A stretch of 64,000 bases of DNA, taken from Bacteroidota bacterium. Its GTDB lineage: Bacteria; Bacteroidota; Bacteroidia; AKYH767-A; JAHEYN01. Positions 1 through 64,000 of the stretch are shown here, piece after piece. Below the pieces are notes generated by a model, which saw only the letters and a program-made list of their open reading frames with translations, did not search any database and had not been told where the DNA came from. The position numbers and the translations under genes were made by a program. The DNA lies in contig JAHEYN010000006.1 of the NCBI GenBank assembly GCA_023251555.1, positions 66,640 to 130,639 on the forward strand. Reading direction: 5' to 3'. Each line of letters starts with the position of its first letter. The first letter of the stretch is position 1.

Positions 1-1870
1 CACGCATGATTACATTGCCCAGGACATCCAATACTGTTATATTCGCCGGCTCAGTATTTTCGGAATAAATTTCAAAGTTCAGCACATTGCCTGCGGGGTT
101 GGGGTAAATGCCGATTGATGCTTGGGTGCCCGGGTGCATGAGGATTGAGATAGTGTTTGAGGAGCTGATTTTTCCGTCGTAATCAGCCTGGCTGAGGCGA
201 TAGTAGACCTCTCTTTCTGCTCCTTTCCAATTGGAGAGAGGAGAGGGGTCCGTGAAAGAATAATTATGGAGGGCAGTTGTATTTCCTGCTCCTTTTACTT
301 TTCCAACGGGTTCGAATATTTTTCCGTCGGTGCTTCTTTCAACAGAAAAGAAATCATTATTGGTTTCAGAAGCCGTGCTCCACTGCAGGCGGGTGGCGTT
401 TCCGTTCCATGAACCGTTAAAATCAATCAGTCCCGTGGCCAGTGCGCCTGCGATTTTCGCGACGAAGATATCGTTGGTGCTGTTTGTGTTGGCATTGGTT
501 ATTACATTGCTGTCGAAGGAAGCATTGGTACTCTGGAAGATGCCTGTTACATAAGCATCTCCGGCTGCATCCGTACAGATACCGTTGGGGGTCTCAGAGG
601 CTGTCCCCCCTGCGCCCTTTGCCCAGATGGCATTTCCGGTTCCGTCAAATTTAGCCACGAAGACGTCACCCCCGGTACCGCTCACCGTGGTGGTTCCGAA
701 CACAATACTTGCGCTGCTGAAGGGGCCTGTGAGGAAGACGCTTCCGCCTGCATCGGTGGTAACACCGTTGGCGGCATCGCCTGAGGCGCCGCCTGCTCTG
801 AGGGCCCAGGCAAAGTTCCCGTTCCCGTCATATTTTGCCAGGAACACATCATTGAACCCCGCGGCGGCATTGGTAAGTGTCTGGCTGCCAAAGTTCATGG
901 TGCTGCTGCGGAAGGAGCCTGCAACGTATGCATTTCCGGACGGATCTGCATAAACGGAATTGGCGTATTCATCCGCAAAGCCTGCTCCTGTCGGTCCTTT
1001 TGCCCAGAGCACATTACCTGTGGAGCTGTATTTTGCAATAAACATATCATAATTTCCCGACCCGGAATTCGTAAGGGTAGTGCTGCCAAAAACCATGGCA
1101 GGGCTTGCATACCATCCGCACACGAACACATCCCCGTTAAGATCTGCACTGGCAGACCATCCTATGTCGTGGTTAGCGCTGTTCCCGGTAGTTTTTGCCC
1201 AGAGGACGTTTCCGGCGGACGTATATTTTGCAACGAAAAAGTCATCGTAGGTTGCGGTGTTGTCTGTATTTGTAAGGGTAGTCGATCCAAAGACTACGGA
1301 AGTACTCTGGAAATAACCGGCTACATAAACATTTCCGCTGAGGTCAGTGCTCACACCCTGGCCGTAGTCATTACGCCCGCCGCCCACGCCTCTTGCCCAC
1401 ACAAAGCTTCCGGCAGAGGTATATTTGGCAAGATAGAAATCTCCGGATCCGGTGCTGGCGTTGGTAAGGCTGGTGGAGCCGAAAGCAATGTTCAGGCCTA
1501 CAAACCCCCCGGTGATATACACATTGCTGGCGGCATCGGTGGCAACAGCATAGCCGTAATCGTATCCAAGCCCCCCGGCGCTTGTGGCCCAGAGAACATT
1601 TCCTGCCGGGTCGTATTTCGCGAGAAATACATCTCCCGGTCCGCCTGCATTGGTCAGGGTGGTGCTTCCAAACACCACGCTGGCGCTCCAGTACTGGCCC
1701 ACAACATAAATATTGCCGCCTGCATCAGCGGTTACGGCATAGCCATTGTCGTTGCTCGCAGTTCCTCCTGCACTCTTGGCCCATAACCAGCTCGGAGCCT
1801 GGGCATCAGCTCTGGAAGAGGAAACAAACAGGATGGCAAGCATCAATAAATTAACGTAGAGTTGTTTCAT
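1..1870 (-). CDS. SBBP-type beta-propeller repeat protein with T9SS sorting domain (3' end cut by window)
   Basis: The reverse strand is open from an ATG at 1870 to the window edge (623 codons, no stop). It begins with a signal peptide (MKQLYVNLLMLAILFVSSSRA...) and then carries about eight repeats of 50-70 residues. Each repeat has an 'ATDAxGNVYVxGxF' strand, a 'FGSTTLTNA' strand and a 'DxFxAKYxxxGNxLWA' strand, the pattern of SBBP beta-propeller repeats. After residue ~490 comes a 'WSTASETNNDFFSVERS' block (a usual spacer before T9SS tails), then 'IGIYPNPAGNVLNFEI', the start of a type A T9SS sorting domain. The last ~35 residues lie outside the window. The protein is inferred to be exported across the outer membrane and kept on the surface or released. 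Its ligand is unknown. No partner gene is adjacent. Confidence 0.88.
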   Translation of the reverse strand, partial: MKQLYVNLLMLAILFVSSSRADAQAPSWLWAKSAGGTASNDNGYAVTADAGGNIYVVGQYWSASVVFGSTTLTNAGGPGDVFLAKYDPAGNVLWATSAGGLGYDYGYAVATDAASNVYITGGFVGLNIAFGSTSLTNASTGSGDFYLAKYTSAGSFVWARGVGGGRNDYGQGVSTDLSGNVYVAGYFQSTSVVFGSTTLTNTDNTATYDDFFVAKYTSAGNVLWAKTTGNSANHDIGWSASADLNGDVFVCGWYASPAMVFGSTTLTNSGSGNYDMFIAKYSSTGNVLWAKGPTGAGFADEYANSVYADPSGNAYVAGSFRSSTMNFGSQTLTNAAAGFNDVFLAKYDGNGNFAWALRAGGASGDAANGVTTDAGGSVFLTGPFSSASIVFGTTTVSGTGGDVFVAKFDGTGNAIWAKGAGGTASETPNGICTDAAGDAYVTGIFQSTNASFDSNVITNANTNSTNDIFVAKIAGALATGLIDFNGSWNGNATRLQWSTASETNNDFFSVERSTDGKIFEPVGKVKGAGNTTALHNYSFTDPSPLSNWKGAEREVYYRLSQADYDGKISSSNTISILMHPGTQASIGIYPNPAGNVLNFEIYSENTEPANITVLDVLGNVIMR

Positions 1871-2226
1871 AGATAGATGTATTATTGGGCCGGGTGTGGT
1901 AAATTCATAACGGGTTGTACCAGCGAAGATACAATAATCAGGGTTATGGCACTTTTCTGATTTAGCTCCACCGGAAGGTTTTTATATCCCAAAAGAACAG
2001 GTCTGTATTTTCGGGTAAAATAATGTAAAAATTTCTGCATTACAATGTTCCCCAATATACCCATGGCTGAAACATTCAGAACAGAATTTTCATTAATCCG
2101 CCTTTGCATAATCTAAGCCCGCATATACCCACCTCTGCATTGCGTAATACTCGGGATATACGCTATTATGAGTTATATTTGTAGCTGATAATTAATTGTT
2201 ATGTGCCATTTTTTATTTTGGAATTA
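1871..2226. other. Intergenic region with dispersed element copy 1
   Basis: This gap separates the divergent SBBP gene and the orphan gene at 2227. The first ~240 bases are AT-rich and hold nothing I recognise; a 75-codon reverse reading frame there has no protein-like features. The last ~95 bases are the dispersed element listed separately. Confidence 0.5.
2111..2206 (+). repeat. Dispersed promoter-bearing element, copy 1
   Basis: This stretch matches the reverse complement of 49893-49999. A 42-nt left block agrees at about 36 positions; a 49-nt right block (GATATACGCTATTATG ... TTAATTGTTATG) agrees at 47. The spacer between them differs in length, with about 14 extra bases in the other copy. 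Inside are inverted arms (GCATATACCC / GGGATATACGC) that could form a stem, and an exact Bacteroidota -7 box TATATTTG at 2174-2181. It ends about 20 bases before the ATG of an AT-rich orphan gene, and copy 2 has the same relation to its own orphan gene. The similarity is read directly from the sequence; a role as promoter or mobile cassette boundary is inference. Confidence 0.7.
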
Positions 2227-2892
2227 ATGAATCCATATCATGTCTTAGAAAATTATTTTTCAAACAGAAAAAATTTATTTTCCGAATTCTCACTGTTTGA
2301 AGCAGGATTTTATGATTTTGGGTATGTGTTAGATTTATATTACAAGCTGCCTTTTAAAAAATACGATGGTTTGGAGAAATACAAGGAATGCGAATTAAGA
2401 GTACTTTTTAAAAATGCCGATGATAGTCGAAGCAGCGGGGGGGCTTATTATAGCCAAGAAAGTATCTATGACAGATATTTACGCTACTGTGAAAACACTC
2501 AAATTAGGACGCCAATTAACATAGATAAATTTTCTGAAATATTTACACTTAAATTCGAGACCCCAATTGAACAATATATAAATGAGAATAGCACAATCAA
2601 TGAACTCTTTGATATTGGATTTGATATTGGAATTTTTTCAAAATTATTTCATAAGTTCAGCGATAAGAATATTCCTAAAAAAATAGTGAGTTGGTTTTAT
2701 AAAACTTCCAAAGTGAATTCGTTTCTTTATTTTACCGTAATGACTTCGGAAGAATTTGCTTGTAAAGGAATAGATGACATTTATACACAAGAAGATATAT
2801 CAGAACTTAAAGCTTGTTTTCCTGGAAAAGTAGTTGAAATGTTTAGATGTGATTCATTCGAAACATATTTAATAAGGAAAAACGTAGAGTGA
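2227..2892 (+). CDS. Hypothetical protein, AT-rich orphan
   Basis: A 221-residue soluble protein that I do not recognise. It has no signal peptide or membrane segment and is rich in Phe, Tyr, Lys and Asn. A conspicuous stretch is 'NSTINELFDIGFDIGIFSKLF' near residues 130-150. I start it at ATG 2227; an in-frame GTG at 2203 would add eight residues but falls inside the conserved repeat. Its base composition is much more AT-rich than the flanking housekeeping genes, it stands alone, and it lies between the dispersed element (2111-2206) and the palindromic repeat cluster (2951-3090). These traits suggest horizontally acquired cargo. Function unknown. Confidence 0.65.
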   Translation: MNPYHVLENYFSNRKNLFSEFSLFEAGFYDFGYVLDLYYKLPFKKYDGLEKYKECELRVLFKNADDSRSSGGAYYSQESIYDRYLRYCENTQIRTPINIDKFSEIFTLKFETPIEQYINENSTINELFDIGFDIGIFSKLFHKFSDKNIPKKIVSWFYKTSKVNSFLYFTVMTSEEFACKGIDDIYTQEDISELKACFPGKVVEMFRCDSFETYLIRKNVE

Positions 2893-2950
2893 ATCCAAGA
2901 ATAAAATAAAATCATCGCGGTAGACAAATTAGTAATCACCGACAAATAAT

Positions 2951-3090
2951 TTAATCCGCCTTCGCGTTCCGCTACGGCGGACGAGAGAGTTTGGTTCAAT
3001 TTCCCGCAGTTTACTGCGGAATTCTCCGCCTTCGTGTTCCGCTACGGCGGACAAGAGGGTCCAGGGCTTGCTCCGGGGTTAATACCAATT
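2951..3090. repeat. Modular palindromic repeat cluster, copy 1 (units A-B-A-C)
   Basis: Unit A is an imperfect palindrome with TCCGCC / GGCGGA ends around a GTTCCGCTAC core. Unit B contains CCGCAGTTTACTGCGG, a 7-bp stem with a 2-base loop. Unit C is a GGGCTTGCTCCGGGG block followed by TTAATACCAATTTA. A occurs twice here, at 2955-2981 and 3026-3052. The same units recur in reverse order at 36536-36745 and, degenerate, at 50107-50292. It lies between the orphan gene and the 3' end of the polyprenyl synthase gene, so a transcription-termination or REP-like role is possible. Confidence 0.8.
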
Positions 3091-3178
3091 TATTAATTGA
3101 AATAGAGAAAGCAACAGTCAACAAGGGTTCCATTGTTCATGGGCTCAGCGGCTGATTTCCGGGGGAGCCAGGCGAGGG

Positions 3179-4153
3179 TTACTGCTTTCTTTCAGTAGTG
3201 TAGGTGACAAGCCGGGAGAGGGAAGTCCTGAAAGGGCTTTCGGGGAAAGTGGCGAGGATGCCGAAAGCTTTTTCCCGGTATTCATTCATTTTCAGGAGGG
3301 CATATTCCACACCCCCGCTGCTGCGGATAAACCTTATCACTTCTTCAATTTTATCCGGTTCGGTGTTATGGTTTTTCATCAGGTTGATGATATGTCTCTT
3401 TTCGGAAGGGGAGGCATGCTGTATGGCATAGATCAGGGGGAGCGTCATTTTGCTGTCGCGTATATCAATGCCGGTGGGTTTTCCGGTGTTACCGGCTCCG
3501 CCCAGGTCGAAGAGGTCGTCCTTGATCTGGAATGCAATGCCTGTGTATTCCCCGAAGAGGCGCATATCTTCGGTCATTTTTTCCCCGGCTCCTGCCGATG
3601 CCGCACCGCAGGCGCAGCAGGAGGCGATGAGTGATGCTGTTTTACAGCGTATGATTTGAAAATAAACATCTTCCCTGATGTCGAGCCTCCTGGCTTTCTC
3701 TATTTGCAGCAGCTCCCCTTCGCTCATCAGGCGTACGGCATCCGACACGATACGAAGCAGGTGAAATTCTTTATTGTCAACAGAAAGAAGTAATCCCCGT
3801 GAGAGCAGGTAATCGCCCACGAGGACGGCAATTTTATTCTTCCAGAGTGCATTGATCGAGAAAACGCCTCTTCTCTCATACGCATCATCCACAACATCAT
3901 CATGCACCAGTGTTGCAGTATGCAGGAGCTCTATCAGGGCTGCGCCGTGGTGTGTAGAGTCGCTGATTCCCCCGCAGATGCCCGCGGAGAAAAATACAAA
4001 CATGGGCCGCATCTGTTTCCCCTTGCGCTTCACAATGTAGTGCATAATCCTGTCCAGTAGGGGAACGGAACTCTTCATCGAGGCACGGAATTTAATCTCG
4101 AACTCTTCCATCTCTCTGCGGACAGGCTGTTTTATTTCGTCAAGGCTAATCAC
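3179..4153 (-). CDS. Polyprenyl diphosphate synthase family protein
   Basis: A 324-residue trans-isoprenyl diphosphate synthase that condenses allylic diphosphates with isopentenyl diphosphate. It probably makes the long chain for menaquinone, as Bacteroidota homologues do. Both aspartate-rich Mg-binding motifs are present: 'HDDVVDDAYERRG' (first DDxxD, about residue 85) and 'FQIKDDLFDLGG' (second DDxxD, about residue 210), with 'GKQMRP' upstream of the first. The start is a GTG that overlaps the rlmN stop (GTGA at 4150-4153), which suggests translational coupling. The N-terminal 'MISLDEIKQPVRREMEEFE' fits the family. Chain length cannot be read from sequence alone, so I assign no symbol. Confidence 0.92.
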   Translation of the reverse strand: MISLDEIKQPVRREMEEFEIKFRASMKSSVPLLDRIMHYIVKRKGKQMRPMFVFFSAGICGGISDSTHHGAALIELLHTATLVHDDVVDDAYERRGVFSINALWKNKIAVLVGDYLLSRGLLLSVDNKEFHLLRIVSDAVRLMSEGELLQIEKARRLDIREDVYFQIIRCKTASLIASCCACGAASAGAGEKMTEDMRLFGEYTGIAFQIKDDLFDLGGAGNTGKPTGIDIRDSKMTLPLIYAIQHASPSEKRHIINLMKNHNTEPDKIEEVIRFIRSSGGVEYALLKMNEYREKAFGILATFPESPFRTSLSRLVTYTTERKQ

Positions 4154-5223
4154 AATGCGGGTTCTTTATTCAGTACGGATTTATTCGCGAGCTGCCCGCA
4201 GGCGGCGTCAATGTCTTTTCCTCTGCTGCGGCGGATGTTCACGATTATATTTTTGTCTTCGAGACACTTTCTGAATGCATCGGTTTTATTTTTACCGGCA
4301 TTCCTGAACTCCCCGTCTTCTATGGAATTATATTCGATGATGTTTACCTTGCAGGGAACTTTTTTACAGAACTCCGCCAGTTCCGCTGCATCCGTAAGTG
4401 TATCATTGAAGCCCTCAAAAATAATGTATTCATAAGTGATCCGGGTTCCTGTTTTATCATAAAAATAGCGGAGTGCTTCTGTGAGTGCCTCAAGCGAATT
4501 ACTCTCGTTGACGGGCATGATACTGTTTCTCTTACTGTTGTTTGCCGCATGCAGGGATAAAGCAAGGTTGAACTTTACGGCATCATCGCCGAGTTTCTTT
4601 ATCATTTTCGCGATGCCTGCGGTTGATACGGTAATCCGCTGGGGTGACATGTTCAGGCCATCCGGGGAGGTGATGTGATCTATAGCTGCGAGCACATTGG
4701 CGTAGTTAAGCAGCGGCTCTCCCATGCCCATGAACACGATATTGGTAAGCGGTGTTTTATAGCGCTCTTCCGCCTGTGCCCTGATGGAGGCCACCTGGTC
4801 GTATATTTCACCCGGGGTGAGATTGCGGCTTCTTTCCATTTTTCCGGTAGCGCAAAACCTGCAGGTAAGGCTGCATCCCACCTGGGAAGATACGCAGGCC
4901 GTGATACGGTTTTCGGCAGGTATCAGGACCCCTTCAACAGTGTATCCGTCGTTCAGCCTGAAGGCGGTTTTAATTGTTCTGTCTTTGCTGACCTGCAGCA
5001 TCTCCGGGGAGGCACTGTGGATAAAGAAATGCGTGGAAAGCATTTCCCGTAAGGCTTTTGAAAGGGTGGTCATCTCGTTAAAGGAGCGTGCCGACTTCTC
5101 CCACAGCCAGGCATAAACCTGGCGGGCGCGGAAAGATTTCTCTCCGCAGAGGAGAAAAAAGGTCTCAAGTTCCTTTACAGAAAGGCTTCGTATATCTTTT
5201 TTACCGGCTTCTGTTTTGCCCAT
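4150..5223 (-). CDS. rlmN: 23S rRNA (adenine(2503)-C(2))-methyltransferase RlmN
   Basis: A 357-residue radical SAM enzyme that methylates A2503 of 23S rRNA (and A37 of some tRNAs) in the cytoplasm. The 4Fe-4S motif CxxxCxxC is seen in 'GCSLTCRFCATGKMER'. 'NIVFMGMGEPLLNY' and 'SLHAANNSKRNSIMPVN' are signature blocks. The late 'ACGQLA' carries the second catalytic cysteine that forms the methylated intermediate. It is the first gene of a two-gene operon with the polyprenyl synthase. A TACCTTTG box lies only four bases before its ATG (5228-5235), so its mRNA may be leaderless. Confidence 0.96.
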   Translation of the reverse strand: MGKTEAGKKDIRSLSVKELETFFLLCGEKSFRARQVYAWLWEKSARSFNEMTTLSKALREMLSTHFFIHSASPEMLQVSKDRTIKTAFRLNDGYTVEGVLIPAENRITACVSSQVGCSLTCRFCATGKMERSRNLTPGEIYDQVASIRAQAEERYKTPLTNIVFMGMGEPLLNYANVLAAIDHITSPDGLNMSPQRITVSTAGIAKMIKKLGDDAVKFNLALSLHAANNSKRNSIMPVNESNSLEALTEALRYFYDKTGTRITYEYIIFEGFNDTLTDAAELAEFCKKVPCKVNIIEYNSIEDGEFRNAGKNKTDAFRKCLEDKNIIVNIRRSRGKDIDAACGQLANKSVLNKEPAL

Positions 5224-5227
5224 GTTT

Positions 5228-5235
5228 CAAAGGTA
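5228..5235 (-). promoter_or_regulatory. Candidate -7 box for rlmN operon
   Basis: TACCTTTG on the reverse strand is an exact match to the Bacteroidota TAnnTTTG element, ending four bases before the ATG at 5223. I see no convincing TTTG -33 box upstream. Confidence 0.4.
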
Positions 5236-5352
5236 AGGAATAATACTACTTCAGGGATGAAGCCGGGAGCATAGTGTATTTCCGGATCCGGGGCAAAAAC
5301 AGAGGGGAAATTTGCTATCTTAGCAGTCCTTTTTCAAAAAATATTTCATCCC

Positions 5353-7314
5353 TTGATAAGCAGAGAAACTATAGACCGCATTTTTGAAGCTGCCCGTATT
5401 GATGAGGTGGTGGGGGAGTTTGTCAACCTGAAAAAACGGGGCGCCAATCTGATAGGCCTTTGCCCGTTCCATAATGAAAAAACGCCTTCGTTTACAGTCA
5501 CTCCCGCAAAAGGAATATATAAATGTTTTGGCTGCGGGAAAGCCGGGAACGCTGTAGGTTTCATTATGGACCATGAACATTATTCCTACCCCGAAGCACT
5601 GAAATATCTTGCACAAAGATATCACATTGACATCGAAGAAGAAGCCCGGGATGAGAAGTCGGCCGAAGAAAAAAATGAAAGAGAAAGTCTTTTTATTATT
5701 AATGCTTTTGCACAGAAATATTTCTCTGAACTTTTGCACAATCATCCTGAAGGGAAAGCCATAGGGTACACTTATTTTATTGAACGCGGTTTCACAGAAG
5801 AAACCATAAAAAAATTCCAGCTTGGCTATGCGCTGCCTGCATGGAGTGCATTTACGGATGAAGCCGTAAGGAACAGCTACCAGCCCGGGCTGCTTGTGAA
5901 GTCCGGTCTCACGCTCTCCAGGGAACAGGAAGGGGGTGAAGGCAATACCCGTTACTACGACCGATTCCGGGGCAGGGTGATGTTTCCCGTGCATAACCTC
6001 TCAGGCCGTGTGATTGCTTTCGGCGGGCGGGTGCTGCAAACGGATCCAAAAAGTCCGAAGTATGTTAACTCTCCTGAAACGGAAATCTATCACAAGAGCG
6101 ATGTGCTGTATGGCATATTTTTCGCCAGGAAAGCGATAGCCGAGAATGACTTCTGCTGCCTTGTGGAAGGATATACTGATGTCATCTCCATGCACCAGGC
6201 GGGGGTTGAGAACGTGGTTGCTTCCTCCGGTACATCGCTGACGCGGGAGCAGATCCGCCTCATAGGCAGGTACACGAAAAACATCAGTGTGCTGTACGAC
6301 GGTGACCCGGCCGGCATCAAAGCTTCGCTGAGAGGCATTGACCTTATACTCGAAGAGGGGCTTAATGTAAAAGTGATACTCTTTCCCGACGGCGATGACC
6401 CGGACTCTTTTGCGAGAAAAGTCAGTCACATACAGCTCCGTGAATTCATCACGAAAAATGCAAAGGACTTTATCGTCTTCAAAGCCGCGCTGCTCCTGCA
6501 GGAGGCTGCCAACGATCCCATCAGGAAAGCTTTGCTTATCAAGGATATTGTGGGAAGCATCTCGAAGATTCCCGACGGAATCATCAGGGCTATGTACATA
6601 CGCCAGTGCGGCGCCATGATGGATGTGGCGGAGGAAGTGCTCATCAGCGAGATGAACAGAGTGAGAAGGGAGATGGTGAAAAAGCAGGCGCCGGAGCAGG
6701 GGCTGGAGGACCTGCTTCCCGCGGTGATAAAAGATGAGCCCCGGGCGATGGAAAGCCTTTCGGCCGAACATCAGGAGCGTGAAGTTATACGGCTGCTTCT
6801 TGGTTATGGAGACCATGAAATATTTTTTGAGGATCCTTCCTCTCCCGCCGGGGAAACACCTGAAAGCAAAATGACGGTAGCGGGCTTTATCAGGTCGGAA
6901 CTGGAAGGGGAGGTGGAACTTACATTTCCTCTGTATGCGAAGATATTCAGGGAATATTTCGAAGAACGTCCGGACCATGCGGGGAAAACGCATTTCATCA
7001 ACCACCCTGATCCAGAAATAAGCAAGCTGGCGGTTGATCTGCTGGCAAATCCTTATGAGCTCAGCGAAAACTGGAGCCGGATGCATAATATCAGCGTTCC
7101 CGGGGAAGAACATGTTCTCCGTCACCAGGCGTTTGGTGCGGTAAACGCGCTGAAACTCCGCAGGGTACAGGGTATGATTGAAGATCTGCAGAAAAAAATT
7201 AAAACTACTGAGCGGGAGGGGCCGGACATTGAAAATCTCCTGCAGGAAAAAGCACACCTTGACCGTATCAAGGCCGAACTGGGGAAAGCGAAGGGAACCG
7301 TTGTGATACGCTGA
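5353..7314 (+). CDS. dnaG: DNA primase DnaG
   Basis: A 653-residue primase that lays down RNA primers at the replication fork. Domains in order: an N-terminal CHC2 zinc ribbon ('CPFHNEKTPSF ... KCFGCGKAG', residues ~37-62); the catalytic core with 'YYDRFRGRVMFP' and 'GRVIAFGGR'; a TOPRIM domain with 'LVEGYTDVISMHQAG' and the metal-binding 'YDGDPAG' (residues ~270-320); and a long C-terminal region that should bind the helicase. The start is a TTG at 5353, giving 'MISRETIDRIFEAARIDEVVGEFV', which matches the family N-terminus. No in-frame ATG upstream fits. It is divergent from rlmN across 129 bases. Confidence 0.96.
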   Translation: MISRETIDRIFEAARIDEVVGEFVNLKKRGANLIGLCPFHNEKTPSFTVTPAKGIYKCFGCGKAGNAVGFIMDHEHYSYPEALKYLAQRYHIDIEEEARDEKSAEEKNERESLFIINAFAQKYFSELLHNHPEGKAIGYTYFIERGFTEETIKKFQLGYALPAWSAFTDEAVRNSYQPGLLVKSGLTLSREQEGGEGNTRYYDRFRGRVMFPVHNLSGRVIAFGGRVLQTDPKSPKYVNSPETEIYHKSDVLYGIFFARKAIAENDFCCLVEGYTDVISMHQAGVENVVASSGTSLTREQIRLIGRYTKNISVLYDGDPAGIKASLRGIDLILEEGLNVKVILFPDGDDPDSFARKVSHIQLREFITKNAKDFIVFKAALLLQEAANDPIRKALLIKDIVGSISKIPDGIIRAMYIRQCGAMMDVAEEVLISEMNRVRREMVKKQAPEQGLEDLLPAVIKDEPRAMESLSAEHQEREVIRLLLGYGDHEIFFEDPSSPAGETPESKMTVAGFIRSELEGEVELTFPLYAKIFREYFEERPDHAGKTHFINHPDPEISKLAVDLLANPYELSENWSRMHNISVPGEEHVLRHQAFGAVNALKLRRVQGMIEDLQKKIKTTEREGPDIENLLQEKAHLDRIKAELGKAKGTVVIR

Positions 7315-7331
7315 CAGGGGGGGGCTGCCTG

Positions 7332-8126
7332 TTATTTTTTAAGCATCTTCAGGAAAGCAATTTCTTTAGGGGTAAGAAATCTCCACCTGCCGCGCGGGAG
7401 ATCCTTTTTGGTAAGTCCGGCAAAAGCCACGCGGTCAAGCCGGGTAACCTTATAGCCGAGTGATTCGAAGATACGCCGCACAATCCTGTTTCTTCCCGAG
7501 TGAATACTCACTCCTAATTCGGAACGGCTATATCCCTGTCCGGCATAACTTATCTCATCCACGTAGGCCATGCCGTCATCGAGTTTTACGCCATTTGTGA
7601 TTTTTTCAAAGTCGGCGGGTTTAAGGCCTTTGTCAAGTTCCACGTGATAAAGTTTACTGATATTGCTGGCGGGGTGCGTTAGTTTCATCGTCAGGTCCCC
7701 GTCATTGGTGAACAGCAGCAGCCCGGTGGTGGCCCTGTCAAGCCGTCCCACGGGATAAACCCGTTCCCTGCAGGCTCCCTTTATGAGTGCCATTACGGTT
7801 TTTCTCTCCATAGGATCGTCGGTGGTGGTGATGTAATCCTTGGGTTTGTTGAGGAGCAGGTAGACGGGCTTTTCCTGGTTCACAGGCTGGTCATGAAATT
7901 TTACCACATCCGAAGGAGAAACTTTTGTTCCGAGCTTAGTTACAATTTTCCCGTTCACGGAAACCAGCCCTGCCACAATCAGTTCATCAGCCTCGCGGCG
8001 TGAACAGGTTCCTGCATTGGCAAGCCTCTTGTTAAGGCGTACCAGCCCGTCCGGCTGGGAGGTTTCTTCTTTCGCAGGATGAGTTTTATTTCTTTTTCCC
8101 GGCCTGGATTTTTTCCCGGAATACAT
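7332..8126 (-). CDS. RsuA/RluB-family rRNA pseudouridine synthase
   Basis: A 264-residue enzyme that isomerises a uridine in rRNA. A basic, Lys-rich N-terminal tail (residues 1-28) precedes an S4 RNA-binding domain ('RLNKRLANAGTCSRREADELI', ~30-90). The catalytic domain has 'GRLDRATTGLLLFTNDGDL', with the catalytic Asp in 'GRLD', and 'SGRNRIVRRIFESLGY'. The family and length fit RluB (23S U2605) best, but RsuA and RluE/F cannot be excluded. It is convergent with dnaG, 17 bases apart. A TAACTTTG box lies 22 bases upstream of the ATG. Confidence 0.92.
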   Translation of the reverse strand: MYSGKKSRPGKRNKTHPAKEETSQPDGLVRLNKRLANAGTCSRREADELIVAGLVSVNGKIVTKLGTKVSPSDVVKFHDQPVNQEKPVYLLLNKPKDYITTTDDPMERKTVMALIKGACRERVYPVGRLDRATTGLLLFTNDGDLTMKLTHPASNISKLYHVELDKGLKPADFEKITNGVKLDDGMAYVDEISYAGQGYSRSELGVSIHSGRNRIVRRIFESLGYKVTRLDRVAFAGLTKKDLPRGRWRFLTPKEIAFLKMLKK

Positions 8127-8148
8127 AATACAGCATGATTTAGTGTGC

Positions 8149-8156
8149 CAAAGTTA
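8149..8156 (-). promoter_or_regulatory. Candidate -7 box for the pseudouridine synthase gene
   Basis: TAACTTTG on the reverse strand, an exact TAnnTTTG match, 22 bases before the ATG at 8126. It lies downstream of the terminator of the neighbouring vWA gene. Confidence 0.45.
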
Positions 8157-8180
8157 ACCCGAAATCCTGAACAGGGAAAA

Positions 8181-8214
8181 AAACGGCCGGACGAGCTTTG
8201 CTGTCCGGCCGTTT
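8181..8214 (-). terminator. Rho-independent terminator of the vWA-domain gene
   Basis: A perfect 12-bp inverted repeat, AAACGGCCGGAC / GTCCGGCCGTTT, with a 10-base loop. On the reverse strand the stem runs directly into a run of seven Ts, as an intrinsic terminator needs. It sits 24 bases past the stop codon of 8239-10218 and before the promoter of the pseudouridine synthase gene. Confidence 0.8.
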
Positions 8215-8238
8215 CCCGTGATGTTGCCACCTTCATAC

Positions 8239-10218
8239 CTACTCACCACTCTGCCTGTTCATTCCCTGCATTCCTTTTTCTGCGAGTTCATATTTCTCCA
8301 CAAGCTGGATGAATTCTGCCCGGTAGCCGTCGTTATCGGAACCCTTTGAGCCTCTTGCCAGCCTGAGTATTCCGGCAGTTCCTGCATCTCCTTTGAATTC
8401 GGAGTTTCTGAGCAGCAGCCCGAATTCGGCAACAGCGGCGGAGAAACGGAAGATCTCGGAAGCTTTCCCGATGGTTACCTGCCTGTCGGCAAGCACTTCG
8501 GTAATAAGACGGCTCTTGCTGCCCTGCGGCTCTTTATACCTGAACTTGATGGTCAGCAGTTCCCCGGAGTTTGAGGCATCGGAAGGAGTATGTTCTTTCT
8601 GGTACTTCAGGGGATCAATGCCGGGAGTCTGTGTTTCTGCGCCGGCAGGCACAATCTCATAGAGAGCGGTAACTGTATGTCCGGCACCCATTTCTCCTGC
8701 ATCTTTTCTGTCATCATTGAAGTCCTGATCTTTCAGCAGGCGGTTTTCATAACCAATGAGTTTGTACTCTTTAACTTTCGCCGGGTTGAACTCCACCTGT
8801 ATCTTTACATCCTTGGCAATGGTGTTAAGGGTGCCGCCCATCTCTTTCACCAGCACTTTTTTAGCCTCGAGGATATTGTCAACGTAGGCATAGTTCCCGT
8901 TTCCTTTGTCGGCGAGCTTTTCCATTTTTGCATCCTTAAGGTTTCCTGTTCCGAAGCCGAGCACGGTAAGGAAGATGCCGCTTTCCCTTTTCTCTTCTAT
9001 CATTTTCACCAGCTCCCCGTCGCTGGAAACTCCCACATTAAAATCCCCGTCAGTAGCAAGAATCACGCGGTTGTTGCCTTCTTCTTTAAAATTTTCACGC
9101 GCAATTTTATAGGCAAGCTGAATCCCTGCGCCTCCTGCGGTGGATCCACCGGCTTCGAGCCTGTCAATAGCTTCAAGGATTTTCTCTTTCCTGTCGCCGG
9201 GTGTTGAAGGCAGTACCAGCCCGGCATTGCCTGCATACACGACGATAGCGACTCTGTCATCTTCTTTCAGGTTATCCACGAGCAGGTGAAAAGATTTTTT
9301 CAGAAGGGGAAGCTTGTCGGGAGAACTCATGGAGCCCGATACATCTATCAGGAACACAAGATTGGCGGGGGGCAGTTTTCCGGATTCTATTTTTTTGCCC
9401 TGTAAGCCGATATGAACCAGCCTGTGTTTGCTGTTCCACGGGCATTCTGACACTTCAGTGTAAATGGAGAATGGATGTTCGCCGGAAGGCTGAGGATAGT
9501 CATATCCGAAATAGTTAATCATTTCTTCCACCCTAACGGCATCGCGCGGGGGGAGGTTGCCTTCATTGATAATCCTGCGCACATTGGAATATGAAGCCCT
9601 GTCCACATCAATGGAAAAAGTGGAAAGGGGATTGTGATCCGTGTGCAGGAATTCATTCTCCACTATGTTGTCATACTCTTCAGTATTGAAATAGCCGGGC
9701 TGGTAATTATAATAGGCACCCTGTCCGCAGCCACTCCTGTTGCCGGCTGACTTCATCATCATATAGCCGCTCTGGTCCGCTGCAATTTCCGCCACCCTGT
9801 CGGGCAGGGCAGGAGCGATTTCCCGGGAGATGTGTTTGTTGATCAGTTCTTCGGAACGGATTTTTTCACGGTTCATCCTGATATCTGTTGCTGCAGTCTG
9901 CCCGGCTTTTACTGACACAGCGAGCGTAGCAGGCAGGTAGCCTTTCAGCGCAGCCTCTATGAGATACTGTCCGCCGGCAAGAGCATTAAAGGAATAAGCT
10001 CCGTCTTTTCCGCTCACGGAGGATGCAATCTCATTTTTTTGCTGGTCCCTGAGCACTAGTTTTACTGCTGCAAGCGGGGTTCCCGATGCCGCATCTCTGA
10101 CCTTTCCTGACAGGCTTGCCGTGCCTGCGGATGCAAAGGAAATCCATCCTGCCAGCAGGATAATAATACCGGGCAGACGCCATGCATTCACCCGGTCGTT
10201 TTTCATTGTTGTTTTCAT
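8239..10218 (-). CDS. vWA domain protein (YfbK-like) with N-terminal carboxypeptidase regulatory-like domain
   Basis: A 659-residue secreted or periplasmic protein. Residues ~14-32 form a signal peptide. Residues 33-115 are a CarboxypepD_reg-like beta-sandwich ('GKVRDAASGTPLAAVKLVL'). Residues ~175-285 match the conserved segment before the vWA domain ('NPLSTFSIDVDRASYSNVRR', 'RVEEMINYFGYDYP'). The vWA domain (~285-465) has an intact MIDAS motif, 'DVSGSMSS' at 292-299. The C-terminus (~480-650) resembles DUF3520. It is divergent from an ECF sigma / zinc-finger gene pair; such neighbours suggest a common envelope-related regulon, but that link is inference. A strong terminator follows it. Confidence 0.9.
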   Translation of the reverse strand: MKTTMKNDRVNAWRLPGIIILLAGWISFASAGTASLSGKVRDAASGTPLAAVKLVLRDQQKNEIASSVSGKDGAYSFNALAGGQYLIEAALKGYLPATLAVSVKAGQTAATDIRMNREKIRSEELINKHISREIAPALPDRVAEIAADQSGYMMMKSAGNRSGCGQGAYYNYQPGYFNTEEYDNIVENEFLHTDHNPLSTFSIDVDRASYSNVRRIINEGNLPPRDAVRVEEMINYFGYDYPQPSGEHPFSIYTEVSECPWNSKHRLVHIGLQGKKIESGKLPPANLVFLIDVSGSMSSPDKLPLLKKSFHLLVDNLKEDDRVAIVVYAGNAGLVLPSTPGDRKEKILEAIDRLEAGGSTAGGAGIQLAYKIARENFKEEGNNRVILATDGDFNVGVSSDGELVKMIEEKRESGIFLTVLGFGTGNLKDAKMEKLADKGNGNYAYVDNILEAKKVLVKEMGGTLNTIAKDVKIQVEFNPAKVKEYKLIGYENRLLKDQDFNDDRKDAGEMGAGHTVTALYEIVPAGAETQTPGIDPLKYQKEHTPSDASNSGELLTIKFRYKEPQGSKSRLITEVLADRQVTIGKASEIFRFSAAVAEFGLLLRNSEFKGDAGTAGILRLARGSKGSDNDGYRAEFIQLVEKYELAEKGMQGMNRQSGE

Positions 10219-10326
10219 AAGATTAAGATTTAATGGTTAATGATTGATTTTCCATTGAGATGCAGCCGAAAGCATGATTCCATAAACGGGAGAAAAAATA
10301 ACCGGAATCTATCCTCGCGCAAATAA

Positions 10327-10334
10327 TATCTTTG
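10327..10334 (+). promoter_or_regulatory. Candidate -7 box at the sigma factor gene
   Basis: TATCTTTG, an exact TAnnTTTG match, one base before the annotated ATG. If used, transcription would begin at or just inside the reading frame, implying a leaderless mRNA or a start further in. Confidence 0.35.
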
Positions 10335-10335
10335 C

Positions 10336-10986
10336 ATGGCTGCTCTCAAATACCCTGGCATCCGTACCCCGGCAAAATCCATCATTTTCACATTGCTCTA
10401 CCCTGCCTCCTATAAAGACCTTCCTGATGATGAGCTGCTTTCCCTCTACAGGGAGAATGGCAACAATGCCATTGCCGGAATTTTATTTGAGCGATACAGC
10501 CACCTGGTTTTCGGGGTCTGCATGAAGTATCTGAAAGATGAGGACGACAGCAGGGACATGACCATGCAGGTTTTTGAAAAGCTTCTTGCATCGCTCAGGA
10601 CCGTACAGGTCAAATATTTCAAGAGCTGGCTGTATGCTGTCACAAAAAATGAGTGCCTGATGCTGCTCCGGTCGGCACAGCATAAAACGGAGCGGCGGGG
10701 AGCCGTGAAAAATGAACCTGATTCTGTTATGGAAACAAGTGCTTCCATGCATCATGAAGAAGAGGACAGCGAACAGATGCTTGCGTGGATGGAGAAGGGG
10801 CTTGGGATTCTCATCCCCGGACAGCGTACCTGCATTGAACTTTTCTACCTTAAAGAAAAGTGCTACAGGGAAGTGGCGGAAATCACGGGCTACAGCATGA
10901 ATGAGGTCAAAAGTTACATACAGAACGGGAAGCGGAATCTTAAAAACTTTATAATACAGCAAAGAAATGAGCAAGAGCGAACATAA
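10336..10986 (+). CDS. ECF-type RNA polymerase sigma factor
   Basis: A 216-residue sigma-70 family protein with only regions 2 and 4. Region 2 spans ~45-110 ('RYSHLVFGVCMKYLKDEDD', 'VQVKYFKSWLYAVTKNECL'). Region 4 lies at ~165-212 ('CIELFYLKEKCYREVAEIT', 'SMNEVKSYIQNGKRNLKNFI'). Its 3' end overlaps the next gene by 20 bases, and that gene has a zinc-binding anti-sigma motif, so the pair is probably a sigma/anti-sigma unit. The first ~25 residues ('MAALKYPGIRTPAKSIIFTL') are not typical of the family, and a -7 box directly abuts this ATG, so the true start may be further in. Confidence 0.9.
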   Translation: MAALKYPGIRTPAKSIIFTLLYPASYKDLPDDELLSLYRENGNNAIAGILFERYSHLVFGVCMKYLKDEDDSRDMTMQVFEKLLASLRTVQVKYFKSWLYAVTKNECLMLLRSAQHKTERRGAVKNEPDSVMETSASMHHEEEDSEQMLAWMEKGLGILIPGQRTCIELFYLKEKCYREVAEITGYSMNEVKSYIQNGKRNLKNFIIQQRNEQERT

Positions 10987-12151
10987 TCCCGGGGGATCTG
11001 TTTTTTCCCCCTCGGGTTGCCTTACCGAAGACGCATTATTTCTTTGCCGGGTCAACCGCCTGCCTGCCCGGGAGCAGCACCTCGCAGAGCGCCACCTGCT
11101 CGAATGCGAGCTGTGCAGGGATGCCATGGAGGGCATATCGTTGCTGCAGAACAGGGGTGTGCTGCACGAGGTTCAAACTCAGGTGCAGGGATTGACGCGC
11201 GGCGGCAGGCTGGACTTTTTCTCTTCCCGCCTTTTTGCCGTGGCGGCAGGTATCACGCTGCTGGCGGGTATTGCTTCTCTCATCTATTTATCCCGGCAGG
11301 AGGATTCCGTTACGCAAATGCCGGTGGCATCAGTAAAAGAGGAAGCTGCACCCTCTTCCCCGGTTAGGGAGAAGTTACAGCAGGATACGACCCCGGCAGT
11401 AGAATCGGAAATGCATACGGAGCCGGTAGCCATGGCTGACAAACACCCCGCAAAAAACAGGAATGTACGGGTGAAAGAAGAAAAGCAAACCCCAGCCCCT
11501 AAGTCAGAAGAAGCAGGAAATAAACAACCTTCAGTGCCGGAGCCGGTTCTTGCGGCAGCGACAGCGCCGGGAGAAGATGCTGTAAAAAATGCCGATGCCG
11601 GCCTGGAAAAAGACCAGCCTGCTTCTTCTGAGAAAACAGAACCACAGATGGAAACCCTGGCAGGAGCGGGGTACGGTGCTCCGGCAGAATCGTCTCAAAA
11701 CACCCTTCGCCAGAAGTCGAAAAAAATGGCTTCTGAAGCGGCAATGGTTGCGGCAGAGCCCCGTTCGTCGTCAGGTCTGGACGCAGCGCCCTCTGCCGGA
11801 ACACTTCTCGGCAGCGGATTGCAAAAAATGAGAAAAGAAAAATACAGTGAGGCGCTGGATGACTTCACAGCTCTTCTTTTTGCCGGTCAGATTCCCGACT
11901 CTTCTGTTTTACTGTACACCGGGATTTGTTATTATCATCTTCATAATCCAGGGCAGGCCATCAAATACCTCGACAGGGCAGCGGGCAGTCCGGGATCTTC
12001 GTTATATGAAGAGTCCAGGTGGTACAAGGCGCTCTCTCTGCTTGACAAACAAGATAAAGCTGCCGCTGTGCTGCTGGATGAAATCGCAAAGGGGAACGGC
12101 GCATTTAAAAACAAAGCCCTTAAACAACTGGAAGATCTCCGCAAACAATAG
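10967..12151 (+). CDS. Putative anti-sigma factor: zinc-finger N-terminus, one TM segment, TPR C-terminus
   Basis: A 394-residue membrane protein. Residues ~35-55 carry an HxxxCxxC zinc-binding motif ('ERHLLECELCRDAMEG') of the ZAS type, which in other systems clamps an ECF sigma factor. One TM helix lies at ~85-105 ('FAVAAGITLLAGIASLIYL'). A long low-complexity linker rich in Pro, Ala, Lys and Glu (~110-285) follows. The C-terminal ~110 residues form TPR-like repeats ('ALDDFTALLFAGQIPDSSVL', 'YYHLHNPGQAIKYLDRAAG') facing the periplasm. It overlaps the sigma gene by 20 bases. The anti-sigma role is inferred from motif plus position. Confidence 0.82.
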   Translation: MSKSEHNPGGSVFSPSGCLTEDALFLCRVNRLPAREQHLAERHLLECELCRDAMEGISLLQNRGVLHEVQTQVQGLTRGGRLDFFSSRLFAVAAGITLLAGIASLIYLSRQEDSVTQMPVASVKEEAAPSSPVREKLQQDTTPAVESEMHTEPVAMADKHPAKNRNVRVKEEKQTPAPKSEEAGNKQPSVPEPVLAAATAPGEDAVKNADAGLEKDQPASSEKTEPQMETLAGAGYGAPAESSQNTLRQKSKKMASEAAMVAAEPRSSSGLDAAPSAGTLLGSGLQKMRKEKYSEALDDFTALLFAGQIPDSSVLLYTGICYYHLHNPGQAIKYLDRAAGSPGSSLYEESRWYKALSLLDKQDKAAAVLLDEIAKGNGAFKNKALKQLEDLRKQ

Positions 12152-12215
12152 CCGGCGGATTTTGCAGTTCCGGCACACAGGCTTACCTTAGCATACGGCA
12201 ACATCTTTATACCGC

Positions 12216-13385
12216 GTGAACATCTACCGGCAAAAACAAGTCTGGAAATACGCATTATTACTTACGGCTATCTTCATAGGCTTCTCGTCACTGTGGTACA
12301 CCAATAAGCTGGTGAAAAAACTTTCGGAAGAGGAAAAAAAGAAAGTGGAGTTATGGGCGCAGGGAACCCGTCAGTTTGCAAATCTTTCCCAGGACGGCGA
12401 TATCAGTTTTGTGTTTGAGGTCATTAAGAACAACACCACTGTCCCTGTCATTCTCACTGACAGCAGGGAGCGTATCATCTCTTTCCGGAACCTTGATTCT
12501 GCCAGTGCGCAGGAACCCGGTTATCTCAGCGAACAGCTCCGTATCATGAAGGCCCGCCACCAGCCGATAGAGATTACATTGCCCGACAACCAGAAAAACT
12601 ATATTTTCTACAAAGATTCTCTCATCCTCACCAAGCTCCGTTACTACCCTTATTTCCAGCTTGGAGTGATTGCGCTATTCCTTCTTGTTTCATATCTGGC
12701 CTTCAGTTCCTCAAGAAAGGCGGAGCAGAACCAGGTATGGATAGGCATGGCAAAAGAAACCGCGCACCAGCTGGGAACCCCGCTCTCTTCGCTGATGGGA
12801 TGGGCAGAGTTCCTGAAGTCGAAAGGGATGGGAGAAGAAATCACTTCCGAGATCGACAAAGATGTTCACCGCCTTCACACCATCACCGAACGCTTTTCCA
12901 AGATAGGATCCAAGCCGGTGCTGCTGCCTGTAAATTTTGCTGAAGTGGTCCGTAACACCATACAATACATCAGGTCGAGAACTTCGGACAAAGTAAATTT
13001 CTTAACAGAGATGCCGGCAGAAGTCATAGTTCCGCTGAACGTGCCCCTGTTCGAGTGGGTGATAGAAAATATCTGTAAAAATTCTGTGGACGCCATGAGC
13101 GGGGCCGGCACTGTCACGGCTAAGATTGCCGAGGAAGAAGACACAGTAATGCTTGATATCAGCGATACCGGCAAAGGGATTTCGAAGTCCAGGTATAAAA
13201 CTGTTTTCAAACCCGGGTTCACCACTAAAAGCAGGGGCTGGGGGCTCGGATTGTCCCTCAGCAAAAGGATTGTGGAAGAATACCACGGCGGACAGATTTT
13301 CGTGAAGCAGTCCGAATTAAACAAGGGAAGCACCATCCGCATCATTCTCAGGAAATCCTCCCTGCAGGGAGGCGCAAAATCATAA
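12216..13385 (+). CDS. Membrane-bound sensor histidine kinase (orphan)
   Basis: A 389-residue kinase. Two TM helices (~9-30 and ~145-165) flank a ~110-residue extracytoplasmic sensor region without a recognisable domain. The H-box is 'AKETAHQLGTPLSSLMGWAEF', with the phospho-accepting His about residue 183. The ATPase domain has an N-box ('NICKNSVDAM'), G1 ('DISDTGKGIS') and G2 ('GWGLGLSLSKRIVEEYHGG'). The start is GTG 12216, directly before the first TM helix; no ATG fits as well. No response regulator is encoded nearby, so its partner must lie elsewhere. hemW follows seven bases downstream. Confidence 0.93.
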   Translation: MNIYRQKQVWKYALLLTAIFIGFSSLWYTNKLVKKLSEEEKKKVELWAQGTRQFANLSQDGDISFVFEVIKNNTTVPVILTDSRERIISFRNLDSASAQEPGYLSEQLRIMKARHQPIEITLPDNQKNYIFYKDSLILTKLRYYPYFQLGVIALFLLVSYLAFSSSRKAEQNQVWIGMAKETAHQLGTPLSSLMGWAEFLKSKGMGEEITSEIDKDVHRLHTITERFSKIGSKPVLLPVNFAEVVRNTIQYIRSRTSDKVNFLTEMPAEVIVPLNVPLFEWVIENICKNSVDAMSGAGTVTAKIAEEEDTVMLDISDTGKGISKSRYKTVFKPGFTTKSRGWGLGLSLSKRIVEEYHGGQIFVKQSELNKGSTIRIILRKSSLQGGAKS

Positions 13386-13392
13386 CCGGCCT

Positions 13393-14541
13393 ATGCCCGG
13401 CATATACATTCATATCCCCTTTTGCAAACAGGCATGCAGTTATTGCAACTTTCATTTCTCTACGCTGATTAAGTACAGGGAGCCTGTGCTCAGGGCGCTG
13501 GCAGCGGAAATACATCTCCGGAAAAACTACCTGGACGAAAAGGGGAATGTTCCTCAGGTTTCTTCCATATACTTCGGGGGCGGCACGCCCTCGCTGCTGT
13601 CGGGTGGAGAACTTGGCAAACTGCTCAGTGATGTTTACCGGGATTTTCGTGTGGCCCCGGACGCCGAGATAACCCTTGAAGCCAACGCCGATGACCTGGA
13701 TGAGAAAAAATTTTCCGAACTGCAGGCAGCCGGCGTTAACAGGCTCAGCATAGGTGTACAGTCTTTTTTTGACGAAGACCTCCGCCTGCTGAAACGTATC
13801 CATAGCGGGGATCAGGCTTACCGTGCAGTTGCAGGCGCCCTGGCTGCCGGGTTTGAGAATCTTTCCGTGGACCTGATCTATGGCATTCCATCCCTCTCTC
13901 ATGAACGCTGGGAACAGAACCTTATGAAAGTTATCTCGCTCGGCATTCCCCATCTTTCCTGCTATGCTCTTACCGTAGAGCCCAAAACAGAATTGTCGTA
14001 CCGGGTGAAAAAAAATAAAGCGGAACTACCGGGCGATGAACATACCGCCCAACAGTTTACAATGCTGATGCAGCTTGCGAAGGAGAAAAAGTACCTCCAT
14101 TACGAAATATCCAATTTTTGCCTCGAAGGTCATTATGCAAGGCATAACAGCAGCTACTGGAAACGGGAACACTACCTGGGTATCGGCCCTTCTGCGCATT
14201 CATATAACGGGCGTTCAAGGCAGTGGAATGTGGCAGGGAATATGACTTATGTGCGTTCGATAGAGAAAGGTATCATTCCCTGTGAAAAAGAGGAACTGAC
14301 TTCCCGGCAAAAGTACAATGAGTACATTATGACCTCGCTCAGGACCATGTGGGGATGCAGCCCGGCATTTATCAGGGAAAACTACGGAAGCAACATTTTC
14401 AATACCTTTATTGCAGAAGTAAAAAAGATATCGGGCAGCGGTATGCTGTCGGAAAAAGACGACACTTTTTTCCTGACGGAAAAAGGAAAGTTGTTTGCAG
14501 ATAAAATAATCTCCGATTTATTCCAGCTCCATGAAAATTAA
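13393..14541 (+). CDS. hemW: Radical SAM heme chaperone HemW
   Basis: A 382-residue radical SAM protein of the HemN/HemW family. The CxxxCxxC cluster motif is in 'HIPFCKQACSYCNFHFS' near residue 10-20. 'YFGGGTPSLLS', 'EANADDLDEKKF', 'RLSIGVQSFFDEDL' and 'SVDLIYGIPS' are family signatures. The short N-terminus and length of ~380 fit HemW, a heme-binding chaperone, rather than coproporphyrinogen dehydrogenase HemN, which is longer and has extra N-terminal residues. It overlaps the next gene by 11 bases and follows the kinase gene closely, so the three may be cotranscribed. Confidence 0.93.
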   Translation: MPGIYIHIPFCKQACSYCNFHFSTLIKYREPVLRALAAEIHLRKNYLDEKGNVPQVSSIYFGGGTPSLLSGGELGKLLSDVYRDFRVAPDAEITLEANADDLDEKKFSELQAAGVNRLSIGVQSFFDEDLRLLKRIHSGDQAYRAVAGALAAGFENLSVDLIYGIPSLSHERWEQNLMKVISLGIPHLSCYALTVEPKTELSYRVKKNKAELPGDEHTAQQFTMLMQLAKEKKYLHYEISNFCLEGHYARHNSSYWKREHYLGIGPSAHSYNGRSRQWNVAGNMTYVRSIEKGIIPCEKEELTSRQKYNEYIMTSLRTMWGCSPAFIRENYGSNIFNTFIAEVKKISGSGMLSEKDDTFFLTEKGKLFADKIISDLFQLHEN

Positions 14542-15277
14542 AATATTGTCCGGAAAAAAATATTTACATGCAGATTTCAGTGAGCCTGCTGACATCTCCA
14601 TGCCCCTGCGGGAAAGCGCAGGGCAGGTCAACGCATGGAATGCGCCCCCGCTGAAGATTGAGCCTGTGCGGCATGGCAGCTGGGTGGGGGAGGTGAGCAG
14701 GGGAGCCAGCATCAATTTCAGGAACATCTCTTTCAATCCCCATGGCAATGGCACTCATACGGAATGTGTAGGGCATATCACGAAAAAAAAATACAGCATC
14801 AACCGCTGCCTCTCACGTTTCCTGTTTTATGCGGAACTTATCACGGTAAAGCCTCTTCCTGACGGCGGGGACAAGATTATTACCCGTGCCATCCTGCAAA
14901 AAAAAATAACAGGCAAAAAGCCGGAAGCGCTCGTCATCCGCACCCTGCCTAACGGAAATGCAAAAAAAACCAGGCAATATTCCGGCACCAATCCTCCCTA
15001 CTTTCATCATGAGGCGGCAACATTCATGCGCCGGAACGGGATACAGCACCTGCTTACAGACCTTCCTTCGGTTGATAAGGAAGATGACGGAGGCAAACTC
15101 CTTGCCCACCGGGCCTTCTGGGATTATCCGGGGAAAACAAGAACCCATTGCACCATCACGGAACTTGTATATGTTCCCGACCATCTTCCTGACGGGAGTT
15201 ACCTCCTTGACCTGCAGGTAGCCAATTTTGAAAATGATGCAAGTCCCTCCCGGCCGGTTCTGTACAGGCTGTACTGA
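14531..15277 (+). CDS. Cyclase family protein (kynurenine formamidase-like hydrolase)
   Basis: A 248-residue protein of the metal-dependent cyclase superfamily that includes KynB arylformamidase. The key metal-site motif appears as 'NPHGNGTHTECVGHI' (HxxxTHxE/D pattern, about residue 75). 'TNPPYFHHEAATFM' and 'HLLTDLPSVDKEDDGGKL' match the active-site strands of the family. The substrate is unknown; no kynurenine pathway gene is nearby. It overlaps hemW by 11 bases, which suggests translational coupling. Confidence 0.85.
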   Translation: MKIKILSGKKYLHADFSEPADISMPLRESAGQVNAWNAPPLKIEPVRHGSWVGEVSRGASINFRNISFNPHGNGTHTECVGHITKKKYSINRCLSRFLFYAELITVKPLPDGGDKIITRAILQKKITGKKPEALVIRTLPNGNAKKTRQYSGTNPPYFHHEAATFMRRNGIQHLLTDLPSVDKEDDGGKLLAHRAFWDYPGKTRTHCTITELVYVPDHLPDGSYLLDLQVANFENDASPSRPVLYRLY

Positions 15278-15319
15278 GTGCCTTTGCATTAATTCCTTTT
15301 TTAGGCTTACTTTGTCCTA

Positions 15320-15355
15320 AGAAGCCATCTCAAAAATATGTTTCAGGTGTTTTCT
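15320..15355. repeat. Short dispersed repeat end 'AGAAGCCATCT', copy 1
   Basis: About 35 bases starting AGAAGCCATCTCAAAAATATG match 46279-46312 with roughly 80% identity and one gap. Only this terminal part is shared. It lies directly upstream of the candidate -7 box of the Lrp gene. It may be the relic of a mobile element end; the origin is a guess. Confidence 0.35.
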
Positions 15356-15357
15356 GA

Positions 15358-15365
15358 TAATTTTG
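15358..15365 (+). promoter_or_regulatory. Candidate -7 box for the Lrp gene
   Basis: TAATTTTG, an exact TAnnTTTG match, 31 bases before the ATG at 15397. No clear -33 TTTG box. Confidence 0.4.
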
Positions 15366-15396
15366 CGGAATCCCCTCTTCTCTTAAAAAATATAAA

Positions 15397-15870
15397 ATGA
15401 ACAACGACTTGGACAAAACAGATCTGAAAATCCTGAAGATTCTCCAGGAGAACGGGCGCATCACAAATCTCCAGCTTTCCTCAGAAATAGGCTTGTCGCC
15501 TGCTCCCACGCTGGAACGCGTGAAGAAGCTTGAGCAAGCCGGGGTAATCACCGGCTACCATGCCATTCTCGACAAGAAGAGCATGGGGATAGGACTTCAG
15601 GCCTTTATGCTCGTGAGCCTTTCAGGGCATAAAAGCACCGCCATAAAAAAATTTGTGGATGACATCAGCCAGATCGAAGAGATCGTGGAGTGTTATCACG
15701 TGACCGGAAGCGGCGACCACCTGCTGAGAATCATGGTTGCGGATATTGCTTCCTACGAAAAACTCGTGATGGACAAAATCAGCACGCTCGAAGGAGTGGC
15801 ACAGATGCAGACCATGATAGTGCTCTCCTGGACAAAAGAGTCAAGAGTATTACCGGTGAAGTACTCCTGA
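15397..15870 (+). CDS. Lrp/AsnC family transcriptional regulator
   Basis: A 157-residue regulator. The N-terminal winged helix-turn-helix ('DLKILKILQENGRITNLQLS', 'IGLSPAPTLERVKKLEQAGV', residues ~8-60) binds DNA. The C-terminal RAM domain (~70-150, 'VEEIVECYHVTGSGDHLLRI' region) forms the dimer/octamer interface and binds small ligands, often amino acids. Length and layout are normal for the family. It stands alone with its own promoter candidate, so the target cannot be guessed from context. Confidence 0.94.
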   Translation: MNNDLDKTDLKILKILQENGRITNLQLSSEIGLSPAPTLERVKKLEQAGVITGYHAILDKKSMGIGLQAFMLVSLSGHKSTAIKKFVDDISQIEEIVECYHVTGSGDHLLRIMVADIASYEKLVMDKISTLEGVAQMQTMIVLSWTKESRVLPVKYS

Positions 15871-15936
15871 ATTGTTTTTTCCCGTTCCTTAAACGGGTTC
15901 TTTTTTACGATATTTACGGTCCAAAACCTTATTGCC

Positions 15937-16485
15937 ATGATGAAAAAATTAATCTCCTACTTCTTCCAGGGGATCCTCTTTACGGTGCCTATAGCCGCGA
16001 CCATCTATGTTATTTATAAATTACTTATCATGGTGGACGGCCTGATCCCGCTGAAGATCCCCGGGCTTGGCATCGTTGCGATTCTCATACTGATTACCTT
16101 CTTCGGCTACCTCGGCACACTGTATTTTGCCCACCCGTTTTTTTCGTTCGTGGAACGTTTGCTCGAGCGCGCACCTCTTGCAAAAATTATCTATACCTCG
16201 GTCAAAGACCTGGTCTCAGCATTTGTAGGGGAGAAGAAACGCTTCACCCAGCCGGTACTGGTTACGCTCAACAAGGAATCCGGCATACAGCAGGTGGGGT
16301 TTGTCACCCAGAAAGACCTCACCGATCTCGGCATCGCGAAGGACAAGGTGGCGGTATATCTCCCTTTCTCATACAGCTTTATGGGCGGGCTGGTCATTGT
16401 GCCGAAAGAAAATGTCTCCCCTCTTAACTCCTCCGGGACGGATATGATGAAGTTTATCATCTCCGGTGGGGTGACAGAGATATAA
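15937..16485 (+). CDS. DUF502 family membrane protein
   Basis: A 182-residue inner-membrane protein with two N-terminal TM helices (~8-30 'FFQGILFTVPIAATIYVIY' and ~45-70 'GIVAILILITFFGYLGTLYF') joined by a short loop. The soluble region has conserved family features: 'KIIYTSVKDLVSAFVGEKK', 'VGFVTQKDL' and 'VYLPFSYSFMGGLVIVPKEN'. Function is not known for the family. It is followed 34 bases later by a secreted coiled-coil protein, possibly in the same transcript. Confidence 0.9.
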   Translation: MMKKLISYFFQGILFTVPIAATIYVIYKLLIMVDGLIPLKIPGLGIVAILILITFFGYLGTLYFAHPFFSFVERLLERAPLAKIIYTSVKDLVSAFVGEKKRFTQPVLVTLNKESGIQQVGFVTQKDLTDLGIAKDKVAVYLPFSYSFMGGLVIVPKENVSPLNSSGTDMMKFIISGGVTEI

Positions 16486-16519
16486 GTATATTTACAAAAC
16501 AGACTAACCATTCTTCCCC

Positions 16520-17188
16520 ATGAAAAGGAAAATCCTCTTATCCCTTGCACTTGCGGTGTCCGGTGCAATTACTGTATGTGCACAGAAGATCAAAGTAAAA
16601 GAAGAATCGGAAAATCTTGGCGGCGGAAGCAACCCCGCCTTGTCCGTGGTGGTTTATGAAACCGATGAAAACACCGTTGAAAAAGAATGGAAAAGCCTCA
16701 TGAAAAAATACGATGCAAAGGTCTCCAATTCTGGCGGGGAGATTTTTGCGGATAACGCCCTGGTCAGGGATATTGGTGCTAACACAGTAGATGTTTATGC
16801 CAAAGTGAAAAAAGAGGAAAATGGCACCCGGCTTGTGATTGCGGTGAACCTCGGAGGGGCTTTCATGTCGCCTTCCCAGCACTCTAAGGAAACAAAGGTT
16901 TTTGAAAAAATGCTGGAAGATTTTGCCCGTAACCTGGCGAAAGAATCCGTTGCAGCACAACTAAAGCTCGCCCAGAAGGAACAGGAGAAGATGGAGAAAA
17001 AGCAGGAACGCCTTGTAAAGGATAATGAAAACCTTCATAACGACATTGAAAAATACAAAGAGAAAATCAAAAAGGCGGAAGACGACATCACCCAGAACCT
17101 GAAGGACCAGGAAGAGAGCAAAAAAAACATTGAATCCCAGAAAAAGGCGGTGGAAGCCGTTCAGCAGAAAGCGTCAAAGATCGAATAA
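16520..17188 (+). CDS. Secreted coiled-coil protein of unknown function
   Basis: A 222-residue protein. Residues 1-21 are a signal peptide ending 'TVCAQ'. A mixed alpha/beta domain of ~110 residues follows, which I do not recognise ('LSVVVYETDENTVEKEWKSL', 'GANTVDVYAKVKKEENGTRL'). The C-terminal ~85 residues are a charged coiled coil rich in Lys, Glu and Gln. It is probably periplasmic or outer-membrane associated. It has no T9SS tail. Confidence 0.8.
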   Translation: MKRKILLSLALAVSGAITVCAQKIKVKEESENLGGGSNPALSVVVYETDENTVEKEWKSLMKKYDAKVSNSGGEIFADNALVRDIGANTVDVYAKVKKEENGTRLVIAVNLGGAFMSPSQHSKETKVFEKMLEDFARNLAKESVAAQLKLAQKEQEKMEKKQERLVKDNENLHNDIEKYKEKIKKAEDDITQNLKDQEESKKNIESQKKAVEAVQQKASKIE

Positions 17189-17199
17189 GGGGGACCTCG

Positions 17200-18378
17200 T
17201 CAGCATAATCTTCTCACCCTGCTTTTTTCCCCCAGCCTGAACTGCTTTACATCAGCATCTTCAATCAATACCAGCCCGGGACGTTTGCCGGGCTCTATGG
17301 ACCCAAGTTCTTTATCAAAACCCAGAAACTCCGCTCCGTTGAGTGTCGCCCAGCGGATCATCGTTTCCAGCGGAATGGCGGGATATGCACTTTCTATTAT
17401 TTTGAGTTCTTCTACGATGGAAAGGGTGTTGTTGGAAGCAAGGCTGTCCGTCCCGATGGTAATTTTCACGCCTCTCGCTGCGAAAAGTTCAAAGGCCGGA
17501 ATGCAGTTCTCTATATAAAGATTGGCCCCGGGGCAGAAGCACCACCATAGCATCCTGCTGTATGATTCCGCCCACTCAATGTCTTCCGGGGAGGTAAATG
17601 TGTTGTGGACAAGCTGTATTTTAACAGATGCCGGGAGATGCGGAAGCACTGATCTTAATGCACTCATGCCGGTTGGCTTCCAGGAAGAAGTGTCAATGCC
17701 GAAATATTTCAAACGTTCCATGATGCGCCCTCTTCCTGTAACATACAACTCATCCTCATCTTTGTTTTCCTGGTTGTGAAAGGATAAAGGCGCCCCGCTT
17801 GCAGCGGAAAGCTCCGCAATTTTTTCCATGAGCGGAACCGACGCGGAATAAGGGGCGTGAAGGGTAACCGAACCGGGCTGCCCTCCGGGCATGGAAAGAA
17901 GGCGAAGGCCATGTTCAAAGGCATTCCCCGAGCGGGCAGGGTCAAATCCATAGACTTCAATAAAGTTATGGTAACGCATCTTGTGTTCTCTTTTTATCTG
18001 AAAGGAAGAAGCAGTATTGCAGATATCTCCCACAGCAACGATCCCATTTTCAAACATCTCCTTTTCCGCATCCCTCATGCATTGTTCCCGTTCATCGTCC
18101 GAAGCCTTCCGCCGGAGTTCCTCCACTTCTTTAATGAATGTATCAAGACCTCCGCCGGGCGGAATTTTGCCTTTGAGATACGAAAGTTCAAGATGGCAGT
18201 GGGTATTTACAAATCCGGGACAGATGATACCGCGGTGATGCTCTGCCCCCTCTGCCGCGCCCGGCGATGAAGCAGGGAAAACAGAAAGGATCTCTCCGTC
18301 ATCCGCAACAACCACTATGCCTTTTGGAAGCGGGGAAGAGGAAACGGGGAAAATATAGTCGGCAGTGAATTTACGCAT
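17200..18378 (-). CDS. Amidohydrolase family metal-dependent hydrolase
   Basis: A 392-residue cytoplasmic enzyme of the amidohydrolase superfamily (ATZ/TRZ chlorohydrolase/deaminase branch). Metal ligands are seen: 'GFVNTHCHLELSYLKG' (HxH), 'SVTLHAPYSAS', a His in 'PLSFHNQENKDE' and the Asp in 'ITIGTDSLASN'. The late 'LEIIESAYP ... WATLNGAEFLGFDKELGSIE' block is typical. I start at ATG 18378; an upstream in-frame ATG at 18462 adds 28 residues of no family character and would precede a TATCTTTA box at 18409-18416. The substrate could be an aminodeoxyfutalosine-like nucleoside (menaquinone route) or another amine; this is not decided by the sequence. Confidence 0.85.
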   Translation of the reverse strand: MRKFTADYIFPVSSSPLPKGIVVVADDGEILSVFPASSPGAAEGAEHHRGIICPGFVNTHCHLELSYLKGKIPPGGGLDTFIKEVEELRRKASDDEREQCMRDAEKEMFENGIVAVGDICNTASSFQIKREHKMRYHNFIEVYGFDPARSGNAFEHGLRLLSMPGGQPGSVTLHAPYSASVPLMEKIAELSAASGAPLSFHNQENKDEDELYVTGRGRIMERLKYFGIDTSSWKPTGMSALRSVLPHLPASVKIQLVHNTFTSPEDIEWAESYSRMLWWCFCPGANLYIENCIPAFELFAARGVKITIGTDSLASNNTLSIVEELKIIESAYPAIPLETMIRWATLNGAEFLGFDKELGSIEPGKRPGLVLIEDADVKQFRLGEKSRVRRLC

Positions 18379-18517
18379 GCTTGAGATGAGAGAAGCGGAA
18401 GAAGATTCTAAAGATAAAATTTTATTTACGATGGCAGCTGCATTTTTTTTATGTATATTCAACTACCTGTCTTTACTTTTTTTATTGCAAAAACAACTTT
18501 AAATTTAAGATATACTG

Positions 18518-21500
18518 ATGTCGAAAATATTTCATAAGTTTTTTTATTTCTGCTTTGGAATAGTTTTTTCTTTTTTTATCAGCACTATTGTTTTCGCTCA
18601 GCCTGTCGCCAGCTTTTCTTCTAATATTACCCAGGGCTGCACGCCTTTGGTGGTAAACTTCACCGATAATTCTACAGGAAGCCCTGCCTCATGGCTTTGG
18701 GATTTCGGCAACGGAAATACTTCTACCGTTAAAAACCCCGGTGCGTTCTATACAACTCCCGGAGTATACACTGTCAAACTGATTGTAACTAATGCTTCAG
18801 GCAGTGACAGTTTGATAAAACCATATTACATCAAATCATTCGCGCCTCCGAAAGCAAATTTTTTTTCAAATGATACTTTGGGTTGTGAACCATCAATCGT
18901 AAATTTTACAGATATCTCGGTTCCGCAATCCGCTCCTATCTTAAGCTGGTATTGGAATTTCGGAGACGGGTACAGTTCGGCTCTGCAGAATCCAACGCAT
19001 ACTTATTCTCAGGGAAATTTCACTGTTTATCTTACTGTCAAAGATGCCAACGGGTGCAGCGATTTTCTTTTCATTGACCAATACATTAAAGTTAATAAAC
19101 CCAAAGCGAGTTTTAATTATCAGGCAACGGTATGTCCGTTTCCGGCAACAGTAAATTTTACCAACACTTCTGCCGGCGCAGGACTTAATTCCTTCTGGGA
19201 TTTCGGAGATGGTACTACATCCTCATTGTCAAATCCCTCTCACACATACACTACGCTTGATACATTCGGTGTAAAATTGCTTATCACTGATCCCACCGGA
19301 TGTACTGACAGCATCACACAAGTTGTCAATGTAATTACCTTTCAGGCTGACTTCGGTTATACTGTTTCCTGTACCGATACAGGAATCACCATGAACTTCA
19401 CTGACAAATCCGTTCCTGCTGCAACGGGTTGGCGGTGGGATTTTGGAGATGGAGATACAAGCAGCGTGCAAAATCCTTCACATTCTTACCATGACTCTAC
19501 AATTCAGTCATATACTATTCGCCTGATTGCCAATATCGGTCAGGGATGCACGGATACGATAACAAAAATTTATAAGCCGCTTGTTGCTTTTTTTTCAGCA
19601 GATTCTTTTTATTGCCAGTCACCTTTTCAGGTAAATTTCATTGATCAGTCAACCGGGACAGGACCATTTACTTATCTCTGGGATTTCGGAGACGGCACTC
19701 CGGCAAGCTCCCTGCAAAACCCGGGTCATTCTTACACTGTGGCAAACGGAACATACATTGATACTTTTTATGTCAGTTCAACTGTAAGTGATTCTATGGG
19801 CTGCAGTTATACAATCAAAGACACCCTTTCCATCATCAAGCCGTTTGCAGGATTTTATGCTCCCGATACTTCCGGATGTATTCCATTAACGGTTCAGTTT
19901 AAAGATACAAGTATTACCCGTGACCCAATCACCAATTGGTACTGGGATTTCGGTGATGGCAATACCTCTGTGCTGCAAAACCCTGCGCACATTTATTCCG
20001 ATACAGGACATTTTGCTGTTTCATTGCTCATAACCACAGCAAGCGGATGCAAAGATTCATTGAAAAAAACAAATTATGTGATGAGCGGCATCAAACCTGA
20101 TTTTATTAATTCCACTTATTACGATACCCTGTGTTTTCACAATGTGTACCAGTGGTTTGATATGTCAGGGTTTAACGATACTGCTATTCATGTAAACACC
20201 TGGTCATGGAAGTTTTGTTATTCACCGTATTATCAAACCTGTTGCTGCAACAGGGGAGATTCCTCTGTAGCGGATTCTGCCATGTTTGATACAGGTCACT
20301 GGGCATTTGGCTCCGATACCATGTTATTGGCAGCAGGATATAATGGTTGCAATGATTCTCTGATTATGACTCCTGTTACAGTTCCTCCTATCTCGGGAAT
20401 GAATCATTACGGAGACGCGACATTCGGATTTTGTTCTGCACCCGTTACCACTGATGTCAGTATCGGTTCCGGCGGATATGATTCTATCTGGGTTTTCTCT
20501 ATGAAAGACCTCCAGACCGGTCAGGTAACTCAACTTGATCCGGATCCATCGGTGAAAACCACACTGACTTTCAATAAAGCCGGCAAATATAGTTTTACAG
20601 TAGTATCCCATAATGATACTACGAAAGTCGGCGGATGTACAGATGGAAACTCTGAATTTTTATTGGTGATTGACAGCGTTCGCAATGGCTTTGATATGTC
20701 ACCTGAGATTTCCTGTCTGGAAGATTCGGCAAAAGGAGATACAATTGCATTTACTGACAGTTCCGTAAGTTTTTATGGAACAATTGTTCAATGGTTTTGG
20801 GATTTTGGCGATGGCAGTTCTTTGATAAATGATACCATTAAATACACGTATCATTATGTTACGGATAATTATATTTTACACGGATACGACAGTGTGTTTC
20901 CTCATAATTTGGGAGACACTGTTTTATTTCCCATGCATAATGACAGCGGGAGCATCCTCGGTACTTATCAGAACCCCGTTCATATTTATCACGACACAGG
21001 CGTTTACATTGTGAAGCAAACAATTACTGTTAATGTCCTGTCCCGCTGCTGCGGATCAGCATTGTTTGATACATTAAGATGTTATTACACTGCGACAGAT
21101 ACCATCAGGATTCATAATGTTGTTGCTGAATTTTCAGCAAATGACACCATCAGTTGTCCGGGTACAGTCATTGGTTTTTTTGATTCATCTACCACTACAT
21201 CTTCTGTTTCCCGTTGGGAGTGGGACTTTGGAGATGGCAGTGCAAAAGATTCAGCGAATCACAACCCAACTCACATTTATAGTAATCCGGGAGCATATAC
21301 TGTCAGCCTCATCATGGAAAATAATGCCGGATGTAAAGATACGCTGACAAAGAATGCTTATATCAATATCATGTTTGCAGTTGCTGATTTCACCCCTGCC
21401 TCCGACAGTGTTTGCTTCGGGATACCATCTTCGTTCAATAATAATTCATCGGGCGATGGAATTACCTATCTCTGGAATTTCGGCGACGGAAGTACTGACA

Positions 21501-23116
21501 CGACAATAAACCCTGTTCATCTTTACAATGCAGCAGGTAAATATTTTGTGACACTGAAAGTAACAGACCTCAATGGCTGCGACAGTACAACTACAGACAG
21601 CGTTACTGTTCTTCCTCTGCCTGTTGCAGGATTCACTTCCGATACTTTGTGGGGTATCTGTCCTCCGCTTCCCGTGCTGTTTGCAGATACATCTTCATCC
21701 AACATTACAAACTGGTATTGGGATTTTGGCGATGGAAATAATTCTAACCTGCAAAATCCGAGTCATGTCTATACCACATCCGGAAATTACACATTGACAC
21801 TGAGTGTTACCGATCTCAATGGCTGCACGGATTCCGTTGCCATCAGCAATTACATAAAATTAGGGGGTCCCTTCGGAACATTCGGTTTTGCTCCTGACTC
21901 GGGCTGCGTTCCTCTTTCTGTAAAGTTTATTGCAAATACTGTCAATGCTGTTTATCATTTCTGGGATTTCGGCGACGGAACGCTTGTCAATGGCGGAGAT
22001 ACTGTTTCTCATACTTACATTGCACGGGGAGTTTTCACTCCCAAATTAATTTTGCAGGATTCCAGCGGATGCACTTATGTTGTTCCTTCCGTAAAACAAG
22101 TTCATACGGACGGACTGTATGCCGGCTTCGGCTTCGGGGACTCATTGCTTTGTAATACAGATACTGTTTTCTTTACCAATCTCACCACTACATTTTACCC
22201 CACAGGTTATCAATGGAGTTTTGGAGATGGCTATGTAAGCACAGCAGCGATCCCGGCACATTACTACGATTCTTCAGGAACATACAATATCACCCTCGTT
22301 GCAACAGATACAACGGGCTGTACTTCCACGGCAACAAAAAAAATTACTGTAAACAAAGCACCCGAAATTATTCTTGCTCCCGTTGATACGCTGGGTTGTA
22401 TTCCATTTACGGTAAATTTTTCTGCGGGCGAAAAAGACACACTTGTAAAAATAAATTATTGGGGGTGGGATTTAGGAGATGAAACAATTGTTGCGGGAAA
22501 TTCTGTTTTTCATACGTACACAACTGCCGGAACATTTAATGTAACGCTGAAAATTCTATATGGAGACAGCGCCTGCATGATAGATACGGCAATGAAAATA
22601 ATTACAAAGCCCTATCCGCTTGCCGATTTTACATTCTCTCCTGAAAATCCTGTTGTGCAAAGTAAGACCGTTAGTTTTACAAACTTATCTTTCAGCGCAT
22701 TGTTCTGGCTTTGGAAATTCGGGAGCGGAGATACTTCGGTAACAGAAAATCCTCAATACAGCTATGAGCATCCCGGGAATTATACTGTTACGCTTATTGT
22801 ATCTGACGATGCCGGTTGCTCGGATACTATTACCAAAGAAATAAAAATCATTCCGAAAGTTCCGAATATTATCACACCCAACGGAGATGGCATCAACGAG
22901 TACTTTGTCATTGAAGGAATTGAGAGCCGGCATTGCGGTTTACAAATTTTCAACCGGTGGGGAAATCTTATTTATCAATCTGATAATTATCAGAACAACT
23001 GGAACGGAAAAAATTTTAAAGGTGAGCAGGTAATCAATGGCGTTTATTATTTTATCCTGTCGTGTAATTATGCTACTCCTGCGAATGGGTTTATTCAAAT
23101 TATTAATGAAAAATAA
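18518..23116 (+). CDS. Giant PKD-repeat surface protein with T9SS type B (CHU_C) sorting domain
   Basis: A 1532-residue secreted protein. A signal peptide (residues 1-28, ending 'STIVFAQ') is followed by about fourteen PKD domains, each marked by 'WxWDFGDGxxSxxQNPxHxY' and closing 'GxYxVxLxVxxxxGC'. A non-canonical, Cys-rich stretch interrupts them around residues 565-590 ('KFCYSPYYQTCCCNRGDSS'). The C-terminal ~85 residues ('PNIITPNGDGINEYFVIEG', 'IFNRWGNLIYQSDNYQNNWN', 'GVYYFIL') are the gliding-motility-associated type B sorting domain. It is probably an outer-surface adhesin or filament-like protein. The DNA is more AT-rich than the surrounding genes. Confidence 0.93.
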   Translation: MSKIFHKFFYFCFGIVFSFFISTIVFAQPVASFSSNITQGCTPLVVNFTDNSTGSPASWLWDFGNGNTSTVKNPGAFYTTPGVYTVKLIVTNASGSDSLIKPYYIKSFAPPKANFFSNDTLGCEPSIVNFTDISVPQSAPILSWYWNFGDGYSSALQNPTHTYSQGNFTVYLTVKDANGCSDFLFIDQYIKVNKPKASFNYQATVCPFPATVNFTNTSAGAGLNSFWDFGDGTTSSLSNPSHTYTTLDTFGVKLLITDPTGCTDSITQVVNVITFQADFGYTVSCTDTGITMNFTDKSVPAATGWRWDFGDGDTSSVQNPSHSYHDSTIQSYTIRLIANIGQGCTDTITKIYKPLVAFFSADSFYCQSPFQVNFIDQSTGTGPFTYLWDFGDGTPASSLQNPGHSYTVANGTYIDTFYVSSTVSDSMGCSYTIKDTLSIIKPFAGFYAPDTSGCIPLTVQFKDTSITRDPITNWYWDFGDGNTSVLQNPAHIYSDTGHFAVSLLITTASGCKDSLKKTNYVMSGIKPDFINSTYYDTLCFHNVYQWFDMSGFNDTAIHVNTWSWKFCYSPYYQTCCCNRGDSSVADSAMFDTGHWAFGSDTMLLAAGYNGCNDSLIMTPVTVPPISGMNHYGDATFGFCSAPVTTDVSIGSGGYDSIWVFSMKDLQTGQVTQLDPDPSVKTTLTFNKAGKYSFTVVSHNDTTKVGGCTDGNSEFLLVIDSVRNGFDMSPEISCLEDSAKGDTIAFTDSSVSFYGTIVQWFWDFGDGSSLINDTIKYTYHYVTDNYILHGYDSVFPHNLGDTVLFPMHNDSGSILGTYQNPVHIYHDTGVYIVKQTITVNVLSRCCGSALFDTLRCYYTATDTIRIHNVVAEFSANDTISCPGTVIGFFDSSTTTSSVSRWEWDFGDGSAKDSANHNPTHIYSNPGAYTVSLIMENNAGCKDTLTKNAYINIMFAVADFTPASDSVCFGIPSSFNNNSSGDGITYLWNFGDGSTDTTINPVHLYNAAGKYFVTLKVTDLNGCDSTTTDSVTVLPLPVAGFTSDTLWGICPPLPVLFADTSSSNITNWYWDFGDGNNSNLQNPSHVYTTSGNYTLTLSVTDLNGCTDSVAISNYIKLGGPFGTFGFAPDSGCVPLSVKFIANTVNAVYHFWDFGDGTLVNGGDTVSHTYIARGVFTPKLILQDSSGCTYVVPSVKQVHTDGLYAGFGFGDSLLCNTDTVFFTNLTTTFYPTGYQWSFGDGYVSTAAIPAHYYDSSGTYNITLVATDTTGCTSTATKKITVNKAPEIILAPVDTLGCIPFTVNFSAGEKDTLVKINYWGWDLGDETIVAGNSVFHTYTTAGTFNVTLKILYGDSACMIDTAMKIITKPYPLADFTFSPENPVVQSKTVSFTNLSFSALFWLWKFGSGDTSVTENPQYSYEHPGNYTVTLIVSDDAGCSDTITKEIKIIPKVPNIITPNGDGINEYFVIEGIESRHCGLQIFNRWGNLIYQSDNYQNNWNGKNFKGEQVINGVYYFILSCNYATPANGFIQIINEK

Positions 23117-23280
23117 TCAGAAGCAGAACACATTTCAAACATCAAAACTCCAGGCATAACAATCGGAAGCTGCAACCTGCCGGGCGGAATGTGTTTTTAT
23201 AAAGGGAGTGATGCTGAAAGAATAATCGCTGACGGGAAATTTCTCCGCACCCTTATGCATTATCTTCAGTTTTTTTTCTA

Positions 23281-23288
23281 TATTTTTG
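23281..23288 (+). promoter_or_regulatory. Candidate -7 box of the thiamin operon
   Basis: TATTTTTG, an exact TAnnTTTG match, 13 bases before the first base of the TPP aptamer P1 stem. That places the start of the transcript just ahead of the riboswitch. Confidence 0.5.
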
Positions 23289-23301
23289 TTTTACCTGAAA
23301 A

Positions 23302-23383
23302 CTTAGGAGGTGTCCTGCGGAAAAACAGGGCTGAGATGATACTCCTTGAACCTGATGCAGTTAATGCTGCCGGAGGGAATAAG
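23302..23383 (+). promoter_or_regulatory. TPP (thi-box) riboswitch
   Basis: The conserved core of the thiamin pyrophosphate aptamer is readable: AGGAGGTGTCC, GGGCTGAGATGATACTCC, TTGAACCTGATGCAGTTAAT and GCTGCCGGAGGGAATAAG. The P1 helix can pair CTTA (23302-23305) with TAAG (23380-23383). It lies 55 bases upstream of thiS at the head of an operon holding every thiazole and pyrimidine step, as expected. I see no strong terminator hairpin between aptamer and thiS, so control may be by access to the translation start. The rest of the gap 23117-23437 holds only AT-rich leader DNA. Confidence 0.92.
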
Positions 23384-23437
23384 TAACACACCGCCTGTTT
23401 TTCCTTCTCCATGGTTTTCAGATTGAGAATCTTCCTT

Positions 23438-23641
23438 ATGAATGTACATTTAAATGACCGCATTGTTACCGTCTGCGGGGGCGACAGCCTCAGCACGCTG
23501 CTGGAATGTGCAGGATTAAAAGAGATGCAGGGCACTGCAGCAGCAGTCAACGGCAATGTCGTTCCCAGGACCGGGTGGGAGACCTTTGCGCTGAAGGAGG
23601 GAGATCAGATCATTCTCTTCAAAGCCTCGCAGGGCGGATAA
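23438..23641 (+). CDS. thiS: Sulfur carrier protein ThiS
   Basis: A 67-residue beta-grasp protein that carries the sulfur for the thiazole ring as a C-terminal thiocarboxylate. The protein ends in 'ILFKASQGG'; the terminal Gly-Gly is the site adenylated by the ThiF-like enzyme. I start it at ATG 23438 ('MNVHLNDRIVTVCGGDSLS'), which gives the normal ThiS length; the nine codons upstream are not part of the family. First gene after the TPP riboswitch. Confidence 0.93.
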   Translation: MNVHLNDRIVTVCGGDSLSTLLECAGLKEMQGTAAAVNGNVVPRTGWETFALKEGDQIILFKASQGG

Positions 23642-23649
23642 TACAGTAA

Positions 23650-25488
<1,839 letters not shown>

Positions 25489-25499
25489 AAAGAAGAAAA

Positions 25500-26117
25500 G
25501 TGAAACTCATTGTAATATCACCGGAAGAATATTTCCCTCAGGAACACTTAATCATGAGCATGCTGTTTGAGGCGGGATTATACCGCTATCACATAAGAAA
25601 ACCGGGGTTCTCAGCCGCGGAGATGCAGGCATTTATCTTAAATACGGACTAAGCTTTGTTTCCGTTCCTTTCCCTTCACTCACACTATACGCTTGCCTCC
25701 GGATACGGGCCGGGAGGCGTACACCTGCCTTCGTATATAAAGAACAAGGACGAAGCCTGCACGCAATTTCGTGCGGAAGAAAAAATCATATCAACATCTT
25801 TCCATCATCCTTCAGAGGTCCGGAAAGAGGCCGGCAGATATGAATATGCTTTTCTCAGCCCCTTTTATCCCAGCATCTCTAAACCCGGCTACCGTCCTTC
25901 TTTTGCGCATGAAGAAGTGATACCCCTGCTGCAGGATACCGCGCTCAACAGCAGGCTCTTTGCGCTTGGCGGGATTGATGAAGGCCATATAGAAGAGATC
26001 GCTGCTATGGGCTTTGGTGGCGCAGCATTGTCGGGAGCAATATGGAACGCCCCTTCTCCTGCAGAAAAATTTAAAACCATGATCGCGCTATGCCGGCAGC
26101 TAAACCATACGTACTGA
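25500..26117 (+). pseudogene. Second ThiE/TenI-like gene interrupted by an in-frame TAA
   Basis: From GTG 25500 the frame reads 'MKLIVISPEEYFPQEHLIM', '...FEAGLYRYHIRKPGFSAAE' and stops at TAA 25650-25652. The very same frame continues without shift as '...LFPFLSLHSHYTLASGYGPG', 'GVHLPSY', 'YAFLSPFYPSISKPGY', 'LFALGGIDEGHIEEIAAMGF' to a stop at 26115-26117. Joined, the two halves (50 + ~154 residues) make one thiamin-phosphate-synthase/TenI-like TIM barrel of normal ~200-residue length. A TTG at 25656 could in principle restart translation but would lack the first strand and helix. The 3' end overlaps thiD by 28 bases. A proper thiE lies two genes on, so loss may be tolerated. A base-call error cannot be excluded. 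Confidence 0.8.
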
Positions 26118-26842
26118 GTATCGCCGGCTTCGATCCCAGCGGCGGAGCAGGCATACTGGCCGATATAAAAACATTTGAATCGGCCGGCTGTTATGGGTTT
26201 GGAGCAGTTACTGCGCTTACAGTCCAGAATGATATATCATTCGAAAAAGTCCGGTGGGCAGAAATGGCAGAGATAGAACAACAAGTGGAGATACTGGAAA
26301 AAAGATTTGAAATAAGATGGATAAAGATAGGACTGGTAAAAGATCTTGATACGCTTGAAGCAATCATAAAAGTATGCGGGCATCATGGTGCCGGTGCACG
26401 TATCGTATGGGATCCCATCCTTAAAACCACTTCCGGGTTTGAGATTCACAGCACCATAGACCAGAACCGGCTTGAAAAGATTCTTCGTAAAATATTCCTG
26501 CTTACCCCGAATACGGAAGAAATGAAAAAACTCACCGGCACCGGTGATGCAATGAAAGGTGCGGAGATGCTGTCAAAAAATTGCAATGTCTTCCTGAAAG
26601 GAGGGCATAGTGAACATCACAGGGGACGTGACTGCCTCTTTACCGCCGGAAAAGCATTCCCGTTCCGCCCCAAACGCATTGCCCCCCATCCCAAGCACGG
26701 GAGCGGCTGCGTGCTCTCTTCCGCGATCACGGCTTACCTTGCAAAAGGCTTCTCCCTGCAGCGCGCCTGCCTGAAAGGGAAAGACTACGTCACAAAATTT
26801 CTTCTCAGCAATGATACCACACTCGGATACCATTCCATGTAA
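26090..26842 (+). CDS. thiD: Bifunctional hydroxymethylpyrimidine kinase/phosphomethylpyrimidine kinase ThiD
   Basis: A 250-residue ribokinase-fold enzyme that phosphorylates HMP and HMP-P to HMP-PP. Signatures: 'SIAGFDPSGGAGILADIKTF' at the N-terminus, 'VWDPILKTTSG', 'LLTPNTEEMKKLTG', 'VFLKGGHSE' and the ATP/anion-hole motif 'HPKHGSGCVLSSAI' near the C-terminus. Slightly shorter than the classical 265. Starts inside the end of the broken thiE-like gene. Confidence 0.95.
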   Translation: MPAAKPYVLSIAGFDPSGGAGILADIKTFESAGCYGFGAVTALTVQNDISFEKVRWAEMAEIEQQVEILEKRFEIRWIKIGLVKDLDTLEAIIKVCGHHGAGARIVWDPILKTTSGFEIHSTIDQNRLEKILRKIFLLTPNTEEMKKLTGTGDAMKGAEMLSKNCNVFLKGGHSEHHRGRDCLFTAGKAFPFRPKRIAPHPKHGSGCVLSSAITAYLAKGFSLQRACLKGKDYVTKFLLSNDTTLGYHSM

Positions 26843-26845
26843 CAG

Positions 26846-27535
26846 ATGAACAGACTCCCGTTATATCCCGGCACACCGGATATCATGCACAAGCGTATTG
26901 TGTCCATCGCGAGGCTGCATTACATTACGGGAGCATGCCCTCCGGGTTTATCGCAGGCGGCATTCGTGGAAACCTTATGCAGTGCAGGAGTGCGCTGGAT
27001 ACAGTTCCGTTCCAAACACCAGTCTTTCCCCGCATTTATCCGTGCAGCAGCGGAGGTGAAGGAGGTCTGCGACAAATACGGCGCAACGCTCATCATCAAT
27101 GATAACGTGGAAGCTGCACTTGCAGTAAGGGCAGCCGGGGTACACCTGGGCAGGGAAGATATGCTCCCTTCCGAAGCAAGAAAAATGCTCGGGGACACCG
27201 CTGTCATAGGCGGTACAGTCAATACCCCCGGGGATGTTCTCCGGCTCAGCGGGGAGCCGGTGGACTACATAGGCCTCGGGCCCTTTCGCTTCACTTCAAC
27301 CAAAGAAAAACTCAGCCCTGTTCTCGGGCTTGAAGGAATAAAAGAGCTCCTTCCCTGTGCCGCGATTCCGGTGATTGCCATAGGAGGCATCACGTCCGGG
27401 GATGTGCAGCCGCTGCTTGGTGCGGGAGTGCATGGTGTGGCGGTGTCTTCTGCCCTAAGTCTTTCGGAAAACCCGCCGGAAACAGTGAAGCAATTCCTGA
27501 AAACAATTTACCCCTCAGAACCAATACCCGTATAA
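26846..27535 (+). CDS. thiE: Thiamine-phosphate synthase ThiE
   Basis: A 229-residue TIM-barrel enzyme that joins HMP-PP and thiazole phosphate to thiamin phosphate. Key blocks: 'GVRWIQFRSKHQSFPAF', 'TLIINDNVEAALAVRAAGVH', 'LGREDMLPSEARKML', 'DYIGLGPFRFTSTKEKLSP' and 'PVIAIGGITSGDVQPLLGAG'. The first ~13 residues are probably extra; an internal ATG at codon 14 (26885) is an alternative start. This is the intact thiE of the operon. Confidence 0.94.
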   Translation: MNRLPLYPGTPDIMHKRIVSIARLHYITGACPPGLSQAAFVETLCSAGVRWIQFRSKHQSFPAFIRAAAEVKEVCDKYGATLIINDNVEAALAVRAAGVHLGREDMLPSEARKMLGDTAVIGGTVNTPGDVLRLSGEPVDYIGLGPFRFTSTKEKLSPVLGLEGIKELLPCAAIPVIAIGGITSGDVQPLLGAGVHGVAVSSALSLSENPPETVKQFLKTIYPSEPIPV

Positions 27536-27538
27536 TAT

Positions 27539-28312
27539 ATGCAACCTCTTATCATAGCCGGAAAAATATTTGACTCCCGTCTCTTTATGGGTACCGGGAA
27601 GTTCGGTTCGCACAGCCTGATGGCCGAAGCGCTCCTTGCCTCCGGCAGCGAACTTGTAACAGTGGCGCTGAAGCGTGTGGATACCGGGAAGAGGGATGAC
27701 GATTTCCTGAAGTACCTCTCTCACCCGCAGTTTAACCTGCTTCCCAACACTTCCGGTGTACGCAATGCAAAAGAGGCCGTGCTTGCCGCAGAGCTTGCGC
27801 GGGAAGCTATGGAAACAAACTGGCTGAAACTTGAGATACATCCGGATCCCAAATACCTGCTTCCTGACCCCGTTGAGACACTCATAGCCGCGGAGGCTCT
27901 CGTAAAAAAAGGATTCATCGTTCTTCCTTATGTGAATGCAGACCCCTTGCTGTGCAAGCGTCTTGAAGAAGCCGGGGTTGCCGCCGTGATGCCGCTGGGC
28001 TCGCCTATAGGAAGCAACGGAGGACTGCAGACTAAGCACATGCTGGAGATTATTATAGAGCAGAGCCGTGTTCCTGTGGTGATAGATGCAGGCATTGGCA
28101 GTCCTTCGCATGCCGCGGAAGCTATGGAGATGGGTGCCGGTGCAGTGCTCGTGAACACTGCCATAGCCGCTGCGGCTGATCCCGTTCTTATGGCATCTGC
28201 TTTCCGCATGGCGGTGGAGGCAGGACGCTCAGCCTTCGAAGCGGGCATGGCAGCAAGAATCAGCCACGCCTCCCCGAGCAGCCCCCTCACTGCATTCCTG
28301 ACTGAAAAATAA
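27539..28312 (+). CDS. thiG: Thiazole synthase ThiG
   Basis: A 257-residue enzyme that forms the thiazole phosphate ring from deoxyxylulose phosphate, dehydroglycine and the sulfur on ThiS. The catalytic Lys sits in '[17 protein letters not shown]' (about residue 100), and '[14 protein letters not shown]', '[15 protein letters not shown]', '[20 protein letters not shown]' and '[14 protein letters not shown]' are conserved. It starts three bases after the thiE stop. Confidence 0.97.
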
Positions 28313-28323
28313 CAGGGTCGCCG

Positions 28324-29430
28324 ATGTTCAGCAATCTCCTTCATAACTACAGATGGGACGAAATCTCCGGGAATATTTATTCCCGCACAACCCGTGATGT
28401 GGAGTATGCCCTGCACAGGAAGGGGAAGAGGAGCCTCTCTGACTTCCAGGCGCTCGTGTCACCGGCAGCCTCTCCCTTTCTCGAAGAAATGGCGGCGCTG
28501 AGCCACCAGATCACACGGAAGAGATTTGGGAAAACGATACAATTATACATCCCGGTATACCTCTCCAACGAGTGCCACAATGTCTGTACCTACTGCGGCT
28601 TTAGCTTTGGCAACGGGATACAGCGGAAAACGCTCGGGAGAGAAGACGTGCAAAAGGAGATTGATGCGGTGAAAGCGATGGGATATGACCATGTGCTGCT
28701 GGTGACGGGAGAGGCCTCCCGCAGTGCGGGCATGGATTATTTCAGGGAGATGCTCCCGCTCTTCAGGGAGCAGTTTTCCCATATCTCCATGGAAGTCCAG
28801 CCCCTGGGGGAAGAGGATTACCGTGAGCTGTCGGGCATGGGAGTGAACACTGTCCTGGTTTACCAGGAAACGTATCACAGGGAAAATTACCGTGAGCATC
28901 ACCCCCGCGGGAAAAAATCGGATTTTGACTGGCGTCTCGGAACCCCCGACCGGCTTGGCAGTGCTGGCATCCACAGAATTGGCCTGGGAATACTTCTGGG
29001 CCTCGAAGACTGGAGAACCGACTCTTTTTTCTGCGCGGCACATCTTTCATACCTTGAAAAAAAATACTGGCGTACGAAATACTCCGTTTCCTTTCCCCGC
29101 CTGCGCCCAGCCCCCGGTGTGGTGAGTCCCCGGGTAACTGTGAGCGACAGGGATCTGTTGCAGCTTATCTGCGCTTACCGCATTTTCGATGAGGAGGCGG
29201 ATCTCTCGCTCTCGACACGGGAAAGCCCCCTTTTCCGTGATCACGCCTGCCGGCTCGGGATTACCGCCATGAGTGCAGCTTCGAAGACGAACCCGGGCGG
29301 TTATGCCTCGGGAGCCCCGTCCCTGGAACAGTTTGATGTGCATGACGAACGCACCGCCGGTGAAATTGCAGATATGATACGTGCTCATGGCTATGAGCCT
29401 GTATGGAAAGACTGGGATAAAATTTTATAA
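28324..29430 (+). CDS. thiH: 2-iminoacetate synthase ThiH
   Basis: A 368-residue radical SAM tyrosine lyase that supplies dehydroglycine to ThiG. CxxxCxxC is in 'LSNECHNVCTYCGFSFGNG' (residues ~80-92). 'LLVTGEASRSAGMDYF', 'SMEVQPLGEEDYREL', 'VYQETYHRENYREHHPRGKK' and 'LRPAPG' are typical. Use of ThiH rather than the O2-dependent ThiO implies a route that works without oxygen. Confidence 0.96.
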   Translation: MFSNLLHNYRWDEISGNIYSRTTRDVEYALHRKGKRSLSDFQALVSPAASPFLEEMAALSHQITRKRFGKTIQLYIPVYLSNECHNVCTYCGFSFGNGIQRKTLGREDVQKEIDAVKAMGYDHVLLVTGEASRSAGMDYFREMLPLFREQFSHISMEVQPLGEEDYRELSGMGVNTVLVYQETYHRENYREHHPRGKKSDFDWRLGTPDRLGSAGIHRIGLGILLGLEDWRTDSFFCAAHLSYLEKKYWRTKYSVSFPRLRPAPGVVSPRVTVSDRDLLQLICAYRIFDEEADLSLSTRESPLFRDHACRLGITAMSAASKTNPGGYASGAPSLEQFDVHDERTAGEIADMIRAHGYEPVWKDWDKIL

Positions 29431-29434
29431 GAAT

Positions 29435-30508
29435 ATGCTGTCGGACAAACAAAGGAAAAGATATGCCCGCCATCTCATGCTTCCCGGAATAGGGGAGGAG
29501 GGGCAGGAGCGCTTATGCAGTGCAAAAGTGCTTGTCGTAGGAGCGGGGGGACTGGGATGTCCTGTGCTCCAGTATCTTGCTGCTGCAGGAACAGGAACCA
29601 TCGGGATACTTGATTTTGACTCTGTGGAAGAAAGCAACCTGCAGCGGCAGGTGCTCTATACTACGGAAGATGTTGGGAAACCTAAAGCGGCGGCAGCGGC
29701 AGCAAGGCTGTCGGCTATGAATCCTCTGGTGAATTTCAGGATTCATCATACCATGCTTGACCGCGGTAATGCCCTTGAAATTCCCGGAGAGTATGACCTC
29801 GTCGTGGACGGCTCCGATAATTTTCCGACCCGCTACCTGGTGAATGATGCCTGCGTGATTCTCGGTAAACCTCTCGTGTTCGGGTCAATCTTCCGGTTCG
29901 AAGGACAGGTATCCGTATTTAATTACCGCGGCGGTCCTACCTACCGCTGCCTGTTCCCAGAGCCTCCTGCGGAATCCCTGAACTGTTCGGAAACAGGGGT
30001 GCTGGGAGTGCTGCCGGGAATCATCGGCACCCTCCAGGCCAATGAAGCAATAAAAATTATTACCGGGCAGGGGGAAGTGCTGTCGGGTAAACTTCTCCTG
30101 CTGGATGCACTGAACTCATCCTTCTCTATGGTTTCCTTCGGGGCCGATGAAAAAAATAAAAATATCCGGGAGCTGCGCAGCGATTACGGGTTGATCTGTA
30201 CCCCCGCAGAAATCCGGGAGATAAGCCATGAAGCATTTGGGAAAATGATAGCCGGGAAAGAAGATTTTCAGCTCGTGGATGTGAGGGAACCGTCGGAATA
30301 TAAAAAATTCAATATAGGCGGAGATCTGATTCCCCTCGGCGAAATAGAGAAGCACCTTGGCAGGATATCCCGCACCAGGAAAGTGGTGATTCACTGCAAA
30401 GCGGGCGGAAGGAGCCGGCAGGCTGTAAAAATCCTGCAGGAAAAGCACGGGTACGCCAATCTTTATAACCTTACCGGCGGGATCAGGGGCTGGGGAAGCA
30501 AATGCTGA
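29435..30508 (+). CDS. thiF: ThiF/MoeB-family adenylyltransferase with C-terminal rhodanese domain
   Basis: A 357-residue E1-like enzyme expected to adenylate the ThiS C-terminus. Nucleotide-binding 'VLVVGAGGLGCPVLQYLAAA', 'DFDSVEESNLQRQVLY' and 'DGSDNFPTRYLVNDAC' lie in residues ~25-135. 'YRCLFPEPPAESLNCSETGV' holds the crossover-loop Cys. Residues ~255-357 form a rhodanese domain ('FQLVDVREPSEYKKFNIGG', active-site Cys in 'VVIHCKAGGRSRQA') that could deliver sulfur. I start at ATG 29435, four bases past thiH; an upstream in-frame ATG lies inside thiH. Last gene of the thiamin operon. Confidence 0.9.
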   Translation: MLSDKQRKRYARHLMLPGIGEEGQERLCSAKVLVVGAGGLGCPVLQYLAAAGTGTIGILDFDSVEESNLQRQVLYTTEDVGKPKAAAAAARLSAMNPLVNFRIHHTMLDRGNALEIPGEYDLVVDGSDNFPTRYLVNDACVILGKPLVFGSIFRFEGQVSVFNYRGGPTYRCLFPEPPAESLNCSETGVLGVLPGIIGTLQANEAIKIITGQGEVLSGKLLLLDALNSSFSMVSFGADEKNKNIRELRSDYGLICTPAEIREISHEAFGKMIAGKEDFQLVDVREPSEYKKFNIGGDLIPLGEIEKHLGRISRTRKVVIHCKAGGRSRQAVKILQEKHGYANLYNLTGGIRGWGSKC

Positions 30509-30575
30509 TTAATCTCGCAGAATAAATTGCCCGCCGGGCGGATTCCCCGCGTTCCACCCCTTTCAAAAGAATTTA

Positions 30576-30583
30576 TACATTTG
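30576..30583 (+). promoter_or_regulatory. Candidate -7 box of the BNR/Ycf48-like gene
   Basis: TACATTTG, an exact TAnnTTTG match, 21 bases before ATG 30605. It suggests that this gene is transcribed separately from the thi operon. Confidence 0.45.
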
Positions 30584-30604
30584 GCCTGTTGCTGCGCCCG
30601 CTCT

Positions 30605-32788
30605 ATGCAAACCTGCAAGAAACAAATCCATACACTGCTCTGGTTGCTGCCTTTATGCTGCTTTCATCCTGTATATGCCCAATGGAAGGAAACCGGCGGC
30701 CCATGGGGCGGAACGATACATTGTCTTGCAGAACAGAACAACACACTCTATGCGGGAACCGATAACGGGGTTTTTATTTCGGCAGATAAAGGTCTGCACT
30801 GGACTCCGGCTAACAGCGGGTTTCACAACAGCGTGGTTTCGCTTGCTGTGCAGGGAAATATAATAGCGGCAGGAACTGAAAATGGGATCTTCCGCTCGGA
30901 AAACGGAGGGAAAAACTGGCAGGCTGCAAACACCGGGCTGCGTATCAGGCTGCAATACCTCATCCGGGATTTGGGCTACCAGGATTATGAGTTCGAACGC
31001 TATCATGCCTTTTCCCTCTGTGTATGGAAAGGCCTGCTGTACACGATTATCAGTGTGCCGGAAGTAATGTACACCATGGACGAAAACGGAACGGAGCAGG
31101 CTGTACTTTCAGGAACGGGAAAAGGGGGAGGAGGGAAACTGTTTTTTTCTGCTGACACCGGTAAAACGTGGGAAGCAGCAGGGTCCGAAGGGATCGCACG
31201 ATCGCGTGAAAGCGTTATACTTTCCGAAACAGACAGCGGCACTGTTGAAGAAATACCTGCCGGCGATATCCGGACGTATTGCATATCTTCCGGCCAGAAC
31301 GATACTTTATATGTCGGCACTAACTCCGGACTTTATTTCCTGGATGAGAAGAACATGAAATGGGTACCCGTAAATATTCCTCCTGTAAAAGAACTCGGCA
31401 TCAGTTTTGTCAGTGCATGCCGCAATTCCCTTTTCGTCCTGAACACCTCCGGCAGCAGCGGCGAAGAAACTTTCTACTGTTCATACAATGGAGGCGCCGA
31501 CTGGACTGCCATTTCAGGTTTAAAAATACTGCACCCCGACTTTGTACTTGCTTCGGGCACCCGGGACCTGTTCATGGGAGGAAGCGACGCTGACTTCATG
31601 TCCCAGTACATCCTGTATTCTTCCGACGGAGGCAAAACATGGAATCAGCAAGAGGAGAAAATTTATTCGGAACCTTTTTGTGCTGTTGTTTCCGGGCAGA
31701 GTCTGTACACAGGAAACGAAACAGGTGTTACCCGCCTCAATGATAATGGAAGTCGTCCGGTAATGCTGAACAACGGGCTGAATACAGCCGATATCCTCAG
31801 CCTCGGCGCCGGGGCAAAAGATCTGTGGGTATATTGCAACAGCAGGCAGTTATGGCATTATGACGGGGCCAAATGGAATTTTTCAGGTGAAGGACTGCCG
31901 GAAACCTATGGATACACCCGCATCCTTACAAACCGGAAACAACTGTTTGTCTGCTTTATGGGAAAAGGCTTGTTCCGATCGGAAGATAAAGGTCTGCACT
32001 GGAAAAAAATTTCCGTGCCCGTACCCGATACCATGCTTGTTTCTTTTACCTCATGCGGCAGCCGGATATTCCTGGGATCGGCCGCAGGACAGCTTTTTTC
32101 ATCGGATGATAATGGGGTATCCTGGAGCGCAGCTTCAAAGCCTGCCGACAGTCTTAAGTATATATTCTCTCCTGGCGGAGGAAGGATATTCGCACTTAAG
32201 TCCGATAATTTCAGGGAACGGAATCTCTCATCGGGTTTTGCTTCTGCCTGGGATATCGAAGCTCCCATTTTCAGCAGCAGAGATTCAGGCAGGTCATGGC
32301 AGTTCTTCTCCCCGCCTCCCCTCGTTCCCCGTGGCACTCTCTACGGGATAAATGATACGCTGCTGCTCGCAGGGGATGAAACAACCGTTCTGTCCTTAAA
32401 CGGAGGGGAGTCATGGATCCCCCTTGACACCAGCATCAACCCGATGAACATCAACTGCTTTTCAACGGGGAGGGTCGGCCTTTTTATAGGCACTTCTGAT
32501 AAAGGGCTTCTTTATTCCGCTGACGGGGGGATAACCTGGCAGCACAAGATGCTCCTGCAAAAGCCGGTTGCGGTATATGCAGTTGGAGCATATGGCCGCT
32601 ATGTGGTTGCCGCAACAGAAGACGGGATATTTCTTTCTCCCGATGATGGTGTAACCTGGTCCATGATGAACCCGGAGTTTTATCCCGGAGTGATGCCCTG
32701 CCTGTTCAGGTTCCGTGATCACTTCCTGTTTGCGGCAACCCATGGACTGTCTGCATGGGAGCTCGATCTGGAAAGCATAGAAAAATAA
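30605..32788 (+). CDS. Secreted BNR/Ycf48-like beta-propeller protein
   Basis: A 727-residue exported protein. I start at ATG 30605, which opens a signal peptide ('MQTCKKQIHTLLWLLPLCCF' then 'HPVYAQ'). Repeats of the type 'GVFISADKGLHWTPANSG', 'IFRSENGGKNWQAANTGL', 'LFRSEDKGLHWKK', 'LFSSDDNGVSWSAASK' and 'LLYSADGGITWQHK' (Asp-box, SxDxGxTW) run throughout and should build one or two beta-propellers, as in sialidases and photosystem II assembly factor Ycf48. There are no sialidase catalytic residues that I can identify and no T9SS tail at the C-terminus. Function unknown. Confidence 0.87.
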   Translation: MQTCKKQIHTLLWLLPLCCFHPVYAQWKETGGPWGGTIHCLAEQNNTLYAGTDNGVFISADKGLHWTPANSGFHNSVVSLAVQGNIIAAGTENGIFRSENGGKNWQAANTGLRIRLQYLIRDLGYQDYEFERYHAFSLCVWKGLLYTIISVPEVMYTMDENGTEQAVLSGTGKGGGGKLFFSADTGKTWEAAGSEGIARSRESVILSETDSGTVEEIPAGDIRTYCISSGQNDTLYVGTNSGLYFLDEKNMKWVPVNIPPVKELGISFVSACRNSLFVLNTSGSSGEETFYCSYNGGADWTAISGLKILHPDFVLASGTRDLFMGGSDADFMSQYILYSSDGGKTWNQQEEKIYSEPFCAVVSGQSLYTGNETGVTRLNDNGSRPVMLNNGLNTADILSLGAGAKDLWVYCNSRQLWHYDGAKWNFSGEGLPETYGYTRILTNRKQLFVCFMGKGLFRSEDKGLHWKKISVPVPDTMLVSFTSCGSRIFLGSAAGQLFSSDDNGVSWSAASKPADSLKYIFSPGGGRIFALKSDNFRERNLSSGFASAWDIEAPIFSSRDSGRSWQFFSPPPLVPRGTLYGINDTLLLAGDETTVLSLNGGESWIPLDTSINPMNINCFSTGRVGLFIGTSDKGLLYSADGGITWQHKMLLQKPVAVYAVGAYGRYVVAATEDGIFLSPDDGVTWSMMNPEFYPGVMPCLFRFRDHFLFAATHGLSAWELDLESIEK

Positions 32789-32885
32789 AAACTCCTTTAA
32801 GAAAAACGTACGGTTACTATGGGGTTAGTACAAAAGTTCACCCAATTTAAAGGGATAAATTAAGTGCCTATACATATATATTATT

Positions 32886-32893
32886 TACTTTTG
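32886..32893 (+). promoter_or_regulatory. Candidate -7 box of the glutaryl-CoA dehydrogenase gene
   Basis: TACTTTTG, an exact TAnnTTTG match, 79 bases before the ATG at 32973. The surrounding DNA is strongly AT-rich. Confidence 0.4.
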
Positions 32894-32972
32894 CACTATT
32901 GCTTTTCAGAATACTTGCCGCAGCATACTCCCCTGTGCAAACAAACCCGAAAAGGATAATTATTTCTGCGCT

Positions 32973-34151
32973 ATGAAAACAGACCATTTCCTTGCCCCCG
33001 ATTATTACCTCCTCGATGAATTGCTCAGCGAAGAGCACAGGCTGGTGCGCGACAGCGTCCGCGCCTGGGTGAAGAAAGAGGTCTCCCCTGTTATTGAAGA
33101 TGCCTGCCAGAAGGCTGTTTTCCCGAAACAACTTCTCAAAGGCCTTGCCCAGGTGGGAGCCTTCGGACCATACATCCCCGCCGAATACGGAGGCGGAGGC
33201 CTGGACCAGATCGCCTACGGTCTTATTATGCAGGAACTGGAAAGGGGAGACTCCGGAATCCGCTCCACCGCTTCGGTTCAGAGCTCCCTTGTGATGTATC
33301 CTATCTATACTTTCGGCTCCGGAGAACAGAAAAAGAAATACCTCCCGGCCCTTGCTTCAGGGGAAATGATGGGCTGCTTCGGCCTTACCGAACCCGACTT
33401 TGGCTCCAACCCTGCCGGCATGGTAACGAATATTAAAGATAAAGGAGACCACTTCCTTCTTAATGGCGCAAAGATGTGGATCTCCAATGCCCCCTTCGCC
33501 GATATTGCCGTGGTATGGGCAAAGGACGAACAGGGAGATATACGCGGCCTGGTCGCCGAAAGAGGAATGAAAGGGTTTACCACCCCCGAGACTCATAATA
33601 AATGGTCCCTCCGCGCTTCAGCCACCGGAGAGCTCGTCTTTGATAATGTGAAGATCCCCAAAGCAAATGTTTTCCCCGGGGTGAAAGGCCTGAAAGGCCC
33701 CCTCAGCTGCCTGAACTCCGCAAGATATGGAATAGCATGGGGTGCCATAGGCGCTGCCATGGACTGCTACGACTCCGCCCTCCGGTACTCGAAACAGAGA
33801 GTTCAGTTTGGCAAGCCCATAGCTGCTTTCCAGCTCACCCAGAAGAAGCTCGCAGAGATGTTAACGGAAATTACCAAGGCACAGTTGCTTGCGTGGAGGC
33901 TTGGGGTCATGAAGAATGAAAACAAGGCTACGCCTGCACAAATTTCTATGGCAAAAAGAAATAATGTGAATATGGCACTGCAGATCGCCAGAGATGCAAG
34001 GCAGATTCATGGCGCCATGGGAATCACGGGAGAGTATCCTATCATGAGGCACATGATGAACCTTGAATCTGTTATTACCTACGAAGGAACCCACGACATC
34101 CATCTTCTCATTACAGGTATGGATGTGACCGGAGAAAATGCTTTTATGTGA
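32973..34151 (+). CDS. gcdH: Acyl-CoA dehydrogenase, glutaryl-CoA dehydrogenase type
   Basis: A 392-residue FAD enzyme. The block 'RGDSGIRSTASVQSSLVMYP' and 'GCFGLTEPDFGSNPAGM' are characteristic of glutaryl-CoA dehydrogenases, which oxidise and decarboxylate glutaryl-CoA to crotonyl-CoA in lysine and tryptophan breakdown. The catalytic Glu lies in 'VITYEGTHDIH' near residue 373. The FAD/ETF-facing 'QRVQFGKPIAAFQLTQKKLA' and 'GAMGITGEYPIMRHMMNLES' are intact. No partner genes of the pathway are adjacent. Other short-chain acyl-CoA substrates remain possible. Confidence 0.9.
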   Translation: MKTDHFLAPDYYLLDELLSEEHRLVRDSVRAWVKKEVSPVIEDACQKAVFPKQLLKGLAQVGAFGPYIPAEYGGGGLDQIAYGLIMQELERGDSGIRSTASVQSSLVMYPIYTFGSGEQKKKYLPALASGEMMGCFGLTEPDFGSNPAGMVTNIKDKGDHFLLNGAKMWISNAPFADIAVVWAKDEQGDIRGLVAERGMKGFTTPETHNKWSLRASATGELVFDNVKIPKANVFPGVKGLKGPLSCLNSARYGIAWGAIGAAMDCYDSALRYSKQRVQFGKPIAAFQLTQKKLAEMLTEITKAQLLAWRLGVMKNENKATPAQISMAKRNNVNMALQIARDARQIHGAMGITGEYPIMRHMMNLESVITYEGTHDIHLLITGMDVTGENAFM

Positions 34152-34257
34152 AACCCCCGCCAATCATAACGATCTCATGTGAACACTGACATTTGCTTTC
34201 AGCTTTTTAAAACAGCCTGTATCTCAAACATTATTAATTATCTTTAACTTCTCCCCC

Positions 34258-35229
34258 ATGAAAAACCTCAACCGGCTTACTACCGTTGCCTTCACCGCCC
34301 TGGTGCCTGTGCTGCCTCTCCTCGCATCAGGCTTCCCGCTCTATTCAGCCCTCCTGTGTCTTACGGCTTTCTTCCTGTTTTTCAAGGAAGTGGGCAGAGT
34401 TACCGGCCCCATCCATCTCGGCGGTGCCCTCCTTGCGGCAACCCTGCTCGGCCTCTCTCTCGACTTTCCCCTTTCCGGGTTCCCGTTTTTTACCCTTGCC
34501 CTTCTTGTAACGGTTGTCGCAATGATTGGAAGGCTTTTGTTTATGCAGCAGCTTGCCTATACACGCTTCCCCTGGTTTGAGCCTGTACTCGTTATTGCGT
34601 CCACTTTCCTTGCTGTTGCCGGAAATATTATGCATCCCTCAGGCTGGATGGGATGGGTGCTTCCCGCGCCCCCCATGCTTATGAATACCGGGATGGCTGC
34701 AGCGGGAGTTTTTGACGTCGTGAAAATAGGTAAGCTCTCCCGCCTCGGGTATGCAAAAGTCGGAGAGCCTGCTCCCGGATTTTCCCTTCCTGACCAGGAT
34801 GGAAACACGGTTGACCTTTCGGACTATAAAGGGAAAAGGCATGTGCTGCTGATCTTTGTCCGCGGCGACTGGTGCCCGGGGTGCCACATCATGCTGCGCG
34901 CCTACCAGAAAAATTATAAAAAATTCCAGGAGAAAAATATCGTCGCCCTGGCCATAGGCCCTGACCCTGTCGGGGTAAACAGGGAGATGGTTATGAAACT
35001 TGGACTTGATTACAAAGTGCTTGCCGACGAAAACCAGCATGCCGCACAAAAATATTGCGTGCAGATACAGGAGAATTTTCCCAACACAAAATTTGCTGAG
35101 GGAATACCTCTGCCCGCCTCTTTTCTCGTGGACAGCTCCGGCACACTCCGTTATACCTCCCGCGCCGACAGGGCAGGCGAGTGCCTCAACCCTGCTTTGA
35201 TCTTCCCGGTTATTGATGCATTGACATAA
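34258..35229 (+). CDS. Membrane-anchored thioredoxin-fold (AhpC/TSA-like) protein
   Basis: A 323-residue protein with an N-terminal membrane part of about five hydrophobic helices (residues ~5-155) and a C-terminal peroxiredoxin-like domain (~165-323). The latter opens 'KVGEPAPGFSLPDQDGNTVD' and holds a redox motif 'FVRGDWCPGCHIMLRAYQKN' (CPGC, about residue 215). The fusion of a multi-TM domain to a redoxin suggests a thiol-redox or peroxide function at the membrane; partner unknown. A TATCTTTA sequence (34239-34246) precedes the ATG. Confidence 0.83.
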   Translation: MKNLNRLTTVAFTALVPVLPLLASGFPLYSALLCLTAFFLFFKEVGRVTGPIHLGGALLAATLLGLSLDFPLSGFPFFTLALLVTVVAMIGRLLFMQQLAYTRFPWFEPVLVIASTFLAVAGNIMHPSGWMGWVLPAPPMLMNTGMAAAGVFDVVKIGKLSRLGYAKVGEPAPGFSLPDQDGNTVDLSDYKGKRHVLLIFVRGDWCPGCHIMLRAYQKNYKKFQEKNIVALAIGPDPVGVNREMVMKLGLDYKVLADENQHAAQKYCVQIQENFPNTKFAEGIPLPASFLVDSSGTLRYTSRADRAGECLNPALIFPVIDALT

Positions 35230-35242
35230 ATCAATAGTCTTC

Positions 35243-36511
35243 ATGTCCGCAGCTTTTTATATTCTAATGGTGGTTTTCCTTGTTGTCCTGTCCGTATTTC
35301 TTCTGTATTTGTATCTCGCATCAGGAAAAAAAGCCGCGCATCTTGATAAACAGAAAAACAATTATGCATCCATCATTGACCAGGCCAATGACGCTATGTT
35401 TGTTATTGATATCGTGAACGGGAGCATACACCACTCAAACCCTGCTGCAGCCGCACTGCTCGGGTATGCAAGAGAAACGCTTCAGAAGAAAACGATTTTC
35501 AACCTCTGTCCTCCACAGGCCCTTGAGACCTGTGCCGCAAGAATAGCCGATGTGTGGGAAAAAGGAGGGCTGATCTTTAAGGATATTCCTTTCGTGACTG
35601 CCGCGGGCGAAACTGTTCCCGTGGAATGCAGCGCCAAAGTGGCGCCCTTTGAAGGAAGGCCGTCTATCGTGATCTATGCAAGGGATATCAGGGAACGCCT
35701 CAGGCTTGAAAAGGAAATCCTGCAGCAGAAAAATATTATTGAACAGAAAAACAAAGACATTACCGACAGCATCAACTATGCGCGGGGTATACAGCATGCC
35801 ATTCTTCCCAACAGGGAAGACCTTAAAAAATTCATACCCGACTCGTTCATACTGTTTAAGCCCAAAGATATTGTGAGCGGGGATTTCTACTGGTTCTCAC
35901 CGGGCAAAAACGAAGTTCTGGTCGCTGCAGTTGACTGTACCGGTCATGGGGTGCCAGGCGCGCTCATGTCTATGATAGGAAACTCCATGCTGAACGAGGT
36001 TGTCGGCGAAAAGGAAATACTTAGGCCATCACAGGTTCTTGAAGAACTGCGTGAACGCGTTATCAAAATACTTCGCCGACAGGGTTTGGAGAATGACTCG
36101 AAAGACGGTATGGATATCGCCTTCTGCAATATCAGTATCCCCAAAATGGAACTCTCCTATGCCGGGGCCTACAACCCCCTGTGGATTGTCCGGGGGCAGC
36201 AGCTTATTGAAATCAAAGCCGATAAATTCCCCATAGGATCTTTTGTTACCGACCAGCTGCCTCCCTTTACCAATCATACGCTCAGCCTGCAGAAAGGAGA
36301 TGCCGTCTATCTCTTCACCGACGGCTATGCAGACCAGTTCGGAGGGCCCAAAGGAAAGAAGTTTAAATATGACCAGTTTCTGAAACTGCTGATGGCTGTC
36401 TGCAGCCAGCCCATGGATGCACAGAAAAAAATACTGAATGATACCATTGAGCAATGGAGAGGCAGCATGGAACAGGTGGATGATATTCTGGTGATTGGAA
36501 TAAAAATCTGA
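35243..36511 (+). CDS. PAS-domain protein phosphatase of the SpoIIE/PP2C type
   Basis: A 422-residue signalling protein. Residues 3-27 are a TM helix. Residues ~40-150 form a PAS domain ('YASIIDQANDAMFVIDIVNG' ... 'SIVIYARDIRERLRLEKEI'). A short coiled coil (~150-180) connects to a SpoIIE phosphatase domain (~190-420) with metal-binding 'DIVSGDFYW', 'VAAVDCTGHGVPGALMSMI' and 'LFTDGYADQFGG'. It should dephosphorylate an anti-sigma-factor antagonist or similar partner. None is encoded nearby. Confidence 0.92.
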   Translation: MSAAFYILMVVFLVVLSVFLLYLYLASGKKAAHLDKQKNNYASIIDQANDAMFVIDIVNGSIHHSNPAAAALLGYARETLQKKTIFNLCPPQALETCAARIADVWEKGGLIFKDIPFVTAAGETVPVECSAKVAPFEGRPSIVIYARDIRERLRLEKEILQQKNIIEQKNKDITDSINYARGIQHAILPNREDLKKFIPDSFILFKPKDIVSGDFYWFSPGKNEVLVAAVDCTGHGVPGALMSMIGNSMLNEVVGEKEILRPSQVLEELRERVIKILRRQGLENDSKDGMDIAFCNISIPKMELSYAGAYNPLWIVRGQQLIEIKADKFPIGSFVTDQLPPFTNHTLSLQKGDAVYLFTDGYADQFGGPKGKKFKYDQFLKLLMAVCSQPMDAQKKILNDTIEQWRGSMEQVDDILVIGIKI

Positions 36512-36535
36512 AGATACCGGACACAGGTTGGGATA

Positions 36536-36745
36536 AATTGGTATTACCCCGGGGCAAGCCCGGGATATTCTTGTCCGCCGTAGCGGAACGCGAAGGCGGA
36601 GAATTCCGCAGCAAACTGCGGGGAATTGAACGAAACCCTCTCGTCCGCCGAAGCGGAACGCGAAGGCGGAGAATTCCGCAGTAAACTGCGGGAAATTGAA
36701 CCAAACTCTCTCGTCCGCCGAAGCGGAACGCGAAGGCGGATTAAA
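36536..36745. repeat. Modular palindromic repeat cluster, copy 2 (C'-A'-B'-A'-B'-A')
   Basis: Three copies of palindrome unit A' (CCGCCGTAGCGGAACGCGAA type) alternate with two copies of B' (CCGCAGTAAACTGCGG type), preceded by the C' block (GGGGCAAGCCCGGG) and TTGGTATTA. This is copy 1 (2951-3090) inverted, with one extra A'-B' unit. It separates the SpoIIE phosphatase gene from recJ and ends 9 bases before the recJ ATG. One reading frame passes through the repeats without a stop and joins recJ. Confidence 0.85.
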
Positions 36746-36754
36746 AAGGAACTG

Positions 36755-38464
36755 ATGGAAAAAAGATGGATGATGAAAGCCCCGGCCCCTGCAGAGCAGG
36801 TGAGGAAGCTTGCAGAAGAACTGAAGGTGGACAATATCCTCGCTAACCTGATGATACAGCGGGGAATATCTTCTTATGAAGAAGCAAGGAAGTTTTTCCG
36901 CCCGGAACCGGCAGACCTTCATGACCCCTTCCTGATGAAGGATATGGACAAGGCAGTGGACCGGATTATCTCCGGCATTCATGATGGGGAAAAAATTCTC
37001 GTTTACGGGGATTATGATGTGGATGGCACTACGGCTGTGGCGCTGGTGTACTCTTTCTTCAGGAAAATATACCCGCATGTGGATTTTTATATCCCCGACC
37101 GCTACCGCGAAGGCTATGGAATATCTTCTGAAGGTATTGACTGGGCAAAGGCGAACGGATTCTCTCTCGTGGTAGCGCTCGATTGCGGCATCAAGGCCGT
37201 TGATAAAATTGCTTATGCACGCGGGGCGGGCATTGACTTTATTGTCTGCGACCACCACATGCCTGGCACAGAGCTGCCTGCCGCTGCCGCCATACTGGAC
37301 CCCAAACAACATGATTGCAGTTACCCTTATAAGGAACTGTCTGGCTGCGGCATAGGATATAAGCTGGTACAGGCTTTCTGCCTGCAGCAGGGCATGGAAG
37401 CTTCCGTAACAGAGCAGTATCTTGATCTCGTAGCCCTCAGCATCGCAGCCGATATAGTGCCCGTTACGGGCGAAAACAGGGTGCTTGTTCATTCCGGGCT
37501 GCAGAAAATAAACCGGGAACCCCGCCCGGGAATAGGAGTGCTGCTCGAACTGGCAGGAGCAAAAAAACAGGTGAACGTGAGTGACCTGGTTTTTATGGTT
37601 GCTCCCCGTATCAATGCGGCAGGCAGGCTCGAAAATGCAAGACAGGCTGTTGAACTCCTCCTGGCAGAAAATTATGATGAAGCCCTTCCCCATGGCAAAG
37701 CCCTCCACAGCATCAATGCCGAACGCAAATCCCTCGACGCAGCCACGGTGGAACATGCCCTGCGGCTGATTGAAAAAGAAGAAGGATTCCACAGCAGGAA
37801 AACTACTGTTGTCTATCACCCTGAATGGCATAAAGGTGTGGTGGGAATCGTGGCCGCCCGTCTTACAGAGCACTTCTACAGGCCTACCATTGTCTTTACG
37901 CGGTCGGGAAATCTTGTTACAGGCTCTGCAAGGTCAGTGAGGAATTTTGATATCCACCAGGCAATTGAGACCTGCGCCGGGCTCCTTGAACAGTTCGGAG
38001 GCCATAAGTATGCCGCAGGGATTACACTCAGGGAAGAAAATATAGATGCTTTCCGCCGCATGTTTGAAGAAGTTGTTTCTGCTTCCATCCGGGAAGATAT
38101 GCTGGTACGCACAATAGAAATTGATGCGGAAATACAGCTCTCTGATATCACTCCCCGTTTTTATTCGGTGCTCCGCCAGTTCGCCCCATTCGGACCGGGA
38201 AATATGGCGCCCGTTTTCCTCAGCAGGAATGTGCAGGATAAGGGATGGGCAAAGGTTGTTGGAAATGACCATCTTAAAATGAACCTCTCCCAGGCCGGTG
38301 TACCGGGTAAATTTTTTGATGCCATCGCATTCAGGCAGGCCGGAAAACTTCCGGTAGCCGAAAGCAAAGTTCCCTTTGATATCTGTTATTCGGTGGAAGA
38401 GAATGAATGGAACGGATCTGTTTCCCTCCAGCTGAATATAAAAGATATCCTGCCCGGAGGGTAA
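36755..38464 (+). CDS. recJ: Single-stranded-DNA-specific exonuclease RecJ
   Basis: A 569-residue 5'-3' ssDNA exonuclease of recombination and mismatch repair. The DHH phosphoesterase core has 'VYGDYDVDGTTAVALVYSFF', 'LVVALDCGIKAVDKI', the DHH motif in 'IVCDHHMPGTELP' and 'SIAADIVPVTGENR'. The DHHA1 part holds 'GVVGIVAARLTEHFYRPTIV', 'GSARSVRNFDIHQAI' and 'FGGHKYAAG'. I start at ATG 36755 because the 43 codons upstream in the same frame are translated palindromic repeat, not RecJ. Confidence 0.95.
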   Translation: MEKRWMMKAPAPAEQVRKLAEELKVDNILANLMIQRGISSYEEARKFFRPEPADLHDPFLMKDMDKAVDRIISGIHDGEKILVYGDYDVDGTTAVALVYSFFRKIYPHVDFYIPDRYREGYGISSEGIDWAKANGFSLVVALDCGIKAVDKIAYARGAGIDFIVCDHHMPGTELPAAAAILDPKQHDCSYPYKELSGCGIGYKLVQAFCLQQGMEASVTEQYLDLVALSIAADIVPVTGENRVLVHSGLQKINREPRPGIGVLLELAGAKKQVNVSDLVFMVAPRINAAGRLENARQAVELLLAENYDEALPHGKALHSINAERKSLDAATVEHALRLIEKEEGFHSRKTTVVYHPEWHKGVVGIVAARLTEHFYRPTIVFTRSGNLVTGSARSVRNFDIHQAIETCAGLLEQFGGHKYAAGITLREENIDAFRRMFEEVVSASIREDMLVRTIEIDAEIQLSDITPRFYSVLRQFAPFGPGNMAPVFLSRNVQDKGWAKVVGNDHLKMNLSQAGVPGKFFDAIAFRQAGKLPVAESKVPFDICYSVEENEWNGSVSLQLNIKDILPGG

Positions 38465-38570
38465 AGACAGAGTGAGAATGAGAGTGAGAGAGGTGAGGGG
38501 GGCTGTTAATAATTATAACCCATACCTTCATACAGAAATTTCTTATTTTCGCTTCCCGGTATTAATTCTT

Positions 38571-41500
38571 ATGCAGATTCCCCGTATTTCCTTTTTACTC
38601 CTGCTCCTGCCGGCGGCAGTTTCAATTTCTTTTGCACAGCAAACCTTTCCGGTGAACGGGGTGCATGATGAGCGCCATACTGTTTTCGCTTTTGTAAATG
38701 CCACGATAGCAGTTGATTACAAAACCATCACGGACAGCGCCTCCATGACGGTCCGCGATGGTATTATCCTTGAGGCAGGGCGCAGCATCAGCATTCCTCC
38801 CGGCGCAGTGGTGATTGACCTCAAAGGGAAATACATATATCCATCATTCATTGATCTTTATTCTGATTACGGTATGCCGGAGGTTAAGAAACCTGTTCCC
38901 CCGGCTGACGGATCCCCCCAGTTGCTTTCAGGTACGAGGGGTGCTTACGGCTGGAACCAGGCTATAAAGCCGGAAACCGATGCAATAAACCTTTTTACTG
39001 CCGACCCGAAAAAAGCCGATGAACTCAGGAAGCTGGGCTTCGGTACCGTGATGACACATTATAAAGATGGCATCGCCCGGGGAACCGCTGTTCTTGCCGC
39101 CCTGTCCGATGAGAAAGAAAACACCTCCGTGATGAAAGACAGGGCCGCAGCCTGTTACTCCTTTGATAAAGGATCTTCTGCCCAGGAGTACCCTTCCTCC
39201 CTTATGGGAGTCATTGCTCTTATCAGGCAGACACACCTCGATGCACAGTGGTATAAAGGCAATGCGGGCAAAGAAGAATATAATATCTCCCTTGATGCAT
39301 GGAATAAAAATGCAGTGCTGCCTCAGGTCTTCGAAACAGGAGATAAGCTCTCGGCCCTGCGTGCGGCAAAGATAGGGAAGGAGTTCGGCGTGAAATATAT
39401 TATCAAGGGTGCAGGCGATGAATACCAGCGTCTCGCTGAACTGCAGGCTGCCGGGAATTCTTTTATTATCCCCCTCAGCTTTCCCGCTCCCTACGATGTT
39501 GAAGACCCGTACGATGCACTCCAGGTTCCCCTCGGTGATATGAAACACTGGGAGATGGCTCCTCTTAACCCGGCAGCAATGGAGAAAGCGCGTATCCCTT
39601 TTGCACTTACGGCTGCCGACCTGAAAGACAAGAAAGATTTCCTGAAAAATATACGGAAAGCCATTGAGAACGGGCTCAGCGAACAGCAGGCGCTCAGGGC
39701 GCTGACTGTAACCCCCGCAGAAATGCTGAATCTTTCCGGCACAATCGGAAGCCTGAAAAATGGAATGACCGCCAGTTTCATCATCACTTCCGGGAAAATA
39801 TTTGATGCTGATAATGTCATCCTCGAGAACTGGGTACAGGGGAAAAGATATTCTGCTGCAGGCCTGGATGCTCCCGAACTCCGCGGAAGCTATGAGTTAC
39901 AGGTAAAAAATCTTCCTTTGCTCAAACTCAGGGCAGCCGGGGATTTCCTGAACCCTTCTTTTTTTGCCGGAGAAGATACCGCTAAAAATCCCGTAACCTT
40001 TTCACGCATGGGAAACCTGATCTCCTTACAGTTCGAGATAAAAAAATCTTCTTTCAGCGGCCAGGTCCGCCTCAGCGGGTATATTGAAAAAGATGGGTTA
40101 TGGAAAGGAGAGGGAGAAACGGGAGCGGGAGAGAAAATCTCATGGACAGCCCGGCGCACAGCACCTTATATTCCCGTAGCTAAAAAAGATACAGCAAGAA
40201 AAGAAAAAGATATTGCCGGGACACTTTCCTTTCCCAACAAGGCTTTCGGGTGGAAGGAAATTCCGCCCCAGGAAACGGTTCTCATTAAAAATGCTACCGT
40301 CTGGACGAATGAGAAAGAAGGTGTCCTCCGGAATTCCGATGTCCTCGTAAGCGGTGGAAAGATAAAAATGATTGGCCCCGGCCTGGAAGCCTCCCCCGAA
40401 TATAAATCAGGCGGGTATGCTTTAACGGCAAAAGTGATTGACGGGACCGGGCTTCACCTCACCCCAGGTATTATTGACGAACACTCGCATATCGCAATCT
40501 CCCGGGGAGTCAATGAAGGTACGCAGGCGGTTACCTCCGAAGTACGCATAGGCGATGTGGTTAATTCCGATGATATTAATATCTACCGCCAGCTTGCCGG
40601 CGGCGTAACCACTTCACACCTCCTTCACGGATCTGCTAATCCAATCGGCGGGCAAACCCAGCTCATCAAGCTCCGCTGGGGCTTCTCACCCGAAAAAATG
40701 AAATTTGAAGACGCAGACGGATTCATCAAATTCGCCCTCGGTGAAAATGTGAAACAGGCTAACTGGGGAGATAAAAATGTGATCCGATTCCCCCAGACAC
40801 GCATGGGCGTTGAACAGGTTTATATGGATGCCTTTACCAGAGCGCGGGAATACCGCATGGCATGGGATAAATATAACAGCCTTTCCGGCAAAGGCCGGAA
40901 CCCCTCTCCCCGCAAAGATCTTGAACTGGAAGCCCTCTCGGAAATACTTGCGGGAAAAAGATTCATCACCTGCCATTCCTATGTGCAGTCTGAAATAAAC
41001 ATGCTGATGCATGTCGCCGACTCTTTTGGCTTCCGCGTAAACACCTTTACCCACATACTCGAAGGTTACAAAGTCGCCGGCAAGCTGAAGCAGCACGGAG
41101 CTGCCGCTTCCACCTTCTCCGACTGGTGGGCCTATAAGTACGAAGTGATGGAAGCCATTCCCTATAACGGGGCGATCTTGCACAATATGGGGATTGTGAC
41201 GGGGTTCAACTCCGACGATGCCGAGATGGGCCGCCGGCTTAACCAGGAAGCCGCCAAGGCGGTAAAGTACGGGAATGTCCCCGAAGAAGAAGCCCTGAAG
41301 TTCGTGACCCTCAACCCCGCTGTCATGCTCCATGTGGATGACCGGGTCGGCAGCATCAGGAAAGGCAAAGACGCTGACCTCGTGCTCTGGTCACATGACC
41401 CGCTATCCGTTTACGCAAGGGTCCTGAAAACATTCGTCGACGGGCGCGTGTTTTTTGATTCGGACAAAGATGCCATAGCCCGCGAGGAGATCCGACGGGA

Positions 41501-41615
41501 AAAAGCAAGGATTATCCGCAAAATGATCGAGGCAAAAAAGAACGGGGAAAAAACACAGAAGCCCCTTTTTATCCCGGACGACCTGTATCACTGCGAAACA
41601 CTTGGCCAGCCCTGA
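38571..41615 (+). CDS. Secreted double-unit amidohydrolase family protein
   Basis: A 1014-residue exported protein. I start at ATG 38571, which opens a signal peptide ('MQIPRISFLLLLLPAAVSIS'). It holds two amidohydrolase-like units. In the first (~30-460) the metal-ligand position after the beta-strand reads 'YIYPSFIDLYSDYGMPEVKK', so the HxH pair is missing. The second (~550-1000) keeps it ('GLHLTPGIIDEHSHIAISRG') plus 'GVTTSHLLHGSANPIGGQTQ', 'FITCHSYVQSEINMLMHVAD' and 'GFNSDDAEMGRRLNQEAAK'. It is probably a periplasmic peptidase- or imidazolonepropionase-like hydrolase. It is followed two bases later by a related degenerate protein. Confidence 0.88.
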   Translation: MQIPRISFLLLLLPAAVSISFAQQTFPVNGVHDERHTVFAFVNATIAVDYKTITDSASMTVRDGIILEAGRSISIPPGAVVIDLKGKYIYPSFIDLYSDYGMPEVKKPVPPADGSPQLLSGTRGAYGWNQAIKPETDAINLFTADPKKADELRKLGFGTVMTHYKDGIARGTAVLAALSDEKENTSVMKDRAAACYSFDKGSSAQEYPSSLMGVIALIRQTHLDAQWYKGNAGKEEYNISLDAWNKNAVLPQVFETGDKLSALRAAKIGKEFGVKYIIKGAGDEYQRLAELQAAGNSFIIPLSFPAPYDVEDPYDALQVPLGDMKHWEMAPLNPAAMEKARIPFALTAADLKDKKDFLKNIRKAIENGLSEQQALRALTVTPAEMLNLSGTIGSLKNGMTASFIITSGKIFDADNVILENWVQGKRYSAAGLDAPELRGSYELQVKNLPLLKLRAAGDFLNPSFFAGEDTAKNPVTFSRMGNLISLQFEIKKSSFSGQVRLSGYIEKDGLWKGEGETGAGEKISWTARRTAPYIPVAKKDTARKEKDIAGTLSFPNKAFGWKEIPPQETVLIKNATVWTNEKEGVLRNSDVLVSGGKIKMIGPGLEASPEYKSGGYALTAKVIDGTGLHLTPGIIDEHSHIAISRGVNEGTQAVTSEVRIGDVVNSDDINIYRQLAGGVTTSHLLHGSANPIGGQTQLIKLRWGFSPEKMKFEDADGFIKFALGENVKQANWGDKNVIRFPQTRMGVEQVYMDAFTRAREYRMAWDKYNSLSGKGRNPSPRKDLELEALSEILAGKRFITCHSYVQSEINMLMHVADSFGFRVNTFTHILEGYKVAGKLKQHGAAASTFSDWWAYKYEVMEAIPYNGAILHNMGIVTGFNSDDAEMGRRLNQEAAKAVKYGNVPEEEALKFVTLNPAVMLHVDDRVGSIRKGKDADLVLWSHDPLSVYARVLKTFVDGRVFFDSDKDAIAREEIRREKARIIRKMIEAKKNGEKTQKPLFIPDDLYHCETLGQP

Positions 41616-41617
41616 TT

Positions 41618-42937
41618 ATGAAGAACCTTTTTAAACAACCCGCTTCCTGCTCCCTGCTGCTTCCTGCGGCAATCCTCCTGCTGTTTTGCACTGCAGTCTT
41701 CTCCCAGCAGCCTGTGCCCGCAAAACCCCAGGCGAAAAATATCCTTATCATGAATGCCACCGCTCACCTCGGTAACGGGCATACGATTGAAAATTCCGTC
41801 ATAGGATTCGAGAACGGGAAACTCATCCTCGTGGGAGATGCTACTATGGTCCGGATTGATAAATCAAAATATGAAGTGGTGATCAATGGCTACGGCAAGC
41901 ATGTGTATCCGGGGATTATAGCCGCCAACACCATTCTCGGCCTGAGCGAGATTGAGCTGGTCCGCTCCACCCTCGATTTCACGGAAACGGGAACCATCAA
42001 CCCCGATGTGCGGGCGCTTATTGCATATAACACCGATTCAAAGGTCATTCCTACTGTGCGATCCAACGGGGTGCTGCTGGCTCAGATCGTTCCCCAGGGC
42101 GGCATGATTTCCGGTACATCCTCCGTGGTAACCCTTGATGCATGGAACTGGGAGGATGCGGCTTATTTCCCTGATGAAGGAGTTCATCTCAACTGGCCGT
42201 CTCTTATAATCTATCGCCGGCAGGGTGCAGAAGCGGATGATAATCAGAAAGAGCTCATCGAAAAAAACATCTCCAGGCTCCGCGATTTTTTTACGGAGGC
42301 AAAAGCTTATGCCGCCGCCCCTGCCCCCGCAGAGAACCTGCGCTTTGAAGCGATGAAAGGCTTGTTCGCAGGAACAAAAAAGCTGTATCTACATGCCGGG
42401 TATGCAAAGGAAATTATTTCAGCAGTGAATTTTGCAAAAGAATTCGGCGTGCAGGCTGTGATTGTGGGGGGCCGCGACTCCTGGATGCTTACAGATTTCC
42501 TGAAAGAAAACAAAGTGCCTGTTATTCTCGGACGTACACATGCGCTCCCGGGAAGAGAAGACGAAGATACTGACCTCCCCTATAAACTTCCGTTCCTCCT
42601 CCGGCAGGCGGGAGTCCCCTTTTGTGTGAGCGTTGACGGGTACTGGCAGGTGCGTAACCTTGCCTTCAATGCCGGCACTGCAGCCGGGTATGGCCTCAGC
42701 AAAGAAGAAGCACTGATGTCGGTGACCCTTGATGCGGCAAAAATCCTCGGCATTGACAAAACCGCCGGATCGCTGGAAGAAGGGAAAGAAGCAACACTCA
42801 TACTTTCTTCCGGGGATATTCTCAATATGGAGTCCTGCAATATTGAATATGCTTTTATCAATGGCCGGCAGATTGACCTTGGCAGCATACAGGCGGAACT
42901 GTACAGAAAATACAAGGAAAGATACGGGCTGAAATAA
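41618..42937 (+). CDS. Secreted amidohydrolase-like protein lacking the HxH metal site
   Basis: A 439-residue exported protein (signal peptide ~1-30, '...LLLFCTAVFSQQP'). The fold is that of an amidohydrolase: 'GKHVYPGIIAANTILGLSEI' at the strand that normally carries HxH, 'SNGVLLAQIVPQGGMISGTS', 'FGVQAVIVGGRDSWMLTDFL' and the C-terminal 'MSVTLDAAKILGIDKTAGSLEEGKEA'. The HxH histidines are replaced ('AAN'), so it is probably not a metal hydrolase by itself. It resembles the first, also degenerate, unit of the preceding protein, and the two genes are two bases apart, so a complex is plausible. Confidence 0.83.
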   Translation: MKNLFKQPASCSLLLPAAILLLFCTAVFSQQPVPAKPQAKNILIMNATAHLGNGHTIENSVIGFENGKLILVGDATMVRIDKSKYEVVINGYGKHVYPGIIAANTILGLSEIELVRSTLDFTETGTINPDVRALIAYNTDSKVIPTVRSNGVLLAQIVPQGGMISGTSSVVTLDAWNWEDAAYFPDEGVHLNWPSLIIYRRQGAEADDNQKELIEKNISRLRDFFTEAKAYAAAPAPAENLRFEAMKGLFAGTKKLYLHAGYAKEIISAVNFAKEFGVQAVIVGGRDSWMLTDFLKENKVPVILGRTHALPGREDEDTDLPYKLPFLLRQAGVPFCVSVDGYWQVRNLAFNAGTAAGYGLSKEEALMSVTLDAAKILGIDKTAGSLEEGKEATLILSSGDILNMESCNIEYAFINGRQIDLGSIQAELYRKYKERYGLK

Positions 42938-42991
42938 AGAGAACAGGCGTTAGTACAGCGCCTTATCCTTCTCAATACAATTGTATCTCTT

Positions 42992-45268
42992 TTACAACGC
43001 CTGTACCATTTTCAGGGACTGTGCATCCACGGCTGCAATCGTTACCATGTTTACGATTTCGCGAACCGAACTTCCAAGTTGCAGTATGTGTACAGGCTTT
43101 TTCATGCCGAGCAGCACAGGGCCAATGGCTTCGGCACCCCCGATTTCCTGCAGCAGCTTATAAGCGATATTGCCTGATTCCAGGTTGGGGAATATCAGCG
43201 TATTGGCTGCGCCGTTTGCAAGTTCGCAGAACGGGAAATTATCTTTCAGCAGGGTGGGGTTAAGCGCAAAGTTGGCTTGCATTTCCCCGTCCACGACCAG
43301 GTCCGGGTGTTTCTCATGAAGGATTTTGACAGCTTCTTTTACTTTTCCTGCACTTGCGTAACGCGATGATCCGAAGTTGGAAAAGGATAACATGGCAATG
43401 CGCGGCCTCACATTAAACTTCTGTACCGCTGCGGCAGTGAGCAGGGTGATATCAACAAGGTCGGTGGCGGACGGGTCCGCGTTGATGGTGGTATCGGCAA
43501 AAAAGAAAGGACCCTTTTTGGTGAGCATGATATACATCCCTGCCACCTTGTTCACCTGCTCCTGCACCCCGATAATCTGGAGTGCCGGCCGGATGGTGTC
43601 GGGGTACTTCCGGGTAAGGCCGGATATAAGCGCATCCGCCTCGCCGGTTTCCACCATCATGGCACCATAGTGGTTACGCTCCTGCATGACTTTCCGTGCT
43701 TCATACACATTAAAACCGCTTCTCTGAATCTTGCTGAAAAAGATTTCCCCGAACATCTTCCGCTTCTCGTCCTCCTTGCGCGGATCAATAATCAGGGTAT
43801 CGCCAAGATCAAGATTATTTTCTTCCATCAGATTCCGGATTTTTTCGGTATTACCGAGCAGGATAGGCTTTGCAAGGCCCTCATCCCGCACCAGTTGTGC
43901 GGCTTTGAGAATTTTATAATTATCGGCCTCTGCGAAAACAATACGCTGGGGGTTCTGCTTTGCCTTGGAGATAAGGAAACGGATAAGCTTGTCGTCATGC
44001 CCCAGCCGCTTATGAAGTTCCTGCTCGTACGCAGCCCAGTCCCTGACAGGATGCTGAGCCACCCCGGACTCCATGGCTGCCCGCGCCACCGCAGGAGCTA
44101 CCGTGGTGATAAGCCTCGGGTCAAGTGGTTTGGGGATGATATATTCATTCCCGAAAATGATGTTCTTCTGGTTATATGCAAGATTGACGATCTCCGGCAC
44201 AGGCTCTTTGGCCAAAGCTGCAATAGCCTTCACCGCAGCCAGTTTCATGGCTTCGTTGATCTGCGTGGCTCTCACATCCAGCGCCCCGCGGAAAATGAAA
44301 GGGAATCCCAGCACATTATTCACCTGGTTGGGATAATCGGAACGTCCCGTGGCAACTATGGCATCCGGTCTTGCGGCAATAGCCAGCTCATAAGATATCT
44401 CGGGCTCGGGGTTGGCAAGTGCGAAAATGACAGGCTTCTTTGCCATGGAGATGAGCATCTCCGGTTTTAAAATATTGCCCTTGGAAAGTCCCAGGAAAAC
44501 ATCAGCGCCTTTGAGTGCTTCTTCAAGGTTTCTCACATTTTTTTTCGTGGCAAAAAGTTTTTTGTTCTCATCCAGGTCCTCCCTGCCCGCATGGATCACA
44601 CCATGGCTGTCGAGCATCACAATGTTTTCCTGCTTCACGCCGAGTGTGAGATACAGTTTACAGCACGAAATGGCGGAAGCTCCCGCCCCGCTGACGACAA
44701 CATTTACACTTCCCGCTTTTTTCCCCGCCAGCTCAATGGCATTCAGGAATGCGGCAGCCGAAATAATGGCGGTGCCGTGCTGGTCATCATGCATAACGGG
44801 GATCCTGAGCTCCTGCTTAAGCCGCTTTTCTATCTCGAAACATTCGGGAGCTTTAATGTCCTCCAGGTTGATACCCCCGAAGGTCGGGGCAATGGCTTTT
44901 ACCGTACGAATGAATTCTTCTACCCCGGTCTCGTCAATCTCGATATCAAACACATCTATGTCTGCAAAAATCTTGAACAGAAGTCCTTTGCCTTCCATCA
45001 CCGGTTTGGCCGCCTCCGGTCCGATGTTTCCCAGGCCCAGCACGGCGGTTCCGTTGGAAATAACCGCTACCAGGTTTCCCTTGGCTGTGTATTTATAGAC
45101 ATCTTCGTTGTTTTCATTAATTTTCAGGCAGGGTTCGGCCACACCAGGGGAATAGGCGAGAGACAAGTCCCTTTGTGAATTATACGGTTTGGTGGGAACC
45201 ACTTCTATCTTTCCCGGTCTTCCCTGTGCGTGGTATTCAAGAGCATCCTGCTTACGGTTCGTTTCCAT
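42992..45268 (-). CDS. maeB: NADP-dependent malic enzyme with C-terminal phosphotransacetylase-like domain
   Basis: A 758-residue enzyme of the MaeB type that oxidatively decarboxylates malate to pyruvate. The N-terminal malic domain (~15-430) has 'AYSPGVAEPCLKINENNEDV', 'ISNGTAVLGLGNIGPEAAKP', 'MHDDQHGTAIISAAAFLNAI' and 'ATGRSDYPNQVNNVLGFPFI'. The C-terminal ~330 residues resemble phosphate acetyltransferase ('GLTRKYPDTIRPALQIIG', 'FADTTINADPSATDLVDITL') and are thought to regulate the enzyme through acetyl-CoA. It is convergent with the amidohydrolase gene and divergent from gcvH. Confidence 0.96.
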   Translation of the reverse strand: METNRKQDALEYHAQGRPGKIEVVPTKPYNSQRDLSLAYSPGVAEPCLKINENNEDVYKYTAKGNLVAVISNGTAVLGLGNIGPEAAKPVMEGKGLLFKIFADIDVFDIEIDETGVEEFIRTVKAIAPTFGGINLEDIKAPECFEIEKRLKQELRIPVMHDDQHGTAIISAAAFLNAIELAGKKAGSVNVVVSGAGASAISCCKLYLTLGVKQENIVMLDSHGVIHAGREDLDENKKLFATKKNVRNLEEALKGADVFLGLSKGNILKPEMLISMAKKPVIFALANPEPEISYELAIAARPDAIVATGRSDYPNQVNNVLGFPFIFRGALDVRATQINEAMKLAAVKAIAALAKEPVPEIVNLAYNQKNIIFGNEYIIPKPLDPRLITTVAPAVARAAMESGVAQHPVRDWAAYEQELHKRLGHDDKLIRFLISKAKQNPQRIVFAEADNYKILKAAQLVRDEGLAKPILLGNTEKIRNLMEENNLDLGDTLIIDPRKEDEKRKMFGEIFFSKIQRSGFNVYEARKVMQERNHYGAMMVETGEADALISGLTRKYPDTIRPALQIIGVQEQVNKVAGMYIMLTKKGPFFFADTTINADPSATDLVDITLLTAAAVQKFNVRPRIAMLSFSNFGSSRYASAGKVKEAVKILHEKHPDLVVDGEMQANFALNPTLLKDNFPFCELANGAANTLIFPNLESGNIAYKLLQEIGGAEAIGPVLLGMKKPVHILQLGSSVREIVNMVTIAAVDAQSLKMVQAL

Positions 45269-45295
45269 GAATGTTTTTGCTTAACTGCTTTAAAT

Positions 45296-45303
45296 CAAAA
45301 TTA
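45296..45303 (-). promoter_or_regulatory. Candidate -7 box of maeB
   Basis: TAATTTTG on the reverse strand, an exact TAnnTTTG match, 27 bases before the ATG at 45268. Confidence 0.45.
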
Positions 45304-45379
45304 CGGCCTTTTTCAGCAAGGCATAAAAATAATTTTTGCCTTATCAACCGGCATGTAATGATAATGATATTGGATTTAT

Positions 45380-45409
45380 TTTGCAATTATAAAATTCAGG
45401 TTAATTTTG
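45380..45409 (+). promoter_or_regulatory. Bacteroidota-type promoter of gcvH
   Basis: TTTG (45380-45383) and TAATTTTG (45402-45409) are separated by 18 bases, which is close to the canonical -33/-7 arrangement in this phylum. It lies 29 bases upstream of the gcvH ATG and supports that start over the longer upstream reading frame. Confidence 0.65.
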
Positions 45410-45438
45410 CTGCCATCACATTAAAAAAAATCAACAGT

Positions 45439-45822
45439 ATGAATTTCCCGGAGAACCTCAGGTACACCAAAGACCATGAATGGGTACGCATGGAAGGCGA
45501 CATTGCTTACATTGGCATCACTGATTTTGCCCAGGGAGAACTGGGAGATATTGTTTACATAGATATAGCAACTGTCGGGCAAACACTTGGCGCAGAAGAA
45601 ATCTTCGGCACAGTGGAAGCTGTGAAAACCGTTTCAGACCTTTTCATGCCCGCGGCAGGCACGGTGGAAGAGTTCAACAAACACCTTGAACAGCATCCTG
45701 AGGCAGTCAATAAAGATCCCTACGGCGAAGGCTGGATGATCAAAGTAAAGGTTTCTGACCCCGGAGCCGCAGCCTCCCTGCTTTCGGCGGCCGAATATAA
45801 AAAACTTACGGGGGCAGCTTAA
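45439..45822 (+). CDS. gcvH: Glycine cleavage system H protein
   Basis: A 127-residue lipoyl carrier that shuttles the aminomethyl group between P, T and L proteins. '[20 protein letters not shown]' opens the fold. The lipoylated Lys lies in '[20 protein letters not shown]' (about residue 63), and the C-terminus has '[15 protein letters not shown]'. The start is ATG 45439; the upstream in-frame ATG would add 56 residues and sits ahead of the promoter. The P and T proteins are not in the window. Confidence 0.97.
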
Positions 45823-45859
45823 CAATCCTTATTCCCTGCACGGAGGAGGTTGAAAATCT

Positions 45860-46252
45860 ATGTTTCTCAGGTATAATCTGCTTCCCTTTATATGGGCAGG
45901 CTTTATCCTGCTTCTCTCCGGCACGCCCGGTAATGAGATGCCCAATCTTTCCTTCTGGGATTTTCTCAGTTTTGACACCGCTGCGCACGCTTTTGTTTAT
46001 GCGGTGCTTGTAGTGCTGATGATTACAGGATTTATCCGGCAATACTCCTTCCTCCAGCTCAGGTACTCGGCCATTACATTTGCCGTAATCATTGGAGTGT
46101 CCTATGGAGCCCTTATGGAGTTTCTGCAGTTGTTTCTTTTCAGCCAGCGCCAGGCCAGCATAGTGGATATTGTTGCAAACACTGTGGGTTGCTTTGCGGG
46201 GGTCGGAGTTTTTTTTCTTATTTACGGAAAAGGTTCGTACAGAACCCCCTGA
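45860..46252 (+). CDS. VanZ-like family membrane protein
   Basis: A 130-residue protein with about four TM helices ('LLPFIWAGFILLLSG', 'AAHAFVYAVLVVLMITG', 'AITFAVIIGVSYGALME', 'GVGVFFLIYG'). The motif 'SYGALMEFLQLFLFSQRQAS' followed by 'IVDIVANTVGCFAG' is the VanZ signature (E-x-x-Q ... D-x-x-x-N). Function of chromosomal VanZ-like proteins is not established. It follows gcvH by 37 bases, the usual Bacteroidota neighbour. Confidence 0.85.
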   Translation: MFLRYNLLPFIWAGFILLLSGTPGNEMPNLSFWDFLSFDTAAHAFVYAVLVVLMITGFIRQYSFLQLRYSAITFAVIIGVSYGALMEFLQLFLFSQRQASIVDIVANTVGCFAGVGVFFLIYGKGSYRTP

Positions 46253-46531
46253 GGACGGCGTGAGAATGATGTTTTGTTAGAAGCCATCTTAAAATATGTT
46301 TTCGGCGTTTTCAAGCATTTTTTCTTCAGGCGAGGCATTTTTAGAGGCCCATACAGGAGGGAGTCTGGGCAATAAAAATAACGAAGCTTACAGGCGTGTT
46401 TTATGGTTTAAAAAAAATCGCGGGAAGCGAAATGGGGAGGGATATTAACAGGAAGTGCCGGCTTATCAACAATTTCGGTGCTGAGACACCCTATAGTGCC
46501 CCCGATCGCCCGTTTTTGTTCACTGCCATAT
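46253..46531. other. Non-coding stretch left of the insertion sequence
   Basis: About 280 bases without a credible gene. The first part holds the short repeat 'AGAAGCCATCT...' (46279-46312), which also occurs at 15320. The remainder shows no terminator or RNA gene that I can identify. It may be the remains of an older mobile element next to the IS. Confidence 0.4.
46279..46312. repeat. Short dispersed repeat end 'AGAAGCCATCT', copy 2
   Basis: AGAAGCCATCTTAAAATATG and the next ~14 bases match 15320-15355 at roughly 80% with one gap. Similarity does not extend beyond. Confidence 0.35.
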
Positions 46532-46597
46532 TGTTCTAACCCCCTAATTGGCTAGACAAAACTTAAAGAATAGTTTTGTACCGCTAAATTAGGAAAA

Positions 46598-46918
46598 ATG
46601 GAAAACAAGAAAAGAAAGTTTACCCCTGAAGAGAAGCTAAGCCTTCTCCAGGAAGCAGATCGTGAAGGAGCTGCAGTAACGTGCAGGAAGTACAACATCT
46701 CACACAGTTTAATCAGCCATTGGAAGAAGAAGTACCTGGGACAAGGGCTTCAGGGTCTTAAGGCTGCCTACAAGCGGGTAGATCCGGCTGTTAGGGCACT
46801 GGAAGATGAGAATGATCGACTCAAGAGGATCATAGCCAAGCAGACGATTGAACTAGAGTTTAAGACAGAGCTGTTGAAAGCAGCTGAGATCGACCCATTA
46901 AAAAAAAAGAGATGGTAA
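46598..46918 (+). CDS. IS3-family transposase OrfA
   Basis: A 106-residue helix-turn-helix protein ('KRKFTPEEKLSLLQEADREG', 'CRKYNISHSLISHWKKKYLG') with a leucine-zipper-like C-terminal part ('DENDRLKRIIAKQTIELEFK'). Near its end lies the slippery heptamer A-AAA-AAG (46903-46909) in the correct phase. A -1 shift there leads straight into orfB and would make the OrfAB fusion transposase. Confidence 0.92.
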   Translation: MENKKRKFTPEEKLSLLQEADREGAAVTCRKYNISHSLISHWKKKYLGQGLQGLKAAYKRVDPAVRALEDENDRLKRIIAKQTIELEFKTELLKAAEIDPLKKKRW

Positions 46919-47868
46919 AGCGGTTTTCGGATAAAGTCGAAGTGATGGACCTTTGCACCTGGGCATGTATTCCCAGAAGCGTTTACTATTACCGTAATAC
47001 GGATGGTAAGCCCGGAGTAAAGCCCAGCACCCATACGTTCACATTAGACGGAGGCAGAGTTGAAAACAGCAGGGTCATAGAAGAGATACAGAACATTTTA
47101 AAGCAGGAATTTGTTTCTTATGGATATGATCTGGTCAATGAAGAATTAAGGGATATGAGGTACATTATCAACCCCAAAAAGACCTACCGGCTGATGGATG
47201 AAAATAACCTCTTGATGGGTAAGCGTATCCATACCACCGGTAAGCGGGATTTTGTGAAGTTCCGTAAAATCACGGCTGCCTATCCCATGGAACACCTGTG
47301 CATGGACATCAAGTATGTTTGGGTGGAAGGAGAACATAGAAATTATTATCTGCTCACCGTGCTCGATGTATTTAGCCGCAAGGCTGTTGAATGGATATTT
47401 CTCCCCTCTATCCGCAAATACCAGGTCATTAGCCTCTTTATGCGGATGGCATCACAGTACGATGTAAAGGGCGTTACCGTTCGTAATGACAATGGCAGCC
47501 AGTTCATAGCAAATAACGTTCGTAAGTATCTCAAGGAGATTGAAATGAAACAGGAGTTCTCCCATATCAGCACCCCGCAGGACAATGGCTATATCGAAGG
47601 ATTCTTCAGCAATCTCAGACGTGACCTGCTGAGCAAAACTGAATTCTACAGCTACTACGAGGCCAAGCTAAAGATAGAGGCCTACATGGAGCATTACAAC
47701 CACAAACGCAAGCACAGGAGAATCGGAAAAATTACGCCTCAGCAAAAATGGACGGAAGGACTAAAAATCAAATCAATAATTAAATCAGAAACCAATTATC
47801 TTTACACCGAAAATCAAATCAAAAATCAACCCAAGGTCGAAACTGTTTTTGAAATTATGTCTAACTAA
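46912..47868 (+). CDS. IS3-family transposase OrfB (DDE integrase core)
   Basis: A 318-residue DDE recombinase. The first Asp is in 'LCMDIKYVWVEGEHRNYYLL', the second in 'VTVRNDNGSQFIANNVRKYL' and the Glu in 'QDNGYIEGFFSNLRRDLLSK'; the C-terminal 'HYNHKRKHRRIGKITPQQKW' is typical. An HTH_21-like segment ('VSYGYDLVNEELRDMRYIIN') precedes the core. It lies in the -1 frame relative to orfA with a 7-base overlap and has its own ATG, so OrfB could also be made alone. Confidence 0.94.
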   Translation: MVKRFSDKVEVMDLCTWACIPRSVYYYRNTDGKPGVKPSTHTFTLDGGRVENSRVIEEIQNILKQEFVSYGYDLVNEELRDMRYIINPKKTYRLMDENNLLMGKRIHTTGKRDFVKFRKITAAYPMEHLCMDIKYVWVEGEHRNYYLLTVLDVFSRKAVEWIFLPSIRKYQVISLFMRMASQYDVKGVTVRNDNGSQFIANNVRKYLKEIEMKQEFSHISTPQDNGYIEGFFSNLRRDLLSKTEFYSYYEAKLKIEAYMEHYNHKRKHRRIGKITPQQKWTEGLKIKSIIKSETNYLYTENQIKNQPKVETVFEIMSN

Positions 47869-47955
47869 TAGGGGGTTAGAACAGTTATGCACAGGGCGTT
47901 TCTGTCCGATGAAATGCGGAAGTGTCAACCGAGAAAGAAACAAACCAATGATGAT

Positions 47956-49521
47956 TTACTCTTTAATAATTTTTGTGTCTTTTATAACAGTCCCTTTGCT
48001 GTCGGATAACCGAACAAAATAAATACCTGTCGGTAAAGTAGAAATATCAATAGTGTTTGTCATTGCTGTCTTGAAGATAAGTTGTCCGAATGAATTGTAA
48101 AGCGTAACTGTCCCAGTTGATAAACCTGTAATAAAAATTTTGTCTGCTGTCGGGTTAGGAAAAATATTTATCTGATTTGATGTGCTCGTTAAATTATTAT
48201 TTGTGCCTGTTGTAATTCCTGAATTACAAAAAATATCATTAATTTCTGTTTGAGTTAAAGCACGATTATAAATTAAAATATCGTCAATGTCTCCATTGAA
48301 GAAGGCAGGATAAAGAACATCGTGATTTGATTTACCAATAAAATTTCGTTGTCCTGTTGTGGTGTAAGAAGGAATTGTCCCCGATTGGTCGAGCGTTGCG
48401 TCAACATAAGTTTTAATATTTCCTGCTCCGTCATAAACAGTTCCCACAAGATGCCATTGACTGTTATTGATTGTTGCACCAGCAGCAGGGTAAAAGTCAT
48501 TATTGTATCCCATCACGCCAAGTGTTGCAGTTCCGTAATTTACAATGAGATTAAACGCTGTTCCTGTACTTGTCGTGTCTCCTGTTGCAACGATTGCCAT
48601 AGAAGTTGAACCGCTAAACTTTACCCAAGAAAAAATTGAACGAGCAGTATTTCCAGTTGCGGCAACGCTCGGAACAGAAATAAAAGAACTTCCATTAAAA
48701 TTATATGCGGCATTTGAATTTCCAAAACGGTCTGTTGTCAGAGTTGCTCCATTGTTTGTTCCATTATAGTTGTTTCCGCTAATGTCGTTGGTATTTCCAG
48801 AGAACGGATATTCTGCTACCAGTCCACTTGTCGGAATAGTGCAATTTGTCGCGTTAAATATTTGTGTTATCTCTGTTTGTGTTAAAGCACGATTGTAAAT
48901 TAAAATGTCGTCAATGTCTCCATTGAAATAAGCGGGGTAAAGATTATCATCATTTGATTTGCCAATAAAATTACGCTGTCCCGTTGTACTGTAGGATGGA
49001 ATAGTTCCTGATTGGTCAAGGTTTGCGTCAACATAAGTTTTAATATTTCCTGCTCCGTCATAAACAGTTCCCACAAGATGCCATTGACTGTTATTGATTG
49101 TTGCACCAGCAGCAGGGTAAAAGTCATTATTGTATCCCATCACGCCAAGTGTTGCAGTTCCGTAATTTACAATGAGATTAAACGCTGTTCCTGTACTTGT
49201 CGTGTCTCCTGTTGCAACGATTGCCATAGAAGTTGAACCGCTAAACTTTACCCAAGAAAAAATTGAACGAGCAGTATTTCCAGTTGCGGCAACGCTCGGA
49301 ACAGAAATAAAAGAACTTCCATTAAAATTATATGCGGCATTTGAATTTCCAAAACGGTCTGTTGTCAGAGTTGCTCCATTGTTTGTTCCATTATAGTTGT
49401 TTCCGCTAATGTCATTAGCATTTCCATTGAAAGGATAACGCCCAACAAGTCCGTTAGTTGGAATTTGTGCAAAAGCATTAAATGATAACGCTACAATTGC
49501 AGTTGTAAATATTTTTTTCAT
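47956..49521 (-). CDS. Secreted protein with two tandem LamG-like domains and T9SS type A tail
   Basis: A 521-residue exported protein. A signal peptide (1-18, ending 'NAFA') precedes two near-identical ~209-residue LamG/concanavalin-like domains. Each begins 'GLVxxYPFxGNxNDISGNNYNG' and has 'ARSIFSWVKFSGSTSMAIVA', 'QWHLVGTVYDGAGNIKTYVD' and 'GDIDDILIYNRALTQTEI'. A type A sorting domain follows ('INIFPNPTADKIFITGLSTG' ... 'STLPTGIYFVRLSDSKG'). It is expected to be surface-bound and to bind carbohydrate. The DNA is AT-rich and lies beside an insertion sequence, which points to acquired DNA. Confidence 0.93.
   Translation of the reverse strand: MKKIFTTAIVALSFNAFAQIPTNGLVGRYPFNGNANDISGNNYNGTNNGATLTTDRFGNSNAAYNFNGSSFISVPSVAATGNTARSIFSWVKFSGSTSMAIVATGDTTSTGTAFNLIVNYGTATLGVMGYNNDFYPAAGATINNSQWHLVGTVYDGAGNIKTYVDANLDQSGTIPSYSTTGQRNFIGKSNDDNLYPAYFNGDIDDILIYNRALTQTEITQIFNATNCTIPTSGLVAEYPFSGNTNDISGNNYNGTNNGATLTTDRFGNSNAAYNFNGSSFISVPSVAATGNTARSIFSWVKFSGSTSMAIVATGDTTSTGTAFNLIVNYGTATLGVMGYNNDFYPAAGATINNSQWHLVGTVYDGAGNIKTYVDATLDQSGTIPSYTTTGQRNFIGKSNHDVLYPAFFNGDIDDILIYNRALTQTEINDIFCNSGITTGTNNNLTSTSNQINIFPNPTADKIFITGLSTGTVTLYNSFGQLIFKTAMTNTIDISTLPTGIYFVRLSDSKGTVIKDTKIIKE
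48398..48786 (-). repeat. Internal tandem duplication, distal copy
   Basis: These 389 bases look identical to 49025-49413 (period 627 bases = 209 codons). The flanking parts of the same LamG repeat units differ at many positions, so only the middle is homogeneous. Confidence 0.85.
49025..49413 (-). repeat. Internal tandem duplication, proximal copy
   Basis: Partner of 48398-48786. The identical core begins at the GCGTCAACATAAG sequence and ends at CCGCTAATGTC in both copies. Confidence 0.85.
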
Positions 49522-49559
49522 TTGAGTTAGGGTTTTTAAAAGTTAATTGATTAAATGAA

Positions 49560-49853
49560 TTATAATATTCCTAATTTTTCAGCAATATTTTGTCCTCTCA
49601 TTTTATGAGCATTTTCACAAATGAATGATTCAAATTTTTCATTCAGTACATTCTCTATTTCTGAAGAATGCTCCTTAATTATTTTTTTTAGTAATTTGTT
49701 TAAATCTTTCTTAGCACATCCTCGGTTCATCATTTCTTTGTATAAATTTTTTCTATTGAATTTATAAAAAGCAGAATTGTCGCAATAAATTGTGTCGCTT
49801 TTTATTCGGACATTTTTATTGAATTTGTTCATAGAGTTAAAATTGTCTGCCAT
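49560..49853 (-). CDS. Small hypothetical protein
   Basis: A 97-residue basic, soluble protein that I do not recognise ('NKNVRIKSDTIYCDNSAFYK', 'KKDLNKLLKKIIKEHSSEIE'). It is AT-rich like the LamG gene 38 bases further on, and is possibly cotranscribed with it. The dispersed element copy 2 lies 40 bases upstream, and a TAACTTTG box lies two bases before its ATG. Confidence 0.6.
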   Translation of the reverse strand: MADNFNSMNKFNKNVRIKSDTIYCDNSAFYKFNRKNLYKEMMNRGCAKKDLNKLLKKIIKEHSSEIENVLNEKFESFICENAHKMRGQNIAEKLGIL

Positions 49854-49855
49854 TG

Positions 49856-49863
49856 CAAAGTTA
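49856..49863 (-). promoter_or_regulatory. Candidate -7 box at the 97-residue gene
   Basis: TAACTTTG on the reverse strand, an exact TAnnTTTG match, ending two bases before the ATG at 49853. A second box, TATATTTG at 49917-49924, lies in the dispersed element. Confidence 0.35.
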
Positions 49864-49892
49864 ATTTAAAATACTGTCGTTTTTTCGCCTTG

Positions 49893-49999
49893 TGCATAAC
49901 AATTAATTATCGGCTACAAATATAACCCATAATAGCGTATATCAAGCACATGTTGTGGAGTATCACGCAATATAGAGGTGGATATACGCAGGCTTAGAT
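49893..49999 (-). repeat. Dispersed promoter-bearing element, copy 2
   Basis: Reverse-complement match of 2111-2206. It contains perfect 9-bp inverted arms (GCGTATATC / GATATACGC) about 40 bases apart, a spacer with ~14 bases more than copy 1, and the conserved TATATTTG box (49917-49924). It ends at GTTATG, 40 bases upstream of the small orphan gene, the same polarity to the gene as copy 1. Confidence 0.7.
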
Positions 50000-50106
50000 A
50001 TTGAGATTTTCGAGGTGACTTTGAATTTTTCAACTATAGAAGAGAACTACTACGCTTTTGACTCGACACCACATGAAAAAAACAAACAGAAAGGTGATTT
50101 AATTAA

Positions 50107-50292
50107 AATGGTATTATAACCCCCAAGGCAAATCCCGGACTCTCTTGTCCGCCATAGCGAATGCGGAATGAACCACCTCGCCGCAAGCAGCGAGGTATCT
50201 TAAGGGAATTTGATCATCATTGCGCAGCAAGCTGCGGGGAATTAACCCAAGACCTTCCCGTCCGCCGTAGCGGAACGCGAAGGCGGATTAAA
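50107..50292. repeat. Modular palindromic repeat cluster, copy 3 (degenerate)
   Basis: The order is C', a decayed A', an extra palindrome (CCTCGCCGCAAGCAGCGAGG), B' (CGCAGCAAGCTGCGG) and an intact A' ending GGCGGATTAAAAAAAG. The last A' and the TTAAAAA that follows match the recJ-proximal end of copy 2. It lies past the 3' end of the Fic gene. Confidence 0.75.
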
Positions 50293-50354
50293 AAAAGAAG
50301 CGGTGGTCCCGGGTGGGAGAAAAAAATACTCTTGTGCCACCAGTGCGGTTGCTT

Positions 50355-51452
50355 TTAGAAGTCTGTGAGTTCATAATTTGTGCTTCGTCCGCCTTGCTGT
50401 TCTTGTCCTAAAATACCCTTTTCTATCAAATCCTTTATGTCACGTAATGCTGTATCAGGTGAGCATTTGGCTATTTTTGCCCACTTTGATGATTTTAATT
50501 TGCCATCAAATCCGTCAAACAATTTATTAAGCACTAATCGTTGTCGCTTGTTTAACTCGGTGTTTTCGTGAATCTTCCAGAATTCCGTCTTACGTAATAT
50601 TTTCTGAAGTGTAATTTCTGTTGTTAGTAAAGCATTTTTTAGGCAATGAAGAAACCATTCTAACCAGTCAGTAATGTCGCCACTGCTGTGTTGCATCTTT
50701 TGTAATATCTCATAATATTGCTTTCTTTCCACTAACATTTGACTTGACATACTGTAATACCTTTCGGTGCTTTTGTCACCACGGGCAAGCATTAAATCGG
50801 AAATCGCTCTGGCTATTCTTCCGTTGCCGTCATCAAAAGGGTGAATGATAATAAACCAAAAGTGAGCAATGGCTGCTTTAAGCACAAGGTCAATTTTTGA
50901 ATTGTCGTTGAACCAATTTAAAAATTCGTCCATCTCATTTTTAACCTGATGTGCAGGGATTGCTTCATAATGAACTTTTTCTTTACCCATTGCTCCTGAA
51001 ACTATTTGCATTTCTCCAGAACGATAACGACCTACTTCAATTTTGTGCATTCCGCTGTGTCCGGTCGGGAACAATGCTGAATGCCATCCAAATAGCCGTT
51101 TATTTGTCAATGGTTTCTGATAGTTTTGAGTTGCATCAAGCATCATTTCCACAATGCCCTCCACGTTTCTGTTAGTTGGAGCTAATCCGGCAACGTTAAT
51201 ACCCAATCGTCTTGCAATAGATGAACGAACTTGTTCGTAGTCGAGTTTTTCACCTTCTATCTCCGATGATTTAATAACGTCAAGCGTTAGTGTGGTAAGA
51301 GCGGCTTCTTCTTTTGTCGCAAAACCAAGTGTGTTCATCTGTCCAATTATCTTTCCTTGAAGATTTCGGACTTCTCCAAATATGGCATTAATAGAAGTTG
51401 CCTGCCAGGTGAAATTTGTCCGGTTTTTATTATCGTAAATGTATTTTGCCAC
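50355..51452 (-). CDS. Fic family protein (DUF4172-type N-terminus)
   Basis: A 365-residue Fic protein, expected to transfer AMP (or another nucleotide moiety) to protein targets. The active-site loop is intact: 'HPFDDGNGRIARA' (204-216, HPFx[D/E]GNGR). An inhibitory motif of the (S/T)xxxE(G/N) type precedes the Fic fold ('KSSEIEGEKL', residues 62-67), which makes this a self-restrained class II protein. The N-terminal ~80 residues resemble DUF4172, and the C-terminus (~290-365) looks like a winged helix ('SKWAKIAKCSPDTALRDIKD'). The start is GTG 51452. It stands alone in an AT-rich accessory island, with no small antitoxin gene. Confidence 0.93.
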   Translation of the reverse strand: MAKYIYDNKNRTNFTWQATSINAIFGEVRNLQGKIIGQMNTLGFATKEEAALTTLTLDVIKSSEIEGEKLDYEQVRSSIARRLGINVAGLAPTNRNVEGIVEMMLDATQNYQKPLTNKRLFGWHSALFPTGHSGMHKIEVGRYRSGEMQIVSGAMGKEKVHYEAIPAHQVKNEMDEFLNWFNDNSKIDLVLKAAIAHFWFIIIHPFDDGNGRIARAISDLMLARGDKSTERYYSMSSQMLVERKQYYEILQKMQHSSGDITDWLEWFLHCLKNALLTTEITLQKILRKTEFWKIHENTELNKRQRLVLNKLFDGFDGKLKSSKWAKIAKCSPDTALRDIKDLIEKGILGQEQQGGRSTNYELTDF

Positions 51453-51612
51453 TGTCTGAATGTATCCTTGCGGTAAAAATACTGATTATTTGCCGCAAAA
51501 ATGCGGAGATTAGAAAGATGTTTGCCGCAAAATGAAGTCGCTTTCAAGTCTCTTTGACGCTTTTGAAGTGACACCACAGATATATATAATATGCAAGTCG
51601 CTCAATTCTCAC

Positions 51613-51620
51613 TAACTTTG
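51613..51620 (+). promoter_or_regulatory. Candidate -7 box of the DUF4271 gene
   Basis: TAACTTTG, an exact TAnnTTTG match, 21 bases before ATG 51642. Its position inside the longer upstream frame argues for the ATG at 51642. Confidence 0.45.
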
Positions 51621-51641
51621 CTTCCGTTTACTCCCTGTAGT

Positions 51642-52685
51642 ATGCCACAGGATTCAATAAATAACACCACTGTAGTAGAAACCGGGGACAGTTTTTTCCC
51701 GGGAAAACCTTTGTCCCTGCCCCAGGCGGAAAGTCCTTTTTTACAGGATACGGCTGCCATTATAAAAGAAAAGTCTGTTCATGCTAAAAAGATACTGCTA
51801 AAAAACCTGTCGGGCGATTCGCCTGCCTCCGGCGCAGGCGATACTATGAAACCCTTAGCCCGCGATACTGTTAAGGAAGAACCCTCTGCCGTATTCCGCC
51901 TGAAAGATATAATTGCGAGGGAAACTCCTCAAAAACCTGCAGCCCCCCGTGCTTCTGTAAAAACCACTCCTCCTGCCAGTGGATTTTTTACCTCCCACAT
52001 GCTTCCGGTAACGCACGCCCGCCCGCTTGCAGGGGAAACATACCAGGCTGCATGGGTATTTTATACCTTGCTTTTTATCGTACTGCTGTTTACATGGGTG
52101 AAAGCTTTTTACAACAAAACACTCAGGCAGATTGCCGATGCATTTTTTAATAACATCGCCACGAACCAGCTGGTACGGGATGAGAACATCCTTGTACAGA
52201 GAACCTCGGTGATTCTTACCATCGTCTTTAACCTTTCATTGGCCTTCCTGATTTACCAGGCCAGTATTCATTATGAATGGAACAGTGAATATGCGGGCAG
52301 CGGATTCGGAAGATTCCTGCTTATCTCACTCGTGGTTTCTTTTATATATTCCATGAAGTTTATACTGCTCAGGCTGGTGGGATTTATTTTTAACGGCGAT
52401 AAGCCTGTTGGTACTTATATCTTTAACATTTTTTTAATAAACAATGTTTTGGGAATGCTGCTTATCCCCTTGATTATCGGGGTAGCTTATTTACCGGCCG
52501 GCTACCGGGAATTCCTGATTAAAATTGCACTTTCCCTGTTTTTTGCAGCTTTTTTGTACAGGATTTACAGGGGTGTTCTGGTAGGAACAACAGTCCCGGA
52601 CTTGCCAATAGTCTATTTATTTTTATATCTTTGCACCCTTGAAATTTTGCCTTTGATGATTGTGATGAAGGCAGTCATTCCTTAA
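51642..52685 (+). CDS. DUF4271 family membrane protein
   Basis: A 347-residue inner-membrane protein. A polar, Pro/Ser/Thr-rich N-terminal region (~1-125) precedes about six to seven TM helices (e.g. 'AAWVFYTLLFIVLLFTWVKA', 'LTIVFNLSLAFLIYQASIHY', 'FLLISLVVSFIYSMKFILLR', 'LGMLLIPLIIGVAYLPAG'). In Bacteroidota this family sits upstream of hemD, as here, but its function is not established. I use ATG 51642; an in-frame ATG at 51591 lies upstream of the promoter candidate. Confidence 0.85.
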   Translation: MPQDSINNTTVVETGDSFFPGKPLSLPQAESPFLQDTAAIIKEKSVHAKKILLKNLSGDSPASGAGDTMKPLARDTVKEEPSAVFRLKDIIARETPQKPAAPRASVKTTPPASGFFTSHMLPVTHARPLAGETYQAAWVFYTLLFIVLLFTWVKAFYNKTLRQIADAFFNNIATNQLVRDENILVQRTSVILTIVFNLSLAFLIYQASIHYEWNSEYAGSGFGRFLLISLVVSFIYSMKFILLRLVGFIFNGDKPVGTYIFNIFLINNVLGMLLIPLIIGVAYLPAGYREFLIKIALSLFFAAFLYRIYRGVLVGTTVPDLPIVYLFLYLCTLEILPLMIVMKAVIP

Positions 52686-52746
52686 GCGGAGGGATGAGGT
52701 AAGGTGAGTGGGATGTTCTTTCATGTTCACTTGAAATCTTACGGAG

Positions 52747-53493
52747 TTGAAAACGAAAACCATACTCATCACTCAGCCTAAGCCGGAAGGAGATAAATCT
52801 CCTTATTTTGACCTTGCCAGGAAGTTTAATCTGAAAATTGATTTCCGGCCTTTTATCCAGATTGCTCCCGTATCGGCCCAGGAATTCCGGCAGTACAGGA
52901 TAAACATTCCCGATTATTCCGCCATTATCCTGACCAGCAAGAATGCTGTTGACCACTTTTTCAGGATGTGCAATGATATGAGGGTAACAGTGCCTGAAAC
53001 CATAAAATACTTCTGTATTTCCGAGGCAACGGCATATTATCTCCAGAAGTATATCGTTTTCAGGAAGAGAAAAATTTTTTTCGGCAAGCAAACCATCAGC
53101 GACCTCATGGAGGTGATCCGGAAACACAGGAAAGAGAAATTCCTGCTCCCCTGCACCGACATTCATAAGCAGGAAATCCCGGAGTGTCTCAGGGAAAACA
53201 ATATTGATTTCACCGAAGCGGTGATTTATAAAACCGAATGCAGCAACCTCTCAGACCTTGCGAAGATGAGTTACGACATGCTTGTTTTTTTTAGTCCTGC
53301 GGGAATTAAATCCCTCCTGAAGAATTTTCCGAAATTCAAGCAGAACAATACCCTTATCGCAGCATTTGGCCCATCTACCGCCCAGGCGGTGCTTGATGCC
53401 AAACTCCGGCTGGACATACAGGCTCCTATGCCCCAAACACCCTCCATGACCATGGCTATAGAGCAGTATCTCAAGAAATCGTCCAAAAAGTAG
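52747..53493 (+). CDS. hemD: Uroporphyrinogen-III synthase HemD
   Basis: A 248-residue enzyme that cyclises hydroxymethylbilane with D-ring inversion in heme synthesis. The family is poorly conserved; recognisable are 'ILITQPKPEGDKSPYFDLAR', 'IILTSKNAVDHFFRMC', 'FLLPCTDIHKQEIPECLREN' and 'VFFSPAGIKSLLKNFP' with 'AAFGPSTAQAVLDAKLRLDI'. The start is TTG 52747. The order DUF4271 - hemD - rnpA supports the call. Confidence 0.88.
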   Translation: MKTKTILITQPKPEGDKSPYFDLARKFNLKIDFRPFIQIAPVSAQEFRQYRINIPDYSAIILTSKNAVDHFFRMCNDMRVTVPETIKYFCISEATAYYLQKYIVFRKRKIFFGKQTISDLMEVIRKHRKEKFLLPCTDIHKQEIPECLRENNIDFTEAVIYKTECSNLSDLAKMSYDMLVFFSPAGIKSLLKNFPKFKQNNTLIAAFGPSTAQAVLDAKLRLDIQAPMPQTPSMTMAIEQYLKKSSKK

Positions 53494-53542
53494 GCTGTAC
53501 CGGCTTCCTGTTGCATGAAGCCCCGGACTTAACCATCTTTTC

Positions 53543-53926
53543 ATGAGTACTTTTAAAAGGAAAGAACGGCTGAAAGGACTGAAGCTCATCCGCTCCCTGT
53601 TCGAGGGAGGCCATTGTTACACGGTGTCCTCGTTCAGGGTGTACTGGGAAACAGTAACTTCGGGGAAGCCCGCAAAATTTGGGGTGAGCGTCCCCAAAAA
53701 ACATTTTCCCCGTGCCGTTGACCGGAACAGGCTGAAAAGGGTAATCCGCGAAGCATACAGAAAGCACAAGGATGATTTTTATCTCGTACTCGCGGGAAAA
53801 AAAATCCGCGTGGCAATGATGGTTGTTTACACCGGGCAAAAAGCATGTACTTATCCCGAAACAGAACCGAAAATAAAATTACTTTTACAGCGTTATGAAG
53901 AAGAGTATGAAAAAAGTTGCCGCTGA
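53543..53926 (+). CDS. rnpA: Ribonuclease P protein component RnpA
   Basis: A 127-residue basic protein subunit of RNase P, which trims tRNA 5' leaders. The RNR signature is clear: '[20 protein letters not shown]' and '[14 protein letters not shown]'. N-terminal '[20 protein letters not shown]' is typical. It overlaps yidD by 32 bases. Confidence 0.96.
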
Positions 53927-54128
53927 GTTGCTCGTGTTCTTTATAAGAATATACCAATTCCTGATTTCCCCCCTGCTCCCGGTTTCGTGCAGGTACCAGC
54001 CCAGCTGCTCCCGTTACGGGGTGGAAGCCCTCAGAAAACACGGCCCCCTTAAAGGTCTTGCCCTTACGGCAAAACGTTTCTTCTCCTGCCACCCCTGGGG
54101 CGGCCACGGATATGATCCCGTTCCCTGA
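53895..54128 (+). CDS. yidD: Membrane protein insertion efficiency factor YidD
   Basis: A 77-residue protein with an amphipathic N-terminus and the conserved cysteine core '[20 protein letters not shown]' plus '[16 protein letters not shown]'. It helps YidC-dependent membrane insertion. It overlaps the rnpA end, the usual arrangement. Confidence 0.96.
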
Positions 54129-54143
54129 AATAAATATTACGCT

Positions 54144-55880
54144 ATGACTGCAAAAAGAAATTTTAAACTGTCAAAATCCTTAAAGGTATTAGTCTTTACC
54201 GCTGTATTCGCTGCAGCCGCATGGATATCCGCCGGCTTCGTGGAAGACTATTTCGAGGTCTCCAAGAACCTCGACATCTTTGCCACCCTTTTCAGGGAGC
54301 TTAACACCTATTACGTGGATGAAACCGACCCCGGAAAACTCATCAAGAAAGGTATTGATGACATGCTCGAATCCCTTGACCCATACACTTCTTATATTCC
54401 TGAATCTGAGAGAGAGGATTACCGTTTTATGACCACCGGTCAGTATGGCGGCATAGGCGCTCTCATCAAGCAAAAAGATGATTATGTGGTGATTGCCGAC
54501 CCCTACGAAGGCTTTCCTGCACAAAAAGCCGATCTCAGGGCAGGAGATGTGCTTCTCGAGATAGATGGTAAATCTGCCAAAGGGAAAAAAGTGGACGAGG
54601 TGAGCAAGGTGCTCAAAGGGCAGCCGCAGACACGGGTGAGTGTCCTTGTCAGCAGGGAAGGGGAGAAAAACCCCATTTCCAAGACCCTGACGCGGGAAGA
54701 AATTAAAGTTAAAAGTGTTCCCTATTCCGGGATGATCGGGAAGGATATCGGCTATATAAGGCTTACGGGTTTTACTGAAAATGCAGGAAAGGAAGTGCAG
54801 GAAGCCTTGGTGAAGCTTAAGGAAAAAAACAGCATAAGGGCGCTGGTGTTTGACCTGCGCGGCAATCCCGGCGGGCTGCTCAACGAGGCGGTTAACGTAG
54901 CCAATGTGTTTATCAGCAAAGGGCAGGAGATAGTAAATACGAAGGGGAAAGTCAAAGAGTGGGATAAAACATATAACGCGCTGAACACCCCCATTGATAC
55001 GCTAATCCCGCTTGCTGTACTGGTTAACAGCCAGTCAGCCTCTGCCTCCGAAATTGTATCCGGAACCATACAGGACCTGGACAGGGGAGTTATCATAGGT
55101 CAGCGTACTTTCGGGAAAGGACTTGTGCAAACCACCAGGCCTCTCAGCTATAACGCCCAGCTTAAAGTAACCACTGCAAAATATTATATCCCCAGCGGAA
55201 GATGCATACAGGCACTTGATTATTCCCACAGGAACGAGGATGGCAGTGTGGGAAAAATACCCGACTCCCTTATATCGGTATTCAGAACAAAAAACGGGAA
55301 GCTGGTGTATGACGGAGGAGGCGTAGCCCCGGATGTGGCACTGGACCCGCAAAAACTCAGCAATATTTCCGTGAGCCTCCTCACCAAGCTGCTGATCTTC
55401 AACTATGCAACACTCTACCGTTCCAGGCACCAGTCCATTCGCCCTCCATCTGAATTCAGGCTGGGCGATGCCGACTACAATGATTTTATTGCCTATGCCT
55501 CGGACAAGGATTACGACTATACCACTAAAAGCGAAAAGACCCTGGAAGATTTAAAGGAGAACCTGGAGAAAGAAAAATATTTTGATAACATGAAGCAGGA
55601 ATATGAGACGATCCTGAACAAAGTGAAGCATAACAAAAAAGATGATCTCTTAAAAAACAAAGATGAAATCAGGCAGCTTCTCGAAGAAGAGATAGCTGCC
55701 CGGTATTATTTCCAGAACGGCAGAACTGAAGTGATGCTTGCTTACGATGCGGAGGTTAAAAAGGCGGCAGATGTGCTGAAAGATTCAGTCCTCTATAATT
55801 CTATCATTGATGGTTCTTATGCGAAGAAGGTCAATGAAGGAAAAGCAGACAAATCCGGAAAGGGAAACGCCGGACACTAA
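54144..55880 (+). CDS. S41 family C-terminal processing peptidase
   Basis: A 578-residue periplasmic serine protease anchored by an N-terminal TM/signal segment (~11-32). Domains: an N-terminal helical part; a PDZ domain (~100-175, 'YGGIGALIKQKDDYVVIADP', 'AGDVLLEIDGKSAKGK'); and the S41 catalytic domain with the Ser/Lys dyad, Ser in 'NSQSASASEIVSG' (about S300) and Lys in 'GQRTFGKGLVQ' (about K325). A ~150-residue charged C-terminal extension follows. It cleaves proteins at their C-termini; the substrate is unknown. Confidence 0.94.
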   Translation: MTAKRNFKLSKSLKVLVFTAVFAAAAWISAGFVEDYFEVSKNLDIFATLFRELNTYYVDETDPGKLIKKGIDDMLESLDPYTSYIPESEREDYRFMTTGQYGGIGALIKQKDDYVVIADPYEGFPAQKADLRAGDVLLEIDGKSAKGKKVDEVSKVLKGQPQTRVSVLVSREGEKNPISKTLTREEIKVKSVPYSGMIGKDIGYIRLTGFTENAGKEVQEALVKLKEKNSIRALVFDLRGNPGGLLNEAVNVANVFISKGQEIVNTKGKVKEWDKTYNALNTPIDTLIPLAVLVNSQSASASEIVSGTIQDLDRGVIIGQRTFGKGLVQTTRPLSYNAQLKVTTAKYYIPSGRCIQALDYSHRNEDGSVGKIPDSLISVFRTKNGKLVYDGGGVAPDVALDPQKLSNISVSLLTKLLIFNYATLYRSRHQSIRPPSEFRLGDADYNDFIAYASDKDYDYTTKSEKTLEDLKENLEKEKYFDNMKQEYETILNKVKHNKKDDLLKNKDEIRQLLEEEIAARYYFQNGRTEVMLAYDAEVKKAADVLKDSVLYNSIIDGSYAKKVNEGKADKSGKGNAGH

Positions 55881-57471
55881 TTCTTATCCTGTTGTGAAAA
55901 ACAACTCCCGCCGCCTTCCTGAACTTTTATATTTCTCGGGACTTCTCATCATCGCTGTTTCCCTTCCCCTTTCGCAGTATATGATGAGCATAGGCCAGTG
56001 GGTACTGGCTTTTGCATGGCTTGCGGGCGGAGATTTTAAAAATAAGCTGCGTAATTTTGTGGCTAACCGGGCAGCCTTGCTTGTGTGTTCGCTTTTTGTC
56101 CTTCATCTGGCAGGATTGCTTTATACATCTGATATTGAATACGGCCTGAAAGACGTCAGGATTAAAATCCCCCTGTTTGTACTCCCTTTTATATTATCCA
56201 CGGGGCCGCTCATCAGCCGGAAGCAATTTGCATGGCTCACAGCCGCCTTTGTGGCGGCGGTATTTGCGGCAACCATGGCCAGCATGGGAGTTATACTTGG
56301 CATTATCTCTCACTACGCGAAAGACATACGCGACACTTCCATTTTTATTTCACATATCCGGTTTAGCCTGCTGATATGCCTTTCCGTATTTATGCTGATC
56401 TATTTCATATATACCGGGTACACTGTTATTTCTCTTACACGCAGGCTCCTGCTTTTTCTTCTTGCGGCATGGTTTGTTGCGTTTTTGGTAATCACAGAAT
56501 CTATCACCGGGCTTGCCATTTTGGGTGCAGGGCTCCTGCTCACCATATCTTATTTTATTTTCACTGAGGGGAAGGCCTGGTATAGAATTGTATTTCTCAT
56601 GTTCCTGGTAACAGGTACGCTTACGTTTGTGCTGTACGTCAGGCAGACCATGCACGAGGTGCGCCTGGAAATGCCCGTCAATCCGGCAGGGTTGCAGCCG
56701 TATACTGCTAACGGAAACCCATACGTGCATACGACTTCTTCCCGTGATGCGGAAAATGGCCACCCGGTATGGATTTATATATGCAGGAAGGAGATGGAAG
56801 AAGAGTGGAACAGGAGAAGCCTTTTTAGTTTTACGGGGAAAGATCAGAAAGGCCAGCTGATTGAATCAACGCTTATCCGCTTTCTTTCCTCGAAAGGAAT
56901 CCGCAAAGATGCAGCGGGGGTGAGCAGCCTTTCGGATTCTGAAGTTCACGATGTAGAGAGGGGCATTACCAATGTGCGTTACAGGTATGGGGGCAGCATC
57001 CGGGCACGCATCTACCAGATTGTGTGGGAATATAACAGCTACCTGGCAGGTGATGATCCCAGCGGGCATTCGGTTATGCAGCGGCTGGAATTCTGGAAAG
57101 CGGCAGCCGGCATTATTTCGGATCACCCCGTTTTCGGGGTGGGTACGGGTGACATAAAAAATGCCTTTGACGAGAAGTATGTGCAGATAAAATCTCCCCT
57201 GTTTAAGGCATGGAGGCTAAGGGCGCATAACCAGTTTCTTGCCATTGCGGTTGCTTTTGGATATGCAGGACTGGCCTGGTTTCTTATTATACTGATATAT
57301 CCTTTGCTTAATAAAGAAACACGGGGCAATTATTTATACCTTATGTTTTTTATGATTGTTTTCTTCTCCATGCTTACGGAAGATACGCTTGAAACACAGG
57401 CAGGCGCTACCTTTTTTGCCTTTTTTAACAGTCTTCTGCTTTTTGGCTGCAGCAATGAAAAGGAGAAATAG
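55834..57471 (+). CDS. O-antigen ligase family membrane protein
   Basis: A 545-residue polytopic membrane protein with about ten TM helices in two groups (residues ~25-230 and ~465-540) separated by a large ~230-residue soluble region. The conserved ligase/polymerase block is 'FWKAAAGIISDHPVFGVGTG' then 'AHNQFLAIAVAFGYAGLAWF', which fits the Wzy_C (WaaL) family that joins or polymerises surface glycans. I start at ATG 55834, which overlaps the protease gene by 47 bases; an ATG at 55807 is also possible. Confidence 0.86.
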   Translation: MKEKQTNPERETPDTNSYPVVKNNSRRLPELLYFSGLLIIAVSLPLSQYMMSIGQWVLAFAWLAGGDFKNKLRNFVANRAALLVCSLFVLHLAGLLYTSDIEYGLKDVRIKIPLFVLPFILSTGPLISRKQFAWLTAAFVAAVFAATMASMGVILGIISHYAKDIRDTSIFISHIRFSLLICLSVFMLIYFIYTGYTVISLTRRLLLFLLAAWFVAFLVITESITGLAILGAGLLLTISYFIFTEGKAWYRIVFLMFLVTGTLTFVLYVRQTMHEVRLEMPVNPAGLQPYTANGNPYVHTTSSRDAENGHPVWIYICRKEMEEEWNRRSLFSFTGKDQKGQLIESTLIRFLSSKGIRKDAAGVSSLSDSEVHDVERGITNVRYRYGGSIRARIYQIVWEYNSYLAGDDPSGHSVMQRLEFWKAAAGIISDHPVFGVGTGDIKNAFDEKYVQIKSPLFKAWRLRAHNQFLAIAVAFGYAGLAWFLIILIYPLLNKETRGNYLYLMFFMIVFFSMLTEDTLETQAGATFFAFFNSLLLFGCSNEKEK

Positions 57472-57482
57472 AGGTCTTCTCT

Positions 57483-58253
57483 TTATGTGCGCTTAATGTC
57501 TTTCCCTGCAAGAATCTTTTTGAGTTTGAAGTATTTCAGATAGGTTTCCCATGCTGAGATTTTGCAGATGACAAATCCATAGTAGCCGTCAAGAAAGCCC
57601 AGTTTTATAATGTAGTTCCGGATGAACTTCGCGATGGGTTTCACAATGATGAGCGGCCATGAGGAATGTGCGCCGCATCTTGCCAGTTCCGCGGCTGCAA
57701 TGGAAGAAAATTTGTCCGCCTGCAGGAGGTGTTCTTCAACGGAATAGTAGGTATAATGCAGCAGGTCTCCCTCAAGAAATCCTGTTGATGAGCCATCGGT
57801 CATTTCATATTTATCGTGCGGGTTTATTCCTCCCCATATGCCTTTTCTCCGGTCAAACAGGCGCAGCTTTCTGTCCGGGTACCAGCCGCAACGGCGTATC
57901 CATTGCCCGCAGTAGTTCGAAAAACGGTTCATGAAGTAGCCGTCTTTGTCCCAGTTTTCTTTTGCCGAAAGAATGGATTGTTTTAATTTTTCAGATAATG
58001 CTTCGTCTGCGTCAAGAGAAAGCACATGGTTGTGTTGTGCCATGGAAGCAGCGTAATTTTTTTGCTGTATATGCCCTTCGAATATGTGTTGTAAAAAATG
58101 TGCTCCTTTTGTTTTGCAGATTGCCCCGGTGCCGTCGGTTGAAAAAGAATCCACCACGAGAATTTCATCTGCAATACCCTGAAGAGAATCCAGGCACCTG
58201 CCGATATTTTTTTCTTCGTTTTGGGTGATAATAACAGCCGATATTTTAGGCAC
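57483..58253 (-). CDS. Glycosyltransferase family 2 protein (WaaE/KdtX-like)
   Basis: A 256-residue GT-A enzyme. 'KISAVIITQNEEKNIGRCLD' opens the nucleotide-binding fold, 'EILVVDSFSTDGTGAI' follows and the metal-binding DxD is in 'VLSLDADEALSEKLK' (about residue 85). 'YPDRKLRLFDRRKGIWGGIN' and 'LLHYTYYSVEEHLLQADKFS' match lipopolysaccharide core glycosyltransferases. I start at GTG 58253, which directly precedes the fold; the longer frame adds 40 residues without family character that overlap the divergent meaB leader. Confidence 0.88.
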   Translation of the reverse strand: MPKISAVIITQNEEKNIGRCLDSLQGIADEILVVDSFSTDGTGAICKTKGAHFLQHIFEGHIQQKNYAASMAQHNHVLSLDADEALSEKLKQSILSAKENWDKDGYFMNRFSNYCGQWIRRCGWYPDRKLRLFDRRKGIWGGINPHDKYEMTDGSSTGFLEGDLLHYTYYSVEEHLLQADKFSSIAAAELARCGAHSSWPLIIVKPIAKFIRNYIIKLGFLDGYYGFVICKISAWETYLKYFKLKKILAGKDIKRT

Positions 58254-58393
58254 TCCGGTCGGGTTTGCCTGCAAAGATACCGGATTCGGGAAAATGCACG
58301 GGATTGTGCTGGCCCGGGTGTGTGAGAAAAATTCAGAATATCCTGTATTGTGCCGGAGCATCCTCCCTGACATTTTATATCTTTACCAGGCTT

Positions 58394-59299
58394 ATGGAAT
58401 CAGTAAAAACCCTGCTTGAGAGGCTTAGAGCCGGAGATGTTAAAGCTTTGGCGCGCTGCATATCCATCGTGGAAAATGAGGAGCCGGGTCACGGGGAATT
58501 GCTTTCCGGGCTGAACTTTGACAGGCACGTTCCCGTTATCGGGGTAACGGGGCCTCCGGGTGCCGGGAAAAGCACTCTCGTTGAGGCAATGGTAACACAT
58601 CTTACGGGGCAGCATAAAAAAGTTATGGTGGCAGCGGTGGACCCGTCTTCTCCTTTTTCCCGGGGGGCGTTGCTCGGAGACAGGGTGCGGATGACAAAGC
58701 ATTTTAATAATCCCGCTGTATTTATACGTTCGTTTTCAACACGTGGTGCCCTCGGCGGGCTATCGGATAAAATCACACAGGTGCTGGATGTGATGCAGGC
58801 TTCCTGTTACGATTATATTATCCTTGAAACCGCCGGGGTGGGGCAGTCGGAAGTGGAGATTGCGGGTATTGCAGATACTGTTGTGCTCGTACTGGTTCCC
58901 GAGTCGGGAGATGAAATCCAGGCTGTCAAATCAGGAGTTATGGAGATTGCGGATATTTTCGTGGTGAATAAGAGCGACCGCGCCGGTGCCGGTTCTTTTG
59001 CCGCGGAAATAGAAGCATTTGTTGCCGAAAGAAAAAAAGCAGGAAACTGGATCCCTCCTGTGCTGCAAACAGTGGCAACCCGGGAACAGGGAGTGGAGGA
59101 GGTGATCAAACAGGCAGCACAACATTACCTGCTTACAGGCAGGGACAGGAAATACTCAATTCTTGCCGCAAAGGCGTATTACCTTATCAGGAGCCGCCGC
59201 ATGCGCGATATTGACACGAAGACTTTGCAGAAGCAGCTTGAAAGTGAAATGAAACGGGAAGGCTTTAACCTGTATGAGTTTGTGAAGAAAATATCCTGA
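58394..59299 (+). CDS. meaB: Methylmalonyl-CoA mutase-associated GTPase MeaB
   Basis: A 301-residue G3E GTPase that loads and protects adenosylcobalamin-dependent methylmalonyl-CoA mutase. Motifs: Walker A 'GVTGPPGAGKSTLVEAM' (about residue 55), 'AAVDPSSPFSRGALLGDRVR', 'YDYIILETAGVGQSEVEIAG' and 'FVVNKSDRAGAG' (NKxD). I start at ATG 58394, preceded by a TATCTTTA sequence at 58378-58385; an upstream in-frame ATG at 58265 adds 43 residues unlike the family. The mutase genes are not in the window. Confidence 0.95.
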   Translation: MESVKTLLERLRAGDVKALARCISIVENEEPGHGELLSGLNFDRHVPVIGVTGPPGAGKSTLVEAMVTHLTGQHKKVMVAAVDPSSPFSRGALLGDRVRMTKHFNNPAVFIRSFSTRGALGGLSDKITQVLDVMQASCYDYIILETAGVGQSEVEIAGIADTVVLVLVPESGDEIQAVKSGVMEIADIFVVNKSDRAGAGSFAAEIEAFVAERKKAGNWIPPVLQTVATREQGVEEVIKQAAQHYLLTGRDRKYSILAAKAYYLIRSRRMRDIDTKTLQKQLESEMKREGFNLYEFVKKIS

Positions 59300-59335
59300 A
59301 AATAAAGATAGATGCTTTCAGAATGCAATCTTTGA

Positions 59336-59851
59336 TCAGTGCCTCCTGAATAATTTTTTCAAAACGGACAATGTGTTTTTATTCTTTGAGTGGATATTGA
59401 TTTTCTGAAGTTCATCAACGTCCGCTTTATCTTTCAGGCGTCCGGTAAGCATTTTGTTTAATATCAAATCATGCAGATGAATAAATCGTACTTCTAATCT
59501 GTCCGAAATTTTATACGGAATGGATTTTTGTTCTGCGTCCGCATAGGCCACTCCTGTGATTGTATTAAAAATATCGACTATTATTGGCTCCTTTCCAACT
59601 TTAAAATCAAAGGGCTTGGAAAAATCAATTTTGCTTAGCAGGGAAATAGAATCTTTACCATAACTCATTTTTTGGAACGAGGCAATTATCTTTTTTTTAT
59701 TTTCTTCGGTTGACTTTATCCAGATATCCAGGTCGCCGGTAGTTCTGCCATAGCCATGAAAAATAACAGCATAACCACCTGCTATCATAAATTCAACTTT
59801 ATTCCGGTGAAAAATTTGAAGTATTTCTTCGAAATCGTTTGCAATTTTCAT
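59336..59851 (-). CDS. Nucleotidyltransferase-fold protein (possible toxin of a two-gene module)
   Basis: A 171-residue protein with the Pol-beta nucleotidyltransferase core: 'FMIAGGYAVIFHGYGRTTGD' and 'LDIWIKSTEENKKKI', where GG and DxD (GDLDIWI, about residue 40) are the active-site features. A later 'IIVDIFNTITGV' gives the third acidic residue. 'FIHLHDLILNKMLTGRLKDK' and 'ADVDELQKI' are common in DUF6036/AbiEii-type proteins. Its start overlaps the preceding small gene by four bases (59848-59851). Such compact pairs are often toxin-antitoxin modules, but I cannot show that here. Confidence 0.85.
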   Translation of the reverse strand: MKIANDFEEILQIFHRNKVEFMIAGGYAVIFHGYGRTTGDLDIWIKSTEENKKKIIASFQKMSYGKDSISLLSKIDFSKPFDFKVGKEPIIVDIFNTITGVAYADAEQKSIPYKISDRLEVRFIHLHDLILNKMLTGRLKDKADVDELQKINIHSKNKNTLSVLKKLFRRH

Positions 59852-60129
59852 GTATGTGGGTTACTCAGGGTAATAACTTTAGCGATAGGAGGCCATGTGC
59901 CATCAGGCAACAGATATTTGTGAAATACCATTTTACGAAGCTGTTCAGCGTATACCATTCGTTCATCGCGGGAAAGCATGTACCGCTGTTTTGCAATAAA
60001 TTCATTTTCTTCTTCAAAAGATGAAAACATCCGGATGGTTTTTTGGATGGATTTTCCATAAGCAACTTCCGGTTCTTTTGCCTGAATTACCTTTTCTTTG
60101 TTGTTTTTATAGGGCTGTTTTTTTTTCAT
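59848..60129 (-). CDS. Small partner protein of the nucleotidyltransferase module
   Basis: A 93-residue, highly charged protein ('KTIRMFSSFEEENEFIAKQR', 'LSRDERMVYAEQLRKMVFHK'). No DNA-binding domain is obvious. It is the first gene of a tight two-gene operon with the nucleotidyltransferase; stop and start overlap by four bases, implying coupled translation. A role as antitoxin or adaptor is inference from size and position. Confidence 0.75.
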   Translation of the reverse strand: MKKKQPYKNNKEKVIQAKEPEVAYGKSIQKTIRMFSSFEEENEFIAKQRYMLSRDERMVYAEQLRKMVFHKYLLPDGTWPPIAKVITLSNPHT

Positions 60130-60334
60130 TCTGACTATAATTTCTTACAGAGAGCCTTATTTATAAGCAGTTTTGACTATTCCTGGATTTTTATCATAAC
60201 AAATAACATTCTTGAAATTTCCGACAGTCCTTGAATAAGTGCTTTCTTTTCTGAATCATCGATTTCCTTTTCAGAAACAGAATCAGAACGGGCTGTCCGC
60301 TTTCGTTCTCACTCGCACTCCCGCTCTGATTTTG

Positions 60335-60409
60335 TGGGCTGTACTGGATTCGAACCAGTGACCCCTACTCTGTCAAAGTAATGCTCTGAACCAACTGAGC
60401 TAACAGCCC
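60335..60409 (-). tRNA. tRNA-Val (anticodon GAC)
   Basis: A 75-nt cloverleaf on the reverse strand. The acceptor stem pairs GGGCTGT with ACAGCCC, the D arm contains TTAGCTCAGTTGGTTCAGAGC, and the T arm contains CTGGTTCGAATCCAG. The anticodon stem TTACT/AGTAG (one G-U type pair) encloses the loop TTGACAG, giving anticodon GAC (Val). CCA is not encoded. It lies between polA and the nucleotidyltransferase module; the 205 bases 60130-60334 hold no other feature that I can support. Confidence 0.95.
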
Positions 60410-60454
60410 TGGGGAGGTGCAAAAATATAAAACGGCTGATTAACAGGATAAAAA

Positions 60455-63256
60455 TTAATGAGCTTCGAGCCAGTTACGGCCGCTTCCCATCTCTACCTCA
60501 AGCGGAACATTCATAGGAATAGCTGTTCTCATCCTGTGTTCAATGATTGGCTTGACGATATCCAGCTCCTCGTTGAACACATCAAACACCAGCTCATCAT
60601 GTACCTGGAGGATCATTTTTGTTTTCAGATTCTTTGCCCCCAGGTCCCGGTGGATGTTAATCATAGCTACTTTTATCATATCTGCGGCCGAGCCCTGTAT
60701 GGGAGCATTGATGGCATCCCGCTCTGCCCCGCTGCGTTCCACTGCATTTCCTGAATTGATATTCCTGAGGTAGCGTCTCCTGCCGAGAATGGTTTCCACG
60801 TAGCCGTTCTTTCTCGCAGAAGCAATAGTATCCTCCATGTATTTTTTTACAGCGGGATATTTTAAAAAATACTGTTCTATAATATGCGCTGCTTCTTTTC
60901 TCGGGATATTGAGGCGCTGGGAAAGGCCGAACGCCGAGATACCGTATATAATTCCGAAGTTGACCATCTTCGCATTCCTCCTCATTTCCGGTGTTACATT
61001 TTCATGCGCAACCCCGTATACTTTTGCCGCAGTTGAGGTATGAATGTCCTGTCCCTCCCGGAATGCCTGCTGCATCCCTTCATCTTTGCTGATGCATGCA
61101 ATGATCCTGAGTTCAACCTGGGAGTAATCGGCGGAGAGCAGGGTGTAATTATTATTTCTCGCCATAAAAGCTTTTCTCACTTCTCTTCCTTTGGCCGTTC
61201 TTACCGGGATATTCTGGAGATTGGGTTTATCGGAGCTGAGGCGTCCCGTGGCCGCTACTGCCTGGTTATAGGTGGTATGCAGGCGGCCGGTTCTGGGGTT
61301 GATCATCCCGGGAATCACATCCACGTATGTATTCTTGAGTTTCTGTAATTCGCGGTAGTCAAGGATTTTTCCCACTACAGGGTGCTTGTCCGCAAGTCTG
61401 ATAAGCACATCTTCACCGGTGGCATACTGGCCGGTCCTGGTTTTTTTGGCTTTCTCATCAACCTTCAGCACCCCGAATAAAATTTCCCCGACCTGCCGGG
61501 GAGATGAGATATTGAATGTAGTGCCCGCAGCTTCATAGATCAGTTGCTCTGTTTTCCTGATTTCATTGTTGAGCTCTGCCGAGAAATCATGCAATACATT
61601 TTTATCTACCATCACTCCGGTGATTTCCATGTCGGAAAGGACGTAAATCAGCGGAGCTTCGACCTCATGGTAAAGGCTCCATGCGTTTTTTTCTTTCAGC
61701 ATGGGCACGAAAACGTCCTTCAGGCGAAGGGTTACATCGGCATCTTCGGCGGCGTAATCTTTTATTTTCTCCAGGGGAACATCTCTCATTCCAATTTGTT
61801 CTGATTTTTTTTCCCCGATTAAATGTTCAATTGGAACAGGAGTGTAGCCAAGATAATTTTCAGATAAAATGTTCATGTTATGGCGCATCTCGGGTTCAAT
61901 AAGGTAGTGTGCCAGCATGGTATCAAACAGGCGGCCTTTTACGGTGATATCATACCACCTGAGTATGGATATATCATACTTGATGTTCTGCCCTGTTTTT
62001 TCTATTGATTCATTTTCAAATAAATATTTGAACTCATGGAGAATGGCATGGGCCTCTGCATAATTCACCGGCAAGGGAATATAATATGCCTCATGCGGTT
62101 TGAAAGAAAAAGAAATGCCCACGATCTCCGCACTGTTTGCATCAATACCTGTGGTTTCGGTATCAAAGCAGAAGGATGTTTGCTGGCTTAAAAGATTCAG
62201 AAGGTCCTTTCGCTTTTCTGCATTGTCAGCAAGGATATAATGATGAGGTGTGTCGTTAATGTTGTGATATGTTTTTGTTGCTTCTGCCTCGTGGCTTCCC
62301 GGCAAATTGTATTCTTCCCTGTTCCCGGCAGGAAAAGCATCGCCTCCTGTTTCCCGCTGCGCACCGGGGGCATCTGTGCCGAGCACGCGTCTGGCCAGTG
62401 TCCGGAACTCAAGCTCGGCAAAGAGCGTCCTGAGTTTCTCTTTATCAGGCTCTTCCACCAGTAAATCTTTCTCATCGAATTCAACAGGGGCGTCAGTGAT
62501 GATGGTTGCAAGTTTTTTGGAAAGCAGGGCCTGTGAGGCATGGGATTCTATTTTTTCTTTCAGTTTTCCTTTGAGCTCTGCTGAGCAGGCAATTAAATTT
62601 TCTATGCTCCCGAACTGGTGTATCAGCTCTTTGGCTGTTTTCTCCCCCACGCCGGGTACGCCCGGGATATTGTCGGATGCATCTCCCCAAAGGCCGAGAA
62701 GATCACGCACCTGGTCCACATTTACGATCCCGAATTTTTTCAGCACTTCCGGAATTCCCATCACCTCTGCATCATTTCCGAACCGGGCCGGCTTGTAAAT
62801 AAGGATATGCTCCGATACCAACTGTCCGAAGTCTTTGTCGGGTGTCATCATGTAAGTAACAAAGCCTCTCTGCTCTGCTTTCTTTGCGAGTGTTCCGATA
62901 ATATCATCGGCCTCGTACCCGTCGCAGGCAATTACAGGTATCCTGAACCCGCGTATTACCTCCTTGATGTATGGCAGTGATGCGGCAAGCTCATCCGGCA
63001 TGGGTTCCCTGTGTGCCTTATAGTCTTCGAACTCGGTGTGGCGGGCGGTAGGAGCCTGGGTATCAAAAACGACTGCAATGTGTGTGGGCTTCTGCTTGTT
63101 GAGCACTTCAAGCAGGGTGTTTACAAAGCCCAGTATGGCAGAGGTATTCAACCCTTTGGAATTATAGGCGGGGTTTTTAATAAGCGCAAAGTAGGCCCTG
63201 TAAATAAGTGCCATTGCGTCGAGAAGAAAAAGTTTTTTCGGAGTTTCCTGGCTCAT
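60455..63256 (-). CDS. polA: DNA polymerase I
   Basis: A 933-residue repair and Okazaki-fragment polymerase with three domains. The 5'-3' exonuclease (~1-300) has 'LFLLDAMALIYRAYFALIKN' and 'DGYEADDIIGTLAKKAEQRG'. The 3'-5' proofreading domain (~340-530) looks active: 'FCFDTETTGIDANSAE' keeps the DxE. The polymerase domain (~560-933) shows motif A 'LLSADYSQVELRIIACIS', motif B 'RRNAKMVNFGIIYGISAFGL' and motif C 'LQVHDELVFDV'. I start at ATG 63256, six bases after a TATCTTTG box; the longer frame adds 23 residues ahead of that box. Confidence 0.97.
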   Translation of the reverse strand: MSQETPKKLFLLDAMALIYRAYFALIKNPAYNSKGLNTSAILGFVNTLLEVLNKQKPTHIAVVFDTQAPTARHTEFEDYKAHREPMPDELAASLPYIKEVIRGFRIPVIACDGYEADDIIGTLAKKAEQRGFVTYMMTPDKDFGQLVSEHILIYKPARFGNDAEVMGIPEVLKKFGIVNVDQVRDLLGLWGDASDNIPGVPGVGEKTAKELIHQFGSIENLIACSAELKGKLKEKIESHASQALLSKKLATIITDAPVEFDEKDLLVEEPDKEKLRTLFAELEFRTLARRVLGTDAPGAQRETGGDAFPAGNREEYNLPGSHEAEATKTYHNINDTPHHYILADNAEKRKDLLNLLSQQTSFCFDTETTGIDANSAEIVGISFSFKPHEAYYIPLPVNYAEAHAILHEFKYLFENESIEKTGQNIKYDISILRWYDITVKGRLFDTMLAHYLIEPEMRHNMNILSENYLGYTPVPIEHLIGEKKSEQIGMRDVPLEKIKDYAAEDADVTLRLKDVFVPMLKEKNAWSLYHEVEAPLIYVLSDMEITGVMVDKNVLHDFSAELNNEIRKTEQLIYEAAGTTFNISSPRQVGEILFGVLKVDEKAKKTRTGQYATGEDVLIRLADKHPVVGKILDYRELQKLKNTYVDVIPGMINPRTGRLHTTYNQAVAATGRLSSDKPNLQNIPVRTAKGREVRKAFMARNNNYTLLSADYSQVELRIIACISKDEGMQQAFREGQDIHTSTAAKVYGVAHENVTPEMRRNAKMVNFGIIYGISAFGLSQRLNIPRKEAAHIIEQYFLKYPAVKKYMEDTIASARKNGYVETILGRRRYLRNINSGNAVERSGAERDAINAPIQGSAADMIKVAMINIHRDLGAKNLKTKMILQVHDELVFDVFNEELDIVKPIIEHRMRTAIPMNVPLEVEMGSGRNWLEAH

Positions 63257-63261
63257 GCAGG

Positions 63262-63269
63262 CAAAGATA
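63262..63269 (-). promoter_or_regulatory. Candidate -7 box of polA
   Basis: TATCTTTG on the reverse strand, an exact TAnnTTTG match, five bases from the polA ATG. The transcript would start at or within a base or two of the ATG. Confidence 0.45.
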
Positions 63270-63328
63270 GAAACAGAAGTTCTTATACGGCAGGCCGGGG
63301 AACTCTTTTCTTTTTGAAAAGGCATGTG

Positions 63329-63336
63329 TACCTTTG
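63329..63336 (+). promoter_or_regulatory. Candidate -7 box of the DUF486 gene
   Basis: TACCTTTG, an exact TAnnTTTG match, 20 bases before ATG 63357, divergent from the polA box. Confidence 0.4.
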
Positions 63337-63356
63337 GCCAAACACGGGCAATAACA

Positions 63357-63725
63357 ATGAAAGCAATTTATACCATAGGGCTGCTGGTTCTGTCCAACGT
63401 CTTTATGACATTAGCCTGGTACGGGCACCTGAAATTCAAAGACATCCCCTGGTTCCGGGATCTGAATCTTCCTGTCATTGTGCTTATCAGCTGGGGTGTT
63501 GCTTTGCTCGAATATTGTTTCCAGGTGCCTGCCAACAGGATAGGCTTTTCGCGGCTCGGAGGTCCTTTTTCACTGGTACAGCTGAAAGTGATCCAGGAGG
63601 TGATAACCCTCTCTGTGTTTACGGTATTTACCCTCCTGGTGTTTAAGACTGAGGTGCTGAGATGGAATCACATAGTCGGTTTTGTTATGCTGGTGGGAGC
63701 TGTCTATTTTATATTTAAAAAGTAA
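63357..63725 (+). CDS. DUF486 (DMT superfamily) small membrane protein
   Basis: A 122-residue protein with four TM helices ('IYTIGLLVLSNVFMTLAWYG', 'LPVIVLISWGVALLEYCFQV', 'VITLSVFTVFTLLVF', 'HIVGFVMLVGAVYFIFK'). 'TLAWYGHLKF' and 'EYCFQVPANRIGF' are hallmarks of DUF486. It is related to small multidrug-resistance-like transporters but has no known substrate. I start at ATG 63357; the frame upstream overlaps the promoter. Confidence 0.92.
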   Translation: MKAIYTIGLLVLSNVFMTLAWYGHLKFKDIPWFRDLNLPVIVLISWGVALLEYCFQVPANRIGFSRLGGPFSLVQLKVIQEVITLSVFTVFTLLVFKTEVLRWNHIVGFVMLVGAVYFIFKK

Positions 63726-63744
63726 TTGCAGTAAACTAATAACC

Positions 63745-64000
63745 ATGGGAATTGAACAAAACTATGAAAGGATGGAAAAACTGCTTGGCAGCATCCGGGA
63801 ACAGTACGGTCTGATGCAGGCAAACAGGGATTCCCTCCTGGACCGTGATTTACTGCTTGAGAAAATACGGGATCTATACACTTATTGCGTGGAGCAGGAT
63901 TTTCCTGCATCACCGGAAGCGGCTCATTCTCTTGCAGGAGTATCTCAGAAAACCTCTGCTACAGAAACGACTTCTGTGCCCCGCGACAAAAAATCCGCGG
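63745..64000 (+). CDS. Hypothetical protein (3' end cut by window)
   Basis: An open frame of 85 codons from ATG 63745 to the window edge. The visible part is helical and charged ('MGIEQNYERMEKLLGSIREQ', 'LLLEKIRDLYTYCVEQDFPA') and then becomes Ser/Thr/Ala-rich. No family is recognised. It starts 19 bases after the DUF486 gene and is probably cotranscribed. Confidence 0.6.
   Translation, partial: MGIEQNYERMEKLLGSIREQYGLMQANRDSLLDRDLLLEKIRDLYTYCVEQDFPASPEAAHSLAGVSQKTSATETTSVPRDKKSA

Follow-up and report, generated by a model that had tools for sequence, protein, structure and literature searches.

The small repeat found at two places in the window (by which we mean the whole stretch of 64,000 nucleotides analysed) is very probably the truncated head of a reverse-type integron, made up of an integrase tail, an attI site and a putative cassette promoter, Pc. 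This identity is indicated by the conserved GTTA at which the element ends, the cassettes with complementary ends that follow it, the integrase tails that precede it, and the layout of intact platforms in related genomes.

The two window copies lie at 2111-2206 (+ strand) and 49999-49893 (- strand) and share a 42-nt block (36 matches) and a 49-nt block (47 matches), with a spacer of variable length between them (2 versus 14 nt), as the first-pass annotation had described. When the whole genome holding the window (G000; 2.84 Mb in 55 contigs, 97% complete and 0.15% contaminated) was searched, ten copies were found on eight contigs with E values from 4.8e-50 to 2.0e-21, which excludes chance. 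The earlier observation withstood this search for further copies and for their orientation to genes. The right end is intact in eight of the ten copies; copy C20 stops after TTTGTAG, and copy C16 continues into an attC-like hairpin. At the C16 junction (C16:17985-18148; L084), the left half of the head joins the interior of the hairpin before an Mrr-like gene, and it looks as if the head and the attC-like hairpin had recombined or been deleted together. The polarity seen in the window recurred, a long ORF on the same strand being located 5-390 nt past GTTA in seven of the eight intact copies, and the genes behind the copies are indeed unrelated to one another. Right of GTTA in the eighth intact copy, C31, there is only a broken frame.

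The borders first assigned to the element had to be moved. GTTATG does end both window copies, but the conserved part is GTTA only; the letters after it (TG, GG, GC, TA or CC, depending on the copy) belong to the downstream cassette. The left border was placed too far inside, since most copies reach ~20-45 nt further left, into the remnant of an integrase gene. Window copy 1 gave no match in Rfam, and exact-pattern scans of public genome and viral contigs with the element's right half gave none, which suggests that this head sequence occurs only in the species itself or its close relatives. The 24 nt of similarity detected in G022 and G039, a promoter ahead of a glycosyltransferase-like gene, were rejected as chance. 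The locus of window copy 1 comprises the following features:

2108..2116, + strand: last remnant of the integrase 3' end, ATA ATC TAA, the rest of the tail being lost (alignment with nine copies, tail translation)
2117..2197, + strand: attI segment, from the integrase stop to GTTA (alignment)
2174..2181, + strand: TATATTTG, putative -7 box of Pc (invariance among copies, family enrichment)
2187..2201, + strand: core GATAATTAATTGTTA (alignment)
2198-2201, + strand: GTTA, end of the conserved element (alignment)
2227..2892, + strand: AT-rich orphan gene, the first right of the head (221 aa from ATG; 229 aa from GTG 2203)

Owing to a 12-nt deletion, the attI segment of copy 1 measures 82 nt, while that of other copies measures 96 nt. 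Recombination at its core would probably take place at G|TTA. Neither an attC nor a closing R'' was found for the orphan gene when these were looked for. The gene neighbouring copy 1 was followed in four relatives as an empty-site comparison, and synteny ends at this gene. Repeats of the form TTAATCCGCCTTCGCGTTCCGCTACGGCGGACGAGAG lie beside both head loci (window 2950-3060 and 50180-50290) and have the look of terminator-type hairpins.

As for the left edge, the sequence ahead of ...ATCTAAGCC reads as an in-frame integrase C-terminus followed by a stop (...SNIQSPLDKLNI). The tails end in SKIQSPLDKLNI (C51), SNIQSSLYKPDI (C20), IQSHLENLNI (window copy 2), NQSHLDKLNI (C16) and SPLEKLNI (C8), each directly before the stop, and of the 14,480 stop codons of the DNA around them, 5 are preceded by a motif of this form. 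Integrases of relatives, retrieved with the C31 fragment as a query, terminate in QQIRSPFDSL, QIKSPLDGLDL, LQHIRSPFDDL and similar sequences. The element has 96 nt between the integrase stop and GTTA; in the intact platforms of relatives the distance is mostly 92-105 nt. It is this matching spacing, together with the in-frame tail, that points to an element composed of integrase tail, attI and putative Pc. In G000 the tails are short (0-14 codons, mostly 6-14), and several contain frameshifts or substitutions. No intact integrase was found in the G000 assembly, nor was any integrase remnant beyond the tail found upstream of the dispersed copies; the integrase in cis that belongs to an integron platform is therefore absent from these sites. 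A larger integrase remnant exists in G000 only at C31:37385, where a frameshifted C-terminal piece is accompanied by an attI of its own (GGGTATAAACAAGTTAGCGG) and by an array. This region (C31:37385-40000; L087 4385-7000) is a second decayed reverse-integron platform and comprises EIISPFDD before the stop, TACATTTG, attI and an array running on the + strand, one attC of which resembles a hybrid of two different attCs. Two other integrase matches were discarded, the one on C27 being XerD and the one on C23, by inspection, XerC.

As for the right edge, alignment of the eight intact copies shows conservation up to GTTA and unrelated DNA past it, with NNNN-CAA after GTTA in six of them. In C51, C8 and window copy 2, the start and the end of the following segment are complementary at 13 of 14 positions (in C51 the segment is 3.46 kb long, starting with GTTATAGCCAATGC and ending with GCACTGGCTATAAC); we estimate that ~0.0015 matches that good are expected by chance per copy in the stretch searched. 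Closed cassettes are thus present at three of the eight intact copies, the attC of the others being lost or beyond the stretch read. The conserved end with a G|TT core that characterizes attI is thus present by sequence in all eight copies, and cassettes with complementary ends directly follow it in three. The suggestion of a cassette-like unit was a good hunch; the genes are separate cassettes joining the head at GTTA. The cassette of window copy 2 lies in the following context:

49997..50025, - strand: integrase tail, in frame IQSHLENLNI (tail translation)
49994..49996, - strand: integrase stop TAA (coordinates)
49901..49993, - strand: attI segment with inverted arms GCGTATATC/GATATACGC (alignment)
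49917..49924, - strand: TATATTTG, putative -7 box of Pc (alignment)
49897..49900, - strand: GTTA, right end of the head and start of the cassette (alignment)
47884..49899, - strand: gene cassette of ~2.0 kb (start/end complementarity)
49853-49560, - strand: gene of a 97-aa orphan in the cassette
49521-47956, - strand: gene of a 521-aa laminin-G/secretion-tail protein in the cassette
47890-47884, - strand: closing R'' of the cassette, GCATAAC (complementary to the cassette start, 13/14)
46532..47883, strand not assigned: IS3-like insertion sequence with two ORFs and the ends TGTTCTAAC.../...GTTAGAACA

The IS3-like element adjoins R'' directly, exactly where the attC of this cassette is expected. 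Directly upstream of copy 2, a Fic/DUF4172 gene (window 50355-51452, - strand) is present in the same polarity.

The closing ends of C51 and C8 are followed by a textbook attC of ~128 nt (TAAC AGC...GGCGG ... CCGCC...GC AAAAC GTTA). Imperfect attC hairpins of 128 nt with strong folds, between R'' (..AAC) and R' (GTT..), are present in C51, C8 and C31. Most hits of a crude attC scan based on folding were false positives, and three sites were kept for a covariance model, R1, which added two sites at C52, one at C20 and the one at the C16 junction. Most head loci possess one attC-like site or none, and the two at C52 are without a detected head. In C55 and C22 (L015, L017), the cassettes start with GTTAGC...(~20 nt)...GCTAAC; this small inverted repeat of the 5' leader could be either what is left of a cassette end or a hairpin with a regulatory role.

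Right of the heads, the following genes were recognized, by profile where a family is named:

C51: Vsr, XRE-like protein, cytosine methyltransferase and restriction enzyme, then an AAA ATPase resembling AriA/GajA
C22: type I restriction-modification genes in the order S-M-S
C8: GmrSD_N/NsnA-like protein and HEPN
C16: Mrr-like nuclease
C20: DEAD/UvrD helicase matching DpdF/GajB profiles
Window copy 1: orphan
Window copy 2: orphan and laminin-G protein
C55: DUF6804 and TMEM175
C10:39321: metallo-beta-lactamase-fold protein

Several of these head-adjacent genes are candidate anti-phage defence genes, their functions being assigned by profile only. Some segments that follow the G000 heads are operons and exceed the usual length of a cassette. 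Solo heads might accordingly serve as a marker for captured genes, with restriction-modification, GmrSD/HEPN, Mrr and other candidate defence genes to be sought right of GTTA.

Intact platforms were found among relatives. The placement of the group in the Bacteroidota is based on the named public relatives, the promoter type and secretion-tail domains. At E<=1e-45, an integrase was detected in 79 of 149 genomes related to G000, usually one to three per genome, while none was detected at this threshold in G000 and the same-family genome G001. Flavobacterium aciduliphilum (L091) has, past its integrase and on the strand of that gene, TATATTTG, an inverted repeat and GTTATGCC, beyond which lie a DNA cytosine methyltransferase-like gene and a second gene, an attC (91 bits), a further gene and a second attC. 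The arrangement of a reverse integron, with everything on one strand and attI after the integrase stop, is thus seen directly in L091 and others, and in G000 through the orientation of the tails. The box TATATTTG, which had been noted as invariant in the window pair, proved invariant in all copies reaching that far, except for a context base in C8; window copy 1 is without TTG at -33. We infer that TATATTTG is the putative Pc. In intact platforms, TANNTTTG occurs within 40 nt past the integrase stop in 22 of 50 cases (shuffles: mean 0.97, maximum 5), and this enrichment supports a promoter in intact platforms generally. For G000 this calls for caution, since its box lies close to GTTA and not shortly after the stop as in most intact platforms.

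The integrases themselves resemble canonical IntI (TIGR02249; V. cholerae 2a3v) in being tyrosine recombinases with the C-terminal motifs, an SPL(S/D) ending and adjoining cassettes. They differ in that four of them scored only 191-217 bits against TIGR02249 (cut-off 265), matching in two stretches, and in that ~40 insertion residues are missing: residues 181-242 of 2a3v (62) face only residues 273-292 (20) of the L093 query, so that the insertion typical of IntI (I2 helix region) is absent from L093. A TIGR02249 search at E 1e-60 over 42 genomes of the order returned none, this cut-off being too strict for such integrases. Compared with shuffled sequences, the attI segments form more stable folds (mean z -3.0, with 14 of 23 below -2; the element consensus, z = -2.7), and many attI sites fold like attC, in contrast to the non-palindromic attI of class 1 integrons.

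Heads without integrase were also found in other genomes. A head model, R2, was run on 147 genomes with fast filters, so that its counts are lower bounds, and gave heads in at least 43 of the 147, up to six per genome. The G000 copies themselves score below the R2 threshold; what ties them to the family is hence the tail, the spacing, the core and the cassettes, and not the overall attI sequence. In G104, which has no integrase match, two heads with tails of 10-11 codons were detected, and in G007 one head with a tail of ~14 codons. Among 20 additional heads taken from multi-head genomes, 13 were without an integrase detectable by tblastn, and eight had an attC within ~2.5 kb, always downstream and on the same strand. 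In G095, a solo head and an intact head share 97% identity over the stretch that starts 32 nt ahead of the integrase stop and ends at GTTA.

Integrons in general capture genes as circular cassettes, which their integrase inserts at the G|TTA of attI, behind Pc. Read from left to right, the head would offer the last integrase codons and stop, a hairpin-capable attI of ~96 nt, the TANNTTTG box as Pc and the G|TTA core, and a captured gene would land directly behind Pc. The ten G000 heads would then serve as fixed promoters of the cassettes that follow them now, and new capture, i.e. their use in trans, would presumably occur only with an integrase supplied from elsewhere. No claim of ongoing recombination can be made, as no intact integrase was found in G000. 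The mean identity of six G000 copies is 96% in the attI part and 81% in the tail, from which we infer that selection has kept attI and Pc for cassette expression.

Other identities of the element fit less well. It might be an attC, the end of an upstream cassette with a chance promoter, for it forms a hairpin, ends in GTTA and is followed by cassettes. We consider this very unlikely, because the left side carries an integrase tail in place of an R'' (…AAC) partner to GTTA, the DNA further left is unrelated chromosomal sequence and not cassette ends, and the true attCs of G000 look different. Even slighter is the probability that the element is a transposable unit, MITE-like or otherwise, whose promoter points outward, although it is dispersed, short, non-coding and multi-copy. 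Scattered in G000 there is a palindromic MITE-like repeat of ~167 bp with ends AGAAGCCATCTCAAAAATA... (window 46277-46387, C51:65960, C22:54123, C30:82437, C31:45932, C21:43339), which adjoins the head in C51 and C20. This true MITE-like neighbour would speak for a transposable unit, but numerous copies of it lie apart from the element. The element, moreover, begins in integrase coding sequence, ends where cassettes with complementary ends start, and displays no terminal inverted repeats at its ends in the ten-copy alignment; target-site duplication, the other mark of a MITE, could not be judged with a left end this imprecise. The earlier idea of a MITE-like unit carrying genes along was consequently abandoned: the head is the fixed platform side, and the genes are separate cassettes.

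For the truncated integron head, two origins of its dispersal can be proposed, with roughly equal chances. One, to which we give close to an even chance, is that a head of ~130-145 bp, already truncated, was copied as a defined unit to many sites, with its left end ~30-45 nt before the integrase stop and its right end at GTTA, perhaps helped by an integrase acting on the hairpin-forming attI. The dispersed G000 copies are without integrase remnant upstream of the tail, most of their tails begin 6-15 codons before the stop, both G104 heads start 10-11 codons before it, and unrelated DNA lies left of the G095 solo head that is so similar to its intact twin; a defined left end in these three genomes favours the spread of truncated heads. 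Such copying, however, has no known mechanism, the left ends vary by several nucleotides among copies, the heads of G143 and G068 bear longer integrase remnants, and C51, C20 and C22 share the junction to the abutting repeat and may be mere duplications. The other origin, to which we give somewhat less than an even chance, is that several full reverse integrons were present at first and that deletion or decay removed the integrase of each, attI and Pc being retained because they express the cassettes. The graded remnants on the G143 heads favour such decay of full copies, as do the C31 platform, which has decayed differently and left a longer frameshifted fragment, and the higher identity of attI than of tails in the six G000 copies. 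Independent deletions would nevertheless be expected anywhere in the ~350-codon gene, yet nearly all end within 15 codons of the stop, and relatives usually possess one to three integrases, not ten. A more far-reaching reading, which we regard as rather doubtful, would be that bacteria of this group run a distributed integron. A reverse integron would shed its head (the last ~10-14 integrase codons, attI and Pc, ~130-145 bp) through a specific process that brings it to many chromosomal sites, and the promoter-bearing capture sites arising in this way could be loaded by an integrase in trans, often with phage-defence genes; the shedding integron would be one whose integrase lacks the IntI-specific insertion and whose attI folds like attC.

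Both reverse integrons and CALINs are already known (PMC7691350, PMC9024848, PMC8618304). In Treponema denticola, a reverse integron is present as a single platform with an intact integrase (PMC7691350, PMC4909258). The truncated heads share with it the same direction of integrase and cassettes and the position of attI and Pc, which come after the integrase stop and before the first cassette; unlike it, G000 possesses ten heads without integrase, and the integrase group of its relatives is without the IntI-specific insertion. As this insertion is thought to have enabled single-strand recombination (PMC7790495), insertion-less enzymes residing beside attC-like cassettes might bear on how such recombination evolved. 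Cassettes of the Delta-attI type contain a truncated attI within resistance cassettes of mobile integrons (PMC12901181); the likeness is a truncated attI away from its usual place, whereas the heads described here occupy many chromosomal loci and precede the cassettes. A published survey reports that complete integrons are very rare in Bacteroidetes and names one, that of Salinibacter ruber (PMC9024848). The detection in 79 of 149 relatives suggests that the group commonly possesses reverse integrons of this type, with a non-canonical integrase, which would easily escape notice, the integrase scoring under the usual cut-off and each head having few attC. In the open-access literature searched, we found neither wide presence of this integrase type in the group nor multi-copy heads without integrase, which does not prove their absence elsewhere.

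CALINs are clusters of attC lacking an integrase (PMC9024848, PMC8618304). As in these, cassettes at the G000 heads persist without an integrase nearby; in contrast to CALINs, of which this is not required, each head locus retains attI and a putative Pc. Most head loci have zero to one recognisable attC, and a default search needing two would miss them. A CALIN-like defence cluster was observed at C52:106348-107760 (L083), where two attC-like sites, with no head found, adjoin TIR-domain, CAP12/Pycsar-TIR and primase-like genes.

Follow-up and report, generated by a model that had tools for sequence, protein, structure and literature searches.

The window, the whole 64,000-nucleotide stretch of DNA that was analyzed, contains a 521-aa gene on the reverse strand (47956..49521), in which the ORF call and Pfam reveal an N-terminal signal-like stretch, two Laminin_G_3 domains and a Por_Secre_tail C-terminus of the T9SS type. 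The signal-like N-terminus was judged by eye. The Laminin_G_3 family (PF13385) matches the protein in two stretches (E 5e-37, 127.8 bits against a curated 27.6); on the reverse strand, domain copy 1 (aa 20-221) lies at 48859..49464 and domain copy 2 (aa 229-429) at 48235..48837. The C-terminal sorting domain (aa 453-516; 47974..48165, reverse strand) matches PF18962 with an E value of 1e-12 and 48.4 bits, over the cut-off of 27, and by this domain the LamG protein is a predicted T9SS cargo. Pfam found no enzyme domain in the gene. The AlphaFold2 model of domain 1 is a jelly-roll with a mean pLDDT of 82, and its best fold match is domain 4 of the arabinanase AbnA (5hon_A; TMq 0.80, 24% identity). 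Among the 50 fold matches listed, all except four AbnA entries have 12-18% identity and carry no information on function. The gene resembles known proteins that join a LamG-like jelly-roll (PF13385) to a T9SS signal, in that both parts have Pfam matches, and it differs from them in carrying a 391-nt identical tract.

This tract occupies the center of both domain copies, at 49023..49413 in copy 1 and 48396..48786 in copy 2 (both on the reverse strand), and spans 130 codons of each ~202-residue domain. The earlier note had read 389 nt, 48398-48786 and 49025-49413, as identical at a period of 627 nt. Exact comparison confirms this identity and extends the maximal run to 391 nt. The copies were also said to differ at many positions outside the tract; in the parts of the domain pair that flank it, 50 of 215 nt indeed differ, compared with 0 of 391 inside. 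The flank toward the gene's 5' end has 17 differences in 51 nt (NG86 dS 3.3, dN 0.23) and the flank toward the 3' end 33 in 164 nt (dS 1.4, dN 0.08); the 55 codons of the latter divide into 29 identical, 19 with silent and 7 with replacement changes. The flank differences are mostly silent, and both dS values are saturated. Third positions differ at 10 of 17 sites in the 5' flank, 20 of 50 in the 3' flank and 0 of 130 in the tract (Fisher 4e-17 for 0/130 vs 30/67). When 50 differences were scattered at random along the 606-nt domain pair 100,000 times, the longest run of identity came to 150 nt and none extended to 391 nt. At all other offsets from 150 to 1499 within the surrounding 9 kb, the longest exact run was 12 nt. 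The 627-nt period of the tract exceeds 500, the longest that Tandem Repeats Finder considers, and the program therefore omits it. Within the 3' flank, we also observed that 48245-48300 has only 3 differences in 56 nt, compared with 23 in 95 nt at 48301-48395 (Fisher p = 0.003). This segment may be a smaller, older homogenized patch; the low number of differences may also owe something to selection, as the conserved domain end is encoded there.

A sharp-edged tract of identity in a pair that is otherwise saturated at silent sites, as found here, is the pattern by which gene conversion is recognized. The most probable account by a wide measure is that the gene holds an old tandem LamG duplication, the central 391 nt of which were recently overwritten by homologous recombination between misaligned copies. 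The LamG domain would have been duplicated in tandem inside the gene long ago, giving the silent sites time to saturate, and later one copy would have overwritten the central 391 nt of the other by gene conversion. Unequal exchange that first expanded the array to three copies and then contracted it would leave the same trace, so the present sequence does not distinguish the two routes. The exchange points would lie inside aligned but diverged homologous sequence, and for this reason the old differences would be kept in both flanks. One homogenization event suffices for the tract. The absence of differences at ~100 silent sites limits the silent divergence of the tract to less than ~3% by the rule of three, so the homogenization is far younger than the duplication. 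In these respects, the suggestion of recent gene conversion or unequal exchange in the earlier note stands well, with silent divergence saturated on both sides of the tract and none inside. The duplication, the exact tract and the saturated silent divergence outside it are direct observations, while we infer the recombination pathway, its direction and its occurrence in the present organism rather than in an earlier host of the gene.

Other explanations have to be weighed against this recombination within the gene. LamG cores are generally conserved in fold, and purifying selection on the protein or the DNA could in principle preserve the identity of the tract. However, the earlier note had already pointed out that selection on the protein would leave silent changes. 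With no difference at any of the 130 third positions while the adjacent coding sequence is saturated, selection is no explanation; protein-level selection as the cause is ruled out by the silent sites, and the best relative (L068) shares no more than 34-37% protein identity with this region. We give selection in either form practically no credence. The assembly deserves slightly more attention because the source assembly is in 55 contigs and an exact repeat of 391 nt exceeds typical short reads, so that a consensus might have made near-identical copies identical or dropped further copies. Nevertheless, collapse cannot create exact identity from 20-30% divergence, since an assembler could merge only sequences that were already nearly identical, and the two copies are held apart by distinct flanks in a contig of 139,564 bases. 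An artefact is thus very improbable.

The two copies could instead come from different parents. In this model, two alleles that had already diverged, or two paralogous LamG genes such as those of related cassettes, would have shared an identical core and recombined out of register to form the tandem gene. This origin is unlikely, although less so than an artefact. In its favor, a 25-codon fragment of a LamG N-terminus (60% aa identity) runs into a dispersed repeat elsewhere in the genome (G000:C10:39438-39512), which implies that a second related gene once existed there. On the other hand, the two alleles would have to be saturated everywhere except in an identical core, which presupposes a prior recombination of the same kind, and no such allele was found in the organism's own assembly, in the genome_contigs scan or in the 42 genomes of the order. 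An outside donor within the genome was considered as well, and the own assembly yielded no full-length donor at E 0.001.

Consistent with recombination between sister copies, domains 1 and 2 pair with each other (100/98) in a 41-row domain tree, in which the nearest outsiders have ~40% identity to them; 4 of the 38 inner branches of this tree are starred and its deep relations are not settled. The highest identity of domain 1 to a domain of another protein is 41% among the 22 others aligned. The two domains of the L068 relative also group together, at 72% identity. The own genome contains nine places that match the LamG gene, namely the gene itself, the 25-codon N-terminal fragment and seven at the C-terminal sorting region, one of which reaches back to residue 325; the search at E 0.001 returned no other full relative. 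Across the order, a search at E 1e-20 found relatives in 12 of 42 genomes, among them the own genome; the best relative outside it has 40% protein identity, too distant to polarize the tract. The genome_contigs scan gave 32 relative loci, many matching the sorting tail only, and a tblastn search of plasmids with the LamG protein gave four records at 25-32% identity and no close relative.

Our domain look-up covered 28 of the 49 relative loci, 27 of which have a LamG match, and 8 frames have two or more. The longest exact internal run in these related multi-LamG frames is 9-20 nt in seven and 67 nt in one (L076), in a genome of the order. In the latter, an exact repeat of ~67-69 nt (1-69 and 865-933) lies in frame, outside the matched domains, and begins at the first base of the contig. 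The run may therefore be longer in the real genome and may represent another homogenized tract, in which case the LamG gene is perhaps not alone. Runs of 75 nt (L081) and 50 nt (L030) have no bearing on this comparison because each of these loci has only one LamG match in the frame. Resemblance between paired LamG domains within a gene recurs, as in L068, but a long exact tract was seen only in the gene studied here, L076 excepted. The idea in the earlier note that the tract may reflect a mechanism for varying the repeat number of a surface protein receives no support: the gene has two copies only, the genome has no other full relative, and no comparable tract occurs in the eight related frames apart from the open case at the contig end.

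The identical center, the diverged flanks and the in-frame tandem copies are features that the LamG gene shares with intragenic gene conversion and concerted evolution of tandem domain repeats. In contrast to the vls and pilin systems, it lacks silent cassettes, shows no sign of programmed or recurrent variation and comprises two copies only. We regard the tract as ordinary concerted evolution in an interesting, unusual vehicle. It cleanly illustrates homogenization among the repeated domains of a surface protein and warns that repeats of recent appearance may be old duplications freshly overwritten. Our literature search on gene conversion in intragenic tandem repeats, surface proteins and Bacteroidetes, with subscription journals mostly outside its scope, found no account of the LamG case among the titles and abstract openings listed; the nearest subject is reportedly a study of tandem BACON domain repeats in crAssphage (PMC6949934).

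The vehicle itself became apparent from the surroundings of the gene. The LamG gene and a 97-aa ORF upstream of it (49560..49853, reverse strand; no Pfam match at E 0.001), the second ORF of a presumed cassette, are enclosed by 15-nt inverted ends matched at 14 of 15 positions, which is the R'/R'' complementarity that characterizes an integron cassette. The R'-like start is GTTATGCACAAGGCG (49886..49900, reverse strand), and its inverted partner, CGCCCTGTGCATAAC in the gene's sense (47884..47898, forward strand), resembles the R'' that begins an attC site. The enclosed stretch has a GC content of 35.3%, compared with 47.5% for the window, and only 1 of 124 windows of equal length is as low. 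At its start the stretch adjoins a copy of a 127-nt dispersed repeat, and at its other end an IS3-type element. An intact attC is absent: the IS3-type element directly follows the R''-like motif, so the rest of the attC is missing, and by eye no R' half was seen beyond the element. From this sequence context, the LamG gene is probably the cargo of an integron-type cassette whose attC was lost or destroyed. This assignment draws on the fact that two other islands behind the same repeat end in attC-type hairpins while a third carries a reversed one. The arrival of the gene as a cassette is not itself the cause of the tract.

The repeat copy next to the cassette (49897..50023, reverse strand) ends with G followed by TTA at the cassette start. 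A repeat search found the 127-nt repeat at 10 places in the own genome, and 8 of the 10 copies end at AATTAATTG followed by TTA and then diverge, while the other two diverge earlier. One copy is entered directly by the 25-codon LamG remnant on contig C10 (L005/L018). Elsewhere in the order, the repeat was found in 0 of 41 other genomes; in the class, the matches listed, with at most two candidates scored per genome, include 2 of 395 genomes, the own one and one with a weak 26-nt match. A 32-letter pattern of the repeat had no match in viral_contigs or plasmids, and an Rfam scan of seven repeat loci gave no matches at E 0.1. A second, more diverged copy in the window (~79%; 2111-2201, forward strand) precedes GTTATGTGCC and an ORF of 221 aa (about 2227-2892), for which Pfam gave no match.

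A complementary cassette end was found for three of the eight copies that end in GTTA, those in the window and on contigs C51 and C8, and was not found for the other five. On C51 and C8, the unit that follows the repeat closes with a sequence inverse to its own opening, matched at 15 of 16 and 13 of 14 positions respectively. Both units then continue into an attC-type hairpin, TAAC-AGC...GC(T/C)GC-AAAAC/AAACC-GTTA, of 141-142 nt as folded. The hairpins on C8, C31 and C51 have an unpaired AAAAC or AAACC spacer, and the one on C31 is oriented the opposite way relative to its repeat. With one mismatch allowed, the attC core pattern occurs at five places, compared with three for a backwards control; three of the five fold as attC and two do not. 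One attC scanner found the C31 site, missed those on C51 and C8 and returned two false-looking matches, and a second scanner returned none; these scanners are unreliable, so the count of attC sites rests on the three inspected ones. The cargo behind the repeat includes a Vsr protein and a C5 methylase on C51 and GmrSD_N and HEPN proteins on C8, and an HsdM protein lies behind the repeat on C22, where no cassette end was found. We call the repeat attI-like from the junction between G and TT, and it is possibly a landing site for attC cassettes.

No frame in the own genome exceeds the curated TIGR02249 cut-off for IntI, and sub-threshold matches to this model also occur in all 14 control genomes. 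Two full-length frames match it: the one on C27 is a XerD that exceeds the TIGR02225 cut-off, and the one on C23 is Xer-like and falls below that cut-off. A 59-residue C-terminal remnant of a tyrosine recombinase on C31 (C31:37385-37555; L054:1498-1674) reaches 78.6 bits against the IntI model and 76 against XerD, nearly equal values that make it not assignable to IntI or Xer. It lies ~4.5 kb from a repeat copy, beyond an attC-type hairpin.

Taken together, the islands resemble integron cassettes and CALINs (clusters of attC sites without integrase) in their complementary ends (LamG window, C51 and C8) and in the TAAC...GTTA hairpins on C8, C31 and C51. They differ in that no IntI exceeds the cut-off and the cassettes are scattered behind the 127-nt repeat rather than gathered in one array; in addition, the attC of the LamG cassette is truncated and the C31 hairpin is reversed. 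One tentative reading, which we consider possible but would not yet favor, is a scattered integron, in which the repeat would serve as an attI-like site at 10 places and attC cassettes, carrying the LamG/T9SS gene and genes of restriction or defence type, would have been inserted singly or in small groups in trans by an integrase that is now lost or unassembled. A review (PMC8618304) counts Bacteroidota, to which we assign this genome from its T9SS tails, among the phyla with integrons and passes on the proposal that integrase-less cassette clusters arise through off-target insertion by an IntI elsewhere, through loss of intI or through rearrangement. Off-target insertion by a distant IntI or loss of intI would fit the cassettes of this genome. 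If a scattered integron is indeed present, the LamG tract would record recombination in a mobile surface-protein gene. The cassette context matters more than the tract: a genome with attC cassettes dispersed behind a recurring attI-like site, one of them encoding a lectin-like protein, would merit closer examination.

The element that truncates the cassette end (46532..47883, forward strand) has perfect 15-bp terminal inverted repeats, directly abuts the R''-like motif and sits directly after the TAAC of the presumed attC. We take it to belong to the IS3 family from its domain content. IS3-family elements have an OrfA with HTH_Tnp_1, an OrfB with rve and TG...CA terminal inverted repeats, and all of these features are present at 46532-47883, with OrfA at 46598-46918 and OrfB at 46912-47868. 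By eye, no target duplication was seen. On contig C39 (C39:54259; L100 around 1500), an IS end lies ten bases past the TAAC in CACTAACAGCGGGCTTG. Two of the six places with a readable IS end abut TAAC-type motifs, and this is perhaps an IS element with a taste for attC sites. Elsewhere in the window, a tandem repeat at 36569-36740 has a 70-nt unit in 2.5 copies, and similar GTCCGCC...GGCGGA words were noticed by eye near 50140-50290.
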